55,194 nucleotides of DNA from Gemmataceae bacterium. Lineage in GTDB: Bacteria > Planctomycetota > Planctomycetia > Gemmatales > Gemmataceae. Below are positions 1 through 55,194 of the stretch, one piece after another. The stretch covers positions 1-55,194 of the forward strand of contig SHZZ01000022.1 of the NCBI GenBank assembly GCA_009692005.1, written 5' to 3'. Each line of letters starts with the position of its first letter. Within the stretch, counting starts at the first letter, position 1. The notes under the pieces were generated by a model that saw only the letters and a list, made by a program, of their open reading frames with translations, was not told the origin of the DNA and searched no databases. Made by a program: the position numbers and the translations under genes.

Positions 1-2
1 GT

Positions 3-1103
3 TTGAATCCGGCCATAGGCCAGGTCATCACCCTGATTGCCAATGATGGCACCGATCCCGTCAGCGGGACCTTCAACGGGTTGCCTGAGAAAACCAAGGT
101 GATGGTGGGTGGGAAAACCTTTGTCCTGAGCTACCAGGGCGGTGACGGCAACGATGTGGTTTTATCCTTTGTATTGGCGCAAGGGGTAATCGCTTCCTCG
201 GGTTTGGGAACCGCTCCCGACGGAGTGGTTAGTTCCACGGTCACCATCACCACCTTTGGGAGCCCCACGACGATTGTGGTAACCCCCTTCCCCTACTTTA
301 CAGGCGATTTGCATGTCGCCACGGCCGACTTCACCGGGGATGGATTCGAAGATGTCATCGTTGGCGCTGGCGCCGGCGCTGGACCCGCGGTGGCCCTGTT
401 CGATGGAAAAACCGGGGCCGCCTTGGGCGCGTTCTTTGCCTACGATCCCGAGTACCATGGGGGGGTGTTTGTTGGCGCCGGGGATCTGGATGGCAACGGC
501 ACATTGGAAATCATCACCGGGGCGGGCGCCGGCGGCGGCCCTCATGTTCAAGTGTTTAATACCGCAGGCGTTTCCCAAGGCGGGTTCTATGCCTACGATG
601 TAAGTTTCCGCGGCGGGGTTACCGTTGCTGCCGGGGATTTCGACGGTGATGGCGCCGACGAAATTGTTACTGGCCCAGGCGCCGGGGGCGGGCCCAATGT
701 GCGCGTCTTCTCTGGCCCAGGTTTTGGCTATAGCATGCGCAGCAGCTTCTTTGCCTATGCTCCTTCCTTTACGGGCGGGGTGTTTGTTTCCGCCGGGGAT
801 GTTTTAGGCAGCAACCTGGATGAAATCATCACCGGCGCAGGCGCTGGTGGCGGGCCACAGGTTACCGTATTCGATGGCCGGAATTTCGCCCCGCTTGCCA
901 GTACCTTTGCTTATGGCTTGGCCTTTACCGGCGGGGTGCGCGTCGGTGCCACTGATTTCACCGGTGATGGCAACCAGGATATTATTACTGGCGCTGGCGT
1001 GGGCGGAGCCCCCCATGTCAAGGTGTTTGACGGTGTCGACACCCTGGTCGATGAATTCTTCTCGGGAGACATCAATAACCTTGCGGGTATCTTTGTTTCC
1101 TAA
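3..1103 (+). CDS. FG-GAP/VCBS repeat protein, C-terminal part (5' truncated by window edge)
   Basis: The frame is open to the left edge, so this is the C-terminal part of a larger surface or secreted protein and the TTG at position 3 is not a credible start. The first ~55 residues resemble the tail of the repeats that end in GGDGNDVVL in large secreted bacterial proteins. After that come about five repeats of ~50 residues, each with a Phe-Ala-Tyr/Gly-Gly-Val segment, a calcium-loop-like D-x-D/T-G-D/N-G motif (for example DFTGDGFEDV, DLDGNGTLEI) and a GAGAGGGPxVxVF strand. This is the pattern of FG-GAP/VCBS beta-propeller blades. The same repeat type ends the multicopper oxidase at 14498. A strong terminator follows. 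Its specific function cannot be read from the repeats; adhesion or a structural extracellular role is typical of such domains. Confidence 0.85.
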   Translation: MNPAIGQVITLIANDGTDPVSGTFNGLPEKTKVMVGGKTFVLSYQGGDGNDVVLSFVLAQGVIASSGLGTAPDGVVSSTVTITTFGSPTTIVVTPFPYFTGDLHVATADFTGDGFEDVIVGAGAGAGPAVALFDGKTGAALGAFFAYDPEYHGGVFVGAGDLDGNGTLEIITGAGAGGGPHVQVFNTAGVSQGGFYAYDVSFRGGVTVAAGDFDGDGADEIVTGPGAGGGPNVRVFSGPGFGYSMRSSFFAYAPSFTGGVFVSAGDVLGSNLDEIITGAGAGGGPQVTVFDGRNFAPLASTFAYGLAFTGGVRVGATDFTGDGNQDIITGAGVGGAPHVKVFDGVDTLVDEFFSGDINNLAGIFVS

Positions 1104-1126
1104 ATCGCAACTTGGAAGGCAAACTC

Positions 1127-1158
1127 AACCGGGGGGCAAAAGCCCCCCGGTTTTTTTT
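1127..1158 (+). terminator. Rho-independent terminator
   Basis: A perfect 11-bp stem (AACCGGGGGGC / GCCCCCCGGTT) with an AAAA loop runs straight into eight T residues. It lies 24 bp after the stop of the FG-GAP protein. This is the clearest intrinsic terminator in the window. Confidence 0.93.
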
Positions 1159-1173
1159 CTCTTCCCCGGGTCC

Positions 1174-1295
1174 GCGGGCCTCTGGCCCGCATAAAAGAGG
1201 AAGAGGAAGAGGAAGAAGCGGGCAAGATGCCCGCGACCCCAGGCGGCAAACCCCTCAACGCCGCCGCCCTGGGAACGCCAGGCTCCAGCCTGGCA
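1174..1295. repeat. Mosaic of short intergenic hairpin repeats
   Basis: The gap between the FG-GAP gene and the OPT gene holds three separate hairpins. They are GCGGGCC-TCT-GGCCCGC (1174-1190), GCGGGC-AAGAT-GCCCGC (1218-1234) and the near-palindrome CGCCAGGCTCCAGCCTGGCA (1276-1295). A GAAGAG-rich purine run (about 1196-1217) separates the first two. The third unit recurs in reverse-complement orientation at 6312-6331. They look like REP-type intergenic repeats, and no gene is seen here. Confidence 0.7.
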
Positions 1296-1452
1296 GATTG
1301 ATTGGCCGCCCTGGAGAACCGTCCGGCCACGGATTGCGCTTCGGGTTTTTAACGGTCAATAAAAAGCCCCGCAACCCCCATTTCTTCTTGCAATAACCCG
1401 CCCCGGAAAGGAAGATTGGCCAACGCCAATCCTTGCAATGAGGTATCCTCTC

Positions 1453-4116
1453 ATGTCCGCGGAAAACTCGGGACACAAACCCTTCTTGCCCGACGATGCC
1501 CAGATGCCGGAGTTCACTTTCCAGGCCGTGCTGACCGGCACGCTTTTGGGCCTGGTTTTTAGCGCCTCCTCGCTTTACCTGGTGTTGAAAGTTGGCATGA
1601 CCGTTTCGGCCTCGATCCCGGTGGCGGTGCTGGCCATCACGCTGTTCCGGGCTTTTTCAAAAATGTTCCGTTTAAGGCAAACCACGGTTTTAGAAAACAA
1701 TATTGTGCAGACCGCCGGTTCCGCAGGCGAGTCGATCGCCTTCGGCGTGGGCGTGACCATGCCGGCTTTGCTCCTCCTCGGTTATTCCATGGACCTGCCC
1801 CGAGTCATGGTGGTTTCCATCCTCGGCGGGTTGCTGGGAATCCTGGCCATGATCCCGCTGCGGCGGGCTTTCATCGTGCGGCTTCATGGTCGGCCGGGGC
1901 AGCCGGGAACTCTGCTGTACCCCGAAGGAACAGCCTGCGCCCAGGTGCTTATTTCCGGGGAAAAAGGCGGCTCCACCGGCGCCACCGTCTTCCTCGGCTT
2001 TGGCATCGCCTTTGCCCACAAATTCGTTACTGAAGGGATGAGCATGCTGGTGGCGGCGGTCAAGGTGCCAGTCACCTTCATTAATAAAGCCGCCGTCTTC
2101 GCCGGGGAAATGGCCAGTGAACTGCTCGGGGTGGGATACATCATCGGCATCCGCACCAGCGCCATCATGATGGCCGGCGCCATCCTCGGGTACATGGTGA
2201 TCCTCCCGTTGATTTACTTCGTGGGTGAATTCACGCCGGTGGCGGTGCCCCCCGGAACCAAACCGATCAAGGAAATGGGCCTGGGAGAAATCCGCAACAA
2301 CTATCTCTTGTTCATAGGGGCGGGTTGCGTGGCCACGGCGGGCATTCTCAGCATGCTGCGTACTTTGCCGATGATTTTTCGCTCCATCGGCTCCGGTTTA
2401 ACCTCGTTAAAAGGCGGCAAAGGCGGCTTCGAGGTGAAAAAGCGCACCGAAGACGATATGTCCATGACCGTGGTGCTGGGGGGAAGTTTCGGCCTGATCG
2501 TCCTTTTGGCCCTGTTCCTGGCCAGCCAGGTGCCGCTTGTCAGCGCCGTGGCAGGGGCCGTGCTTGTGGTTTTGTTCGGCTTCCTCTTTGTCACGGTGTC
2601 CTCGCGGTTGACGGGGGAAATCGGCTCGTCGTCCAACCCCATCTCCGGCATGACCGTGGCCACACTGATGCTCACCTGCCTCATTTTTCTTGCCCTGGGC
2701 TGGACCTCCTCCACCGAGCGGGTGCTGGCTCTGTCGGTGGCGGCGGTGGTCTGCGTGGCGGCGTCCAACGGCGGCACCACCGCGCAATCCTTGAAAACCG
2801 GGTTCCTTATCGGTGGCACGCCCAAATACGCCCAGTACGCCATCCTCATTGGCGCCGTGGTCTCCGCCCTGGTCATTGGCGCCACCCTTTTGACTTTCAA
2901 CCGCGCTGGCACCATCTATACCCAAAAGGACGAGCATGTCCCCAAGAATTTCACCTTCACCCAGGTGGAAGTGGACAGGCTGCAAGAATCCGAAACCTTT
3001 AAGGGCAAGGACTACAAACTTTACGATTCCCGCAACGACATCCTCACGGCGCCGGATGGGAAAACCGGCTACACCCCGCGCAAAGAAATCCTGGATTTCA
3101 AAGGCGGGCCTTTCCTGATCGACCTGGCAACGCGCAAGCCAGAATATCTCAAAGATCCGGCCATCATGGGCAAACTCACCGAGACCGACGAGGGGGAATC
3201 GGTAGAGCGCGAGTTCGAGGCGCCCAAGACCCAGGTCATGGGGATCATCATCAACGGCGTATTGAAACGCGACCTCAACTGGACCATGGTGGCCATCGGC
3301 GCCATGATCGCCTTCATGCTGGAACTGTGCGGCGTGTCGGCGCTGGCCTTTGCCGTCGGCGTCTATGTCCCCATTCAATATTCCGTGCCGATCTTCCTGG
3401 GCGGCATCGTGCGCTGGGGCGTCGATTCCTGGATGGCGAGAAAATCGGCCGGTGAATTGAAAACCGACGACCCCGAGGCCAAGGCCAAGGCCGAGGTTGA
3501 AGCCATCCGCCGGTCCGAGACCAACCCCGGGGTGCTGCTGGCATCGGGCTACATAGCTGGCGGTTCAATTGCCGGCGTGCTGCTGGCCTTCTTTGCCTTC
3601 AGCGACACGCTGCCACGCGACATTGGGCAATGGCAATATGCCAAGGTGGCGGTGGAGAAGGCGGGAACTTTAGAAGAGCTTTCCAAAGAAGCGGCGAGAA
3701 AAAAACTGGGTGAGGAAGCAACTACTGTGAAGGTTGAGGAACTGGCCAAGGAAATCGCGGGGTTGAACAAGGCCGAGGGCTTGCTTTACCAGTTGGTCAA
3801 GGTGCCAGCGGGAACAGAACTGACCACTGCTGGGAAAAAGAATTTCCAGGCAGCAAAGGAGACTACCCTTCAGGAACTGGCGAGGGAACATCTGGGGCGC
3901 GGGTATTTTGCCCAGGCCCTGTTTCAGTCGAATCCTGGGAAATTGAAACTGCCCGAGTCGTTGCCGGCGGGAACCGAGTTGAAACTGCCCCAGGAAAAGT
4001 GGCCCGCTGTTGCCTGGTTCCTCGGCCTGATTGCCATCCTGGGAATCACGGGCGCCGGCTGGCTCTTCTCAACCCAGGAAAACTCGAAACAAGACAACAA
4101 CCAACCCACTTCTTGA
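1453..4116 (+). CDS. OPT family oligopeptide transporter
   Basis: An integral membrane protein of about 887 residues. It starts with the conserved OPT N-terminal segment (PEFTFQAVLTGTLLGLVFSASSLYL spans roughly residues 17-41) and has many hydrophobic helices throughout, including a YPEGTACAQVL segment typical of the family. OPT proteins import oligopeptides or metal-chelate complexes. Two soluble insertions stand out: one at about residues 485-600 and one at about 715-860, rich in Lys and Glu, just before the last helix. I place the start at ATG 1453, because a TGAGG lies 9 bases upstream; ATG 1438 in the same frame is an alternative. An S46 dipeptidyl peptidase begins 15 bp downstream, so the pair probably forms a peptide-use operon. 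The transported substrate is not known. Confidence 0.9.
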   Translation: MSAENSGHKPFLPDDAQMPEFTFQAVLTGTLLGLVFSASSLYLVLKVGMTVSASIPVAVLAITLFRAFSKMFRLRQTTVLENNIVQTAGSAGESIAFGVGVTMPALLLLGYSMDLPRVMVVSILGGLLGILAMIPLRRAFIVRLHGRPGQPGTLLYPEGTACAQVLISGEKGGSTGATVFLGFGIAFAHKFVTEGMSMLVAAVKVPVTFINKAAVFAGEMASELLGVGYIIGIRTSAIMMAGAILGYMVILPLIYFVGEFTPVAVPPGTKPIKEMGLGEIRNNYLLFIGAGCVATAGILSMLRTLPMIFRSIGSGLTSLKGGKGGFEVKKRTEDDMSMTVVLGGSFGLIVLLALFLASQVPLVSAVAGAVLVVLFGFLFVTVSSRLTGEIGSSSNPISGMTVATLMLTCLIFLALGWTSSTERVLALSVAAVVCVAASNGGTTAQSLKTGFLIGGTPKYAQYAILIGAVVSALVIGATLLTFNRAGTIYTQKDEHVPKNFTFTQVEVDRLQESETFKGKDYKLYDSRNDILTAPDGKTGYTPRKEILDFKGGPFLIDLATRKPEYLKDPAIMGKLTETDEGESVEREFEAPKTQVMGIIINGVLKRDLNWTMVAIGAMIAFMLELCGVSALAFAVGVYVPIQYSVPIFLGGIVRWGVDSWMARKSAGELKTDDPEAKAKAEVEAIRRSETNPGVLLASGYIAGGSIAGVLLAFFAFSDTLPRDIGQWQYAKVAVEKAGTLEELSKEAARKKLGEEATTVKVEELAKEIAGLNKAEGLLYQLVKVPAGTELTTAGKKNFQAAKETTLQELAREHLGRGYFAQALFQSNPGKLKLPESLPAGTELKLPQEKWPAVAWFLGLIAILGITGAGWLFSTQENSKQDNNQPTS

Positions 4117-4131
4117 TAAAGGATCGCATTC

Positions 4132-6213
4132 ATGATTCGCGCATTTCGCTTGGCTTTCTTTCTGGCGCTGCCGGCTCTGGCCGGCTTCCTTTCCCCCATC
4201 CGGGCCGACGAGGGCATGTGGCTCTTTAACAACCCGCCCAAATCTCAGTTGAAATCCAAGTACGGGTTCGAAGTCGCCCCCGCCTGGCTGGATCATTTGC
4301 AGAAATCCTCCGTGCGCTTCAACAGCGGCGGCTCCGGCTCGTTCGTCTCCGCCGACGGCTTGGTCATGACCAACCACCATGTCGCTTCCGATGCCTTGCA
4401 GAGAATGGGAACCAAGGACCGCAACTACTACCGCGACGGCTTCCACGCCAAGACGCGAGCTGAGGAATTCAAGTGCGAGGCCATGGAGCTGAATGTGCTG
4501 ATGAGCATCGAGGATGTGACGGAGCGGGTGAATGGGGCGGTGAAAGCAGAGATGAAAGCGGCCGAGGCCTTTGCCGCCCGCAGGGCTGTCATGGCCGAAA
4601 TTGAAAAGGAATCGAGTGAAAAAACCAGTTTGCGCAGCGATGTTATCGCCTTCTACCAGGGCGCGGTTTACCACCTCTACCGCTTCAAAAAATATACCGA
4701 TGTCCGCCTGGTGTTCGCGCCGGAACAGCAAATCGCCTTTTACGGAGGCGACCCTGATAACTTTGAATACCCGCGCTTCGACCTCGACTTCACCTTCTTC
4801 CGCGTCTACGAAAACAACAAACCCGCCCGGGTGGAGCATTTTCTCAAGTGGAGCAAGGAAGGGGCCAAGGAGGGCGAGTTGGTCTTCGTCTCCGGGCACC
4901 CCGGGCGAACCAACCGGCTGAACTCGGTGGCGGAACTGAATTACTTCCGCGACACCGGCTACCCCTTTTTGCTACAGCGGTTGAACCGCTGGGAAGTGCT
5001 GTTGAATGCCTTCAGCGGCCGCAGCGAAGAGAACGCCCGGCAAGCGAAGGAGTTTTTGTTCAGCGTGCAAAACAGCCGCAAAGCCCGGGTCGGCGGACTG
5101 GCCGGCCTGATGGACCCGGAAATGATGGGGAAGAAAGAGGCCTTCGACGCCAGGTTGAAAGAAGCCGCTGCCAAGGATGAAAAGTTGAAGGAAGCGCGCG
5201 GCGCCTGGGCGGCAATTGAAAAGGCCGAAAAGGTCCGGGCCCAGTTGATCCGGCCCTACACTGTGCTGGAGGGTGGCGCTGGGTTTAATTCCGACTTGTT
5301 CGGCATCGCCCGCACCCTGGTGCGCGCCAGCGAAGAAAAACCGAAGAAGAACCAGGACCGCCTGCGCGAATTCCGCGACAGCGCCTTGGAATCGCTGGAA
5401 TTGCAGCTCTTTTCCGAAGAGCCTGTCTATGACGAGTACGAAATCATCAAGCTGGCCGACGGGCTGACCTTCTTGGCCGCCGAGTTGGGATACAAAAACC
5501 CGGTGGTGGTCCGGGCGCTGGCGGGCAAGTCGCCGCAACTGCGCGCCGCCGAGCTGGTTCTCAATTCCAAGCTCAAGGATGTGGGTGAAAGGAAAAAGCT
5601 CTACCGCGATGGCGCCAAGGCCATCCTGGCGTCGAAGGATCCGATGATTGCCTTGGCGAAATCGGTTGATGCCGCCGCCCGCCAGATCCGCAAGCGCATG
5701 GAACTGGAAGTGGAGGAGCCGAAAAGGCAGGCCTACTCGGAAATCGCTAAGGTCAGGTTCGCTCTGGAAGGAATCAACGCCTACCCCGATGCCACTTTCA
5801 CTTTGCGCCTGGCCTACGGAGTCGTGAAGGGGTACGAGGAGAACGGCAAGAAGATCCCAGCCGAGACCGATTTCGCCGGGCTGTATGAACGGGCGGCGGA
5901 ACACCTCAACAAGCCTCCGTTTGACTTGCCCCCGCGCTGGGTCGAGAAGAAAAGCAAGCTCGATCTCAAGACTCCGTTTAATTTCGTTTGCACCGCGGAC
6001 ATCATCGGGGGGAATTCCGGCAGCCCGGTGGTCAATCGCAATGCCGAGGTGGTCGGGCTGATTTTCGACGGCAATATTCAATCGCTGGTGCTGGATTTCG
6101 CCTTTACGGAAGAGCAGGGCCGGGCGGTTTCCGTTCATTCCAAGGGAATGATCGAGGGGCTGAGAAAGATTTACGAAGCGCACAATGTCGCGGATGAACT
6201 GGAAGGGCGCTAG
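4132..6213 (+). CDS. S46 family dipeptidyl peptidase (DPP7/DPP11-like)
   Basis: A serine exopeptidase of 693 residues, the usual S46 length, with an N-terminal signal peptide ending near ADEG. S46 enzymes release dipeptides from peptide N-termini in the periplasm. The catalytic His (His83, in VMTNHHV), a GGDPDNFEYPRFD segment that should hold the catalytic Asp, and Ser629 in GGNSGSP are all present. The residue 18 positions after the Ser is Gly (in FDGN). The equivalent position is Gly in DPP7 and Arg in DPP11, so DPP7-like preference for hydrophobic P1 residues is likelier than acidic preference; this last step is inference. AAAGGA precedes the ATG. It sits just behind the OPT transporter gene, which fits dipeptide production coupled to uptake. 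Confidence 0.93.
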   Translation: MIRAFRLAFFLALPALAGFLSPIRADEGMWLFNNPPKSQLKSKYGFEVAPAWLDHLQKSSVRFNSGGSGSFVSADGLVMTNHHVASDALQRMGTKDRNYYRDGFHAKTRAEEFKCEAMELNVLMSIEDVTERVNGAVKAEMKAAEAFAARRAVMAEIEKESSEKTSLRSDVIAFYQGAVYHLYRFKKYTDVRLVFAPEQQIAFYGGDPDNFEYPRFDLDFTFFRVYENNKPARVEHFLKWSKEGAKEGELVFVSGHPGRTNRLNSVAELNYFRDTGYPFLLQRLNRWEVLLNAFSGRSEENARQAKEFLFSVQNSRKARVGGLAGLMDPEMMGKKEAFDARLKEAAAKDEKLKEARGAWAAIEKAEKVRAQLIRPYTVLEGGAGFNSDLFGIARTLVRASEEKPKKNQDRLREFRDSALESLELQLFSEEPVYDEYEIIKLADGLTFLAAELGYKNPVVVRALAGKSPQLRAAELVLNSKLKDVGERKKLYRDGAKAILASKDPMIALAKSVDAAARQIRKRMELEVEEPKRQAYSEIAKVRFALEGINAYPDATFTLRLAYGVVKGYEENGKKIPAETDFAGLYERAAEHLNKPPFDLPPRWVEKKSKLDLKTPFNFVCTADIIGGNSGSPVVNRNAEVVGLIFDGNIQSLVLDFAFTEEQGRAVSVHSKGMIEGLRKIYEAHNVADELEGR

Positions 6214-6269
6214 TAGGGCGCCCCTCGGCCCGCGGACGGTGTGACAGTTTTTTTGTTCCCCTCACCCCG

Positions 6270-6331
6270 CCCTCTCCCCCACTGCTTGGCAGCGTGGAGA
6301 GGGGGGAAGAATGCCAGGCTGGAGCCTGGCG
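6270..6331. repeat. Intergenic hairpin repeats, second copy of the CCAGGCT palindrome
   Basis: The 220-bp gap after the S46 peptidase holds a CCCTCTCC/GGAGAGGG hairpin (6270-6277 with 6296-6303), of the CCCTCACCCC-CCCTCTCCCC kind common between bacterial genes. Next to it is TGCCAGGCTGGAGCCTGGCG (6312-6331), an exact reverse complement of 1276-1295. The two hairpins lie back to back. Nothing else is seen in this gap. Confidence 0.7.
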
Positions 6332-6433
6332 ATCCCGGCTAAGAACAAATCACCCTGCGGGGTCAGGCTCATTTTTGTTTTCAATCCCCCGTTGTGCTAC
6401 TCTTTAGCTTGAGAAATTTAAAGGGGCGTTGCC

Positions 6434-7333
6434 ATGCACCTGGGACTTTTTTCCATCAGTTACGCCGGGTTGTGGGGGCAAGCCAGCCTGGATTTGCCCT
6501 CCTTTCTGGAACGGGCCGGGAAACTTGGCTTCGATTCCGTCATGCTGGCGGGGAAAAGGCCCCACCTTTCTCCACTCGACTACGACAAGGCCAAGCTGGA
6601 AAAACTGAGCGAGTTATTGCGCCTGAACCATTTGCAATGCCCAGTATTGGCGGCGTATGTCGATCTCACCGCCGTGGTGGCCGGGGAGGTCCCCCTGCAA
6701 GAAATGCAAATCCGCTATGTGGAACAGTTGTGCGAAATGGGCGCGGTTCTAGGGGCGAAAATTGTCCGCGTCTTTACCGGTTATGAAACCCCTGGCGCGC
6801 CCTTGCAGAATCAATGGCGGACCGTGGCGCTATGTCTCAGGGAGATGTGCGACCGGGCGGCGGCATTGAATTGCACCCTGGCCTTGCAGAACCACCACGA
6901 CATCGCCGTCCATACCGCGGCGCTGTTGGAATTGCTGGCCGACATCAATCGGCCCAATTGCAAGCTCGGTTTCGACGCCTGGTCGCCTGCGCTCCGGGGT
7001 GAGGATCTTTACCAATCGGCTCTGTTGGCCGCGCCGCACACGGTCATCACCACCAACGCCGACTATATTTTGCTGCCGCGCTTTCGCTATCGTCCGGAGT
7101 TGGTGAACTACGAAAAGGCTTCGCCCGACCTAGTGCGGGCGGTACCCTTTGGCACGGGGTTCATCGACTACAAGAGGTTTTTCGACGGCCTGCGCGAGGG
7201 CGGTTTCACTGGTCTGGCCACCTATGAGATGTGTTCGCCCATTCGCGGCGGCGGGCAGGTGGAGAACCTCGATTCCTTCGCGAAAAGCTATCTGGCCTGG
7301 ATGAAAAAATATTTGGGGCCTGGGCGCCCTTAA
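6434..7333 (+). CDS. Sugar phosphate isomerase/epimerase family TIM-barrel protein
   Basis: A 299-residue protein of the AP-endonuclease-2-like xylose isomerase family (cobalamin/sugar isomerase type TIM barrels). The order of strands is recognisable: MHLGLFSISYAGLWG at the start, MGAVLGAKIVRVFTG near residue 100, LALQNHHDIAVHT around 155 (metal-binding region), CKLGFDAWSP near 180 and FTGLATYEMCSP near 265. No signal peptide, so cytoplasmic. Members isomerise or epimerise sugars, but the substrate cannot be told from sequence. Its stop codon interlocks with that of the dioxygenase on the other strand (4-bp overlap, TTAA). Confidence 0.8.
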   Translation: MHLGLFSISYAGLWGQASLDLPSFLERAGKLGFDSVMLAGKRPHLSPLDYDKAKLEKLSELLRLNHLQCPVLAAYVDLTAVVAGEVPLQEMQIRYVEQLCEMGAVLGAKIVRVFTGYETPGAPLQNQWRTVALCLREMCDRAAALNCTLALQNHHDIAVHTAALLELLADINRPNCKLGFDAWSPALRGEDLYQSALLAAPHTVITTNADYILLPRFRYRPELVNYEKASPDLVRAVPFGTGFIDYKRFFDGLREGGFTGLATYEMCSPIRGGGQVENLDSFAKSYLAWMKKYLGPGRP

Positions 7334-8226
7334 AGAGGGCGGCGCAACCACAGGCGGAGCAGATGCCGCTTTTTTTCTGGCGTTTCATGATCCTGAAACG
7401 CCGTGCGGTTGTGCAAAGTCCAGCGGTTGTTGATGAAATACATGTCCCCCGGTTGCAGGTCGAATTCCACGCGCAACTCGGGCAGGTTGAGGACGCGGTC
7501 GAGTGTGTCGAGTGCGTGAACCTGTGCCGGGGTCAGGGGCTGGCCGCTTTTTTCCTGTCCAACCTCGATCCAATAGCGCAAGTAACGGAAGAGCAATTCG
7601 CCTTGTTCCTGAATCACCGGAAAAGCAATGGTGGGTGAATCGCCTTCCTTCAGGCCTCCCCGGCGGTCGAAAGGAAAGGGCTGTTTTAAAATGGCCAGAT
7701 CTTCCGCATGATTCTTTTTCAGCTCCTCAAGGGCGGAATGCCCGCTAACGATCTGACTGAGCCCGCCGCTCTTGGCCACTTGCAGGCAGAGCAGCCCGAC
7801 ATAATCGAGTATCTCGAGTCCGAAAGAATTGTCGGTGTGGTAGGAGCTGTCATAGTTGGTAACGGAAAAGCGCGCGCCCTGGGCCACATCCTGGCCGGTG
7901 TCGCGGACATCGTAAAGGAGAGCGCCTTGAACATTTTGCATGAAAGGAAGGCCCAGTCCCTGGCCAACTATCCAGTAGAGAAGGCTGGCACAGGCGGGGT
8001 CGAGGGGGTAATCGGGCAACCGCACAATGGCGAACCCCCGGCCATTTTCCAGATCGAAAGCAGTGGATTGCAAGGCTTGCCTGCAGGCGAGGAGGTCGTG
8101 GCTTCCAAGGCGGCAAGAGAGGATATCCGGGGTGTTAATTTTGGCGGAGATGTCCCGGCAAATCTGCGGCAAGGGGTGATACCAGTTTTCTTTCGCGTCG
8201 ATGGTGTCGCGGGTCCAATTGTTCAT
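7330..8226 (-). CDS. TauD/TfdA-like 2-oxoglutarate/Fe(II)-dependent dioxygenase
   Basis: A 298-residue protein with the TauD-family jelly-roll signatures. An H-x-D iron-binding pair occurs in YHTDNSFG, and the distal His and 2-oxoglutarate-binding Arg region is NNRWTLHNRTAF near the C terminus, followed by RHLLRLWLR. TauD-type enzymes hydroxylate small molecules using Fe(II), O2 and 2-oxoglutarate. The substrate is unknown; homologues in this broad group include taurine and gamma-butyrobetaine dioxygenases. A short inverted-repeat element begins a few bases upstream of its start codon and may carry or disrupt its promoter. Confidence 0.87.
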   Translation of the reverse strand: MNNWTRDTIDAKENWYHPLPQICRDISAKINTPDILSCRLGSHDLLACRQALQSTAFDLENGRGFAIVRLPDYPLDPACASLLYWIVGQGLGLPFMQNVQGALLYDVRDTGQDVAQGARFSVTNYDSSYHTDNSFGLEILDYVGLLCLQVAKSGGLSQIVSGHSALEELKKNHAEDLAILKQPFPFDRRGGLKEGDSPTIAFPVIQEQGELLFRYLRYWIEVGQEKSGQPLTPAQVHALDTLDRVLNLPELRVEFDLQPGDMYFINNRWTLHNRTAFQDHETPEKKRHLLRLWLRRPL

Positions 8227-8230
8227 GGGG

Positions 8231-8342
8231 TAAATGGTGTCAGTTCATTTAAAACTGCTCCGGCTTCCGTGGTCGGCCCATGCAGGCAACCTAATTGGGG
8301 ACGAGGTTATTGGCAAAGGAAAAATGAACTGACACCATTATA
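8231..8342. mobile_element. Small inverted-repeat element (MITE/REPIN-like)
   Basis: About 110 bp bounded by an 18-bp perfect terminal inverted repeat: AATGGTGTCAGTTCATTT at 8233-8250 and its reverse complement at 8322-8339. The interior has no coding capacity. The left end with its inner flank (..AACTGCTC) recurs at the right edge of the window (55166-55194). This points to a dispersed, non-autonomous element. Similar terminal hairpin units are mobilised in trans by Y1 (RAYT/IS200-like) transposases in other bacteria; no such gene is in this window, so the mechanism is inference. Confidence 0.7.
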
Positions 8343-8427
8343 CTGGCAGCAATTACGGGGGCCTTGCGCCCGATGACTCCTTGCACTACGCTGTAAACAC
8401 CCTTCAGCAAGTCAAGAAAGGCCGCGA

Positions 8428-8916
8428 ATGAACCCCGAGGGAAAACTCAAGAATTTGCCCATAATTCACCTGACTCTGGTCATGGGCCTGGTAATGTTCC
8501 TCGGCCTAAGCTGGATTCTTAACAAGGACAAGAAACTAATCCTGGATTGGAATCACCCGCTAGTCCTCGTATTGCTGGCAGTTTCTTCAGGCGGCGTGAC
8601 GGCAGCTTTTCTGGTTCCCATGGGAATAGTGGCCAGCAGTTTGAAAAAGTTGGCCCGTAACAAACAAGGGAACGCGGGAACCCTGGCCGACCTTCTCATC
8701 GGCGCGCACATTGCCAGAATGGCCATGTTCGAGGGCCCGGCCCTCTTTGGCCTTCTAGTATTTTTTCTCCATGCCAACCTCGCCGGCCTTTACCTGGCTT
8801 TGATTCTCATAGCGCTGATGGCCGCTCTCTTTCCCTTTCCAGGCAAATCCCTGGAGAAATGGCAATCACTTGAGGAACGCTACCAGCTAATTGTGCAGGA
8901 AGGACAAGGAGTGTGA
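8428..8916 (+). CDS. Hypothetical four-helix inner-membrane protein
   Basis: A 162-residue protein with about four hydrophobic segments, near residues 12-31, 43-67, 100-116 and 118-137, and a short charged C-terminal tail. I recognise no catalytic motif. It resembles in outline the small membrane proteins with a conserved helical core that have no assigned function. It is the first gene of a compact operon: the following pseudopilin-like gene starts 2 bp after its stop, then come a lipoprotein and a DUF1761 protein. This suggests a role at the membrane linked to those products, but no function can be given. Confidence 0.8.
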   Translation: MNPEGKLKNLPIIHLTLVMGLVMFLGLSWILNKDKKLILDWNHPLVLVLLAVSSGGVTAAFLVPMGIVASSLKKLARNKQGNAGTLADLLIGAHIARMAMFEGPALFGLLVFFLHANLAGLYLALILIALMAALFPFPGKSLEKWQSLEERYQLIVQEGQGV

Positions 8917-8918
8917 CC

Positions 8919-9905
8919 ATGAAGGCCAGAATAGGATTCACCCTGATTGAATTGCTGGTGGTGATCGCCATCATCGCCGTGCTGATTGGCATGCTATTGC
9001 CCGCTGTGCAGAAGGTGCGCGAGGCGGCGTCGAAAACCCGCTGCCAGAATAATCTGAAACAGATCGGCCTGGCTTTGCACAATCACCTGGCCGCCATGGG
9101 GCACTACCCCAGCGTGTCGGAAATGCCCAAGAACCAGTTGTCGCAGCCGTGGTCGGGGCACGCCCGTTTGCTGCCCTACTTGGAACAAACCAATTTGCAT
9201 AACCTGATCGACTGGAAGACGGACATGAACAATTTCACGACCCGGCCTGATGTGGCGAAAATGCGCATCGCTGTCTACCTTTGCCCGTCGGAAATCAACG
9301 ACCGCCCGCGACAGACGCCGAACATCACCTATTACCCGCAAACCTATTGTTTCAACGAGGGCACCTGGTTCATCTACGATCCGGTGAGTGAAGCGGGAGG
9401 CGACGGAGCGTTTGTGCCGAACAAAAAGATGCGGGTGGCGGATTTTGCAGACGGCATGAGTTTCACCCTTGGCGCCAGTGAAACCAAAGCGTACCAGGCG
9501 AACCTGTGGGACACCGGCAAGCCCGCCACGCTGGGTGTGGCCGCGCCAGCCACGCCTGCCGCCTTGCTGGCCTACGCCGGCGGCACCTTCGATCAGAACG
9601 GCCATACGGAATGGGTGGAGGGCGATGTGCATGAAACCGGATTCACCACCACCTTTCCTCCCAACACGGTCGTGCCCCATACAGTGGCGGGGCAGGTTTA
9701 CGACATCGATCTCACTTCCATGCGCGATGGCGAATCGATCACGCTTCCCACTTACGCTGCCATCACTGCCCGCAGTTACCACAGCGGCATGGTGAACTGC
9801 CTGTTCATGGACGGGTCGGTGCGGTCGGTGGCCAATGGCATTCAACAATCGGTTTGGCGGGCGCTGGGCACCCGCGGTGGAAGTGAACCCGTGGGCGATT
9901 TTTAA
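8919..9905 (+). CDS. DUF1559 protein with type IV pilin-like N-terminal methylation motif
   Basis: A 328-residue protein with the prepilin signature [14 protein letters not shown] at residues 6-19 followed by [16 protein letters not shown], then the Cys-Gln-Asn-Asn-Leu-Lys-Gln-Ile-Gly stretch typical of DUF1559. The C terminus carries the usual YHSGMVNCLFMDGSVR motif. Planctomycetes carry very many such proteins; they are thought to be processed like pseudopilins and to sit on the cell surface, but their role is not established. ATG 8919 is preferred to GTG 8913 because AAGGAG lies 7 bases before it. Confidence 0.93.
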   Translation: MKARIGFTLIELLVVIAIIAVLIGMLLPAVQKVREAASKTRCQNNLKQIGLALHNHLAAMGHYPSVSEMPKNQLSQPWSGHARLLPYLEQTNLHNLIDWKTDMNNFTTRPDVAKMRIAVYLCPSEINDRPRQTPNITYYPQTYCFNEGTWFIYDPVSEAGGDGAFVPNKKMRVADFADGMSFTLGASETKAYQANLWDTGKPATLGVAAPATPAALLAYAGGTFDQNGHTEWVEGDVHETGFTTTFPPNTVVPHTVAGQVYDIDLTSMRDGESITLPTYAAITARSYHSGMVNCLFMDGSVRSVANGIQQSVWRALGTRGGSEPVGDF

Positions 9906-10265
9906 ATGCGAACCGGATTAGTGTTTTTGCTGACACTCTTGCCCTTGGGTTGCGCTGGCCGCCCTGGGGAAGCGGCGGAACGGGCGCTGGCGGAAACCTT
10001 TCTTGAGGGCATCCGCGTCGGCAGGGTGGAAGAAGCCTGGACAGGCGCTTCACCCGAGTTCAAGTCGTTCATGGGCAAGGATCAGTTCAAGTCGTTTGTT
10101 TGGTCGAATCCGGTGTTGAAGGAAAAAGCGGTGTTTGAAAAGGCGGAACCGTTGCCCGAAGGGAAATGGGTGTTGTGCAGTTTCGCCGGGAAAAGCAAAA
10201 AGGTCCTGTTAACTTTGGGGCCCGAGGAAGGCGGTTGGAAAGTCGTGGGGATGAAAGTGGAATAA
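9906..10265 (+). CDS. Small predicted lipoprotein
   Basis: A 119-residue protein with a signal peptide ending in the lipobox LPLGC (Cys16). The mature part (about 100 residues) has a helical N-half and a C-terminal strand pattern ending in GGWKVVGMKVE. This resembles the NTF2-like/DUF4878 fold of small lipoproteins, though the match is only by eye. The ATG abuts the stop of the DUF1559 gene (TAA then ATG with no gap), so the two are translationally coupled. Confidence 0.75.
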   Translation: MRTGLVFLLTLLPLGCAGRPGEAAERALAETFLEGIRVGRVEEAWTGASPEFKSFMGKDQFKSFVWSNPVLKEKAVFEKAEPLPEGKWVLCSFAGKSKKVLLTLGPEEGGWKVVGMKVE

Positions 10266-10280
10266 TGCCCAGAGGAAAAG

Positions 10281-10673
10281 GTGATTAACGAAATCAACTG
10301 GTACGCGGTTTTCACTGGGGCATTGTCGAGTTTCTTTTTGGGCGGGCTGTGGTATTCCCCATTACTGTTTGGCAAAGTCTGGTCGCGGGAAGCCAACCGC
10401 CCCTCGGGGGAAGGACACTCGGGGAAAGTTTTCGGCATCAGTTTTGTTTTTTGCCTGGTCGCAGCTACCGCTTTCGCCTGGCTTTTGGGCTCCAGGCCGG
10501 AGGTGAATCAGGCGGTGCTCAAGGGCGCCGTGGTCGGTTTTGCCATCGTGGCAGCCTCGTTTGGCGTCAATTACCAGTTTGCCAACCGCGGCTTTCTCCT
10601 GTGGGTAATTGACGGTGGTTATCACGCGGCGCAGTTCATGGTTTTCGGCATCATCTTGGGGTTCTGGCACTGA
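10281..10673 (+). CDS. DUF1761 domain membrane protein
   Basis: A 130-residue protein with four hydrophobic helices. It opens with the typical DUF1761 stretch NWYAVFTGALSSFFLGGLWY, includes WYSPLLFGKVW, and ends in a Gly-rich helix with an IDGGYHAAQF motif. The start is GTG 10281, with AGAGGA upstream. It is the last gene of the four-gene operon that begins at 8428 and faces purM with a 4-bp gap. The function of the family is not known. Confidence 0.85.
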   Translation: MINEINWYAVFTGALSSFFLGGLWYSPLLFGKVWSREANRPSGEGHSGKVFGISFVFCLVAATAFAWLLGSRPEVNQAVLKGAVVGFAIVAASFGVNYQFANRGFLLWVIDGGYHAAQFMVFGIILGFWH

Positions 10674-10677
10674 CCAG

Positions 10678-11763
10678 CTATACCAGGTCGACCCCCGCTT
10701 CGCCCGCCACCACTTCCCCAATTACCCAGGAGGGAATGCCGTCGTGGGTGAGTTGCCTGGCGATGCTGTGGGCGAAGTGCTTGCTGACAATCATGACGAA
10801 GCCAATGCCCATGTTAAAAACGCGGAACATTTCCGGTTCGTCGATGTTACCCAGTTTTTGAATCCAGGGGAAAACCGGGGGAACCGGCCAGGAGTCCTTG
10901 CGTAATACCACGCGCCGGCCGGGAGGCAGTGACCTGGGAATATTCCCTTCCAGTCCTTCACCCGTGATATGCGCCAAGCCGCGGACTACTCTTCGCTTCA
11001 CCGGATAGTGGCGAAGGGTCTCCAACACTTCCTTGCAGTAAATGCGGGTTGGTTCCAAAAGTGCATCCCCGACGGTTTTGCCCAGTTCGGGAATCTGATC
11101 GCCAACTTTCAGCCCGGCTTTTTCAAAGACGACTTTTCTCGCCAGGCTGTAGCCATTGGAATGCAATCCGGTGCTGGACAGCCCCACGACTAAATCGCCC
11201 GGGCGGGTGCCTTTGCCGTTGAGAATGTGCTCTCGCTCGGCTATGCCGACGCAAAAACCAGCCAGATCGTAATCCCCCGGCTGATAGAAGTCGGGGAGTA
11301 TGGCTGTCTCGCCGCCGACCAGGGCGCAACCGGCCTGGATGCAGCCATCGCTGATGCCCTTAATAATGGAGGTTGCCAGCCCGGGGTCGTCCTTGGGCAT
11401 GGCGAGGTAATCAAGAAAGAGAACGGGCTCGGCGCCAGTGCAAAGGCAGTCGTTCACCGACATGGCGACGAGGTCGATGCCAACGGTGTCATGACGATGC
11501 ATCATGGAGGCGATTTTTAGCTTGGTGCCCACGCCATCGTTGCAGGTGACCAGGACGGGGTGTTTGTAATTGCGGGCAAAGAGTCGGTTGTTGAAATCGA
11601 GTGAGAAGAGGCTGGCGAAACCGCCAAAGCCGTCGAGAACGCGGGGAGTGTGTGTTCGTTTGACCAAGGGCGCCATGGCATCGATGGTTTTTTCGTACAG
11701 TTCCAAATCCTGGCCGGCGGACTTGTAACTGAGTTTTTCCTCTTTGTTTGACCCCGCAGTCAT
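10678..11763 (-). CDS. purM: Phosphoribosylformylglycinamidine cyclo-ligase (AIR synthetase)
   Basis: Catalyses ATP-dependent ring closure of FGAM to aminoimidazole ribonucleotide, step five of purine synthesis, in the cytoplasm. The 361-residue product has the family landmarks: SYKSAGQDLELYEKTIDAM at the N-terminus, FGGFASLFSLD, the GVGTKLKIA motif, GIDLVAMSVND, FLDYLAM, GGETAILPDFY, VGLSSTGLHSNGYSLARK and GEGLEGNIPR. I start it at ATG 11763; the upstream extension to 11934 has no family similarity. The gene stands alone, with purD about 35 kb away in the window. Confidence 0.96.
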   Translation of the reverse strand: MTAGSNKEEKLSYKSAGQDLELYEKTIDAMAPLVKRTHTPRVLDGFGGFASLFSLDFNNRLFARNYKHPVLVTCNDGVGTKLKIASMMHRHDTVGIDLVAMSVNDCLCTGAEPVLFLDYLAMPKDDPGLATSIIKGISDGCIQAGCALVGGETAILPDFYQPGDYDLAGFCVGIAEREHILNGKGTRPGDLVVGLSSTGLHSNGYSLARKVVFEKAGLKVGDQIPELGKTVGDALLEPTRIYCKEVLETLRHYPVKRRVVRGLAHITGEGLEGNIPRSLPPGRRVVLRKDSWPVPPVFPWIQKLGNIDEPEMFRVFNMGIGFVMIVSKHFAHSIARQLTHDGIPSWVIGEVVAGEAGVDLV

Positions 11764-11953
11764 GTTGAGTTTTTCCCTTCCCGCAAGCGCCCATTCTTCT
11801 TGGTATACGGAACTTTTCCCTTGGGTAAAAGGAGGGGCAGCCCGAATGCCTGACCTATAAAAGCCTGACTGGAAAAGAGCAAAACGGCTCCTGACACCTT
11901 TTCCCGTCCAAGGTATGCTGGCGGGGGCTCCCAATCGAAAGAGGAATTGCCCA

Positions 11954-14164
11954 ATGAACCAATCAGGCCAATGCGAATTAACCTGTAACCAGGCATACTC
12001 GGCCTTTCAGGCAGGGAACCTGGCCGGGTGCCGCGCTTTGGTTCTGTCCATTCTTGCCACTTTTCCCAATCACGCTCGCACCCTCTTCCTTCAGGGCGTG
12101 CTCTATCAAGAAAGTGGTCAAATCCCTCAGGCGGCCGAGGCCATTAGCTCGGCTGCTCTCAATGATCCTGCCAATGCCGTTTACCTCAATGCTTTGGGAG
12201 AGGTCAATCAAGCGCTGGGTGAAAAGGGGCAAGCCCTGGAGTGCTTTCAAAAAAGCGCCGAGTTGGATCCCGCTTATGCCCGGGTCTGGAATAACCTTGG
12301 GCTGGTCCAGTTGGAAAGCAGCCAGTTGGATTTGGCCGCCAGTTCTTTTCAACAGGCGGTCAACTTGAAACCCGCCTACGCGCTGGCGTGGAATAACCTG
12401 GGGGCTGTGCGGTTGCGGCAGGGAAAAGCCACCGATGCCCGCGGTTGTTTTCAAAATGCCCTTCGGCATTCACCGGGCTATCCCGAAGCCTATTTCAATT
12501 TGGCAACCTGTTTAAGGGAACTGGGCCAGCCGGCGGAGGCAGCCGTCTGCTTTAAGAAAGCCATTGATCTTTGTCCTGGTTACGACAAGGCGCATTTCCA
12601 TCTCGGCTTATTGTTGCAGAAGTTCCGCAATGATTACCAGGCCCTGGATTGCTTTCAGAAAGCGGTGGATCTGAATCCCAACAACGATGAATACGCTCGC
12701 ACTCTGGGCGATCACCTCCTGGTCAAGAAGGATTGGCCGGCGGCGATTGCCCTTCTGGAAAAGGCGTTCCATCTGAACTCCGGCAGCTCTAAAAACCTGG
12801 CCAGGCTCTTTCATGCCAGGCAGCTCGTTTGCAATTGGGAATCCTACCAGGAAACCGTGGAATCCATTTGGCACGGTTGCGAGAAGGAATTGGCCTTGGG
12901 GCAGGCTTGCCCGGTGGCCCCCTTTCATTCGTTGACCATGCCTTGGACTTGCCAGCAATTGCAACAGGCGGCAAGGAGCCTGGCCAAAAGTTACCCGTGC
13001 CAACCCTGGAAACCAGGGCCGGGCTGCACCAGCACGGGCAGGATCAAGATTGGCTATGTTTCCGGCGACTTTTACGATCACGCCATCAGCCACCTCTTGC
13101 ACGGTTTTTTTGAAAAGCACGACCGCACCCGCTTCGAGGTTTTTGTTTACTCTTTCAGCCCGCCGAGCGACACGCTTTACCGTAAACGCATCGAGGAAGG
13201 GGCCGAGCGCTTTATCGATGTAACGGGGCTGGCCCCCAGCCAGATGGTCGAGAAAATCCAAAGCGATGGCGTGCAGATACTGGTGGACCTGATGGGTTTT
13301 ACCGGGGTCTTCCGAACCGAGGTTTTTGCCCAAAGAAGCGCCCCGGTGCAGGTCAGTTTTCTGGGCATGCTGGGAACCATGGGCGCCGCTTTCATCGACT
13401 ACCTGGTCGCAGACCCGCATGTCATAGCCCCCGACATGGAAGAGTATTTCGACGAAAAACTGATCCGCATGCCGGATTCATATCTCCTTGCTGAACGGAT
13501 AGAACCCGGGGAAAAGACGGCTCGGTCGCAACATCAATTGCCCGAAGGCGCCTTTGTTTTTTGCAGCTTCAACAATGCCTACAAGATTGAACCCTTCACC
13601 TGGGACATCTGGATGGAGATCCTGCGGGAGGTGCAGGGTAGTGTGTTGTGGCTGAGCAGCAGCGGCTCTTTGGTGGAGGAGAATCTTCGGGAGGAAGCGG
13701 CAAGGCGCGGCATTGCCAGGGAAAGGATTTTGTTTGCTCCCTTTACAACCTGCGCGGCGCACATTGAAAGGGAAGCGCACGCGAATATGTTTTTGGATAC
13801 TTTTGTTTACAACGCCGCCGCCACCAGCAGCATGGCGCTGCAGGCCGGTTTGCCGGTCTTGACTTTACAGGGGAAGACTTTTGCCTCGCGGGTGGGCAGC
13901 AGCCTGCTTTACGCAGTCGGTTTACAGGAACTGGTGGCGCATTCGCCTGAAGAATACCTGGCCCTGGCTGTGGACCTGGCCAAACGGCCGGGAAAACTGG
14001 CGGCTTTAAAGAAGAAGTTGCGCAAAGGCCTGGCCACGGCGCCGCTTTTTGATTCCTCGCGGTTTGTAAAAAACCTGGAGAGCGCATTTGCCCGCATTTG
14101 GCAGAGGCATGCCAATGGATTGGCGCCGGAATCGTTCGATGTGGGGCCTGGCGTGGCCGGATAG
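11954..14164 (+). CDS. TPR protein with O-GlcNAc transferase (SPINDLY-like, GT41) catalytic domain
   Basis: A 736-residue protein. Residues 1 to about 300 form tandem tetratricopeptide repeats with the alternating small/large residue pattern (for example AWNNLGAVRLRQGKATDA). Residues from about 350 are the GT41 catalytic region: GRIKIGYVSGDFYDHAISH, LVDLMGFT, APVQVSFLGMLGTMGAAFIDY, then FVFCSFNNAYKIEP, FAPF and VFLDTFVYNAAATSSMALQAGLPVLTLQGKTFASRVGSSLL in segments. Such enzymes add GlcNAc or other sugars to protein Ser/Thr; many bacterial versions act on surface proteins, and the target here is unknown. ATG 11954 is chosen over 11915 because GAGGA precedes it. It is divergent from purM. Confidence 0.92.
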   Translation: MNQSGQCELTCNQAYSAFQAGNLAGCRALVLSILATFPNHARTLFLQGVLYQESGQIPQAAEAISSAALNDPANAVYLNALGEVNQALGEKGQALECFQKSAELDPAYARVWNNLGLVQLESSQLDLAASSFQQAVNLKPAYALAWNNLGAVRLRQGKATDARGCFQNALRHSPGYPEAYFNLATCLRELGQPAEAAVCFKKAIDLCPGYDKAHFHLGLLLQKFRNDYQALDCFQKAVDLNPNNDEYARTLGDHLLVKKDWPAAIALLEKAFHLNSGSSKNLARLFHARQLVCNWESYQETVESIWHGCEKELALGQACPVAPFHSLTMPWTCQQLQQAARSLAKSYPCQPWKPGPGCTSTGRIKIGYVSGDFYDHAISHLLHGFFEKHDRTRFEVFVYSFSPPSDTLYRKRIEEGAERFIDVTGLAPSQMVEKIQSDGVQILVDLMGFTGVFRTEVFAQRSAPVQVSFLGMLGTMGAAFIDYLVADPHVIAPDMEEYFDEKLIRMPDSYLLAERIEPGEKTARSQHQLPEGAFVFCSFNNAYKIEPFTWDIWMEILREVQGSVLWLSSSGSLVEENLREEAARRGIARERILFAPFTTCAAHIEREAHANMFLDTFVYNAAATSSMALQAGLPVLTLQGKTFASRVGSSLLYAVGLQELVAHSPEEYLALAVDLAKRPGKLAALKKKLRKGLATAPLFDSSRFVKNLESAFARIWQRHANGLAPESFDVGPGVAG

Positions 14165-14425
14165 GGGCCCCTTTGCTGGCATGCCTTCGAGATACAAATA
14201 CATTTAGGGCCTGTAAAACCTGCCTGCAGGCTTCGACCTGGGCCGCCGCGGCGGGGAAATTACTTTCTGGGAAGCCAACTGCGGAATTACCTGGGGCAGC
14301 GGGGGTTATTGGCGATTGAAAGGCTGACGGGAATGCCGCTAATTACTCTGGCGGTGCAAATGTTTCTGTCCGAGATAGGGAAATTTCTGGCAACCTGAAA
14401 GGAAAGAGAATGAGGAAAAAAGGAA
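14165..14425. other. Long non-coding gap before the multicopper oxidase
   Basis: About 330 bp without a credible gene lie between the GT41 gene and the multicopper oxidase at 14498. Apart from the promoter at its right end I see no repeat or RNA structure that stands out. Confidence 0.5.
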
Positions 14426-14454
14426 TTGACATTGGGTGGCTTGGGAGCAATAAT
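14426..14454 (+). promoter_or_regulatory. Sigma-70-type promoter for the multicopper oxidase
   Basis: TTGACA (14426-14431), a 17-base spacer and AATAAT (14449-14454) lie 44 bases before the ATG at 14498, which itself is preceded by a GAGGAAA ribosome-binding site. It is close to the vegetative consensus. Confidence 0.6.
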
Positions 14455-14497
14455 AAAATCTTCCTGAGTTATCCAACATACCCGTTTTGAGGAAATA

Positions 14498-17119
14498 ATG
14501 GCTAAGAAGACTAAAAAATCCTTTTTCAAGCCTTCCCTATTTTGCCTCGAAGATAGGACGACCCCAACCGCTTTCATTGAGCCAGTTACCCTTTCCAGCG
14601 TTAACGGGGTGTTGGACATCACCTTGACCGCTCATCAATCGGTGCAACCGTTAGAAACCTTGGTGGGAGGAGTCCCCACTTCAATTTCCACCAGCCAATT
14701 TTATACCTACGCTTGGAAGATCAACCAAGGCAGTTCCAGCGATTTGCAAACCTCGGGCGATTCCTATCCCGGGCCGACTTTAAAAGTGGACCAGGGACAA
14801 ATCCTGCGCTTGCGCCTGGAAAACAATTTGCAAAACTTGACGATCACCCCTGCCCAAGGCGCCGCCGCCGTTACGGAACAACCCATTAACAACCATACTC
14901 ATGGAATGCATATTTCCCCCAGTGGGAGTTCCGACAATGTGGTGTTGTCGCTGCCTCCCGGGGATGGGTTTGTTTATGAGTATAAAATCGATAATACCCA
15001 GCAGGATGGCTTGTACTGGATTCACACCCACCGGCACGAGTTCTCTTCGGACCAGGTGTATCGCGGTCTTTCTAGCATGCTGGTGATCGGGGATTCGGCA
15101 AGCAATATTCAGGAATTGTCGTCCCTTCCGCACCGGGCCATGGCGCTGCAGTTTCAACTGTTGGGAAACCAGGGGCTAGCGACGCAATTCATTAAAGATT
15201 TTACTACGACTGGGAGCAAGGCATCCGGGCAGCAGTTTTCAATCAATGGCCTGGTCAACCCCACAATCACTGCGGGGAAAAACCAGACCGAAGTCTGGTC
15301 GGTGGTCAACATGACCCCAGATAAAATCATGAGTTTTACGCTTAGCAATACCACGACTTCCACGGTTTTGCCTCTGGTTGTCGTGGCCCAAGATGGCGTT
15401 GCTTACAACACACCCGTGACCATAGCCCCCGGGCAGCCATTATTTCTTGGGGTGGGCGGCAGGTTGTCCTTCCTGGTTAATGCTCCCGCCAACACGCTGG
15501 AGACGGTTTCGCTTTCCTTTACAGCCACTAGATCCAACCAAACGAATACGATCACGATCATCGCGGATACAACGGCGGGGACAAATTTGCCCACCCCAAG
15601 TCAATTGACCAGTGAAAACCTCTTCGTGGATCTTTCCGGCTCCAGCACGGTGATCGCGGAAAATCGCAATGCGGTTTTCAACATTGACCCGTTTGGGGGC
15701 GGAAAGAGCGCTATATTTACCATCAATGGCCAGCAGTTTCCCAATCCCACGGTTTTCCAACCCAGGATCGGCACGGTGGAAGAGTGGACTTTGCTGAACA
15801 CCTCAGGAGTGATTCATCCTTTTCACATCCATGTCAATGATTTGCAAGTGATGTCGTCGTTTGATCCAACCGGACAAATCCCCAATGTCACCACTCCCCA
15901 GCAGTGGTACCAGGATGTAGTCAATATTCCGGCGGGCAAGTTTGACGCAAACAACAACTTGCTGGAAGCCGGACAAGTGGTCATGCGCACCAGGCCGCTC
16001 GATTACACCGGGACTTATGTCTTTCATTGCCACATTTTGAATCACGAAGACCGTGGCATGATGACGCTGGTAAACACGCTACCGAATGTGCCGGTTTACT
16101 CGGCCGGAGCTGGGGCAGGCGGCGGGCCCGCGGTGAATGTTTACAGCAGCCTGAACAACCAGGCAGTGGCCTCGTTTTTCGCCTTTGAACCAGAATTCTC
16201 CGGCGGGGTGGATACTGCGATGGCGGATGTAAACAACGACGGATTTTCCGACTTGATAGCCGGCGCTGGGCCGGGTGGCGGGCCGCGGGTCAGGGTCTTC
16301 GACGGCGCCAGCAATTATCAAACCATCTTGTTTGATTTCTTTGCCTTTGCCGAGGGATTCCGCGGCGGAGTGGATGTGGCCGGAGGAGATTTTAACTTCG
16401 ATGGCTTTGCAGACATTGTCGCAGGGGCTGGCCCGGGTGGCGGACCCATGGCACGCATCTTTGATGGGCAAACCGGCGCCCTGTTGACGGAATTATTCGC
16501 TTACGATGTCGGCTTCACCGGTGGCATTACCGTGGCCGTGAACGATATCGACGGTTCTAGTTTCAATTCCCTGGTCACCGGCGCTGGCCCAGGGGGCGGG
16601 CCCCATGTGAAAACCTGGCGCAACTCACCCTTTTACACTTTGGGCTCCACTCCCGTATTCCCGGGCGCCCAGGCAATCTCTTTGGAAATGACCAGCCAGT
16701 TTTTCGCTTATGAAGACAGTTACACCGGCGGGGTCCAGGTAGCCACGGGGTTATCGGCGGGCATGTCCATGGGAGGTTTTGCACGGATTTTAACGGGAAC
16801 TCTTTCCGCCGGACCCCGGGTGACCATTTGGGAAATGTCCATGGGTGAAATGGATTTCACCTCGGCTGTGCCCATGGTGGAGTTCGAACAAACCAATACC
16901 TTCTTTGCCTTTGACCCGGCGCTGGCGAATGGGGTGCGCGTGGCCACGGTTTCGGTTTCCACCGGATCGGATATTCTGGCTAGTAACGGACCGGGTGGAC
17001 CAACCTTCCTGGAAAGGTTTTCCTTCCTGCCCGGAGCCATGGAGCCGTCGGCGCTTTCGGAAATCGAGCCCTTTACAGGCGGTTTTTCCGGGGGTGTATT
17101 CCCTGGCGGAACGAATTGA
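14498..17119 (+). CDS. Multicopper oxidase fused to FG-GAP/VCBS repeats
   Basis: An 873-residue protein. The N terminus lacks a normal signal peptide but carries the motif FFKPSLFCLEDRTTPTAF, a form seen at the start of many large exported planctomycete proteins. All four copper-binding motifs are present: HTHG (about residue 132), HTHRHEFSSDQ (about 175), HPFHIHV (about 439) and HCHILNHEDRGMM (about 509), the last with the Cys and axial Met of a type 1 copper site. Laccase-type oxidation of phenols or metal ions with O2 is therefore plausible. From about residue 535 follow six ~50-residue repeats with GAGxGGGPxVxV, as in the truncated protein at the left edge. The repeats should attach or present the oxidase outside the cell. 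The substrate is unknown. Confidence 0.92.
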   Translation: MAKKTKKSFFKPSLFCLEDRTTPTAFIEPVTLSSVNGVLDITLTAHQSVQPLETLVGGVPTSISTSQFYTYAWKINQGSSSDLQTSGDSYPGPTLKVDQGQILRLRLENNLQNLTITPAQGAAAVTEQPINNHTHGMHISPSGSSDNVVLSLPPGDGFVYEYKIDNTQQDGLYWIHTHRHEFSSDQVYRGLSSMLVIGDSASNIQELSSLPHRAMALQFQLLGNQGLATQFIKDFTTTGSKASGQQFSINGLVNPTITAGKNQTEVWSVVNMTPDKIMSFTLSNTTTSTVLPLVVVAQDGVAYNTPVTIAPGQPLFLGVGGRLSFLVNAPANTLETVSLSFTATRSNQTNTITIIADTTAGTNLPTPSQLTSENLFVDLSGSSTVIAENRNAVFNIDPFGGGKSAIFTINGQQFPNPTVFQPRIGTVEEWTLLNTSGVIHPFHIHVNDLQVMSSFDPTGQIPNVTTPQQWYQDVVNIPAGKFDANNNLLEAGQVVMRTRPLDYTGTYVFHCHILNHEDRGMMTLVNTLPNVPVYSAGAGAGGGPAVNVYSSLNNQAVASFFAFEPEFSGGVDTAMADVNNDGFSDLIAGAGPGGGPRVRVFDGASNYQTILFDFFAFAEGFRGGVDVAGGDFNFDGFADIVAGAGPGGGPMARIFDGQTGALLTELFAYDVGFTGGITVAVNDIDGSSFNSLVTGAGPGGGPHVKTWRNSPFYTLGSTPVFPGAQAISLEMTSQFFAYEDSYTGGVQVATGLSAGMSMGGFARILTGTLSAGPRVTIWEMSMGEMDFTSAVPMVEFEQTNTFFAFDPALANGVRVATVSVSTGSDILASNGPGGPTFLERFSFLPGAMEPSALSEIEPFTGGFSGGVFPGGTN

Positions 17120-17129
17120 TTTCCCCGGG

Positions 17130-17645
17130 CTAGATGGACAGAAAATCCGCGACGAGCTTGGCCGGGGGTAGCGGGAGGTTGACCGGGCCTCCCTTCTTGA
17201 TCGCCGCCTGAACTTCCGCCTCAAATTGGGCGTATTTCTGGCAGTCGATTACATTTATTTCCCCTCCAGATTGAATCCATTTAAGCAAAATCATGCAGGC
17301 AATGGTGGTTTCATGGAAATTTTCCGCACTTGGGGAAACAAACTGATCGCGGGGATTGCGAATGTGGTAAAAGAAGGCCGCGGCTTCACGAAGGCTGATT
17401 TCCTTTTTGACCAGGGCTTCCATGGCGCGGTTCCTGGCACCCAGGCGTTCCTGGACATGGTTGCCAAATTTTTCCAATTCTTGGGATTTCACTTTTTGGT
17501 CGTCAATGATTTCCTGGTAATCGACCAGGTTGAACAAGTCGCGTAAAAAAGTAGCCCAGCTCCCCGATCCGGCCAGTGTCGGGGCGCCCACGGCAACTCC
17601 GGAAAGGAAAATAAAATCCAACAAGGATCTCGTACTGGAAAGCAT
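17130..17645 (-). CDS. Hypothetical small exported protein
   Basis: A 171-residue protein if started at the second of two ATGs (17645), which has GAGG 5 bases upstream; a TTG at 17669 opens the same frame. The first ~25 residues look like a signal peptide (LLDFIFLSGVAVGAPTLAGSG). The rest is mainly helical, with no Cys-rich or catalytic motif I recognise. It faces the multicopper oxidase tail to tail, 10 bp apart. No function can be assigned; size, codon use and signal peptide make it a real gene. Confidence 0.65.
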   Translation of the reverse strand: MLSSTRSLLDFIFLSGVAVGAPTLAGSGSWATFLRDLFNLVDYQEIIDDQKVKSQELEKFGNHVQERLGARNRAMEALVKKEISLREAAAFFYHIRNPRDQFVSPSAENFHETTIACMILLKWIQSGGEINVIDCQKYAQFEAEVQAAIKKGGPVNLPLPPAKLVADFLSI

Positions 17646-18099
17646 CATCACCTCAAAACGGGAAACCAATAACCACTAAAAAAGATCACTAAACGCCACT
17701 GGCAGGGCCGATGGCAAACGGTTTTACCGGGCAGGCAGGATATTAATGAATCAACCGGGCGGGGGGAGCATTTTACATTGGTGGGGAAAATCCGAGCGCA
17801 AAACAGCAGGCGGGAATTAAAATCAAAACCCTTACCAAAATTCATTCTAGTGAGGAGGCTTTCATTTCTCAAATGAATTTATGATGAAAACCTGGAAAGC
17901 TATGCCGCTTATAGGGTTAAGTCGATTTTTTCCCCCTGCGCCGGGCTTTTTCCTGGAAAGTTGACTTTCTTTTAAAAGTCCCTCTTTCAGGGGGGGGCAA
18001 TCTTCCTTATCCTGTATTTAGGCCGCTTCTACAAAGATTAAAACACGCCAAGGGTTGGCAGGTTTCGGAAGCGCCCCATATTTTTTTCGCTTTGACACC
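17646..18099. other. Non-coding gap of ~450 bp
   Basis: This gap lies between divergent genes (the exported protein at 17645 and the GNAT gene at 18100) and must hold both promoters. One perfect hairpin is visible (TTCATTT-CTC-AAATGAA, 17861-17877). The short reading frames here have no supporting features. Confidence 0.45.
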
Positions 18100-18624
18100 A
18101 TGATGCAAAACATATTAGACCCCGCCCAGCCCCTGTTAATTAATACCAGGCAATTGGAATTCCTCCCCATGGCGGTGGAACTCAATGAACAAATCCTGGA
18201 AATCGCCCGTGGCACAGGAGCTTTCCGCGATCAGGAAATCAAGGCTCTCGAAGAAGTGATAGATGATTATTTCGACCAATTTCGCGAGCTAGGCCATGTT
18301 TGCGAAGTGGCATGCCTGGATGGCGAAACGGTGGGTTTCCTTTATTTCGCACCCAATCCCATGTCGGAGGGCGCCTGGCAGCTTTGGTGGATTATCCTGC
18401 GGGACGACTTGCGCGGCAAAGGGTTGGGCGCCAGGTTGCTCCATCGAGCGGAACAACAAACCCGCGAAAACCAAGGCCGTTTGATGTTTATCGAAACTTC
18501 CTCCCAGGAAAAGTACGGCGGAACACTGAAGTTCTACTTCAAGCATGGTTACGAGAAGGAAGCTCAATTGCGGGATTTCTACCACGAGGGAGATGACATG
18601 GTCATTTTCCGTAAGAAGCTGTAA
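18100..18624 (+). CDS. GNAT family N-acetyltransferase
   Basis: A 174-residue protein with the GNAT acetyl-CoA-binding signature RDDLRGKGLGARLL at about residues 99-112, preceded by the beta-4 strand WQLWWIILR, and with a C-terminal FYFKHGYEKEAQLRDFY segment typical of the fold. GNAT enzymes move an acetyl group from acetyl-CoA to an amine. I begin it at ATG 18100 (a second ATG follows directly); the TTG at 18055 adds residues without family similarity. The acceptor is unknown. Confidence 0.85.
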   Translation: MMQNILDPAQPLLINTRQLEFLPMAVELNEQILEIARGTGAFRDQEIKALEEVIDDYFDQFRELGHVCEVACLDGETVGFLYFAPNPMSEGAWQLWWIILRDDLRGKGLGARLLHRAEQQTRENQGRLMFIETSSQEKYGGTLKFYFKHGYEKEAQLRDFYHEGDDMVIFRKKL

Positions 18625-18869
18625 TTAGGTAAGACCTTTTTTTCAAAGCGCCAACGGTGCGCGCCCTGGGCGCTTGGGCATCTAGCCAGGCCCTATTCTT
18701 GGGATCTCTTTCCAGGAAAAAACTCAATTTCTCGCGATAGGCCTCGGAAAAACCGGGGACTTATGTGCAAAAATCCGGTGCTTGCCAGGAATTTGTCCTG
18801 GAATTTCCATTTTTTGAAAAATAAGCTAAGATTGGATTGTCATATTCTGTTTATTTAGGAGGTTTTTAT

Positions 18870-19802
18870 ATGCAGTTATCTTCCCTACGCAGGGCTTTCA
18901 CCCTCATTGAGCTCTTGGTGGTCATTGCCATCATTGCCATATTGATTGGCTTGCTGTTGCCGGCGGTGCAAAAGGTCCGTGAAGCCGCCGCCCGGGCCCA
19001 ATGTCAGAATAACCTCAAGCAAATCGGCTTGGCGGTGCATAGTTTCAACGATTCCTGGGGTTTCATGCCGCCCAGCCGCATCGCTGATGGCTACGCCACC
19101 TGGGCTGTCTTGATTCTTCCTTACCTGGAACAGAACCCCGCCTATTCCCAATGGACGCTCACTACTTCCTATTACAACCATCCCCAGGCAGCCCGGACCC
19201 CGACATTAAAGGTATACCTTTGCCCGTCGAGATCGCGTGGCGGTTCAATTAGCACGGATGGCGATTCCGCCGGGGGCGGGGCCAATTTCCCTGGCACCCT
19301 GGGCGATTACGCCGGCAACGGTGGAGATAACAATACCGTCCCCGCCTGGCTGGACACCTGGACTTCCCGCGGGGTGATTTTCTGGTCGAGCGCCAATACC
19401 GCCACCGGCACTCCTGTTGCTCGCTGGAAAGGCCAAATCCGCTTGACGGATATCACCGACGGGACCAGCAATACGGTGATCGTCGGGGAAAAACATGTGC
19501 CCATTTCTCTTATGACCCTGGGGCGCCGGACTGCCTCTGGGCAAAATGGCGGTGATGGTTCCATTCTAGATGGCGATAATGAGGAATCGTTCGTTCGTTG
19601 TGGCGGTCCGGGGTATGGCATTGTTACCGATCCGAATAGGATTGGCTGGCCGGCGATTGCCTCGTTCGGCAGCTACCATTCCGGCGTCTGCCAGTTCGTT
19701 TTTGGGGACGGCCGGGTCAAAGCCGTGCAAAATTCCATTTCTACCACCATGTTGCAGTACCTTTGCTTGCGCGATGATGGCCAAGTAGTGACCGATGACT
19801 AA
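18870..19802 (+). CDS. DUF1559 protein with type IV pilin-like N-terminal methylation motif
   Basis: A 310-residue protein with [33 protein letters not shown] divided around residue 10-40, the [15 protein letters not shown] stretch, and the C-terminal [19 protein letters not shown] motif, so it is a second DUF1559 family member. A perfect AGGAGG lies 7 bases before ATG 18870, which settles the start. The product is expected to be cleaved by prepilin peptidase and exported. Its stop interlocks (4 bp) with that of the lipoprotein on the other strand. DUF1559 genes in planctomycetes often stand next to such a lipoprotein. Confidence 0.94.
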
Positions 19803-20215
19803 GGCCCGTCGGGGTCGAGAGTGAGAGTGATCTGATTGTCGTTGCCTGGTTTAACTTCGGTGGATAAATTCCCCGTGGCGTAACTCAAATACTTCTTGTG
19901 GAATAAGCGTTTAGGTTGCTGGTTAATGGGTAAGTCGGAGTTGCCGGGCGGGGGAATCATCACCACCCGGTGCTTCCCCTGCACGGCGCCTTTCTTTCCT
20001 TGCGTTTCCAGTTCAAACGAGCCGTCGTCTTTAATGACTCCCGAGGCGTTGAACCTTTGCGCGACTTTCCCTTCGGATTCCAATTCAATTTGCCCGCCTT
20101 TAACTGGTGCGCCATTTTTCAAAACCACTTTCCCTTTCACGGGGTAAAGTGCTGGCCCGCCTCCGCCGCAACCGCTCAAAAACACCACGCCGATGAATAA
20201 AACTGGAATGCGCAT
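19799..20215 (-). CDS. Small lipoprotein, carboxypeptidase-regulatory/transthyretin-like
   Basis: A 138-residue protein with a lipobox (FLSGCGGGG) after a short signal sequence, so outer-membrane or periplasmic anchored. The mature part begins with the pattern [22 protein letters not shown] found in the beta-sandwich proteins that commonly accompany DUF1559 genes in planctomycetes. It then has a DGSFEL turn and a KHRVVMIPP strand. The start is ATG 20215, with AAAGGT upstream; a TTG at 20230 is less likely. The role is unknown. Confidence 0.82.
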
Positions 20216-20475
20216 CGATTGACCTTTCAAAATACCCCGTTATGGCTGCTAGCAGCATGCCCCAATTGTCGGCAAAAAACCAGTGAAAAGCCGCGAACCG
20301 CCTGAACGGTTTCCACGATAGAATCGTCCTGTACATAGTCAAAACCGGATTTGCCGGTTGTGAGGGATAAAGAACACGGGTAGGCCTTGGGAAGGCCCGC
20401 AACGGCAAAAATTCCGCTTACTTTTACCGCTCCCTCGTTTAGCGTGGGAGCAACACCATTTCAAGGGGGCGAATC

Positions 20476-22359
20476 ATGATGCAGGGAAAACTGAAACAGG
20501 CAAGCCAAGGCTTGGCCCTTGGGGCATTGTTCTTACTGGCGCTGTCGGCCCGCAGCGCCGGTCAGGAAGCCAAGGAAGAAAAAGGCCCGATAAAGGCCGG
20601 GAGCAAGATTATCGCTGTCACGGTCTATTCCGACAGCGCGCTGGTCACCAGGGAAGTGGATGTCCCCGCTGGCAAAGGGCCGATGGAAATCGTCGTCAGC
20701 CCGATGCCCAACCGGATTCAACAGACCTCCGTGTTTTCCGAAGGGACCGATGGCATCCGCGTGCTAGCCACCCGCTACCGCAGCAAGCCCATCAAGGAAG
20801 ACAAGCGGGAGGAAGTTCGCAAAACCGAAGAGGAAGTTAAAAAGAACCAAATGGAAATTCAAAGGATCCAGGCCGATATTCAGGAAAATACCAGTGGCAT
20901 GACCTTCCTTGGCAAGATGGAAAACTTTGCCTCTGCCAGCACGGTCCACGCCACTGAAAAAGGGAAGCTCGACGCTGAAAACGCCATTGCCCTGGCCAAG
21001 TATCTCAAGGAGGAACGGATTACCCGGGTCAAGGAAGGCGTGACGCTGAGCCAGAAAATGCAACAGATTCAGGCGCAGAATGATTTTCTGCAAAGAAGCC
21101 TGCAAGAGTTGACCAGCGGTGTCAGCCGTGTGGAAACCGATGCTCTCATCGTGATTGAAAAAGTGAACGAGGCGGCCGGGAAATTGCGCTTGAATTACCT
21201 GGTGGATACTGCCAACTGGCGGCCACAATACAAGATTCGCGCTGGCAAGGATGGCAAGTCGCCGGTCAAGGTGGAATATTTGGCGGGGGTGTTTCAGCAA
21301 TCGGGGGAAGACTGGAACAGGGTGGAACTGGCGCTATCGACGGCGCAACCGATGTTGAATGCCACGCCGCCGGAGCTCAAGGGACTGGCAGTCACCCTGG
21401 TTCCCAAAGGCGCGCCGAACTTGCCTCCTGGAGTTCCCGGCCAGGCGGCTGGCAAGGGCATGTACTCTCAGTCCAATCCTGGCGGGTATATTCCCGTGCC
21501 CCAGTCAGCGGCCGGGGTTTCCCTGGATGATATTAATGAAGCTACCAGGACTTTGCGTAAACAAGCCCAACTCGACGCCAATAAGAAGGACGAGAAACGC
21601 AGCAATGAAATCTGGAATTATGTCGGGAATTTGGAACAGGCCAAAGATCTGATTTTCACCCTCGATGACCATTCGGGAAAAGGCTTGGCCTTGGCCGCCT
21701 CGGACAGGGAAGGGCCCAGCGTCGCCTACCGCCTGGATTCGAAAATCAGCATCCCTTCCAGGAATGATGAGCAAATTCTGGAAGTGGCCCGCATTGACCT
21801 GACTCCCGATTATTTCTACAAGGCGGTGCCGGTAATCTCCCCACATGTCTACCGTCAGGCGGTTATGGTGAATAAGAGCAAGCTGGTTCTTTTGCCTGGG
21901 GAAGCGACCATGTACAACGAAACGGATTTCGTCGGCAGGATGCACCTGCCCCTGGTGGCGATAGGAGAAAGTTTCACGGTGGGATTCGGCACCGAGCCGC
22001 AGCTCCAGGTGCAAAGGCAACTGGTGGACAAGTCCCGAATCATGCAGGGAGGCAACCAGTTGCTCAAGTATGATTACCGCATTTTGCTTAGCAGCTTCAA
22101 GCAGGAAGCGGTTAAGGTCCAGGTTTGGGATCGCTTACCCAAGGGCGAAAGCGAGGCCTTGGGCGTGACTCTGGTGAAGGCTACCCCGGAAGTCAGCGCC
22201 GACCCCGTTTACATCCGGCAGGAACGGCAATCCAATCTCCTGCGTTGGGATGTTACACTCCAACCCGAGAGCAATCTCACCAAGGCCATGTCCATTACTT
22301 ATGAATTCCGGTTGGAACTTGACAAACAGTTGAATATCGGCAGCTTCCAGTCGAAGTAA
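20476..22359 (+). CDS. DUF4140/DUF4139 (MuiA-like) exported protein
   Basis: A 627-residue protein with a signal peptide (about residues 1-29). The N-terminal DUF4140 region reads AVTVYSDSALVTREVDVPAGKG. A long charged coiled-coil segment follows at about residues 95-195, and then the DUF4139 region from about 235 with NYLVDTANWRPQYKIRAG and the usual DWNRVELALSTAQP. The family was named after a mucoidy-inhibitor protein, and its molecular role is not established. Two ATGs stand next to each other at 20476 and 20479. It faces the GT39 gene with a 2-bp gap. Confidence 0.88.
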   Translation: MMQGKLKQASQGLALGALFLLALSARSAGQEAKEEKGPIKAGSKIIAVTVYSDSALVTREVDVPAGKGPMEIVVSPMPNRIQQTSVFSEGTDGIRVLATRYRSKPIKEDKREEVRKTEEEVKKNQMEIQRIQADIQENTSGMTFLGKMENFASASTVHATEKGKLDAENAIALAKYLKEERITRVKEGVTLSQKMQQIQAQNDFLQRSLQELTSGVSRVETDALIVIEKVNEAAGKLRLNYLVDTANWRPQYKIRAGKDGKSPVKVEYLAGVFQQSGEDWNRVELALSTAQPMLNATPPELKGLAVTLVPKGAPNLPPGVPGQAAGKGMYSQSNPGGYIPVPQSAAGVSLDDINEATRTLRKQAQLDANKKDEKRSNEIWNYVGNLEQAKDLIFTLDDHSGKGLALAASDREGPSVAYRLDSKISIPSRNDEQILEVARIDLTPDYFYKAVPVISPHVYRQAVMVNKSKLVLLPGEATMYNETDFVGRMHLPLVAIGESFTVGFGTEPQLQVQRQLVDKSRIMQGGNQLLKYDYRILLSSFKQEAVKVQVWDRLPKGESEALGVTLVKATPEVSADPVYIRQERQSNLLRWDVTLQPESNLTKAMSITYEFRLELDKQLNIGSFQSK

Positions 22360-22361
22360 GC

Positions 22362-24011
22362 CTACGACCGGTTGGCCAGGAGAACGACTTCGCAGTTTTT
22401 GTAGAAGTCGGTCGCCTGGCCGACTGGCTTTATAGACGGCCCCAAGGTGTCCTTCAATTCTTCCCAGCGCTTTTTGGGCAGGAAGACGAAGGAAGGAGAG
22501 GGGTGGCGCAGGAATTTTTCCAATTCACTTGGGTCTTTTATCGGGCTGACCTCTCGCTGGCAGTAAAAAATCAGGCTGGGCTGGAACCAGTCAAAGTGTC
22601 CCAGCCGGGTTTCCATCGTCAAGTGATTTGCAGGGAGGAATGAAGCCAGTTTCCTGGGCGCTTTGATCTGGTTCAAGGAAGCGCCATTCCACCAGCACAA
22701 TCCGGTGGTGAGAAAAATCGCACCCGCCATGATCCATTGCGCGCTTCGCCATGGCCTGCAGGTTTTCAAGTTCCAAAAGGCGAGTATTCCCGAAACCAGC
22801 AGTCCCAGTCCCAGGGGCGCCATCAGTTCCAATCCGGGGATTTTTCTTCCCCTCAATAGGGCAAGTTCCCCTTGCCCCGAGCCAACCAATAACCCCAGGA
22901 AAACCAGCAGCCCGGTTAGAGAAACCGCGGCCGTTCCCAGATTCATCACCCAGGAGGGAGCGCTGGTAGTGTCCCGAAGCCATTCTTGAAATGCCCTGGC
23001 GGTTAGCAGGGCCAACGCCGGGTAAAGCGGCAGAATGTAATTAGGAAGCTTGGTGCCGGACAGGGAGAAAAATCCCAACACGGGTAGGACCCAGCAAAGG
23101 AGGAATCGGGTGGCGGTTTTTCCTCCATCCCCTTGCCGTGAGTTTCCCAGATCTTTTTTGCATTGAAAAGCGGTTAACAGAAGGAAGGCTGACCAGGGCA
23201 GGGCGCCAACGCTTATGACCAGGAGGTAATAAAACCAAGGACCGGAATGGTTTTCCATCGTCGTTTGAAACCGCCCCAGGTTATGTGTCAGGAAAAAGCC
23301 CCGGTGCCATTCGAACTTGGTTTCAACCCCTACCCAGGCATACCACGGCGCCGCCACAAGGAGAAACAACAGGGCGCCCGACAACAAATGCCAAGAGGCT
23401 AAAAAGAGCAGGCGTTTTTCCCACAGCAAAAAGGGGAAGAGGATTAACCCGGGTAGCGCCAGGGCAATTGGGCCCTTGGCCAGCATGCCCAGGCCAGTGG
23501 TAATTCCAGCCCAGCCGAGGTAACGGGAATTTTGTTTTTGGTAACCTTGCCAAAAGAGGAAAAGCGTGGCGGTGATGGAAGCGTTGAGAAGGGAATCAGG
23601 ATTGGCAAAATGGGCAGCGCCCGCCCAGGCTGGCATGGTCAGCAGGAATATCCCCGCCAGGAAACCCGCCAACGGGCCAAACATCAATCGCCCCAGTCCC
23701 CAGATTAACCAAAGCGAGGCCAGCCCTCCCAGCGCCGAGGGAAACCGCGCCGCGAATTCGTTCACGCCAAACATCTTGTAAGAGAGAATCTGCAGCCAAT
23801 AGAGCAGCGCCGGCTTGTCCACGCGCAACCGGTAATTAAAGGTGGGAACTACCCAGTTCCCCGATTCCAGCATCTCATAAGCCGCCTCGGCGTTGTTCCC
23901 TTCATCAATGTCCCAAAGGTCCGCGCCCCCCAGGTTGGGCAGGCAGATAATCCCCCAAAGTGCCGTTAGGGCCAGGAATTGAACCCAGGTTTTTTCCCAC
24001 TGCCTTGGCAT
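22362..24011 (-). CDS. Glycosyltransferase family 39 (ArnT/PMT-like) membrane protein
   Basis: A 549-residue protein with about 12 hydrophobic helices. After the first helix comes the acidic motif DLWDIDEGNNAEAAYEML typical of GT39/ArnT enzymes, then FNYRLRVDKPALLYWLQ and RFPSALGGLASL. These enzymes use lipid-linked sugars (polyprenyl-phosphate donors) at the outside face of the inner membrane to glycosylate lipids or proteins. The start is ATG 24011, with AAAGGGA upstream, rather than the longer frame beginning at 24179. The acceptor is unknown. It is divergent from the HEAT-repeat gene. Confidence 0.9.
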   Translation of the reverse strand: MPRQWEKTWVQFLALTALWGIICLPNLGGADLWDIDEGNNAEAAYEMLESGNWVVPTFNYRLRVDKPALLYWLQILSYKMFGVNEFAARFPSALGGLASLWLIWGLGRLMFGPLAGFLAGIFLLTMPAWAGAAHFANPDSLLNASITATLFLFWQGYQKQNSRYLGWAGITTGLGMLAKGPIALALPGLILFPFLLWEKRLLFLASWHLLSGALLFLLVAAPWYAWVGVETKFEWHRGFFLTHNLGRFQTTMENHSGPWFYYLLVISVGALPWSAFLLLTAFQCKKDLGNSRQGDGGKTATRFLLCWVLPVLGFFSLSGTKLPNYILPLYPALALLTARAFQEWLRDTTSAPSWVMNLGTAAVSLTGLLVFLGLLVGSGQGELALLRGRKIPGLELMAPLGLGLLVSGILAFWNLKTCRPWRSAQWIMAGAIFLTTGLCWWNGASLNQIKAPRKLASFLPANHLTMETRLGHFDWFQPSLIFYCQREVSPIKDPSELEKFLRHPSPSFVFLPKKRWEELKDTLGPSIKPVGQATDFYKNCEVVLLANRS

Positions 24012-24172
24012 GCTTTCCCTTTGTCGGTGAAATCCTCTGCAGGGTTGAGGAGGTGAACGGTAACAAATTTTCCAGGGTTTTAGCGAGAGCAATCGGAAAC
24101 GAGGTTGACCTGTTCGGTGCAGTGCGGCTATGGTCCCCCGCTTTTGAAGATTCCCAGGATTACGGGGCGGGA

Positions 24173-26137
24173 ATGGCATTAATTTCGATCCTGATTGCCG
24201 CGCTTTTCACTCAACCTTTGGGTCAACCTGGCGGGTTGGCCCGGGCCAGGGAAATGCTCGCCGACAATAACCACCCTCGCGGCCAATCCCAGGCCGCCCT
24301 TTTATTACTGCAAGATCCCTCGCCGCTGGCGGCGGAAACCGTCCGCCGCTGTCTGCGCGACCGTACTCAAGCCGGCGCTTTTGCCGCCCTTTGCGCCGGC
24401 ATTGTCGCCTTGGCCGACGGCCGCTTTCAAGAAGAGCTTTTGGAATCGATCGGATCGGAAAACCCGGAAACGGTTTCCTCCGCCATCCAGGCGCTTGCCG
24501 CCGCCTTGGATGACAACAAACTAGACCGGCTCGGCGCCTTTCTACTCGACCGCAAGGGGATGGAAAAAGTCAGGCTGCCCGCTGCAAGAATCTTGGCGAA
24601 GACGGGAAGAAAAAACGCCGTCGCTTTTCTGATCCAGGTCCTGGAAGAGCCTGCGGACCCGCTGACAAAACCCTCCAGGGACTTACTGGTTGGATTGATC
24701 GGGTTGGATTTCGGCGCCAATTACGCTCCTTGGAAGAATTGGATAGACCAAAGAAAAAACCATTCCAAAGAAAAATGGCTGGAGGAAATACTGGGCGTGC
24801 GGGAGGCCCGCCTGGCACGAATTGAAGGTGAACTGGAAAACACCCGGATCAAGAACCGCGCCCTGTATTCGCAACTCTATGGTCGGCTGAACCCAGCGGA
24901 AAAATTGCCCTTTCTCCATTCCTTGGCGGTTCACGAAGACCCGAGTGCACGGGCGCTGGCCGTCCAGTGGCTTGCGGATTCTTTGGCTGAGGACTCCTTG
25001 AGAAGGGAAGTGGGAGCGGGCTTGTTAACCTTGAGTCGGGATGCCAGCCCGGAAGTTTGTCGCCAGGCCATTTTGGCCCTGGGAAAATGGAACGATCCCG
25101 CTTCGTTAAATCAATTGCTTTCGCTTTCCACCCACGAGCAGCCGTTGATCCGGGGTGCGGTAGTTCGCTCGCTGGCGTCGCTGGCTCGGGGGGCAGAGCA
25201 GAATAAAAATCTTACAGTGGTCCTTGCGGCATTGAATCGGGCGCTGAAAGATCCTGCTCAGGAGGTGGTGGTGGAAGCGGCGGAGGAGTTGGGCGCCTTG
25301 GGTGTCAATTCCGCTGGTCCGGTGCTGGTATCTCTTTTGGGAAACAATCCGGCCGCTGTGAGAAAAATCGCTGCTGGCGCCCTGGAACGCGTGGCTGGCA
25401 TGCAACTCCTTGACGACCTGCTCATTCACCTTAATGATCCGCTGCCTTCCGTTCGCCTGGCCCTGCTGGGCGCCATTTCCCGCGCCACTGTTCAACCCGC
25501 TGGCCTTGCGGAGGTTGATTCTCTCCGGTTGCAGGCCAGGTTGGAATCCCTGTTATTATTGGATAACGACCCTGGCGTTCGTTCGCGCTCCGGAGCTTTG
25601 CTGGCGCAATTAGGCGGCTTGAAAAACTTGCCTGGGCTGTGGAAAGCCGTGAAAGGGGACCAGGATTCCCGCGTCCGGGAAAAGGCCTGGATGGCCATGC
25701 TGGTGATCCTGGCTCGCAATGGCGATGTCAAACTGGTGTTGGATTGGGAACAAATCATCGCCCAGGAAATGCCTCACCAGGTGGTCGCCTACCTTTCCGC
25801 TGTCGAGGCGCAATGGCCGGCTACCAACCAAGGTCAAAGGAACAGCCGGAATTTAATCAGCAAGGCTTTGGTCGCCCGCGCCTTGGCCAGCAAACAATGG
25901 CGGGTGGCTTGGCTAGCCCTCCGTTCTCTTCCGGCCCACGGTTCCCATGAAGAAGCCCGCCAGCGGCTGGGGCAATTGATCCTGGCGATTGAAATGGCTC
26001 TCAATGAAAACGCGGCGAGCGAGGTTTTGTCCATGGTGGTTATGGGCAGACTTTTTCTTTCCAGCAATCCAGAAATGCAGGGCCGTTTGGATGATTTTGC
26101 CTGCCAGGCCTCGGCTCTGGTTCCCCCAACTCCTTAG
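24173..26137 (+). CDS. HEAT-repeat protein, exported
   Basis: A 654-residue protein. It starts with a probable signal peptide (MALISILIAALFTQPLGQ) and consists almost wholly of helical HEAT-like repeats with the LRREVGAGLLTLSRDASPEVCRQAILALGKW pattern, seen at least eight times between residues about 30 and 600. It has no catalytic motif. HEAT arrays are protein-protein scaffolds. The frame runs back to 23960, but ATG 24173 is preferred because of the signal peptide and the divergent neighbour's start at 24011. No partner can be named. Confidence 0.83.
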   Translation: MALISILIAALFTQPLGQPGGLARAREMLADNNHPRGQSQAALLLLQDPSPLAAETVRRCLRDRTQAGAFAALCAGIVALADGRFQEELLESIGSENPETVSSAIQALAAALDDNKLDRLGAFLLDRKGMEKVRLPAARILAKTGRKNAVAFLIQVLEEPADPLTKPSRDLLVGLIGLDFGANYAPWKNWIDQRKNHSKEKWLEEILGVREARLARIEGELENTRIKNRALYSQLYGRLNPAEKLPFLHSLAVHEDPSARALAVQWLADSLAEDSLRREVGAGLLTLSRDASPEVCRQAILALGKWNDPASLNQLLSLSTHEQPLIRGAVVRSLASLARGAEQNKNLTVVLAALNRALKDPAQEVVVEAAEELGALGVNSAGPVLVSLLGNNPAAVRKIAAGALERVAGMQLLDDLLIHLNDPLPSVRLALLGAISRATVQPAGLAEVDSLRLQARLESLLLLDNDPGVRSRSGALLAQLGGLKNLPGLWKAVKGDQDSRVREKAWMAMLVILARNGDVKLVLDWEQIIAQEMPHQVVAYLSAVEAQWPATNQGQRNSRNLISKALVARALASKQWRVAWLALRSLPAHGSHEEARQRLGQLILAIEMALNENAASEVLSMVVMGRLFLSSNPEMQGRLDDFACQASALVPPTP

Positions 26138-26353
26138 TCAAACCTCCCTTTCGGCTTAAATTATTTACCCCTCTTGCGCAAACTTTCTCAGCTTCCTGAC
26201 CCCTTCCTCAGGTTTTATTACTTCTTTTGATTCTCTCGATTCTATTTGCCGATACTTAATCAGGGATTATCCGGACAACTGTTAATAGTGTCTTTTTCAG
26301 AACAATCCAATTTTCTTTCCATGTGGGCTGTTTGGAAAGGTCTGGGGACTCGA

Positions 26354-27904
26354 ATGAAAAACCGAACCACCTGGTTTTGTTGGACTTTCTTGGTCCTGGC
26401 TTGCCCGCTCCTGGGGCAATCTCCTGGGGAAATTGGCTACAAGGTAATTACCGCTCCCTTAAGTCCGTATAACCAAATTGGTGAGCCAGTCACGAAAAAG
26501 CTTCCCGCCAATGAAGTCCAGGCAATTGACCTCTCTTCCGTGGAAGCCGAACAAGTTCCCCTGGGGGCTCTTCCCCGGTTGGACGCGCCCTTTTACCCGC
26601 GCTTCTTCCTCTCTGGCGAATACCTGGCGTGGAAAATTAACAACTCCACCATTAACCCGATTATTTTCAATGTGCCCCAGGGCTTGCTGGAAATCGCCCC
26701 CAACAATTTGACTCTGAACCAAAACGGCGCGGTTTCCTCCAGCGTCAGTATTGCCAATTTGACCAGCTTGTTATTGCAGTCTCAACCTACTTTATCCCAG
26801 AACAGCGTTATCGATTATGGAATACAATCGGGCACTCGAATTGGCGCCGGCTACACCATGGAGGAAGACTCCGGCTTGGGCCTGACCGGAAATTTCCTCC
26901 TCATTGGGAAAACCTCCTACGGCCTTTCCAGTATCACCGGACGGAATTCTTTTCCCGTCCTATTAGAGACCGGTTTTTCCAACACCATTAATTTCCTGAT
27001 CCCGCCCGTGGTGGTTGGCGAAGCTGCCACCATCCAGTCCGAAGACTTCGCCGTGGTACTGGGCAGGCAAATCGATAATGCAGTCTACGCCTCTGCCTCC
27101 AACAGCGCCGTCGGTGGGGAGTTGAACCTCCGCGGCCGGGACCGCTATTTTGGCGACATGTCTCTTTCTCCTCTGGCGGGGTTCCGCTATTTCCAGTTCA
27201 AGGAAGACTTGGGAGTTAATGGGCAATTTCACATCTTCCGCCCTGCGGGCGTGACTGATGACCAAGTTACTACCGTGGACGGGGTGGCAACCACCGTTCC
27301 CACTTTGCTGGATTTTCCCAATCCGATCGACATCGTTTCCCAAAGCAATGACCTGATTAAATGTTACAACCATTTCATCGGGCCGCAGTTCGGCTTCAAT
27401 ATGAATTTCGATTTCGATCGCTGGCAGATTCTTTCCACGGCGAAAATCGGCATCGGTGTACTTCATCAGGTCGTAAAAATCGACTCTTCCACCACCCAAA
27501 TCATTACCAATGAAGTCGCCACCAAGGCAGGGAACAGCAGCCCGATTACAAGAACTACTTCAACCACGAATACCACCAGCCCAGGCGGGTTGCTGTTTAA
27601 TCCAGTTGATGTCGGATCCCACAGCCGCAATCAGTTCGGCTTTCTACCCGAATTGAATTTGAAAATTGGATACCGCTTTCGACCGCAATTGAAGGCCACC
27701 ATTGGTTATGACTTTCTCCTCCTCAGCAGAGCTTTGCGGGCGGCGGAGCAGACCCAATTAAACCCCTATACGGCGCAATTGAATTTCAACGGTAATGGCC
27801 AGCAGCAATCTTTCAGCCAAGCGCTGCAAATCCCCGCTTTTTCTTACTCCACGCGGGATTTGGTCATCAATGGTTTGAATTTGGGGTTGCAACTCGACTA
27901 TTAA
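26354..27904 (+). CDS. BBP7-family outer-membrane beta-barrel protein
   Basis: A 516-residue protein with a signal peptide (WTFLVLACPLLGQ). It then shows the planctomycete BBP7 pattern: FYPRFFLSGEYLAWKINN near residue 90, GAGYTMEEDSGLGLTGNFLLIG, amphipathic strands alternating throughout, a central SLSPLAGFRYFQFKEDLG strand and a final NGLNLGLQLDY, with the terminal aromatic residue usual for beta barrels. It probably sits in the outer membrane; function is not known for the family. The start is ATG 26354, in-frame after an upstream extension from 26246. A GC-rich hairpin follows. Confidence 0.88.
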   Translation: MKNRTTWFCWTFLVLACPLLGQSPGEIGYKVITAPLSPYNQIGEPVTKKLPANEVQAIDLSSVEAEQVPLGALPRLDAPFYPRFFLSGEYLAWKINNSTINPIIFNVPQGLLEIAPNNLTLNQNGAVSSSVSIANLTSLLLQSQPTLSQNSVIDYGIQSGTRIGAGYTMEEDSGLGLTGNFLLIGKTSYGLSSITGRNSFPVLLETGFSNTINFLIPPVVVGEAATIQSEDFAVVLGRQIDNAVYASASNSAVGGELNLRGRDRYFGDMSLSPLAGFRYFQFKEDLGVNGQFHIFRPAGVTDDQVTTVDGVATTVPTLLDFPNPIDIVSQSNDLIKCYNHFIGPQFGFNMNFDFDRWQILSTAKIGIGVLHQVVKIDSSTTQIITNEVATKAGNSSPITRTTSTTNTTSPGGLLFNPVDVGSHSRNQFGFLPELNLKIGYRFRPQLKATIGYDFLLLSRALRAAEQTQLNPYTAQLNFNGNGQQQSFSQALQIPAFSYSTRDLVINGLNLGLQLDY

Positions 27905-27910
27905 TAAAAA

Positions 27911-27933
27911 TCCCCGGGGGAGAAACCCCGGGG
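27911..27933. terminator. GC-rich hairpin between convergent genes
   Basis: TCCCCGGGG, a short A-rich loop and CCCCGGGGGA form a strong stem, bounded by AATAAAAA on the left and AATTAATT on the right. It lies between the stops of the BBP7 gene and the BON gene and could end transcription from both sides. The T-run is short, so intrinsic termination is likely but not certain. Confidence 0.6.
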
Positions 27934-27957
27934 GAATTAATTGGGCAACACATTACT

Positions 27958-28173
27958 TTATTCTTTGACTACCGCAATCAAGTTGCGCAGTTTCCGTTGC
28001 CCCAGCACGGGCAGAACGGCCTCTTGGGCAAGCTGCTTCATGTAATAACTCGAAACCACTCCTTGGAGGACGACTTCTGTTTCATCTTCGTTTAGCGTCA
28101 GGCGGCGGATAGCTGGGATCGCACTTTGCCTAAGGGCATCTTCTGCCAGATGGGGAACAAGAATCGCAGTCAT
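27958..28173 (-). CDS. Short BON-domain-like protein
   Basis: A 71-residue protein: an IPAIRRLTLNEDETEVVLQGVV strand-turn-strand (written here in part) and a following helix KQLAQEAVLPVLG before RKLRNLIAVV. That is the alpha/beta fold order of a BON domain, as in other small planctomycete BON proteins. The start at ATG 28173 has AAAGAGGT upstream. The longer frame to 28326 would add a membrane segment but has no ribosome site. BON domains often bind phospholipid or other proteins. It is divergent from the enolase-superfamily gene. Confidence 0.65.
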   Translation of the reverse strand: MTAILVPHLAEDALRQSAIPAIRRLTLNEDETEVVLQGVVSSYYMKQLAQEAVLPVLGQRKLRNLIAVVKE

Positions 28174-28328
28174 GGGCCAAACCTCTTTGCCGTACGTCTT
28201 GTAAAGCACAGCTAAGCTAGCCAATAGGGAAAAAATTAGCAAACAAAAAGTGAAAGACTTTTGGTGAATTTCCCTAAAAATGAGCTTAGGATGGTTCTTT
28301 ACGAGGTTGCAAGAAAGGTTCCGCATTC

Positions 28329-29492
28329 GTGAAAATAGCCGAAATCACCGCCTTTCATGTGAAAATTCCCCTGAAAAAGGTCATCCGCCACGCCTCTCAT
28401 TCTCGAACTTCAACCGACAGCCTAGTAGTGAAATGCACCCTGGAAAACGGTACAACGGGGTTCGGGGAGGGGTTGCCCAGAGAATATGTCACCGGGGAAA
28501 CCATTGATTCCTCCTTCGAAGCCCTGCGCCAATCCTCCCTCAATTCCCAGTTTTTTCCTTGCTCCACCTTTCACCAGGCCCTGGACCTGGCGGAGAAAAT
28601 TGTCCTGCCCGCCAATGATGACCGGGAGTGCTCAGCCAACGCCGCACGCTGCGCCGTCGAACTCGCCCTCCTCGATGCCTATGGAAAAAAGTTTGGCGAA
28701 CCGTTGTCTTCTACCACCCGCATTCTCGCTGGGGATTTGTTCCACCCCGTGCCTTATGTGCGCTACAGCGGAATTCTGACTTCATCCCAAGGAATGAAAC
28801 TTCGCGCTGCCTCGCTCCTTTTCCGCTTATACGGCTTTAAGCAAGTAAAGATCAAAGTGGGCATCCAGGGGCAGAACGATTTTTCCAGGTTGCGAACTGC
28901 CCGCCGCTGGCTGGGATATAAAATGGACATTCGCGTCGATGCCAACGAGGCCTGGACCCTGGAGGAAACTCAAAAGAATTTGCCTTCACTCGAATCATTG
29001 CGCATCTCCGCCATTGAACAGCCCGTGCCTCACGAACAAATTGCCCGCCTGGCCGAACTACGCAAGCAATCCAAAATCCCTTTTGTCCTGGATGAATCAC
29101 TTTGCTCCATGGTAGATGCCAAAAGGTGCCTGGACGGAGGGTATGGCGACATTTTTAATTTGCGCCTGTCCAAGTGCGGGGGCTTTATTCCTTCCTTGCG
29201 CCTGGCCCAGTTTGCCCGCAGACATGGGTTGCATTACCAACTCGGCTGCCAGGTGGGGGAAACCGCCATCCTCACTGCCGCCGGTCGGCACTTCGCCGCC
29301 AGTGTTCGGGAAATCCGCTATTGGGAGGGGTCATACGATCGGCACCTGGTGACGGAAGCATTGGGGGACAAGGATTTGACTTTTGGCCGCGGCGGCTGGG
29401 CCAAGACCCTGCCAGGCCCAGGGTTGGGAATTTCCGTGAACGAGGAAGCTCTCAAACGAGTGGTGGTGCGCCAGGAGGTTTTGCGTGGTTGA
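28329..29492 (+). CDS. Enolase superfamily enzyme (muconate-lactonizing/dipeptide-epimerase subgroup)
   Basis: A 387-residue TIM-barrel enzyme that starts at GTG 28329. The two general acid/base lysines of the MLE subgroup are visible: K174-I-K176 on one side and Lys282 (RLSKCGG) on the other. The three Mg2+ ligands are Asp204 (RVDANEAW), Glu230 (IEQPV) and Asp255 (LDESLC). The capping domain occupies residues 1 to ~125. This subgroup includes cycloisomerases, o-succinylbenzoate synthase and L-Ala-D/L-Glu epimerases. The substrate cannot be fixed by eye, but a dipeptide epimerase or N-acyl racemase is plausible. The next gene overlaps it by 8 bp, so the two are translationally coupled. Confidence 0.88.
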   Translation: MKIAEITAFHVKIPLKKVIRHASHSRTSTDSLVVKCTLENGTTGFGEGLPREYVTGETIDSSFEALRQSSLNSQFFPCSTFHQALDLAEKIVLPANDDRECSANAARCAVELALLDAYGKKFGEPLSSTTRILAGDLFHPVPYVRYSGILTSSQGMKLRAASLLFRLYGFKQVKIKVGIQGQNDFSRLRTARRWLGYKMDIRVDANEAWTLEETQKNLPSLESLRISAIEQPVPHEQIARLAELRKQSKIPFVLDESLCSMVDAKRCLDGGYGDIFNLRLSKCGGFIPSLRLAQFARRHGLHYQLGCQVGETAILTAAGRHFAASVREIRYWEGSYDRHLVTEALGDKDLTFGRGGWAKTLPGPGLGISVNEEALKRVVVRQEVLRG

Positions 29493-30342
29493 ATCTGTCC
29501 AAGGCAGGTCCTGGACCGCTGCCGATGGTTATATCCATCATTTTCAAGAATATTCTCCTCAGGGGCCGGCCAAGGGAATCCTGGTGTTTATCCATGGGAT
29601 TCAAAGCCATGCCGGCTGGTATGAATCTTCTTGCCAGTGGTTTGCCAGCCAGGGGTACCGGGTGGTTTTTTTGGACCGTCGGGGCTCAGGGAAAAATTCC
29701 CTCCACCGGGGCGACTCGCCTTCCTTCCGCACTTTGCTGGCAGACCTGGCGGCGATTCTACCTTGGATTCGCAAAGAACAACCATCTTTGCCGTTATTCC
29801 TTTGCGGCATCTCCTGGGGAGGAAAAACAGCTCTGGGCCTGGAAATTTTCCACCCCGGCCTGGTGGAAGGCTTTATCTTCCTCTGTCCAGGATTTTGTCC
29901 CAGAATTTCCCCTCCGTTTTGCCTACGCTTGCGGATTGCCCTGGCCAGGCTGTTTTCCCCAGGAAAAATGTTCCCCATTCCGCTAAACGATCCGGCATTG
30001 TTCACATCGGATCCCCAGGCACAAGAGTTTATCCGCACCGATCCCCATGCCCTGCGCCAGGCAAGCGCCAGGTTTCTGTTCGACAGCGTGCGGTTGGACT
30101 TCTACTTGCGCGGCTTTCTCAAACCAACAAAAAAACCGGTCCTTCTCCTCTTGGCGGAAAAGGACCGGATTATTGACAACGAAAAAACCAAACGATTTGT
30201 AAAGAAGTTTGCCCCGGAGTCTTTGCAAACCCAGCTTTACTCGGGCGCTTCCCACACCTTGGAATTTGAACCGGAACCGCGGCAATTCCTCAGCGATATC
30301 CTTGGCTGGCTCGATAGGGCGACACTGCTCAATCAGGCTTAA
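29485..30342 (+). CDS. Alpha/beta hydrolase (monoacylglycerol-lipase-like)
   Basis: A 285-residue serine hydrolase that starts at GTG 29485, inside the preceding gene. The nucleophile elbow is GISWGGKT (Ser110). The acid lies in LLAEKDRIIDNEKT and the base His in YSGASHTLEFE. The N-terminal IHGIQSHAGWYESSCQWFASQGY is typical of monoacylglycerol lipases and lysophospholipases. No signal peptide, so cytoplasmic. It should hydrolyse an ester or amide; the coupled enolase-superfamily enzyme suggests a common small-molecule pathway. Its stop interlocks with that of the next gene on the other strand (TTAA). Confidence 0.88.
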   Translation: MVESVQGRSWTAADGYIHHFQEYSPQGPAKGILVFIHGIQSHAGWYESSCQWFASQGYRVVFLDRRGSGKNSLHRGDSPSFRTLLADLAAILPWIRKEQPSLPLFLCGISWGGKTALGLEIFHPGLVEGFIFLCPGFCPRISPPFCLRLRIALARLFSPGKMFPIPLNDPALFTSDPQAQEFIRTDPHALRQASARFLFDSVRLDFYLRGFLKPTKKPVLLLLAEKDRIIDNEKTKRFVKKFAPESLQTQLYSGASHTLEFEPEPRQFLSDILGWLDRATLLNQA

Positions 30343-32504
30343 TCCAGGTCCTGCCAGTTCGACAGCACCCGGGTCACCCAGGCCCCGCCTTCCGGGTAGG
30401 AATAGCCCACCATGCCCTTGCACACTCCGAACAATGTCAAAACTTCCTTGACCTGCGAGCGGATTTTGAATTGGGCCTCCACTGCAGCCGGTACATGATT
30501 GTCGAGTGCATATTCGGTCCAGGGGGTGAGGAACTTGATAAAGGCCTGCTCATCGAAAAAGAAAACGCAGCCGAGGTTCTTTTCCAAATCGATGTCCTTC
30601 AGCGCGCCGGTGGACAACGGCGTGGGTTTCAACAGCCGTTCCGCGTGTTCAAAGGAAATCGCCACAGCCAGGGCTTTGCCGCCCAGCGCCACGCAGGGTA
30701 TCAACCGCGGATCCACTTCTGCCAACTGGGGAATGGGATAGTGGTAAATGCGGTTGGCTCCTTTTACCGTCACTTCCGGGGTGGGAATCCGAATCTGGGC
30801 TAAAGAGCCGGTGGGGTCGAGCCCGGCAAAGGCTTGTATCAACCGGTCAAGCGTCTCACGGTACGATTCCATCGATTTCCGAAGCATGGCGGCGTCGGAC
30901 ACACCGAGAACTATCGCCGGTTCCAGTATCGGCAAGTCCACCTTGGACTTCGGCATCTCTGGCCCCCACTTCTTGCTGGCCAGTTTTCCATCCAGCACGA
31001 AAGCTATTTGCGAATCCTTTAAGGACGGGATCAATCCCTCCAGGGTGTTGCGGGAGAATTCCTTGAACAGGGGTTCAACTTGTTTCAACAGCGGGTCGAT
31101 GAAATCCCGTTGGTCCGGAGGCAAGTTTGGCAGGCCAAATTCCTTGCCATATCCGTAGCCCACACCGACCCATTTGCTGATGAAGCGAATCTGCTTTTCT
31201 CCTTCAATGGCAGACCCTCTGCAGGTAAAGGCCAGGATTGGGCTCCCACCCAATTGCTGCAGGATCCCAAGGGGTTTGCTTCCATCCAAACCCGGGCTGG
31301 CGCTATAGTTGTAATTGACGAATTCGTAGCCTTTGTCATTCATGGATGCTACGGTCAGGTCATGGCCCGCTTTGGGAATAAAGCGGCTGGCTTCCTCCAG
31401 GAATTCGCTGACATCCTTGCGGACCTTGTCGCCCAGTTCCTTGGGCAACTCCGCTTTATTCAACATTCCTTTTATGGAATCGAACATTTCCTTGGTGTCA
31501 TCGGGATTGCCGCGGAATAGCTCCATCAGTTTCTTGCTGGAATATTGCAGCATGGTGACCTTGCTGTTGGCGTGCTTTGCCAGGGGTGATAAATCCTTGG
31601 AGGCGGCAATGGATTTGCCCTTTCCCAGCGAGGCCAGGAATTTGTCATCGGGCCCGATGTAAAACACGAGGTAGTCCCCGCGCAACCCCACCCCGGCCAC
31701 CAGCGTGAGCTTCTTGATGGCTGCAACCACGGTTTTCTTGGCTTTGTCATCGAGGTTAGGAATTTCCAAGCCATCCAGAGGGAGCATGGCGCCATTCAAG
31801 CGCAAAGTGATAAATTCGCCTCCGCCAATTTTTTCTTTTTTCCCAATCCCGGCCAGTTTGGGGTTAAACAGACCCAGAATAGGAAGCTGTTCCTCGATTT
31901 TCGGCAAAGTCTCTTCGACAAATTTCTTGTCCTTCAAGCGGAAGGCCACAAGAAGATCGGGGATTTTCAGTTTTTCCGGGGATTGCGCAATGGCTTTAAC
32001 CAGGGCCTCTATTTGAAGGCCCTCGAAGGTTTCAAAAGCGGCCAGGTTGCCCTGTAAAAGTTCTGCCAGGGGAGCCATTTGCAGCGTGTTCGAAAGCTTT
32101 TGCATAAAGCGAAACGATTCAGGCGTGTTGGGACCCGTGGCAATTGCCACCTCTTCCGAACCAAGATTGATCAGCACTTCCAGGGCTTTCTTGGCCATGC
32201 CGATCTTGGTGTCAAAGGTGGCATCCTTTTCCTTTTGAGCGTCCCAGACTTCCTGGATTTTTCCTTTTAAGATTTTGGCGAAAGGCATTTCCTTCAGTTT
32301 TTTCAACGCCTTGCTTTTCAAAATCGCGTCCACCTGTTCTTTGTTTCTAAGGTGGATGGAGAAAGCGGAGGTGGTGTCGGGCAGCCACTGGATGGCGCAG
32401 TCGAGGGCTGCTTTTTCCTGGGCTTGAACGGTTTTCCCCGGGCTCATGCAGGCCAGGGTGATTCCCAGGCCGAAGACCAGACCAAACGCCGCTTTTTGAA
32501 ACAT
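30339..32504 (-). CDS. Large exported protein of unknown function (DUF3352-like)
   Basis: A 721-residue protein with a signal peptide ending near VQAQEKAA. After it comes a pattern of alternating beta strands and amphipathic helices (IQWLPDTTSAFSIHLRN, FRLKDKKFVEETLPKIEEQL, AFTCRG), without Cys pairs or a catalytic motif. The general outline resembles planctomycete DUF3352-type proteins, but I cannot prove membership by eye. Probably periplasmic. ATG 32504 is the only start with the signal peptide. Confidence 0.65.
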   Translation of the reverse strand: MFQKAAFGLVFGLGITLACMSPGKTVQAQEKAALDCAIQWLPDTTSAFSIHLRNKEQVDAILKSKALKKLKEMPFAKILKGKIQEVWDAQKEKDATFDTKIGMAKKALEVLINLGSEEVAIATGPNTPESFRFMQKLSNTLQMAPLAELLQGNLAAFETFEGLQIEALVKAIAQSPEKLKIPDLLVAFRLKDKKFVEETLPKIEEQLPILGLFNPKLAGIGKKEKIGGGEFITLRLNGAMLPLDGLEIPNLDDKAKKTVVAAIKKLTLVAGVGLRGDYLVFYIGPDDKFLASLGKGKSIAASKDLSPLAKHANSKVTMLQYSSKKLMELFRGNPDDTKEMFDSIKGMLNKAELPKELGDKVRKDVSEFLEEASRFIPKAGHDLTVASMNDKGYEFVNYNYSASPGLDGSKPLGILQQLGGSPILAFTCRGSAIEGEKQIRFISKWVGVGYGYGKEFGLPNLPPDQRDFIDPLLKQVEPLFKEFSRNTLEGLIPSLKDSQIAFVLDGKLASKKWGPEMPKSKVDLPILEPAIVLGVSDAAMLRKSMESYRETLDRLIQAFAGLDPTGSLAQIRIPTPEVTVKGANRIYHYPIPQLAEVDPRLIPCVALGGKALAVAISFEHAERLLKPTPLSTGALKDIDLEKNLGCVFFFDEQAFIKFLTPWTEYALDNHVPAAVEAQFKIRSQVKEVLTLFGVCKGMVGYSYPEGGAWVTRVLSNWQDLD

Positions 32505-32712
32505 GATTAACTCCCTGAAAATGTCGATGTGTGGATTTTTTTAGTCTACTTGTGAATCCGGTGGCATACTAGCCCCCTGGGTGCAAGCTTACAACAAGCA
32601 AAAGGGGGGAAGATTACAAGTCGCAGACGCCAGTTTCCCTCACTTTATTGTAGTCGGGGAAACCAGGCAAATCAAGATGATTTTTCCCGATCTAAACCAC
32701 TCCTTCAAAAAC

Positions 32713-33495
32713 TCAAAAATCCCCCGTGCCGCGCTTCGACCACCAGGGGAGGGCGCTGCCGCCATCAATGGAAAGAATGGTGCCGGTTATGTATTCCGAT
32801 GCGGGGTCTGCCAGGAAGACCACCCCGCGGGCGATTTCCTCACTCTTGGCCAGGCGGCCCACGGGTAGTTGCCTGGCCGCCTCGGCCAGAACCCCTTCTG
32901 TAAAGTATTTCCTTTCACCCGGCGTATCGGTCCAGCCTGGGTAAACGATATTCACCCTTATCTTGTGCTTGACCAGCTCAATGGCGGCGGTTTTCGCCAT
33001 GCTGTCTAGCGCCGACTTGGCCATGTTGTAAGCCATGCAGGCGGGATGAGGCGTGACCGCGTGAGGCGAACTGACCACCACCACGCTGCCCCCTTGTTTT
33101 TTCTCAATCATGTGACGGACGCAAGCCCGCAGGGCATGAAACGCCCCCCACATGGAAACATCAATGGTTTTTCTGAACCCTTCCATATTGGCAAGGTGGA
33201 AGTACTCCCGGTCGGAAAAGACAGCGCTGGAAACCAGGATGTCGATCCGGCCCAGATGGCGGACCAGATCGTCGACCATTTTCTCCACCGCATCCTGGTC
33301 GACCAAATCAACCGGATAGAGCAGGCACTTTCTCCCCAGCGCCTCAATTTCTTTTTTGGCTTCCAACGCCCCTTGGGGCAGGGTCAGGTAATTGAGTGCG
33401 ACATCGGCGCCCTCTTTGGCCAGTGCCACCGCCGACGCTCGGCCGATTCCCGATGAAGCCCCAGTTACCAGCGCCACTTTTCCAGCGAATTTCAT
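32713..33495 (-). CDS. Short-chain dehydrogenase/reductase (SDR)
   Basis: A 260-residue Rossmann-fold oxidoreductase. It has the cofactor motif TGASSGIG (residues 11-18), an NxAG-equivalent in ILVSSAVF, catalytic Ser142 or Ser143 and the Tyr156-x-x-x-Lys160 pair (YNMAK), then the PGWTDTPG loop and the C-terminal ITGTILSIDGGSALP. This is the classical 3-oxoacyl reductase-like SDR form. An Asp-free beta-2 end suggests NADP(H), which is uncertain. The substrate is unknown. ATG 33495 is preferred to 33522 since it begins at the first strand. Confidence 0.9.
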   Translation of the reverse strand: MKFAGKVALVTGASSGIGRASAVALAKEGADVALNYLTLPQGALEAKKEIEALGRKCLLYPVDLVDQDAVEKMVDDLVRHLGRIDILVSSAVFSDREYFHLANMEGFRKTIDVSMWGAFHALRACVRHMIEKKQGGSVVVVSSPHAVTPHPACMAYNMAKSALDSMAKTAAIELVKHKIRVNIVYPGWTDTPGERKYFTEGVLAEAARQLPVGRLAKSEEIARGVVFLADPASEYITGTILSIDGGSALPWWSKRGTGDF

Positions 33496-33545
33496 GCCTG
33501 TGCCCCTTGGTTGAAACGGCATACCAGATTGCCCAGGATCATCCT

Positions 33546-34739
33546 ATGATGGAATCCATGACGGGAAAAGTAACACCAAGACCAAGCAGCGACCCTGGCC
33601 CGAGTCCACCCTGGCGTGTTCCCACGGCGGTTTATGTCCACATTCCTTTTTGCCGTCATCATTGCCATTACTGTGACTTTGCCATCGCCACGGGGAAAAA
33701 CCACCTCAAGGACCGCTACCTGGATGCGGTGGAAGCGGAGTTTACTCGCCTGGGCGAGTCCCGGCCGGTGGAAACCTGGTTCTGGGGCGGCGGCACGCCT
33801 TCTGAACTTTCCCCCGAACAGATTCTCCGTCTTTGCCAAATCATGCGCCGCTGGGTTCCGCTCAATCCGGGTGGGGAATTTTCTCTCGAGGTCAACCCCG
33901 ATGATTGCGATCCCGCCCGCCTGGCGGCCATGGCCGAGGGAGGAGTCACCCGAGTCAGCATTGGCGTGCAGTCGTTTCATAATGCCACGCTGGAGTTTCT
34001 GGAACGCCGGCACGACCCCACCCAGGTAGCCAGCGCTGTCGCGCTTGCACGGCAATCGGGGATCGCCAACATCAGCCTCGACCTGATTTTTGGCTCCCCA
34101 GGTCAATCGTTAGAGCTGTGGAAACGAGACTTGCAATCCGCCCTGGAGTTTCAACCGAATCACTTTTCCACCTACGGCCTGACTTACGAAAAAGGCACCC
34201 CCTTGTGGAAGCGAATGACCAAGGGCGATTTCCTTCCCCTGGCGGATGACCAGGAGCTTTCCCGTTATGAACTGGCGATCGATCTGCTGGAACAGGCCGG
34301 GTTTGAGCATTACGAGGTGTCGAACTTTGCTAAGCCCGGCCGTCGCTGCAAACATAATGAGGTCTACTGGGCCAACCACGCCTACTTCGGCGCGGGCATG
34401 GGCGCAGCCAGGTATGTGAATGGCAAGCGCGAGGTGAATACCCGCGACCTCGATGCGTACCTGAGGAAATCCCTGGCGGGCGAGGAGACGGCGTTTCAAT
34501 CGGAATCACTTTCCCCGTTGGAGGAGGCGAAGGAAACACTGGGGTTGAACCTGCGCAGGCAGGCAGGCGCCCGCCGGGCCGAGTTCCTCCAGCGCACTGG
34601 CCTTCACCTGGAGGAAATTGTCGGATCCAAGGCGGAGCCCCTGGTTGAGAAAGGGTTGCTGATTCAAGATATGCAAGGGGTGAGGCTAACCCGGCAGGGG
34701 CGTTATTTGTTCGACTGGGTGATCGGCCGGCTTTTTTGA
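33546..34739 (+). CDS. hemW: Radical SAM heme chaperone HemW (oxygen-independent coproporphyrinogen oxidase-like)
   Basis: A 397-residue radical SAM protein with the 4Fe-4S motif HIPFCRHHCHYCDF (Cys36, Cys40, Cys43), GGGTPS for SAM binding, and the family's VSIGVQSFH, DLIFGSPGQ, HFSTYGLTYEKGTP and HYEVSNFAKPGRRCKHNEVYW stretches. HemW binds and delivers heme and shares the fold of HemN, which has coproporphyrinogen oxidase activity. The sequence ends without HemN-specific additions, so HemW is the likelier role. The start is ATG 33546 with AGGAT upstream; the longer frame back to 33396 overlaps the divergent SDR gene and is unlikely. Confidence 0.9.
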   Translation: MMESMTGKVTPRPSSDPGPSPPWRVPTAVYVHIPFCRHHCHYCDFAIATGKNHLKDRYLDAVEAEFTRLGESRPVETWFWGGGTPSELSPEQILRLCQIMRRWVPLNPGGEFSLEVNPDDCDPARLAAMAEGGVTRVSIGVQSFHNATLEFLERRHDPTQVASAVALARQSGIANISLDLIFGSPGQSLELWKRDLQSALEFQPNHFSTYGLTYEKGTPLWKRMTKGDFLPLADDQELSRYELAIDLLEQAGFEHYEVSNFAKPGRRCKHNEVYWANHAYFGAGMGAARYVNGKREVNTRDLDAYLRKSLAGEETAFQSESLSPLEEAKETLGLNLRRQAGARRAEFLQRTGLHLEEIVGSKAEPLVEKGLLIQDMQGVRLTRQGRYLFDWVIGRLF

Positions 34740-34746
34740 TCGCCTG

Positions 34747-36474
34747 CTAAACTTTGCCCCTCAGTCCCTCAGCCCTTAGCCCGCGCAGCCGCTGCCGGTG
34801 GTACTTCAACCCGGGGATGAAAAAGCAAAGTCCGCTGACCAAGCCGAAAAGCAACTGGCTGGATTCGGGCCAGATGGCCATCGGTATGGAGGTGAGAAAG
34901 AGGGCCAGGGCGTTGAAGTAAAACTCGCCAGAGAGAATGCCGGCTTTAGTAAAGAAAACCGTGCCGGCGATTAGGGCCAAGATCGGCGCCAAGGTAAGCA
35001 CAGGCAGGCCCAACAGGATTTCTGTGAAGAAGATTCCAATGGTGGCCATGACGGCGGCGGCCCAAATGTGCCCGACTTGCCTTTCGACAAAAAGCACCGG
35101 TCCGCCCCGCTTCCTCAGCCGCCAAAAGGTCCAACCCCAGACGATTAAGCCGCCGTCCCAGAGGAGAATGTACCAGGCCGGCTCCTTGACCCCTTCCCTG
35201 TTGATCCACCAGGTGGCAAGGCACAGCAAAAGAATCATGGCGCTGTGCACCATCCACAGGAGACCCCAGTTTTCCAAAACCACCGCGTGGTGCGTCTCCC
35301 GCAGGATCCCGCTGAAGAAAGCCGAAAAGCCTGCCAGGCTTCCCGACCGCACCGAGGTGGATTCTCCTTTCAGCCAGGACTCCAGATCGCTGGCCAGGGC
35401 CGCCGAGGAAGGATAACGGAAGCCAGCCTGTTTTTGCAAGCAGCGCAGGCAGATTATTTCCAGATCGGGTTCGACCTTGGGATTCAGCAATCGCGGCCGC
35501 ACCGGGTCTTGTTCCAATACCAGAAGGATGGTGTCGACGGGCGAGGCGGCGCGGAAGGGCGGCCGACCGGTGAGCATTTCATAAAGGATGACCCCCAGGC
35601 TGTAGACATCACTGGCCGGACCGACCGTTCCCCGTGATTCGCTGACCTGTTCGGGCGCCATGTAAGAGGGAGTTCCCAGTACCGCGCCGGAGTGGGTCAA
35701 CGGCGTTTGCGTCGAACCCTTTGCTGTCTCGTAACGCTTGGCCAGGCCGAAGTCGGTTACCTGGGGATTGCCTTCCTGGTCGAGTATGACATTGGAAGGT
35801 TTCAGATCGCGATGAAGTATCCCCCGCTCATGGGCGTGTTGCACGGCCCGGGCTATTTTGGCCAAAAGCGCGGAGGCCCTGCGTTGGTCGATTGGCCCGC
35901 GTGCTAATATCGCCGACAGAGTTTCCCCCTCGACATAGCGCATGGTGAAGTAGGGCAGGGCATCTTGCACCCCGGCTTCATAGACCGGAACGATGCACGG
36001 GTGTTCCAACAAGGCAACCGCTTTGGCTTCCGCCTGAAATCGCGCCAGTTCCTCTTCTCCCGCTTGCATGCCGCGGAGCACCATCTTTAAAGCCACCAGG
36101 CGGTCGAGGCTTTTTTGCCTGGCTTTGAAGACCACCCCCATGCCTCCTCGGCCCAACTCGCCCAGGAGTTCGTAATCGCCGAAGGAGGGTATTTGAAGCT
36201 TGCTGGGAATTGCGGGTTTGGCTTCTCCCTCGCCTGGCCCGCCTTCCTCGCCAGGTGGGGAAAACTCCATGGTAGGGGCGAAGGCATCAGCAAAACGGTT
36301 TGTGGCCCAAAGCTCGCGCAATTCCTTGGCCAGCGTCGGGTGGCGCCCGCAGGACTCTTCCAGGGCAGCTTCCGCCGCCTCCCCTTGTTTCCAGGCGCTT
36401 TCCAGCAATTCCGCCAGCAGGAAGTCTTTTTCCTCCTGGCCCTCGGGTGGGTGCGCGGCCGTTTGGGGTTTCAT
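34747..36474 (-). CDS. Membrane-anchored serine/threonine protein kinase
   Basis: A 575-residue protein. Residues ~100-370 form a PknB-like kinase domain: GELGRGGMGVVF (ATP loop), Lys130 in ALK, HRDLKPSN (Asp223 catalytic), DFG (241-243), then GTPSYMAPEQ and SDVYSLGVILYEMLTGRPPF. All the catalytic residues are present. Residues 1-90 are acidic and without membrane segments. About six hydrophobic helices fill residues ~405-560. It starts one base after the stop of the sigma-factor gene, so the two are co-transcribed. Signalling from the envelope to transcription is the obvious inference. Confidence 0.92.
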   Translation of the reverse strand: MKPQTAAHPPEGQEEKDFLLAELLESAWKQGEAAEAALEESCGRHPTLAKELRELWATNRFADAFAPTMEFSPPGEEGGPGEGEAKPAIPSKLQIPSFGDYELLGELGRGGMGVVFKARQKSLDRLVALKMVLRGMQAGEEELARFQAEAKAVALLEHPCIVPVYEAGVQDALPYFTMRYVEGETLSAILARGPIDQRRASALLAKIARAVQHAHERGILHRDLKPSNVILDQEGNPQVTDFGLAKRYETAKGSTQTPLTHSGAVLGTPSYMAPEQVSESRGTVGPASDVYSLGVILYEMLTGRPPFRAASPVDTILLVLEQDPVRPRLLNPKVEPDLEIICLRCLQKQAGFRYPSSAALASDLESWLKGESTSVRSGSLAGFSAFFSGILRETHHAVVLENWGLLWMVHSAMILLLCLATWWINREGVKEPAWYILLWDGGLIVWGWTFWRLRKRGGPVLFVERQVGHIWAAAVMATIGIFFTEILLGLPVLTLAPILALIAGTVFFTKAGILSGEFYFNALALFLTSIPMAIWPESSQLLFGLVSGLCFFIPGLKYHRQRLRGLRAEGLRGKV

Positions 36475-36475
36475 T

Positions 36476-37096
36476 TCATAAGCCTCCCGGTACCAGGAAT
36501 TGCCGCAGTTTCCTCACCGCGCGGAGGTAGCGCATAGAAGCGGCGGCCTCGGCAATGCCCAGCAGACCGGCCACTTCCAAATTCGACATCTGTTCCACAT
36601 GGCGCATGAGGATGATTTCTCGGTCGCCCTCTTCGAGCTGATTGATGGCCTGGTCGAGGCGTAGTTTCAACTCGGCGCGGAGGGCTTCGGAGGCCGGGGT
36701 GGGGGAATGGGACATGACCTGCCCGGCCAGGTCGAGGGAAGAATCGCCGCCGTCACCGGGACCCGACAGCGGTTTTTCCAGGTCGATGCTCCGCCGCCTG
36801 GCTAGCCGGTGCTTCCGGTGCGCGTCGATGATGTGGTCCATGGCCATCTGCCTGAGCCAAAGGCGAAAGGGCATAATTGGGTTGCGCAAGTAGTCGCTCA
36901 GGCGGCGATGGGCCTCAATGAGAACATCCTGGACTATGTCGCTGGCATCAACTCGAGCAGATAGCGCCTTGTCTAGCCGCTGGGCAATCATCCTGCGCAG
37001 GGGCTCGCGATGGAGTTGCAGCAAGTGGTCGGCGGCCTGGGCATCGCCCTGGCCGGCTTTCTCCACCAAGTCTTTAGTCCCCGAGTTTTCATCCAT
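36476..37096 (-). CDS. ECF-type RNA polymerase sigma factor
   Basis: A 206-residue protein. Region 2 is visible as DASDIVQDVLIEAHRRLSDY and the following PFRLWLRQMAMDHIIDAHRKH. Region 4 is LEEGDREIILMRHVEQMSNLEVAGLLG with the helix-turn-helix continuing to RYLRAVRKLRQFL. It directs RNA polymerase to a subset of promoters. ATG 37096 is preferred to 37117. It lies directly before the kinase gene, a typical planctomycete arrangement of sigma factor and kinase, and about 100 bp behind a CPBP protease gene on the same strand. Confidence 0.9.
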   Translation of the reverse strand: MDENSGTKDLVEKAGQGDAQAADHLLQLHREPLRRMIAQRLDKALSARVDASDIVQDVLIEAHRRLSDYLRNPIMPFRLWLRQMAMDHIIDAHRKHRLARRRSIDLEKPLSGPGDGGDSSLDLAGQVMSHSPTPASEALRAELKLRLDQAINQLEEGDREIILMRHVEQMSNLEVAGLLGIAEAAASMRYLRAVRKLRQFLVPGGL

Positions 37097-37198
37097 TGAC
37101 AATAGCTCGATTCCCAATCAAAACAGGGAAGGCAACTGGCCTTCCAGGGATTGTTGTATCCTTTTTCGAGTGGCTTATCCTCCCCTGGCGGCGGGATT

Positions 37199-37846
37199 TC
37201 ACGGGTCGTATTCGCTTTCCTCGTCTTCTTGAAAAGGGTCGCCTGAGACCTCGCCTTTTTGCTCAGCCGGTTTCCAAACACGGGTCAGAAAGATCAAGGC
37301 GAAGGCATCGTAGAGAAAATGGACCATCATGGGCGCCAGCAGATTGTCGGTCCAAACCAGGAGGCAACCCAGGTAGATGCCCATGAAGGTGGCCAGGATG
37401 AAATAGGAAAGGGTCAGGGCGTGCAGCAAGCCAAAGGCAATCGCTGTGAGTACGATGGCCGTGAAGGGAGAAAATTCTCTGGCCAGCCACGGCTGCAGCG
37501 CCCCGCGAAACACCATCTCTTCACCCACCCCTGCTAGCAAACTTATGCCAATCAGGTCCACCATCGTGCAGCCCTCCATCATGGGCCGGATCACATCGCG
37601 GGAAATCCCTCGCAACTTTTCAAAAAGAGGAATGGGGAAGTAAACGATCAAAAGAAACAAGGGCACCAGGGGCAAGGTGCCGAGCAACCCTGCCAAGGCG
37701 GGGGTCCATTCCGGTTTGAATTGTCCCAAGGGGGAGGAAAGCCCCAAAAGCCAGGAGAGCGGGTAGGCCAATAGCACCAGGCCGCCTTCCACCAGGATGG
37801 CCAGGTAAACCATGGATCGCGGAAAGGGAGGCTTGTTTGTTTCCAT
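37199..37846 (-). CDS. CPBP family intramembrane glutamic endopeptidase
   Basis: A 215-residue protein with about six hydrophobic helices. The CPBP motifs are present: EEMVFRG (the EExxxR motif), FGLLHAL (His), and HFLYDAF (HxxxD). These are the catalytic Glu and His of Abi-type membrane proteases. The start is ATG 37846; the ribosome site there is weak, and a longer frame begins at 37951. It is 102 bp upstream of the sigma gene, in the same direction. It could release the sigma factor's regulator or act on another membrane substrate; there is no direct evidence. Confidence 0.85.
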   Translation of the reverse strand: METNKPPFPRSMVYLAILVEGGLVLLAYPLSWLLGLSSPLGQFKPEWTPALAGLLGTLPLVPLFLLIVYFPIPLFEKLRGISRDVIRPMMEGCTMVDLIGISLLAGVGEEMVFRGALQPWLAREFSPFTAIVLTAIAFGLLHALTLSYFILATFMGIYLGCLLVWTDNLLAPMMVHFLYDAFALIFLTRVWKPAEQKGEVSGDPFQEDEESEYDP

Positions 37847-38055
37847 TTGTCTATTTTGCAGGTTGATGAACCATCCCACAAGCCGGGCTCTCAGGTTTTG
37901 TTTCCCACGGATTGGATGCTTTCCTTGCCGAGGGCAATTCACAGTACCCATGGAACGCGGCCCAGTGGCGTGTTAGAATTCAACTGACAACCTGCACGCA
38001 GGGTTGTTTCGCCCCAGATGCTTCCGGAACCAATGTCCAATTTAAGGAACCCCAC

Positions 38056-38727
38056 ATGAGGTATGCCCGTTTTACCCTGCTGACTGCCCTGTCGATCACC
38101 GCCGTTTTTGCCTCGGCGCAAAACCCGAGGATGAATCAATTTCTAACAGCCAAGCCCGGCTTGGGAGACACCGCCCCCGGCTTCACTCTAAAAAACCTCG
38201 AGGGCAAGGAAGTTGCCCTTGCCAGTTTCAAGGGGAAAGTGCCGGTGGTAATTGAGTTCGGCAGTTACACCTGACCCCCCTGCGTGGGTCAGGTCGACTC
38301 CATGGCCGGTCTGGCCAGCAAATTCAAGGGCAAAGCCGAGTTCCTGTTTGTCTATTGCCGCGAAGCTCACCCCGAAGGCGACAAACGCTTCAATACGAAA
38401 ACCAAGGGGGGCAAGGCCATCGGTCAGGCCGCCAGCATGGAAGAGCGCCTGGCGATTGCCAAGGCTTTTTGCGAGGACTTGAAAGCCGAACGCACCATCC
38501 TGGTGGATGAGTTCAATCAAAAGAGCGTGCAACGGGCCTACGGGGGTTTGCCCAACCCGACCGTGGTGGTGGATGTGGATGGCAAGATCGCCATGAAAAT
38601 GGCCTGGACCAATGGCCAGGCGGTGGAATCGTACTTGAAAGAGTTTCTCAAGGGAGGGGGAAAAGTGGACCGTGCTTTGGCGGAAAAAGTCCCCCAGGGA
38701 AGACCCATGATCCCCAATAACCGCTAG
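38056..38727 (+). CDS. Exported deiodinase/thioredoxin-like selenoprotein (TGA at 38272-38274 read as selenocysteine)
   Basis: One frame of 223 codons plus stop, interrupted only by TGA at codon 73. Read through, it gives a 223-residue thioredoxin-fold protein: signal peptide (residues 1 to ~21, cut after ASA), a redoxin entry (GDTAPGFTLKNLEGKEVALASFKGK is residues ~38-61), then EFGSYT-U73-P-P-C76, and EFLFVYCREAHPEG near residues 95-108. FGSxTU-PP and the EAHP segment are the hallmarks of the iodothyronine deiodinase family, in which U is the catalytic selenocysteine. The Cys three residues later (U-P-P-C) forms a thioredoxin-type UxxC pair, unlike the Phe of animal deiodinases. AAGGAA lies 6 bases before ATG 38056. 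The substrate in this bacterium is unknown; a redox role outside the cytoplasm is likely. A nonsense mutation is the alternative, but the TGA sits exactly at the Sec position and the rest of the frame is intact. Confidence 0.82.
38284..38301 (+). promoter_or_regulatory. Candidate bacterial SECIS stem-loop
   Basis: Just after the TGA the sequence can fold as G-(bulged U)-GGGUC / AGGUC loop / GACUC-C. The five inner pairs include one G-U. The loop GG is at bases 21-22 counted from the U of UGA; in E. coli fdhF it is at about 22-23, with a similar AGGUCU loop and bulged U. A competing 9-bp hairpin (ACCTGACCC at 38269-38277 with GGGTCAGGT at 38286-38294) contains the TGA in its stem. A third, further down, is TGGCC-GGTCT-GGCCA (38303-38317). 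The pairing is by eye only. Confidence 0.5.
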
Positions 38728-40121
38728 GCCAGTATTTCCTTCACCACCCGGCCATGAACATCGGTCAGGCGGAAGTCCCGCCCGGCGTAGCGAAAAGTGA
38801 ATTTTTCGTGGTCGAATCCCATCAGGTGAAGGATGGTGGCGTGCAAGTCGTGGACATGAACTTTGTTGTCGACGGCCGCGAAGCCGAATTCATCGGTGGC
38901 GCCCACCACGGTGCCTCCCTTGATGCCGCCGCCGGCCAGCCACATGGTGAAGCCGTGGTGATTGTGATCTCGGCCGTTGATCTTGCCGGCGTTGGCGCCG
39001 GGAGTGGGCATCTCCACTGTAGGCGTGCGGCCAAACTCGCCTCCCCACATCACCAGGGTATCCTCAAGTAATCCCCGCTGTTTCAAATCTGCAAGAAGGG
39101 CCCAAATGGCCCGGTCGCATTGTCCGGCCAATCGACGGTGGTTGAGTTCAATGTCGTCGTGGCTATCCCAGGGCTGCCCGGCGCCATGCCAAACCTGGAC
39201 AAAGCGCACTCCCCGCTCGATCAGCCTGCGGGCTATCAATATCTGCCTTGCCTGCACCCCGGGCCCGTACATGTCGAGAATGCGTTTCGGTTCACGCGAA
39301 ACATCGAAGGCATCTGCGGCCTCCTTCTGCATGCGGTAGGCCAGCTCGAACGATTGTATTCGAGCCTCCAGCTTGCCGTCGTTCGCCCGTTTTTCCTCGT
39401 GCAGAGCGTTCAATTTTTGCAAGAGATCGAGCTGCTGCCTTTGCCTGTCCAAAGTTAATTTCTGATTGCTGATGTTTTCGATCAGCTTGTCGATCCGAGT
39501 GTTGTTGGTGTCGATGTAGGTGCCCTGGTAGATGCCCGGGAGGAAGCCGGCCTGCCAGTTTTGCGATTCCTGAATGGGGTAGCCGCCCGGGCACATGGCG
39601 ATGAACCCCGGCAGGTTTTGATTCTCGGTGCCCAGGCCGTAAGTCATCCAACTTCCCATACTCGGGCGAATTAACCGCGCTTCGCCGCAGTTCATCAGCA
39701 AGAGGGAGGGCTCGTGGTTTGGCACATCGGCGTGCATCGAGCGAATGACGCAAATGTCATCGATATGGAGGCCGGTGTGTTGAAAGAGTTCACTAACCTC
39801 GATGCCAGACTGTCCATATTTTTTGAACTTGAATGGCGAGGGGAAAGCGGCGCCGGTCTTTCTTTCGGTCTTGGGGTTGTCGAAGGGCAGGGCCTTGCCC
39901 GCGTGCTTGTTTAACAATGGCTTGGGGTCGAAGGTGTCGACATGCGACGGCCCGCCATTCATGAAAAGATGGATGACCCTTTTGACCTTGGACGGGAAAT
40001 GGGGCGGCCGTCCTGCCAGCGGGTTGTTTTCAAAAGCGCCCGCCTCCGGCGCCATACCGGCCAGGGCCAGTGCGCCCATGCCCATCCCGCTTCGTTCCAG
40101 TAAGTCCCTGCGTGTCAACAT
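38724..40121 (-). CDS. DUF1501 domain protein (Tat-exported)
   Basis: A 465-residue protein. The N terminus has a twin-arginine start (LTRRDLLERSGMGMGALALAGMAP), so Tat export is likely. The body follows the DUF1501 family pattern, related to the alkaline phosphatase superfamily: VIHLFMNGGPSHVDTFDPKP, FAFHTGLHIDDICVIRSMHAD-like segments, and VMWGGEFGRTPT with HNHHGFTMWLAGGGIKGG near the end. It is paired with the PSCyt1/DUF1549/DUF1553 gene upstream (12 bp apart), the usual planctomycete duo. The role is unproven. Its stop interlocks (CTAG) with that of the selenoprotein gene. Confidence 0.92.
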   Translation of the reverse strand: MLTRRDLLERSGMGMGALALAGMAPEAGAFENNPLAGRPPHFPSKVKRVIHLFMNGGPSHVDTFDPKPLLNKHAGKALPFDNPKTERKTGAAFPSPFKFKKYGQSGIEVSELFQHTGLHIDDICVIRSMHADVPNHEPSLLLMNCGEARLIRPSMGSWMTYGLGTENQNLPGFIAMCPGGYPIQESQNWQAGFLPGIYQGTYIDTNNTRIDKLIENISNQKLTLDRQRQQLDLLQKLNALHEEKRANDGKLEARIQSFELAYRMQKEAADAFDVSREPKRILDMYGPGVQARQILIARRLIERGVRFVQVWHGAGQPWDSHDDIELNHRRLAGQCDRAIWALLADLKQRGLLEDTLVMWGGEFGRTPTVEMPTPGANAGKINGRDHNHHGFTMWLAGGGIKGGTVVGATDEFGFAAVDNKVHVHDLHATILHLMGFDHEKFTFRYAGRDFRLTDVHGRVVKEILA

Positions 40122-40133
40122 GCGGTCTTCCCG

Positions 40134-42371
40134 TCAATCGATGAATTGAAAAGCGTTGCCCACAAGGAGCGCTTGCGCCAACAGGGCCAGGCCGTCCGTT
40201 TTGCCATCCCGCAAGAATGCCAAAGAGGATTCTTCCTCTTTGGGGCTGGGATTTCGTTGCAGGACAAGACGGAACATCTTTTGGGTTTTTTCGGCAAGGG
40301 AATCGCCTTCTTCCAGGAGTTCGCTTAATGCCAGGGCTTGGTGTTGCACAAAGGGAGAGTTCATGAGGTAGAGGGCCTGTTGGGGCACGGCGGTTTCAAA
40401 TCGCTGCGGGCTGTGCGTGTCGGGCAGGGCGAAATCGAAAGTGCGCAACACACCGGGCAGGTTTTGACGATCAATAAAGGCGTAAAGCGCCCTGCGCTTG
40501 CTGTAGGGCGCCTTGAACATCTCCACCGAGCGACCGCCCACTTGCGGATCGAGTTTCCCCACCACCGCCAGGAACGAATCGTGCAAAGTCTCGAAGTCGA
40601 GGCGGCGGAGGTTCATGCGCGAGAGCAGGCGGTTTTCCGGGTCGGTCTGCGTGAACTGGGCCACTTGACTTGGCGCCTGGCTGGTTTGTCTGAAAGCCGA
40701 AGAGAGCAGCATGGTCCGCAAGAGTTTTTTCGTTGACCAGCCTTCTTTCATGAATTGATAAGCCAGGTGGTCGAGCAGCTCGGGGTGCGAAGGGGGATCG
40801 CTGCGCAGGCCAAAATCGCTGGGGGTTTTCACCAGAGGCGAGCCAAAGACATGGCCCCAAACGCGGTTGACCCAGACCCGCGCGGTGAGCGGATTGTCTT
40901 TTTCCACGATGGCCTGTGCCAACTCCAGACGGCCGCTACCTTTTTTGAAGGGCTGGCGATTGGACCCCGCCACGACTTCCAAAAACTGCCGCGGCACTTT
41001 CGCCCCGCGATTGCCCTGGTTCCCGCGAAGGAATACCACCGGATCCACGGGTGTGGAACGGTCCGTAAGCACCATGCCCTTGGCGGGCGACCCTGGGTGG
41101 TTGGTTTTCAATTGCTTAATCCGGTTCTCAAATGGCTTGATGGCTTCGAGGTGTTTGCGCGGCTCCTTGTTTTTCAACTTTGCATTTTCGTTGGCGAATT
41201 TCTGCAGTTCCCCTTCCAACTTGGCCAGTTCTTTTTTGAAGGCCTCGCCCTCTGGTCCGCCGGGTTCCAAACCCAATCCGGGAAGTTCATTTGGCTCCTG
41301 GCTGCTGGCGAAGACTCCGTAAAGCGAATAATAATCCCGCGTCGGGATCGGGTCGTATTTGTGATCGTGGCAGCGAGCGCAGGTCACTGTCAGCCCCATG
41401 GTGGTGCGGCACAAGGCGTCGATGCGGTCGTCAATGATGTCGTTTTGATTGTTGATGAATCTGCGGCCAACGGTGAGAAAACCCATGGCGGCCAGATCGG
41501 ACTTGGATGAGCCAGATCCCGGAAAATCGGCGGCTACCTGGTATAGCAAGAAGCGGTCGTAGGGCAGGTCTTTATTGAAGGAGTTGATCACCCAATCGCG
41601 GAAAGTATAGGCGTAGGGGTAATTGCGGTCGACATCCACGCCGACATAGCCGCGGTTGTCGGCGTAGCGGGCCAGGTCGAGCCAGTGGCGCGCCCAGCGC
41701 TCGCCGAAATTTGGGGAATCGAGAAGGCGGTCCACCAGCCGTTCATAGGCCAGCGGGTTTTCGTCTTTTTCAAACGCTTGCACTTCTTCGTAGCTGCCAG
41801 GCAAGCCGGTGAGGACGAAGCGCGCCCGGCGGATGAGCGTGTAGCGGTCGGCCTGGGGCAAGAGTCCCAAGCCATGCGGTTCCAGCTTGGCTTGCAAAAA
41901 GTAATCGACTGGGTTTTTCAACCCGGAGGGGTTTTTAACTTTGGGCAAAGGAGGATTGCTCACGGGCTTAAATGCCCAGTGGTCCTTGGCTGCCAACGAA
42001 GTCTTCGGTTGTGGGTTTGATTTTTCTGGAAAGTAAGCGCCCCGCTGGACCCATTCCTTAAAGTCCGCCAAGACGCTGGCATTCAGTTTCCCCTTGGGGG
42101 GCATCTTGATTTTGCCCTGGTGCTCCAGAGCTTTAAAAAGCTTGCTTTGCTGGAGCTGGCCCGGGATGACGATGGCGCCGCTCTCCGCCCCTTTGAGGAA
42201 TCCCGCCCGCGTGTCCAGCCGCAAGCCTCCTTGCTGCTTGGTTTCACCGTGGCATTTTTGGCAATGCTCCGCCAGCACTGGACGAATTCGCTTCTCGAAA
42301 AACTCTTCTTCCGCAGGGGAGGCGCCTGTAATAAAAGCTAAAGGAAGGATAATAATTAGGGAAATTTGCAT
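40134..42371 (-). CDS. PSCyt1/DUF1549/DUF1553 cytochrome-type protein
   Basis: A 745-residue protein with a signal peptide (MQISLIIILPLAFITGASPA). It then has a cytochrome c-type haem site CQKCH (Cys37, Cys40, His41) in the planctomycete PSCyt1 domain, the DUF1549 domain with WARHWLDLARYADNRGY, and the C-terminal DUF1553 domain with ARVWVNRVWGHVFG and DFGLRSDPPSHPELLD. Pairs with DUF1501 genes are a planctomycete hallmark, thought to take part in envelope or polysaccharide-linked redox processes, but the function is not proven. The start is ATG 42371. It precedes the DUF1501 gene in the operon. Confidence 0.93.
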   Translation of the reverse strand: MQISLIIILPLAFITGASPAEEEFFEKRIRPVLAEHCQKCHGETKQQGGLRLDTRAGFLKGAESGAIVIPGQLQQSKLFKALEHQGKIKMPPKGKLNASVLADFKEWVQRGAYFPEKSNPQPKTSLAAKDHWAFKPVSNPPLPKVKNPSGLKNPVDYFLQAKLEPHGLGLLPQADRYTLIRRARFVLTGLPGSYEEVQAFEKDENPLAYERLVDRLLDSPNFGERWARHWLDLARYADNRGYVGVDVDRNYPYAYTFRDWVINSFNKDLPYDRFLLYQVAADFPGSGSSKSDLAAMGFLTVGRRFINNQNDIIDDRIDALCRTTMGLTVTCARCHDHKYDPIPTRDYYSLYGVFASSQEPNELPGLGLEPGGPEGEAFKKELAKLEGELQKFANENAKLKNKEPRKHLEAIKPFENRIKQLKTNHPGSPAKGMVLTDRSTPVDPVVFLRGNQGNRGAKVPRQFLEVVAGSNRQPFKKGSGRLELAQAIVEKDNPLTARVWVNRVWGHVFGSPLVKTPSDFGLRSDPPSHPELLDHLAYQFMKEGWSTKKLLRTMLLSSAFRQTSQAPSQVAQFTQTDPENRLLSRMNLRRLDFETLHDSFLAVVGKLDPQVGGRSVEMFKAPYSKRRALYAFIDRQNLPGVLRTFDFALPDTHSPQRFETAVPQQALYLMNSPFVQHQALALSELLEEGDSLAEKTQKMFRLVLQRNPSPKEEESSLAFLRDGKTDGLALLAQALLVGNAFQFID

Positions 42372-42528
42372 AGTTTCTTTATCGGTTCTGGCAGGTGGCA
42401 CCCTTAGATTATAGTCCGGGCCAGACCGATTGTCACGCCACTTGGAAATTCCTTATACCTTCCATTATCTCTTGTGGTACCGTCACCCGTGTCAACCGGG
42501 GGTTTCCTTTTTGTTTTGGAGATTGCTG

Positions 42529-43371
42529 ATGAAAACGGGCATGAACTTGCTGTTGTGGACCGCGCATGTAACCGAGGAACATTTCCCTCTGCTGGAAAAG
42601 CTGAAGAAAACCGGGTTCGATGGCGTGGAGATCCCGTTATTTGATGGCAAGGCGGACCATTATAAGAAGGTGAAAAAAGCGCTCAATGACAATGGCCTGG
42701 GCGCCACCACGGTCACAGTGGTCAGCCCGGAGGCCAGCCCGATCAGTCCAGATGTCAAGGTCAGGCAGTCGGCGCTCGACCGCATCAAGTGGGCGCTGGA
42801 AATGACCGGCGTGCTGGGTGGCGAGTTGTTGGCTGGGCCTTACCACAGCGCCCTGGGGGTGTTTTCCGGCCAGGGGCCGACCGCGGACGAGAAAAAGCAC
42901 GCCGTCGAAGTCCTGCGCCAGGCTGCCGACTTCGCCCAGCAGGTGAATGTGAAAATGGCCATTGAGTATTTGAACCGCTTTGAATGTTACTTCCTGACCA
43001 CGGCCCAGGACGCCAAGAACCTGGTGCGGGAAGTCAACCACCCCTGGTTCCGCACCATGTACGATACTTTCCATGCCAACATCGAAGAGAAATGTATCAC
43101 GCAGGCGATCGCTTCCATGGAAGACACCTATATCCATGTGCACATCAGCGAGAACGATCGTGGCACCCCGGGGACGGGGCATGTGCATTGGGCGGAGACT
43201 TTTCAGGCATTGAAAAAAGCCCGTTACGATGGCTGGCTGACGATTGAATCGTTCGGCCGGGCGCTGCCCGACTTGGCCGCCGCCACCAAAGTCTGGCGCG
43301 ACTTGTTCCCTTCGGCCGAGGAAGTTTACACCAAAGGGTACAAGTTCATTCAGGATAACTGGAAGTCGTAG
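42529..43371 (+). CDS. D-tagatose/D-psicose 3-epimerase-like sugar epimerase
   Basis: A 280-residue TIM-barrel protein of the sugar isomerase/epimerase type. The four metal ligands of ketose 3-epimerases can be placed: Glu in MAIEYLNRFE, Asp in TMYDTFHANIEE, His in YIHVHISENDRGTPGTGH and Glu in WLTIESFG. It begins at ATG 42529, with TGGAGA upstream. The first segment MKTGMNLLLWTAHVTEEHF fits the family. These enzymes invert a ketose at C3; which sugar is not known. It is a separate gene from the more distant relative at 6434. Confidence 0.87.
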   Translation: MKTGMNLLLWTAHVTEEHFPLLEKLKKTGFDGVEIPLFDGKADHYKKVKKALNDNGLGATTVTVVSPEASPISPDVKVRQSALDRIKWALEMTGVLGGELLAGPYHSALGVFSGQGPTADEKKHAVEVLRQAADFAQQVNVKMAIEYLNRFECYFLTTAQDAKNLVREVNHPWFRTMYDTFHANIEEKCITQAIASMEDTYIHVHISENDRGTPGTGHVHWAETFQALKKARYDGWLTIESFGRALPDLAAATKVWRDLFPSAEEVYTKGYKFIQDNWKS

Positions 43372-43378
43372 GTCATCC

Positions 43379-43425
43379 GGCCGCAAGGGGCCAAGGGGCT
43401 AAAGGGCCAAGGCCGCAAGGGGCCA
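43379..43425. repeat. Low-complexity direct repeats
   Basis: Two copies of GGCCGCAAGGGGCCA (43379-43393 and 43411-43425) enclose shorter AGGGGC/AAGGGCCAA variants. They start right after the stop of the epimerase gene, in a 250-bp gap with no other feature before the DUF1573 gene. Confidence 0.5.
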
Positions 43426-43621
43426 GGTGTGAGCGACGGTTTTTGCCCTCTCGGCCACCACAAGATCCGAAAGCCAGATGCACCGGAAGGGCAGTGTCTT
43501 ATTTCGCCATGCCGCAAGCGGGGCGGATTCCCCTTTTCATGTTAGTCCAGATTGGCTAGGATTCGTGTTTTAGGGGGTAGGCGCTGCCTTTGCCCAAAGT
43601 GCTATTTTCAAGGAGGATGAA

Positions 43622-44620
43622 ATGGCCGGTTTCCGCCATTTACTTTTCGCACTGCTTTTCTGCCTTACATACGCCAGCCAGGGGTTGGCCCAGCCCTGGG
43701 CGGAAAAGCTGTTCAAGGAAGGCGTGGTCCACGACTTTGGCACCGTGCCCCGAGGCGCTCAACTCTTCCACCGCTTTACTCTCACCAACATTTACGCCGT
43801 TAAACTGGAAATCACCAACTTGCGTAGCGGTTGCGGCTGTGTAAGCGCCTCGTGCCCAGTCAAGGTGCTCGAGCCGCGCGAAACCACAACCATCGATGTC
43901 TCCATGGATGCCCGCAGATTTACCGGGCAGAAATCGGTGATCGTCTATGTGACGGTTGGTCCTGAATTTGTCTCGACGGCGGAACTGCGAGTCAGTGGCA
44001 ATTGCCGCAGTGATGTTGTCTTCAACCCCGGGCAGGTTTCCTTTGGCACGGTTGCCAAGGGGCAAAAGACCGATCGTTCGGTGGAGGTGGAATACGCCGG
44101 GGCGCAAGATTGGAAGATCACGGAACTGGTTTCCAAGGATTTGCCAGTCGATGCCATTTTGAAGGAGACTTACCGCCGACCGGGCCAGGTGGGCTACGAA
44201 GTGCAAGTGACGCTCAAGCCCGGCGCCGCCAGTGGTTCCTTCAAGGATTTCCTTTACTTGAAGACCAATGATTCCACCACGCCCTTGCTCGCCGTACTCG
44301 TTGAAGGGGTGATTCAATCTTCTTTGACGGTTTCGCCGCAACTGCTTTCCCTTGGCAGTATCAAGCAGGATGAGCCTCTGACCCGGCGTGTGGTGGTGCG
44401 TGGAAACAAGCCGTTCCTGGTGCTGGGGGTGGATGGGCTTGGCGATGGGATAGAGTTGGGCTCGCCGCCTTCAACGACACCGGCCGAGGTGCAAACGGTA
44501 ACCTTTAAATGCACGCGGAAGCTGGCTGGCGATTTTCGCAAGGAACTCAAGATCAAAACCGATTTGCAAGAAACTCCGCTCACCGTCACGATTGAAGGCA
44601 CAGCAGGGCCAGGATCCTAG
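43622..44620 (+). CDS. DUF1573 exported protein
   Basis: A 332-residue protein with a signal peptide (LLFALLFCLTYASQGLAQ) and the DUF1573 pattern VVHDFGTVPRGAQLFHRFTLTN followed by LRSGCGCVSASCP, here in its Cys-containing form. Later segments repeat an Ig-like (MSP/ASH-type) beta-sandwich form three times, for example VVFNPGQVSFGTVAKGQ and LTVSPQLLSLGSIKQDEP. It probably sits in the periplasm. A strong AAGGAGG lies just before the ATG. The function is unknown. Confidence 0.88.
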   Translation: MAGFRHLLFALLFCLTYASQGLAQPWAEKLFKEGVVHDFGTVPRGAQLFHRFTLTNIYAVKLEITNLRSGCGCVSASCPVKVLEPRETTTIDVSMDARRFTGQKSVIVYVTVGPEFVSTAELRVSGNCRSDVVFNPGQVSFGTVAKGQKTDRSVEVEYAGAQDWKITELVSKDLPVDAILKETYRRPGQVGYEVQVTLKPGAASGSFKDFLYLKTNDSTTPLLAVLVEGVIQSSLTVSPQLLSLGSIKQDEPLTRRVVVRGNKPFLVLGVDGLGDGIELGSPPSTTPAEVQTVTFKCTRKLAGDFRKELKIKTDLQETPLTVTIEGTAGPGS

Positions 44621-45180
44621 GCGGCCTGGGCTGGCGTTTTTGGCCCGATTCGGCGGGTTTCCTGAATGGCGTCGCGGATGCGGATGAAGGGTTCCGCCAA
44701 GTCGATGTCCATCCCCTCAAACATTTTGCTTAAAAGCTCTGCGGTTTCCGCCGTGCCAAAACAGTGCAAGCCTATGCCCCGCGGCCCCACCGCCGTGAGA
44801 GTTCCCTCCGGCGCCTGGCTTTCCGCCTTGGCCAGACAGGCCACGGTCACATCCAATTTGTTCGCCAGGCCTATCACTTCCGGCTGATCGGTCAGGATTA
44901 CCGTGGCCGGCGTGGATGATTTTTCCACCAAAGTCTTGGCGATGACATCGGCAAAAAGAAAAGAACGCAGGCTGTCGCCATACAGGATCTGCTGCACCTT
45001 GTTGGGCTGAACGGCGCTGGAAATACGAAACTCCAGCGGGCGAACCCAGCGGTTGGTGAGCAAATATGCCCCGACATATCCGGTGGGTTCCTGGTTGATG
45101 GTCAGGAAGCCAAAATGATAATTTCCCTGGGAATTGCACAGGGATTCCACGGTCAAAGCCACCAGGGTTGTCTCCTTCAT
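44617..45180 (-). CDS. Hypothetical protein of 187 residues
   Basis: No signal peptide or membrane helix; an alpha/beta protein with strands such as TTLVALTVESLC, FGFLTIN, AYLLTNRWVRPLEFRIS and ATVILTDQPEVIGLA, plus helices in between. No motif I recognise. The frame also opens at a TTG (45189), but ATG 45180 is taken; neither has a good ribosome site. Its stop interlocks with that of the DUF1573 gene. It diverges from the sulfite reductase gene, 279 bp away. Confidence 0.65.
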   Translation of the reverse strand: MKETTLVALTVESLCNSQGNYHFGFLTINQEPTGYVGAYLLTNRWVRPLEFRISSAVQPNKVQQILYGDSLRSFLFADVIAKTLVEKSSTPATVILTDQPEVIGLANKLDVTVACLAKAESQAPEGTLTAVGPRGIGLHCFGTAETAELLSKMFEGMDIDLAEPFIRIRDAIQETRRIGPKTPAQAA

Positions 45181-45459
45181 TGAGGCCAAGCAAGTTAATT
45201 GCAGGCGCCTTGATTCCTAATGAAGTTCGGAAGAAAAGGCGAGGGACTTGAATCGGGAGAAAATGGGTAAAATCTTGGGGAAAATCCGCCAAAGATTTCG
45301 TTTGCGCGGGTTGCGCCTCCTCCTTTCCTCTATCAAAGGGTCTAGAATTTGACGGTTGCTCCGCTTAAATTGACTATGGAAACCCGGGGATTTATTCCGC
45401 ACTCAGGATCGGGCTACCCGGCGCGGAGCATTCCCCTCTTCAAGTTACAGAAGGAATCC

Positions 45460-47178
45460 ATGGCGACTGAACCAGTTGAAGAGCAAGAAAAGTCCGCCAC
45501 GGGCAAGTCGGCGGTGGAAGGCATCAAGGAAAAAAGCCAATGGCTGCGAGGCACCATTAGTTTGGAAATGGCCAAGGATTCCGACCACTTTTCCGATGAG
45601 GACAAGCAGTTACTCAAGTTTCATGGGTCGTATCAGCAGGAAGACCGTGATGCGCGCAAGAACCGCCGGGCCGAGGGCCTGGGGAAATACTATATGTTCA
45701 TGGTCCGGGCTCGCATCCCCGCCGGGAAAATGACCGCTGCTCAGTATCTGGCCTTCGATTCCCTGGCCGGGACTCATGCCAATGGCACCATCCGACTGAC
45801 CAGCCGCCAAAGTATTCAATTCCACGGTATTATTAAAAAGGACTTGAAAGGCGTCATCGCGGGAATTAATGACTGCCTGCTTTCGACGCTGGCGGCGTGT
45901 GGCGATGTCAACCGCAATGTCATGGCTTGCCCGGCGCCTTTGCACCAGGACAAAGCCCACAAGCAGATTCAAGACGACGCTCACGCGCTGGCCATGCACC
46001 TGGCGCCCAAGACCACGGCCTACCATGAAATCTGGCTGAATGGCAAAGCCCAGCATGCCCCCGTGGAAGATGCCGAGCCGCTTTATGGCAAAGTCTATCT
46101 GCCGAGGAAGTTCAAAACCGGGTTCACTTTGCCGAACGATAACTGCATCGACATTTATAGCCAGGACCTCGGCTTTCTGGCCGATGTGAAGGATGGCGAA
46201 GTCACCGGGTACAATGTGCTGGTAGGCGGCGGCATGGGCATGACTCATGGCAAGCCCGCTACTTTTCCCCATCTCGGCAAGGCGATTTTTTACATCCCCC
46301 GGGATGAAGCGCTTCACGCTGCCGAGGCTGTGGTCAAGCTCTACCGCGATCATGGGTACCGCGCCGACCGCAAACGCGCCCGCATCAAGTACCTGGTCGC
46401 CGACTGGGGCCTGGAGAAATTCCGCTCCGTGGTCCAGGGATATCTCTCCACACCCATGGCGCTTCCCAAAGAAATATCCGTGAGCGGCTTCGATACTCAC
46501 CTCGGCTGGCACAGCCAGGGAGAGGGCAAGTTTTTCTATGGCATCAGCATCGAGAACGGCCGGATCAAGGATGAAGGCGATTTTAAACTGCGCCAGGCGC
46601 TTCGCCAGATCGTCAGCAAGTTCCAAACCCAGGTGCGCATCACCGCCATCCAAGACTTGGTCATTTGCGATTTGAACCCCGGCGCCGACCAGGAAATTGA
46701 AAAGATTTTGCGCTCGCACGGAGTTCGCCCGCCAGGGGAACTTTCCAATATCCAAAAAAACAGCCTGGCCTGCCCGGCCATTCCCACTTGCGGACTGGCC
46801 CTTTCCGAGTCGGAACGCCTCTTGCCCGCGCTCATTGATGAACTGGAAAAAACGGTGGCGGAGCTCGGCCTGAGCCAGGAAATCATTAATGTCCGCATGA
46901 CTGGCTGCCCCAACGGCTGCGTGCGGCCCTATCAAAGCGAAATCGGCCTGGTGGGAAGAAGCGGGGAGAAGTATGTCGTTTATGTCGGCGGGCATGTGCA
47001 TGGCGCGCGCCTTAACTTCCTCCTCAAAGATCTGGTGCCCAAGGCCCAGATCATTCCAATGTTGCGCTCTTTGTTAGTGGATTTCAAAGCCAAGCGCCTT
47101 TCTGCTGAAGGATTTGGCGATTATTGCCACCGCGTGGGTAAAGAATATTTGCTGGCTCTCCTGCCTGCAGGAGCCTGA
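45460..47178 (+). CDS. Assimilatory sulfite reductase hemoprotein (CysI-like)
   Basis: A 572-residue siroheme/4Fe-4S enzyme that reduces sulfite to sulfide (nitrite is possible). Landmarks are the CysI-type DEDKQLLKFHGSYQQEDRDARK, RLTSRQSIQFHG and LAACGDVNRNVMACPAP, and the cluster-binding cysteines: Cys438 and Cys444 (CPAIPTC) and Cys483 and Cys487 (CPNGC). The start is ATG 45460, with GAAGGAA upstream; the frame back to 45349 is an extension without similarity. No reductase-flavoprotein partner is adjacent, so electrons may come from ferredoxin. purD follows 18 bp downstream. Confidence 0.9.
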   Translation: MATEPVEEQEKSATGKSAVEGIKEKSQWLRGTISLEMAKDSDHFSDEDKQLLKFHGSYQQEDRDARKNRRAEGLGKYYMFMVRARIPAGKMTAAQYLAFDSLAGTHANGTIRLTSRQSIQFHGIIKKDLKGVIAGINDCLLSTLAACGDVNRNVMACPAPLHQDKAHKQIQDDAHALAMHLAPKTTAYHEIWLNGKAQHAPVEDAEPLYGKVYLPRKFKTGFTLPNDNCIDIYSQDLGFLADVKDGEVTGYNVLVGGGMGMTHGKPATFPHLGKAIFYIPRDEALHAAEAVVKLYRDHGYRADRKRARIKYLVADWGLEKFRSVVQGYLSTPMALPKEISVSGFDTHLGWHSQGEGKFFYGISIENGRIKDEGDFKLRQALRQIVSKFQTQVRITAIQDLVICDLNPGADQEIEKILRSHGVRPPGELSNIQKNSLACPAIPTCGLALSESERLLPALIDELEKTVAELGLSQEIINVRMTGCPNGCVRPYQSEIGLVGRSGEKYVVYVGGHVHGARLNFLLKDLVPKAQIIPMLRSLLVDFKAKRLSAEGFGDYCHRVGKEYLLALLPAGA

Positions 47179-47196
47179 TTGACAGGCGGTTTTAAA

Positions 47197-48543
47197 ATGA
47201 AAGTGTTGGTCGTTGGAAAAGGCGGGCGTGAGCACGCCTTGGCCTGGAAATTGGCGCAGTCACCCAGGGTGACCAGGGTGTTTTGCGCCCCGGGGAACCC
47301 TGGCACACGGGGCTTTGCCAATAATGTCCCCATTGAACCCGATGACATTCGCGCCCTGGTTGACTTCGCCAAGGGTGAGGGCATCGGCCTGACAGTGGTC
47401 GGCCCCGAGGATTCTCTCGACAAGGGCCTGGTCGACGCCTTTCAAAAGGCCGGGCTGAAAGTTTTCGGCCCGACGAAGCAGGCGGCGCAATTGGAATCGA
47501 GCAAGGTCTTTGCCAAGACGGTGATGCGCTACGCGGATGTCCCAACCCCTGAATTCAAAGTATGCGATCACCCTGACCAGGCCCGCGCCTGGATTCAGAC
47601 CCGCGATTACCCCCTGGTGGTGAAGGCCAACGGCCTGGCCGCGGGGAAGGGAGTCATAGTTTGCGCCACGGGAGAAGAGGCGTTAAAGGCGGTGGAGCGG
47701 ATCATGGTCCGCGAGGAATTCGGCCGCGCCGCCGGCCGACAAATCGTGCTGGAAAAGCGCCTGATCGGCCCGGAGTTGAGCATCCTCGCCTTGGTATCTG
47801 GCCGCACCATCATTACCCTGGACCCCTGCCAGGATCATAAGGCGGTATTCGACGACGACAAGGGCCCGAACACCGGCGGGATGGGCGCTTACTGCCCGGC
47901 CCCCCTGGGCACGAATAAGATTATGTCGCAGGTGGAAACCGATGTCTTGGTGCCGACGGTCCACGCCATGAAACGCAAGCGCATGCCGTTTCTCGGGGTG
48001 CTTTATGTTGGGCTGATCGTGACGAACCAGGGGCCGCGGGTGCTGGAATATAATTGCCGTTTTGGCGATCCGGAAACTCAGCCTTTGTTAATGCGCCTGA
48101 AAACCGATCTGCTCGACCTGCTGGAAGCCGCCGTAGACAACCGACTGGACGAGTTCGAGGGGAAAATCGAATGGGATCCGCGGCCGGCGGTGTGCGTGGT
48201 CTTGGCCTCCCAAGGTTACCCTGGACCCGTTGAAAAAGGTTTTGTCATTCACGGCTTGAAGGAGGCGGCGAAACTTCCCGATGTCCAGGTCTTTCACGCT
48301 GGCACGCATTACGATGGCAGGGATGTTGTGACCTGGGGGGGCAGGGTGTTGGCTGTCACCGCCATGGGCGATGACATTCTTGATGCCCGCAAAAAAGCCT
48401 ACGACGCGGTCAATCTGATCCAGTTCAGAGGCATGCAATTCCGCAAAGATATCGGGTTGAAAGCCCTGAACCCGCTGCCGCTGGCGGCGTTGCCCCCAGT
48501 TACTCCCGCGCCAGCTACTCCCGCCCCGGCGCCGGAGCCTTAA
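47197..48543 (+). CDS. purD: Phosphoribosylamine-glycine ligase
   Basis: Joins phosphoribosylamine with glycine using ATP, the second step of purine synthesis. The 448-residue protein has KVLVVGKGGREHALAWKL at the start, CAPGNPGT, VVGPEDSL, and the ATP-grasp stretches KANGLAAGKGV, PCQDHKAVFDDDKGPNTGGMGAYCP and NCRFGDPETQPL. It carries an unusual Pro/Ala-rich tail of about 25 residues at the C terminus. ATG 47197 is the family start. It probably shares an operon with the sulfite reductase gene. Confidence 0.96.
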   Translation: MKVLVVGKGGREHALAWKLAQSPRVTRVFCAPGNPGTRGFANNVPIEPDDIRALVDFAKGEGIGLTVVGPEDSLDKGLVDAFQKAGLKVFGPTKQAAQLESSKVFAKTVMRYADVPTPEFKVCDHPDQARAWIQTRDYPLVVKANGLAAGKGVIVCATGEEALKAVERIMVREEFGRAAGRQIVLEKRLIGPELSILALVSGRTIITLDPCQDHKAVFDDDKGPNTGGMGAYCPAPLGTNKIMSQVETDVLVPTVHAMKRKRMPFLGVLYVGLIVTNQGPRVLEYNCRFGDPETQPLLMRLKTDLLDLLEAAVDNRLDEFEGKIEWDPRPAVCVVLASQGYPGPVEKGFVIHGLKEAAKLPDVQVFHAGTHYDGRDVVTWGGRVLAVTAMGDDILDARKKAYDAVNLIQFRGMQFRKDIGLKALNPLPLAALPPVTPAPATPAPAPEP

Positions 48544-48547
48544 TCCC

Positions 48548-49939
48548 TTATTCTTCCAGCCCCAGCGCCGTTAACACCAGATCGCGAACCGCCGTCATGG
48601 GCAGCTTCACTGCCCCTGGCGCTGGCCCATCGCCAATCAGCAGGGCGCCATCATCATCGCCGGAGGAAACCAGCCCGTGACTGCCTTTTACCAAAGCAGG
48701 GTCGAGGGGAATGACATCCATCAAAGTGCGGAAGCCCAATTTTTTCCCCAGCAGTTTTCTGGCAACGCGCAGTTTGGGAAAGGCCAGCCTTGGGTCGAAA
48801 AATAGTTCACATGGGTCGTAGCCGGGCTTGCGGTGAATGTCCACCGTCGGGGCGAAGTCAGGCGCCCCAGACCTCTCCAGCCAATAGGGATAAGCAAACC
48901 AGTGATTGGGTGCGCTGGCCAGGACCAAGTCGCCGCTGCGCTCATGCGCCAGACCTAAATCAGCAAGCTGAGTTTTGTCATACACCCGCGCCACGCCCGG
49001 GGTTTGCGTAAAGAGTTCACGCACCCGTTGCAGGGCTTCTGGTTTGCGGACATAAACATGCGCGGCCTGGTGGTCGCAAACAGCAAAAGCCGGGCTGTTG
49101 AAGAAATCGATCGTTTCGCCAAAAGGGCCGTCGCGAACAGTCAGTAATCCTTGCTTTCTTAAAAGGCGGTTGGGTTCAATCGCCGCCTGGACATCGACAT
49201 GTCCGTATTCGCTGACGACCCAAACACGGGCGCCAATTTTCTTGGCCGCATCGAGGATGGGCTGGCAGGCGGCATCGAGCTGTTCCACTTCTTTTTTCAT
49301 GTCGCAGCCGGCAGGACCCTTCCGCTGCGGTTCATAATCGAGGTGAGGCAAGTAAACGAGAGTGAGGGTTGGCTTTTTGCGCAGGAGCAAACCGGCGGCA
49401 GTGCGGGCAATCCAGCCGGTGCAGCCGATTCCCGCCAGCGGCCCCCAGAATGTGTGAAAAGGGAAGGGGCCAAACTCTTTTTCCATTTCCCCGGGAAGGG
49501 AATCCGGGTCGCCTGTAATGCCAAAAGCTTTGTTGCCATCCGCCCCATACCACGGTTTTGGAGTCAGGCTGAAGTCGACATCGGCGCCCTGGTTGTACCA
49601 CCAAAACCACTTGGCTGCGGTGAAGGACTTCCCCTGGCGCGCCGCTCTTTTCCGGGCAGTGGTGTATAGCGGCTCGGCCTGGATCAGGGAGTTGGACTGC
49701 TGCCAGAAGCGGACCTCGGCAGTATCGCGAAAAAACCAGCCATTGCCCACGATGCCATGGTGTGAAGGAGTTTTCCCGGTCAGGAGGGTCGCCTGGCAGG
49801 TGGTGGTGACTGCGGGAAAAGGCTCTGTCAATGGGCGGGTCCAGCCCAGACCGGCGAGTTGGCGCAACCGTGGCGCCAGGGAAAGCAGTTTCCCTGTCAA
49901 CCCCACCGCGTTTACCAGGACCAAAGGCTCGATTTCCAT
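48548..49939 (-). CDS. Alkaline phosphatase superfamily protein (nucleotide pyrophosphatase/phosphodiesterase-like)
   Basis: A 463-residue protein. The nucleophile region is [15 protein letters not shown], followed by [13 protein letters not shown] and RFWQQSNSL. Further signatures are [26 protein letters not shown] and the [17 protein letters not shown] near the end. These place it in the type I phosphodiesterase/nucleotide pyrophosphatase group. The first metal-binding Asp of classic members is Asn here ([11 protein letters not shown]), a form that I believe occurs in this subfamily. It has no signal peptide. The substrate is unknown. It is divergent from metK. Confidence 0.87.
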
Positions 49940-49962
49940 GCTGTCGGCCTTCCAAGCTGCTA

Positions 49963-49992
49963 TTGGTGTTATTCCTTACCTTTTCTTATAAT
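49963..49992 (+). promoter_or_regulatory. Promoter candidate for metK
   Basis: TTGGTG (49963-49968), an 18-base spacer and TATAAT (49987-49992) lie about 48 bases before the GTG start of metK, in the gap to the divergent phosphatase gene. Confidence 0.5.
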
Positions 49993-50040
49993 TTAACAGT
50001 CGTAATGGACTCTGCGCTTCCACTCAGAAGAGGATTTTCT

Positions 50041-51300
50041 GTGAGCCAAAATTATCTGTTTACCAGTGAATCGGTCTCCTTGGGGCATCCCGATAAGGTA
50101 GCCGACCAAATTAGCGATACCATTCTCGATTACTGCCTGGAGCATGATCCCAAAAGCCGGGTGGCCTGTGAAACCATGGTAACCACCGACTACGCTTGCG
50201 TGTCGGGTGAAATCACCACCAAGGCGAACCTGACTCGTGCGGTGGTCGACTCGCTGGTGCGGAAAACGATCCGTGAGATTGGCTACACCGACCCCAGCAT
50301 CGGTTTTGCCGCCGACACCTGCCAGGTCGATTGCCGTCTCCATTCTCAATCGGGTGATATCTCGGTGGGCGTTGACAACGGCGGCGCCGGTGATCAGGGG
50401 ATGATGTTTGGCTTCGCCTGCGAGGAAACCAAGTCGCTCATGCCCTTGCCCATTTCCCTGGCGCATCGCCTGGTGGAAAACCACTCCCGCCTGAGGGAAT
50501 CGGGCGAACTGAATTTCGTCCGCCCGGATGCCAAGAGCCAGGTGACCGTGGAATACAAACCCGATGGCTCGCCTTGCAGGATTCATACGGTCGTTCTTTC
50601 CACCCAGCACGACAGCTCCGTGGTGGAGGAACGCAATGGGCAAAAGTATTTTTCCGACAAGGCCCGCCAAGAGATCCTCAACAAATTGATCATTCCCACA
50701 TTGAAAGCCGAACGGCCCGACCTGATTGATGGCAAGGAGAAGTTTTACATTGTCCCCGTTGGCGAGACCGGGAAAACTTATGCCCCCGATGTCATCCTGG
50801 TGCATATCAACCCGACCGGCATTTTCCTCGAAGGCGGCCCGCACGGCGATTGCGGACTGACCGGAAGAAAAATCATTGTCGATACTTATGGCGGGCGCGG
50901 GCGGCACGGTGGCGGCGCCTTCAGCGGCAAGGATCCCACCAAGGTCGATCGCTCCGCCGCCTATATGTGCAGGTACATTGCCAAGAATTTGGTCAAGGCC
51001 GGCCTGGCCGGGCAATGCGAAGTGCAACTCTCTTATGCCATCGGCTACCCGGACCCCATTAATATCTGGGTTTCCACTTTTGGCACGGCCAAGAATGGTC
51101 TGACGGATGAAAAAATAGTTGCCCTGATCCGCGCCCATTTCAAGTTGACCCCGAAAGGGATCATCGAGACCTTGAACTTGCGCAGGCCGATCTACAAGGA
51201 ATCTGCCAGGAACGGCCACTTCGGTAGGGAAATGGAAAATTTCACCTGGGAGAAAACCGACCAGGCCGCGGCGTTAAGAAAAGCGGCGGGACTGGGCTGA
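50041..51300 (+). CDS. metK: S-adenosylmethionine synthetase
   Basis: Makes S-adenosylmethionine from methionine and ATP. The 419-residue protein begins at GTG 50041, with AGAGGA 6 bases upstream. It shows [19 protein letters not shown], the [12 protein letters not shown] motif, and [13 protein letters not shown] with [25 protein letters not shown], the ATP- and metal-binding stretches. ATG 50005 is an alternative start with extra residues not seen in the family. No SAM riboswitch is visible; there is only ~100 bp upstream. Confidence 0.97.
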
Positions 51301-51313
51301 TAAAGTTAATCTC

Positions 51314-51364
51314 GGCGCGGTCGCGCCAATTGCAACCCCGGGTGAATTCCCCTGAATTCACCCG
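51314..51364. terminator. Two hairpins between metK and the TPR-YggX gene
   Basis: GGCGC-GGTC-GCGCC (51314-51327) and CGGGTGAATTC-CCCT-GAATTCACCCG (51339-51364), the latter a perfect 11-bp stem. They fill the 83-bp gap between these convergent genes. No long T-run follows, so any termination would be inefficient or Rho-linked. Confidence 0.5.
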
Positions 51365-51383
51365 AGATTTAATTGTTCAAACC

Positions 51384-52001
51384 TTAATTCTCCAGACCCA
51401 AAAATTCCAGCATGTGCCGGTCGTATTCCGCCTGGCCCCGTTCCGTACTGAGGTCCAGCCGCATTTCATTGATGACTTTGATGCTGTAATTGCGCAACCA
51501 GTCGGTCCAACAATCGGCGCAAATGTTTTCGAAAACCTTACTGCCGAACTCGTCCTTGAAGGGCGGAGCCGGCAACTTCCTGGCGCTGGAACCCTGCTGG
51601 CATCCGGGGCGTTTGCAAGGGAAACCACCTCCCCCGGCGGGGGCGGCTGTCTGCGCCGGCCGCTTCGATTCAGGCAGCGACTCACCCATTTCCACAAGCA
51701 TTTTCCCCATCTCGTCGCGGGGAAGTTTGTCGCCGCGCTCATCCGCCACTCCCCAGCCCTTTTTCAAAACCGTGGCGGCTTCCTCTTTTTTACCGCTCTC
51801 CAGCAGCGTTTTTCCCAGCAATTGAAAAACCTTGGAAAACTGCGGGCTCAGTTCCAAAGTGCGCTTGAAGGATTCCACGGCCTGATCAAACTGTTTGTTC
51901 TCCATCAGCAGTTGACCCAGCCGGTAGTGGCCCAGTTCATTATCCGGGTCGTCGCTGGCCATTTTCCTAAACTGTGCGATGCGATTTTCCAAGTCGGTCA
52001 T
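51384..52001 (-). CDS. TPR protein fused to a YggX-like Fe(II)-trafficking domain
   Basis: A 205-residue protein. The N-terminal half has TPR units (NELGHYRLGQLLMENKQFDQAVESFKRTLELSPQF and the following helix, about residues 20-80). The C-terminal half has the YggX family pattern: KVFENICADCWTDWLR and IKVINEMRLDLSTE up to HMLEFLGLE at the end. Upstream, CKRPGC and ICADC supply two Cys pairs, as if for a metal. YggX-type proteins help to protect Fe-S clusters. ATG 52001 has GGAG upstream; a TTG at 52013 also opens the frame. Joining the two domains is unusual. Confidence 0.75.
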   Translation of the reverse strand: MTDLENRIAQFRKMASDDPDNELGHYRLGQLLMENKQFDQAVESFKRTLELSPQFSKVFQLLGKTLLESGKKEEAATVLKKGWGVADERGDKLPRDEMGKMLVEMGESLPESKRPAQTAAPAGGGGFPCKRPGCQQGSSARKLPAPPFKDEFGSKVFENICADCWTDWLRNYSIKVINEMRLDLSTERGQAEYDRHMLEFLGLEN

Positions 52002-52089
52002 GTAGGTCTCCAATAAAGAATGGCCCGGCGGCCCTAGCCTCCAAGCTGCAAACCTTATTGTAAAGAGAGAAGGGAAGAAGGGACGAAAA

Positions 52090-52893
52090 TTACCGGGGTT
52101 CGTAAACCCACAGGGAACATTCTTGTTTAATTGTCACTCGATTGCGGGTGAGGTTGTCCACCAGGGTAACTTCGATTTTGTACTTCCCCGGCTTATTTGG
52201 CCGGATGGGGAAAGTGATCGGCAGGATGTCCTTGAATTCCTCGGAGATGTCCTTGGCTTCACCGATGAAGGGCTTGGCCAGGGTCGGCTGCCCAGCCTCA
52301 TCGAGAATGCGCATGGAGAAGGAAAGGTTGGGCTTGCGGGTTTTGGGGTCGGTTTCAAAACCGATAACACAATAGCGCAGGATCAAAACCTGGCCCGGCA
52401 CGGCCATCGGCGGGGCGGGAAAATTGTCTTCATAGGTCATGTGCCACAGGATAAACCCCAGGGATTTGGCCATGATTTCCAGAGGATAAGAAAGGGTTGC
52501 CGATTTTTTCTCCAACAGGTCGGTGGCGGTTAGTTTGTACAGATATTTGCCGGGCGGATAATTGGGGTTGATGTTGACGGCGGCATAGGCGGGCACCCGG
52601 TTACCCCCCAGCGGGCTGAATGATTCCGTCTCTTTGGGCGCCGCCTTGAATACCGATTTTCCCGTTGAATCAAACAGTTCCCCTTCCAACGAGAATAAGG
52701 CGCGCCCCGGGTCGGTGATTTTGAGCCCGGACAAATCAAAGGCGAGAATGAAATTGTCGCCGGGGAGAAAGCGCCTGGGGTCGGGTCGGTTGGCCCCGTA
52801 AAGCCCGAGCGGGGTTCGCACATTGAGAAATTCCATTGCCGGGGGGGGTTGGAAAATGGCCAGGCAGGCAGCCAATGCAATAGTATGCGACAT
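52090..52893 (-). CDS. Hypothetical exported protein
   Basis: A 267-residue protein whose first ~20 residues (MSHTIALAACLAIFQPPPA) resemble a signal peptide, followed by beta-rich segments such as FILAFDLSGLKITDPG and KYLYKLTATDLLEKKSATLSYPL, suggesting Ig-like or beta-sandwich domains. It has the YPPGKY and KPGKYKIEVTL turns seen in such exported planctomycete proteins. No catalytic motif. The start is ATG 52893 with AGAGGGA upstream. It is 91 bp behind the small zinc-ribbon gene. Confidence 0.72.
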   Translation of the reverse strand: MSHTIALAACLAIFQPPPAMEFLNVRTPLGLYGANRPDPRRFLPGDNFILAFDLSGLKITDPGRALFSLEGELFDSTGKSVFKAAPKETESFSPLGGNRVPAYAAVNINPNYPPGKYLYKLTATDLLEKKSATLSYPLEIMAKSLGFILWHMTYEDNFPAPPMAVPGQVLILRYCVIGFETDPKTRKPNLSFSMRILDEAGQPTLAKPFIGEAKDISEEFKDILPITFPIRPNKPGKYKIEVTLVDNLTRNRVTIKQECSLWVYEPR

Positions 52894-52984
52894 GAAAATC
52901 CCTCTAGCCCCAGTGCGAAAAATCCAGGTGCATTTTGCCCAGCAGGGCTGGAATTTGACCAGAGCAAATTGAAAAAAAGTGTTT

Positions 52985-53176
52985 TTATGAAGGCTTGGGC
53001 AAGCGGGCCGGGGCTTTTGTCCGAGCCGGTTTTGGATTGTCGTCGTTCCTCAGAGTGTCCGCCCCGCAGGCAGGGCAGGGGGAGGATTCCCTCCGGACCT
53101 TTTCGTAAAGGGAGTGAGTCTTGGGCATTGGCCAAGAACTTTTACAGGTGGAACAATAAAGAACGGAATCCTGCAC
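52985..53176 (-). CDS. Small zinc-ribbon protein
   Basis: If started at GTG 53176, 63 residues; a TTG at 53212 gives 75. The CSTC and CPAC pairs, 25 residues apart, form a zinc-ribbon motif. The rest is a basic, proline-rich tail (NPKPARTKAPARLPKPS). AGGTGA stands at a good distance before the GTG, which decides in its favour. It could bind nucleic acid or protein, but no function can be given. Confidence 0.55.
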   Translation of the reverse strand: MQDSVLYCSTCKSSWPMPKTHSLYEKVRRESSPCPACGADTLRNDDNPKPARTKAPARLPKPS

Positions 53177-53447
53177 AGCGAGGTCACCTGGTGGTTTTTT
53201 AATTGGGCACAATGGGCATAAAAAACTTTATCGGCATTACCAGGCGAGGAACTGAAGAAGCTTAATTAATAGAAACCGTTTAGGCCTGGAAATTCATAGG
53301 ACCGAATTGCTCAAACCATCCATTTTTTTAGCATTAAACCAGGCAATCCCCTGTTTTCTTCCCAGCGGGCCGAGAAAAATTTAGTCCTTAAAATGGATTT
53401 GCGCACCTCTTTTAAAGGTTATTCAACTCTTGACGGTATGGGAAAAT
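53177..53447. other. Non-coding gap with no recognised feature
   Basis: About 270 bp between the zinc-ribbon gene and the 3' end of the GT39 gene. AT-rich compared with the neighbours. I see no gene, RNA or repeat. Confidence 0.4.
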
Positions 53448-55067
53448 TTAAAAGTGTCCGCCCGGCTTAATCACGGCAAAACCCCGGAAATTCTTGCAAT
53501 AAGTAAAGTGCCAAACGCTGATCGGCTGGCCTTTTTCTTGATAGTAAAATGGGGCAAGATCCACAACCTCGGCGAAGCCTTTCCGCGCCTCGGCCGACAA
53601 CGAACCCACCACCAGGAAATCCTTACCGAGAAAATCTTTGGGGTTGTCCACCGGGTTTTTCCATAAGTCGTATTGGCTGTGGCGGTCGCCATTGACCAGC
53701 CCGATGGAATAAGCCTGTGGTCGACCCTGGCAGTAAAAGCCAATTTCCCCAGGCACATTCCAACTGCCACCTGCCAGGACCAGTTCCGTTGACCTGCCTT
53801 GCGTGATTTCTTTTCGTCGCCTGTCCACTTCCTTGCCCAGGCTTTGCCAGCCGCGAAGCCTGCAAGTGGGATCGACCTTGCGCAGGGGGAAGGGGTTTTT
53901 TTCATTCGGAGTTCCCGCCAGCGCCACCAGCGCCGGGCGAATTAGCTCCGTTTGATGGGCCACCACGGCCAGGGTCAACCCCAGCAAGGCAAAGCCGCAG
54001 ATCAGAAATCGCGATGCCAACCGCGTGCGCTCCAGCGCGTGGTTCCACAATTCCACAATTAATCCGCCCATCAAGACCAGGCCGGAGAGGTATGCGGTGA
54101 TCGGCCAATTGATTTCTCCTCCGCCTGTTTTTGGGCTGAAAACGAAGAAGACAAAAAAGGGCGCCGCGGATATCCACCAGAGGTAATTCAATTTTGGCGT
54201 GGCAGTGGCCCACGGGTTGAATCTCCACATGGCCCAGGCCCACACCACGAACCAAAATCCCAAGAGCAGGGCGAATTGCTGTCCGAGGTAAACCAGCGGC
54301 CCCGTCCAATGAATTCGCGGACCATCGTGCATGCCGGCCAGGGCGCTGACATGGTGGAAGGAAACCCAGCCGTTTTGAATATTCCAAATCAATATGGGTG
54401 AAGCGCAAAGGGCGGCGGTGATTCCCATGACCCATGGCCCGGCCTGGAGCAGGCGTTTTCTATCGGTAGAAAAAAGCAGGTAAAAGAACAATCCGCCTAG
54501 CCAAAGGATCATGGTGTACTTGGCCAGAATGCCGATGCCAATGGCTACTCCGCCTGCGGGCCAGGCCCAGCTCTTGTTTTCAAAAAGCGCCATATGGCCA
54601 AAGACCAACGCCCATACCCATGCGCAGGTGTAAGGCGAGTCGATGGTAATGAGAGATGAAGCGGCGGCAACTGGGGGTATGGTCAGCGATAATGCCGTGA
54701 GAAAGAAAGCGAGTTTGCTGTTCAAGGTTTTTTCGCCAAGAAGGTAAATGCCCCAGAGCATAAGGCTGCCGCACACTACCGCTGGCAGGCGCACCGCTGG
54801 CATTTCCGTCCCGCTTAAGCTGACGGATAATGGCCCGAAGAGTTCTGTCCCACCCCGAATCAACCAGGCCACCAGGGGACCCTTGCTGTAGTAGCTCCAA
54901 TCCAAATGCCGGGACCAATCCCAATAGTGGGCTTCGTCCGGAGCGAGGTCCAGCGGGCAAAAGAAGAGAAGATAGAGGATATGCGCGGCGGCTGAGAGGA
55001 GGATTAACCCCGCAGCCAGCAAACGGTATTTTCCCGAGTCTTCCTGTTTTTCCAGCTCCACACTCAT
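53448..55067 (-). CDS. Glycosyltransferase family 39 membrane protein
   Basis: A 539-residue protein with about 10-12 hydrophobic helices. After the first helix it has the acidic pair of GT39/PMT-like enzymes in LAPDEAHYWDWSRHLDWSYYSKGP, then VRLPAVVCGSLMLWGIYLLG and ITIDSPY. Such enzymes take sugars from polyprenyl phosphate. A C-terminal domain of ~140 residues (from ~400) is partly soluble. The start is ATG 55067, with AAGGAAG before it. It belongs to the same class as the protein at 22362 but differs in the acidic motif. The acceptor is unknown. Confidence 0.88.
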   Translation of the reverse strand: MSVELEKQEDSGKYRLLAAGLILLSAAAHILYLLFFCPLDLAPDEAHYWDWSRHLDWSYYSKGPLVAWLIRGGTELFGPLSVSLSGTEMPAVRLPAVVCGSLMLWGIYLLGEKTLNSKLAFFLTALSLTIPPVAAASSLITIDSPYTCAWVWALVFGHMALFENKSWAWPAGGVAIGIGILAKYTMILWLGGLFFYLLFSTDRKRLLQAGPWVMGITAALCASPILIWNIQNGWVSFHHVSALAGMHDGPRIHWTGPLVYLGQQFALLLGFWFVVWAWAMWRFNPWATATPKLNYLWWISAAPFFVFFVFSPKTGGGEINWPITAYLSGLVLMGGLIVELWNHALERTRLASRFLICGFALLGLTLAVVAHQTELIRPALVALAGTPNEKNPFPLRKVDPTCRLRGWQSLGKEVDRRRKEITQGRSTELVLAGGSWNVPGEIGFYCQGRPQAYSIGLVNGDRHSQYDLWKNPVDNPKDFLGKDFLVVGSLSAEARKGFAEVVDLAPFYYQEKGQPISVWHFTYCKNFRGFAVIKPGGHF

Positions 55068-55165
55068 CTTGACGGCTTCCTTGCCTTCACCGGTTTAGAA
55101 TTCCCATGGAAAATTCTTTTTTACGCCAGCGGACTATCTGCGGTCAATACCGGGAAAAAACTGAA

Positions 55166-55194
55166 TAAATGGTGTCAGTTCATTTTAACTGCTC
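55166..55194. mobile_element. Left end of a second inverted-repeat element, cut by the window edge
   Basis: TAAATGGTGTCAGTTCATTT (55166-55185) and then TAACTGCTC match 8231-8260 except for two small differences in the A/T run after the terminal repeat. This is the same outer end as the element upstream of the TauD-like gene. It lies about 100 bp upstream of the start of the GT39 gene. Confidence 0.7.

Follow-up and report, generated by a model that had tools for sequence, protein, structure and literature searches.

The window, the whole stretch of 55,194 nucleotides analysed here, is the complete contig C32 of the 4.19-Mb, 99-contig genome of a Gemmataceae bacterium. It carries a short inverted-repeat element 5' of a dioxygenase gene and one end of a second copy at the contig edge. 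The features are as follows.

7330-8226, minus strand: TauD/TfdA-family dioxygenase gene, with its ATG at 8226, 6 bp from the repeat
8231-8232, no strand: TA adjoining the stop-side end, held from its flanks to be part of the element's end and not a target duplication
8233-8250, plus strand: terminal inverted repeat that descends from the stop-side (3'-type) end of the RAYT ancestor and is itself a palindrome (AAATG..CATTT)
8249-8281, minus strand: relic frame MGRPRKPEQF plus stop, read from the sequence and the parent termini as the RAYT start-codon region fused to the last codons
8251-8321, minus strand: interior, an internally deleted RAYT element (element positions 40-103 and 1-46 correspond to 73-9 and 664-619 of the copy on contig C86)
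8322-8339, minus strand: terminal inverted repeat that descends from the start-side (5'-type) end of the RAYT ancestor
8428-8916, plus strand: 162-aa reading frame, a divergent neighbour without a Pfam match
53448-55067, minus strand: PMT_2 (GT39-type) glycosyltransferase gene, a membrane protein, with its ATG at 55067, 100 bp from the edge copy
55168-55194, plus strand: second copy, stop-side end, cut by the contig edge

Beyond the 162-aa frame, 8913-9905 encodes a type-IV-pilin-like N-terminal helix and is presumably DUF1559-like, a kind of protein that we take to be common in planctomycetes. A search of the window placed AATGGTGTCAGTTCATTT without mismatch at 8233-8250 (+), 8322-8339 (-), and 55168-55185 (+); in dinucleotide shuffles of the window, the 18-mer matched 0.02 times on average at up to 3 mismatches. 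The 71 bp between the arms (8251-8321) contain no gene, and the 11-codon relic frame alone was noted there. The edge copy shares the inner flank AACTGCTC with the first copy, and the contig ends 9 bp past its 18-mer; since the window is the whole contig, this copy is cut by the assembly. The earlier note had described an 18-bp perfect inverted repeat around about 70 bp without a gene, 5' of a TauD-like gene, and a second end with its inner flank at the window edge, 5' of a GT39 gene. All of this was confirmed.

As RNA, the complete element folds into a single long hairpin (-43.3 kcal/mol, z -4.9). A consensus search at 8100-8460 found no sigma-70-like promoter or terminator. With 6 bp between it and the TauD start codon, and with its strong hairpin, the window copy might affect neighbouring genes. 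A strong hairpin just 5' of a start codon would also suit a conserved regulatory RNA or leader, a possibility raised by the earlier note. However, no Rfam family matched up to an E-value of 5, the copies are dispersed beside unrelated genes, and the interior is derived from a transposase. A regulatory RNA is therefore extremely improbable.

In the whole genome, the 18-mer occurred 28 times exactly and 48 times at up to 2 mismatches, 24 on each strand; the reversed-pattern control gave 0 matches in the same genome. By our own grouping, these ends fall at about 32 places, so the two sites of the window are not the only ones. In sixteen copies, 70-228 bp long, the two ends lie no more than 250 bp apart. 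L034 counts as a further two-ended copy when a slightly gapped end is accepted, and several copies have one end missing. Thus, the family has the features of a miniature inverted-repeat transposable element (MITE), being short, non-coding, bounded by inverted ends, and dispersed in many copies. BLAST with one whole copy gave 37 genome matches. Inspected by eye, the interior-bearing ones adjoin an end, and no clear interior match without an adjoining end was seen among the 37, save pieces of copies already counted. The exact 18-bp end was present in 3 of 95 genomes of the family, the genome studied here included. Five exact matches including the TA were found in named genomes; four belong to Planctomycetota or unclassified bacterial MAGs, and the fifth, in Acidaminobacter, looks like a chance match.

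At four copies, L008 (C23:61697), L040 (C86:23060-23084), L035 (C58:8276), and L185 (C22:323-373), the end of another multicopy insertion sequence, presumably ISNCY-like, directly follows the element end. The junctions read ..CATTTTTCCG or close variants, then TGTC[AT]TCCAC...TAGAAATGNCCCC, a pattern with 60 genome matches against 1 for the control. Either this insertion sequence repeatedly inserted there or a composite was mobilised.

The origin of the copies can be read from their interiors. Translated, these give the N-terminus MGRPLRPSADGLIYHAINRGNNRDAVFARP and a C-terminus ending in RGRPRKAEQK, both of which we take to be typical of RAYT transposases. A composite of the interior pieces found 13 places in the same genome and RAYT-like genes in 11 of the 101 other genomes of the order that were searched. 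The composite also pointed to C86:26344-27006, where a copy of 663 bp retains both ends and includes the HUH motif NHFH and a YLEANP motif; its transposase frame is broken by one stop and a frame change. Its match to NF047646 (REP_Tyr_transpos; E 4.1e-14, 52.7 bits) is below the cut-off of 80, which even an intact relative, the L068 protein, misses (62.8). Pfam Y1_Tnp alone does not recognise it (E 0.069, 13.7 bits against a cut-off of 23). In 15 of the 16 two-ended copies, sequence from both parts of the C86 copy, start and stop, is recognisable; the sixteenth, L035, is a chimera. In the window copy, positions near the start codon are joined straight to the last codons, which yields MGRPRKPEQF plus stop on the minus strand (8281-8249). 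GGCCGACC-like stretches occur in both parent sequences at this junction; since such repeats lie on both sides, the deletion likely arose by slippage or microhomology between them. The alignment shows a 12-bp deletion, flanked by CAATCGCG repeats, that is common to several other copies. Substitution in the N-terminal relic was 0.168, 0.120, and 0.194 at codon positions 1, 2, and 3, a weak bias.

The earlier note proposed that the element was mobilised by a Y1 transposase whose gene would be flanked by the same end. Such a gene exists in the broken C86 copy, and like ends surround RAYT genes of relatives. An intact RAYT of the C86 type was not found by profile search of the assembly; several copies are close to contig ends, at which the assembly may have collapsed repeats. 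The sole Y1_Tnp match of the genome, a gene on contig C29, carries none of these ends and was set aside as one of another Y1 group. Because the interiors differ by 16% on average and the sole RAYT of this type that was found is broken, the family is probably immobile in this genome now, although intact copies might hide at contig breaks.

Among relatives elsewhere in the phylum, L068 (genome G029) encodes an intact 227-aa Y1_Tnp protein (Pfam, E 1.2e-16) between inverted AAAGGTGTCAGGACCCTTT ends about 735 bp apart. The MITEs thus share their ends with a broken gene at home and resemble the ends of an intact one in a relative. Pairs of GGTGTCAG or GTGTCAG surround the RAYT loci L061, L123, L125, L129, L137, and L140. 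Such pairs were present at 2 of 44 RAYT loci in a first set and 5 of 29 in a second, from which L138 was discounted as its pair is placed unlike the others; they were absent from the other 42 and 24. A de novo search for terminal repeats covered 41 of the 73 loci, the 32 without an open RAYT frame by our filter being left out. Counted by eye, GGGG[AT]C or GGTGTC occurred in the terminal repeats of 18 of the 41. In most of the remainder, and above all in the best NF047646 matches, long REP-like palindromes take their place.

Di Nocera et al. (2013; PMC3733652, available in part) named RAYT-like genes between such repeats TIRYTs, or TIRtron. According to the same part, many of the terminal inverted repeats (TIRs) carry GGGGWSAS, some are self-complementary, and they are also dispersed singly, as dimers, or in groups. 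A RAYT-like Y1 gene between TIRs is what we observed at C86 (broken), at L068 (intact), and at the six RAYT loci above, and the dispersed dimers are a further likeness. The family differs from the published part of the TIRYT description in its core, GGTGTCAG, which is one letter off GGGGWSAS, in dimers that still hold recognisable pieces of the transposase gene, and in a parent that is broken in this genome. The L034 copy reads GGGGTCAG at the core, and relatives carry GGGG[AT]C. The accessible portion of PMC6006769 places 20 of 26 TIRYTs in TnpAREP subclass 2.1, which is defined by a C-terminal helix-turn-helix. In L068, the one protein tested, Pfam found no such helix-turn-helix, only Y1_Tnp and a sub-threshold AT_hook (11.2 bits, cut-off 17.4). 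The family is not filed under subclass 2.1. The AT-hook match is RGRPRK, in which the RAYT C-termini of L068 and of genome G000 end; this tail might contact the A+T-rich ends. A sequence search for relatives of the L068 RAYT with solved structures returned none at E up to 1.

Two side observations concern these relatives. The outer ends of L123, L140, L049, L051, and L052 stand in short tandem (e.g., AAAAGGTGTCAGGGAAGAAAAGGTGTCAGG), which suggests repeated cutting or insertion at the same end. Genome G040 holds MITEs of the same kind (L044 and L046), apparently with the RAYT C-terminus alone inside. Its profile search gave no REP_Tyr_transpos match, and these MITEs are another orphan family.

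Each end is palindromic, AAATG-GTGTCAGTT-CATTT here and AAAGG-TGTCAGGAC-CCTTT in L068; the two halves of the stem thus vary in concert. Folded as single-strand DNA, the best end variant reached z -5.1 and three others -1.3 to -1.5. In 14 aligned copies, pairwise divergence per site was 0.032 for the start-side end, 0.091 for the stop-side end, and 0.159 for the interior; as copies were mostly found through their ends, the conservation of the ends is partly ascertained. The family resembles the REPINs described in the part of PMC3116915 (Bertels and Rainey, 2011) at hand in having two inverted imperfect palindromes in one long hairpin, in being non-autonomous, and in its link to a RAYT, which is evident from the C86 copy and the RAYT-derived interiors. 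It departs from that description in that the spacer is derived from a RAYT and the copies fall at about 32 places, not hundreds. The GTAG tag is absent from the 18-bp end, so these are not two inverted GTAG-tagged REPs. Of the earlier reading as a MITE/REPIN with a Y1 transposase, the dispersed MITE, its transposase-derived interior, and a RAYT with like ends hold, but a REPIN in the strict sense does not, the ends being of the TIRYT type with GGTGTCAG.

The outer flanks bear on how the copies inserted. Directly outside the 18-mer, A was found at 46 of 49 ends, and T before it at 45 of 49. A TA next to nearly every end is what a classical DDE MITE of the IS630/Tc1-mariner kind, which duplicates TA on insertion, would leave. 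IS630-derived MITEs (Correia, RUP), as far as they are described in the part of PMC2817692 seen, also resemble the family in size and inverted ends. However, the two flanks differ. Among 50 ends, AATA flanked 17 of 24 stop-side ends and 2 of 26 start-side ends (Fisher p 5e-6). As a duplicated target would match on both sides, at least the stop-side TATT(Y) probably belongs to the element. Only the start-side TA(A) can then probably be target, and the start-side TA could be part of the element too. The interior and the parent are, moreover, RAYT and not IS630 sequences.

Stop codons at the junctions argue in the same direction. We examined 46 flanks for long frames, defined as at least 110 codons reading toward the element, and found one in 30. 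Eleven of these frames end exactly in a TAA made of TA and the first A of the element (two, L019 and L022, are doubtful genes), 9 have their stop within 25 bp before the element, 4 run into it, and 6 end further off. In 8 of the 9 frames testable from both sides, undoing a TA duplication by deleting one TA would leave a sense codon where the junction stop now stands, the exception being L019; L019 and L022 are again the doubtful genes. Homologues of three proteins were compared, a dipeptidase on C38 (19), an ABC-F protein on C30 (19), and an esterase on C4 (15 of 19 readable by pattern). For each of the three, the junction stop coincides with the usual C-terminus or is a few residues from it, apart from a few homologues with longer tails. 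By these indirect tests, flank asymmetry and stop codons, we rejected a TA target duplication, and an IS630-type MITE is very unlikely.

The copies cluster at gene stop codons. After the 4 run-on flanks were dropped, 11 of 42 flanks were junction-like and 20 of 42 junction-like or near, against 46 and 74 of 344 background TAA sites in the window whose longest frame is not run-on (binomial p 0.02 and 1.6e-4). If the host retained the copies, whatever their origin, because they serve at gene ends, for example by terminating transcription in both directions or stabilising mRNA, this would account for the single long hairpin and for the 20 of the 46 flanks in which a stop codon is at the element or no more than 25 bp ahead of it. 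Yet gene avoidance combined with a TA(A) target gives a largely similar pattern, several copies lack one of their ends, and the window copy is 5' of TauD instead of 3' of a gene, with no terminator-like site found at 8100-8460. We consider such a function unlikely.

The flank polarity is, judged from the known mechanism of the family, that expected of IS200/IS605 elements. The available text of PMC8266576 describes IS200/IS605 transposition as single-stranded and strand-specific, with guide sequences. A single-tyrosine HUH transposase, hairpin ends, end polarity, and an apparent lack of target duplication are common to these elements and the present family; however, the ends are inverted repeats here, and the part of PMC2817692 seen describes IS200/IS605 as without terminal inverted repeats. 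Long target dyads around the insertions were rejected (complementarity score 5.03 against 4.69 permuted, p 0.095), and direct repeats in the flanks were not significant (p 0.73), both in 17 two-ended copies. A search for an empty site via paralogous flanks found none; the sole useful match, L019 against L008, diverges at the insertion.

Taken together, 8233-8339 is, with high probability, a MITE formed by internal deletion of a TIRYT-type RAYT element (a single-tyrosine HUH transposon) whose inverted hairpin ends were kept. We regard as established the dispersal, the common ends, the RAYT-derived interior, the broken near full-length parent, and the relatives in which an intact gene is arranged in the same way. 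In the proposed course, a TIRYT-type RAYT transposon would lose most of its transposase gene internally and keep both inverted ends. The gene-less derivatives would spread while a RAYT acting in trans recognised those ends. It would cut and join them in single-stranded form, as IS200/IS605 elements do, with no duplication of the target, and insertion would occur downstream of TA(A), often the stop codon of a gene. The family would have become immobile in this genome with the loss of the last intact RAYT. A wider joint proposal is tentative and less likely than not: that the copies record a traceable intermediate stage in how REPIN-like repeats arise, in which a TIRYT sheds its gene stepwise via short direct repeats and its end pairs then multiply, and that the RAYT of this clade is a genuine mobile enzyme of the IS200 type, inserting directly behind TA(A), with no duplication, and so hitting stop codons.

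This is a MITE family of a known kind and an informative added member. We found no description of RAYT-derived dimers that retain gene pieces in the portions of the RAYT, REPIN, TIRYT, and MITE literature searched. The origin of REP-type repeats is an open question; their descent from the ends of IS200-like elements is a suggestion only in the part of PMC3116915 seen. The dimers described here keep both termini of the RAYT gene, and the step from a gene-bearing element to a gene-less repeat is therefore directly readable. With the intact relatives of the clade, cleavage of terminal inverted repeats by TIRYTs could be tested directly, in an experiment of the sort proposed by the authors of PMC3733652 in the part available. 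The family shows how such tiny repeats can be born.
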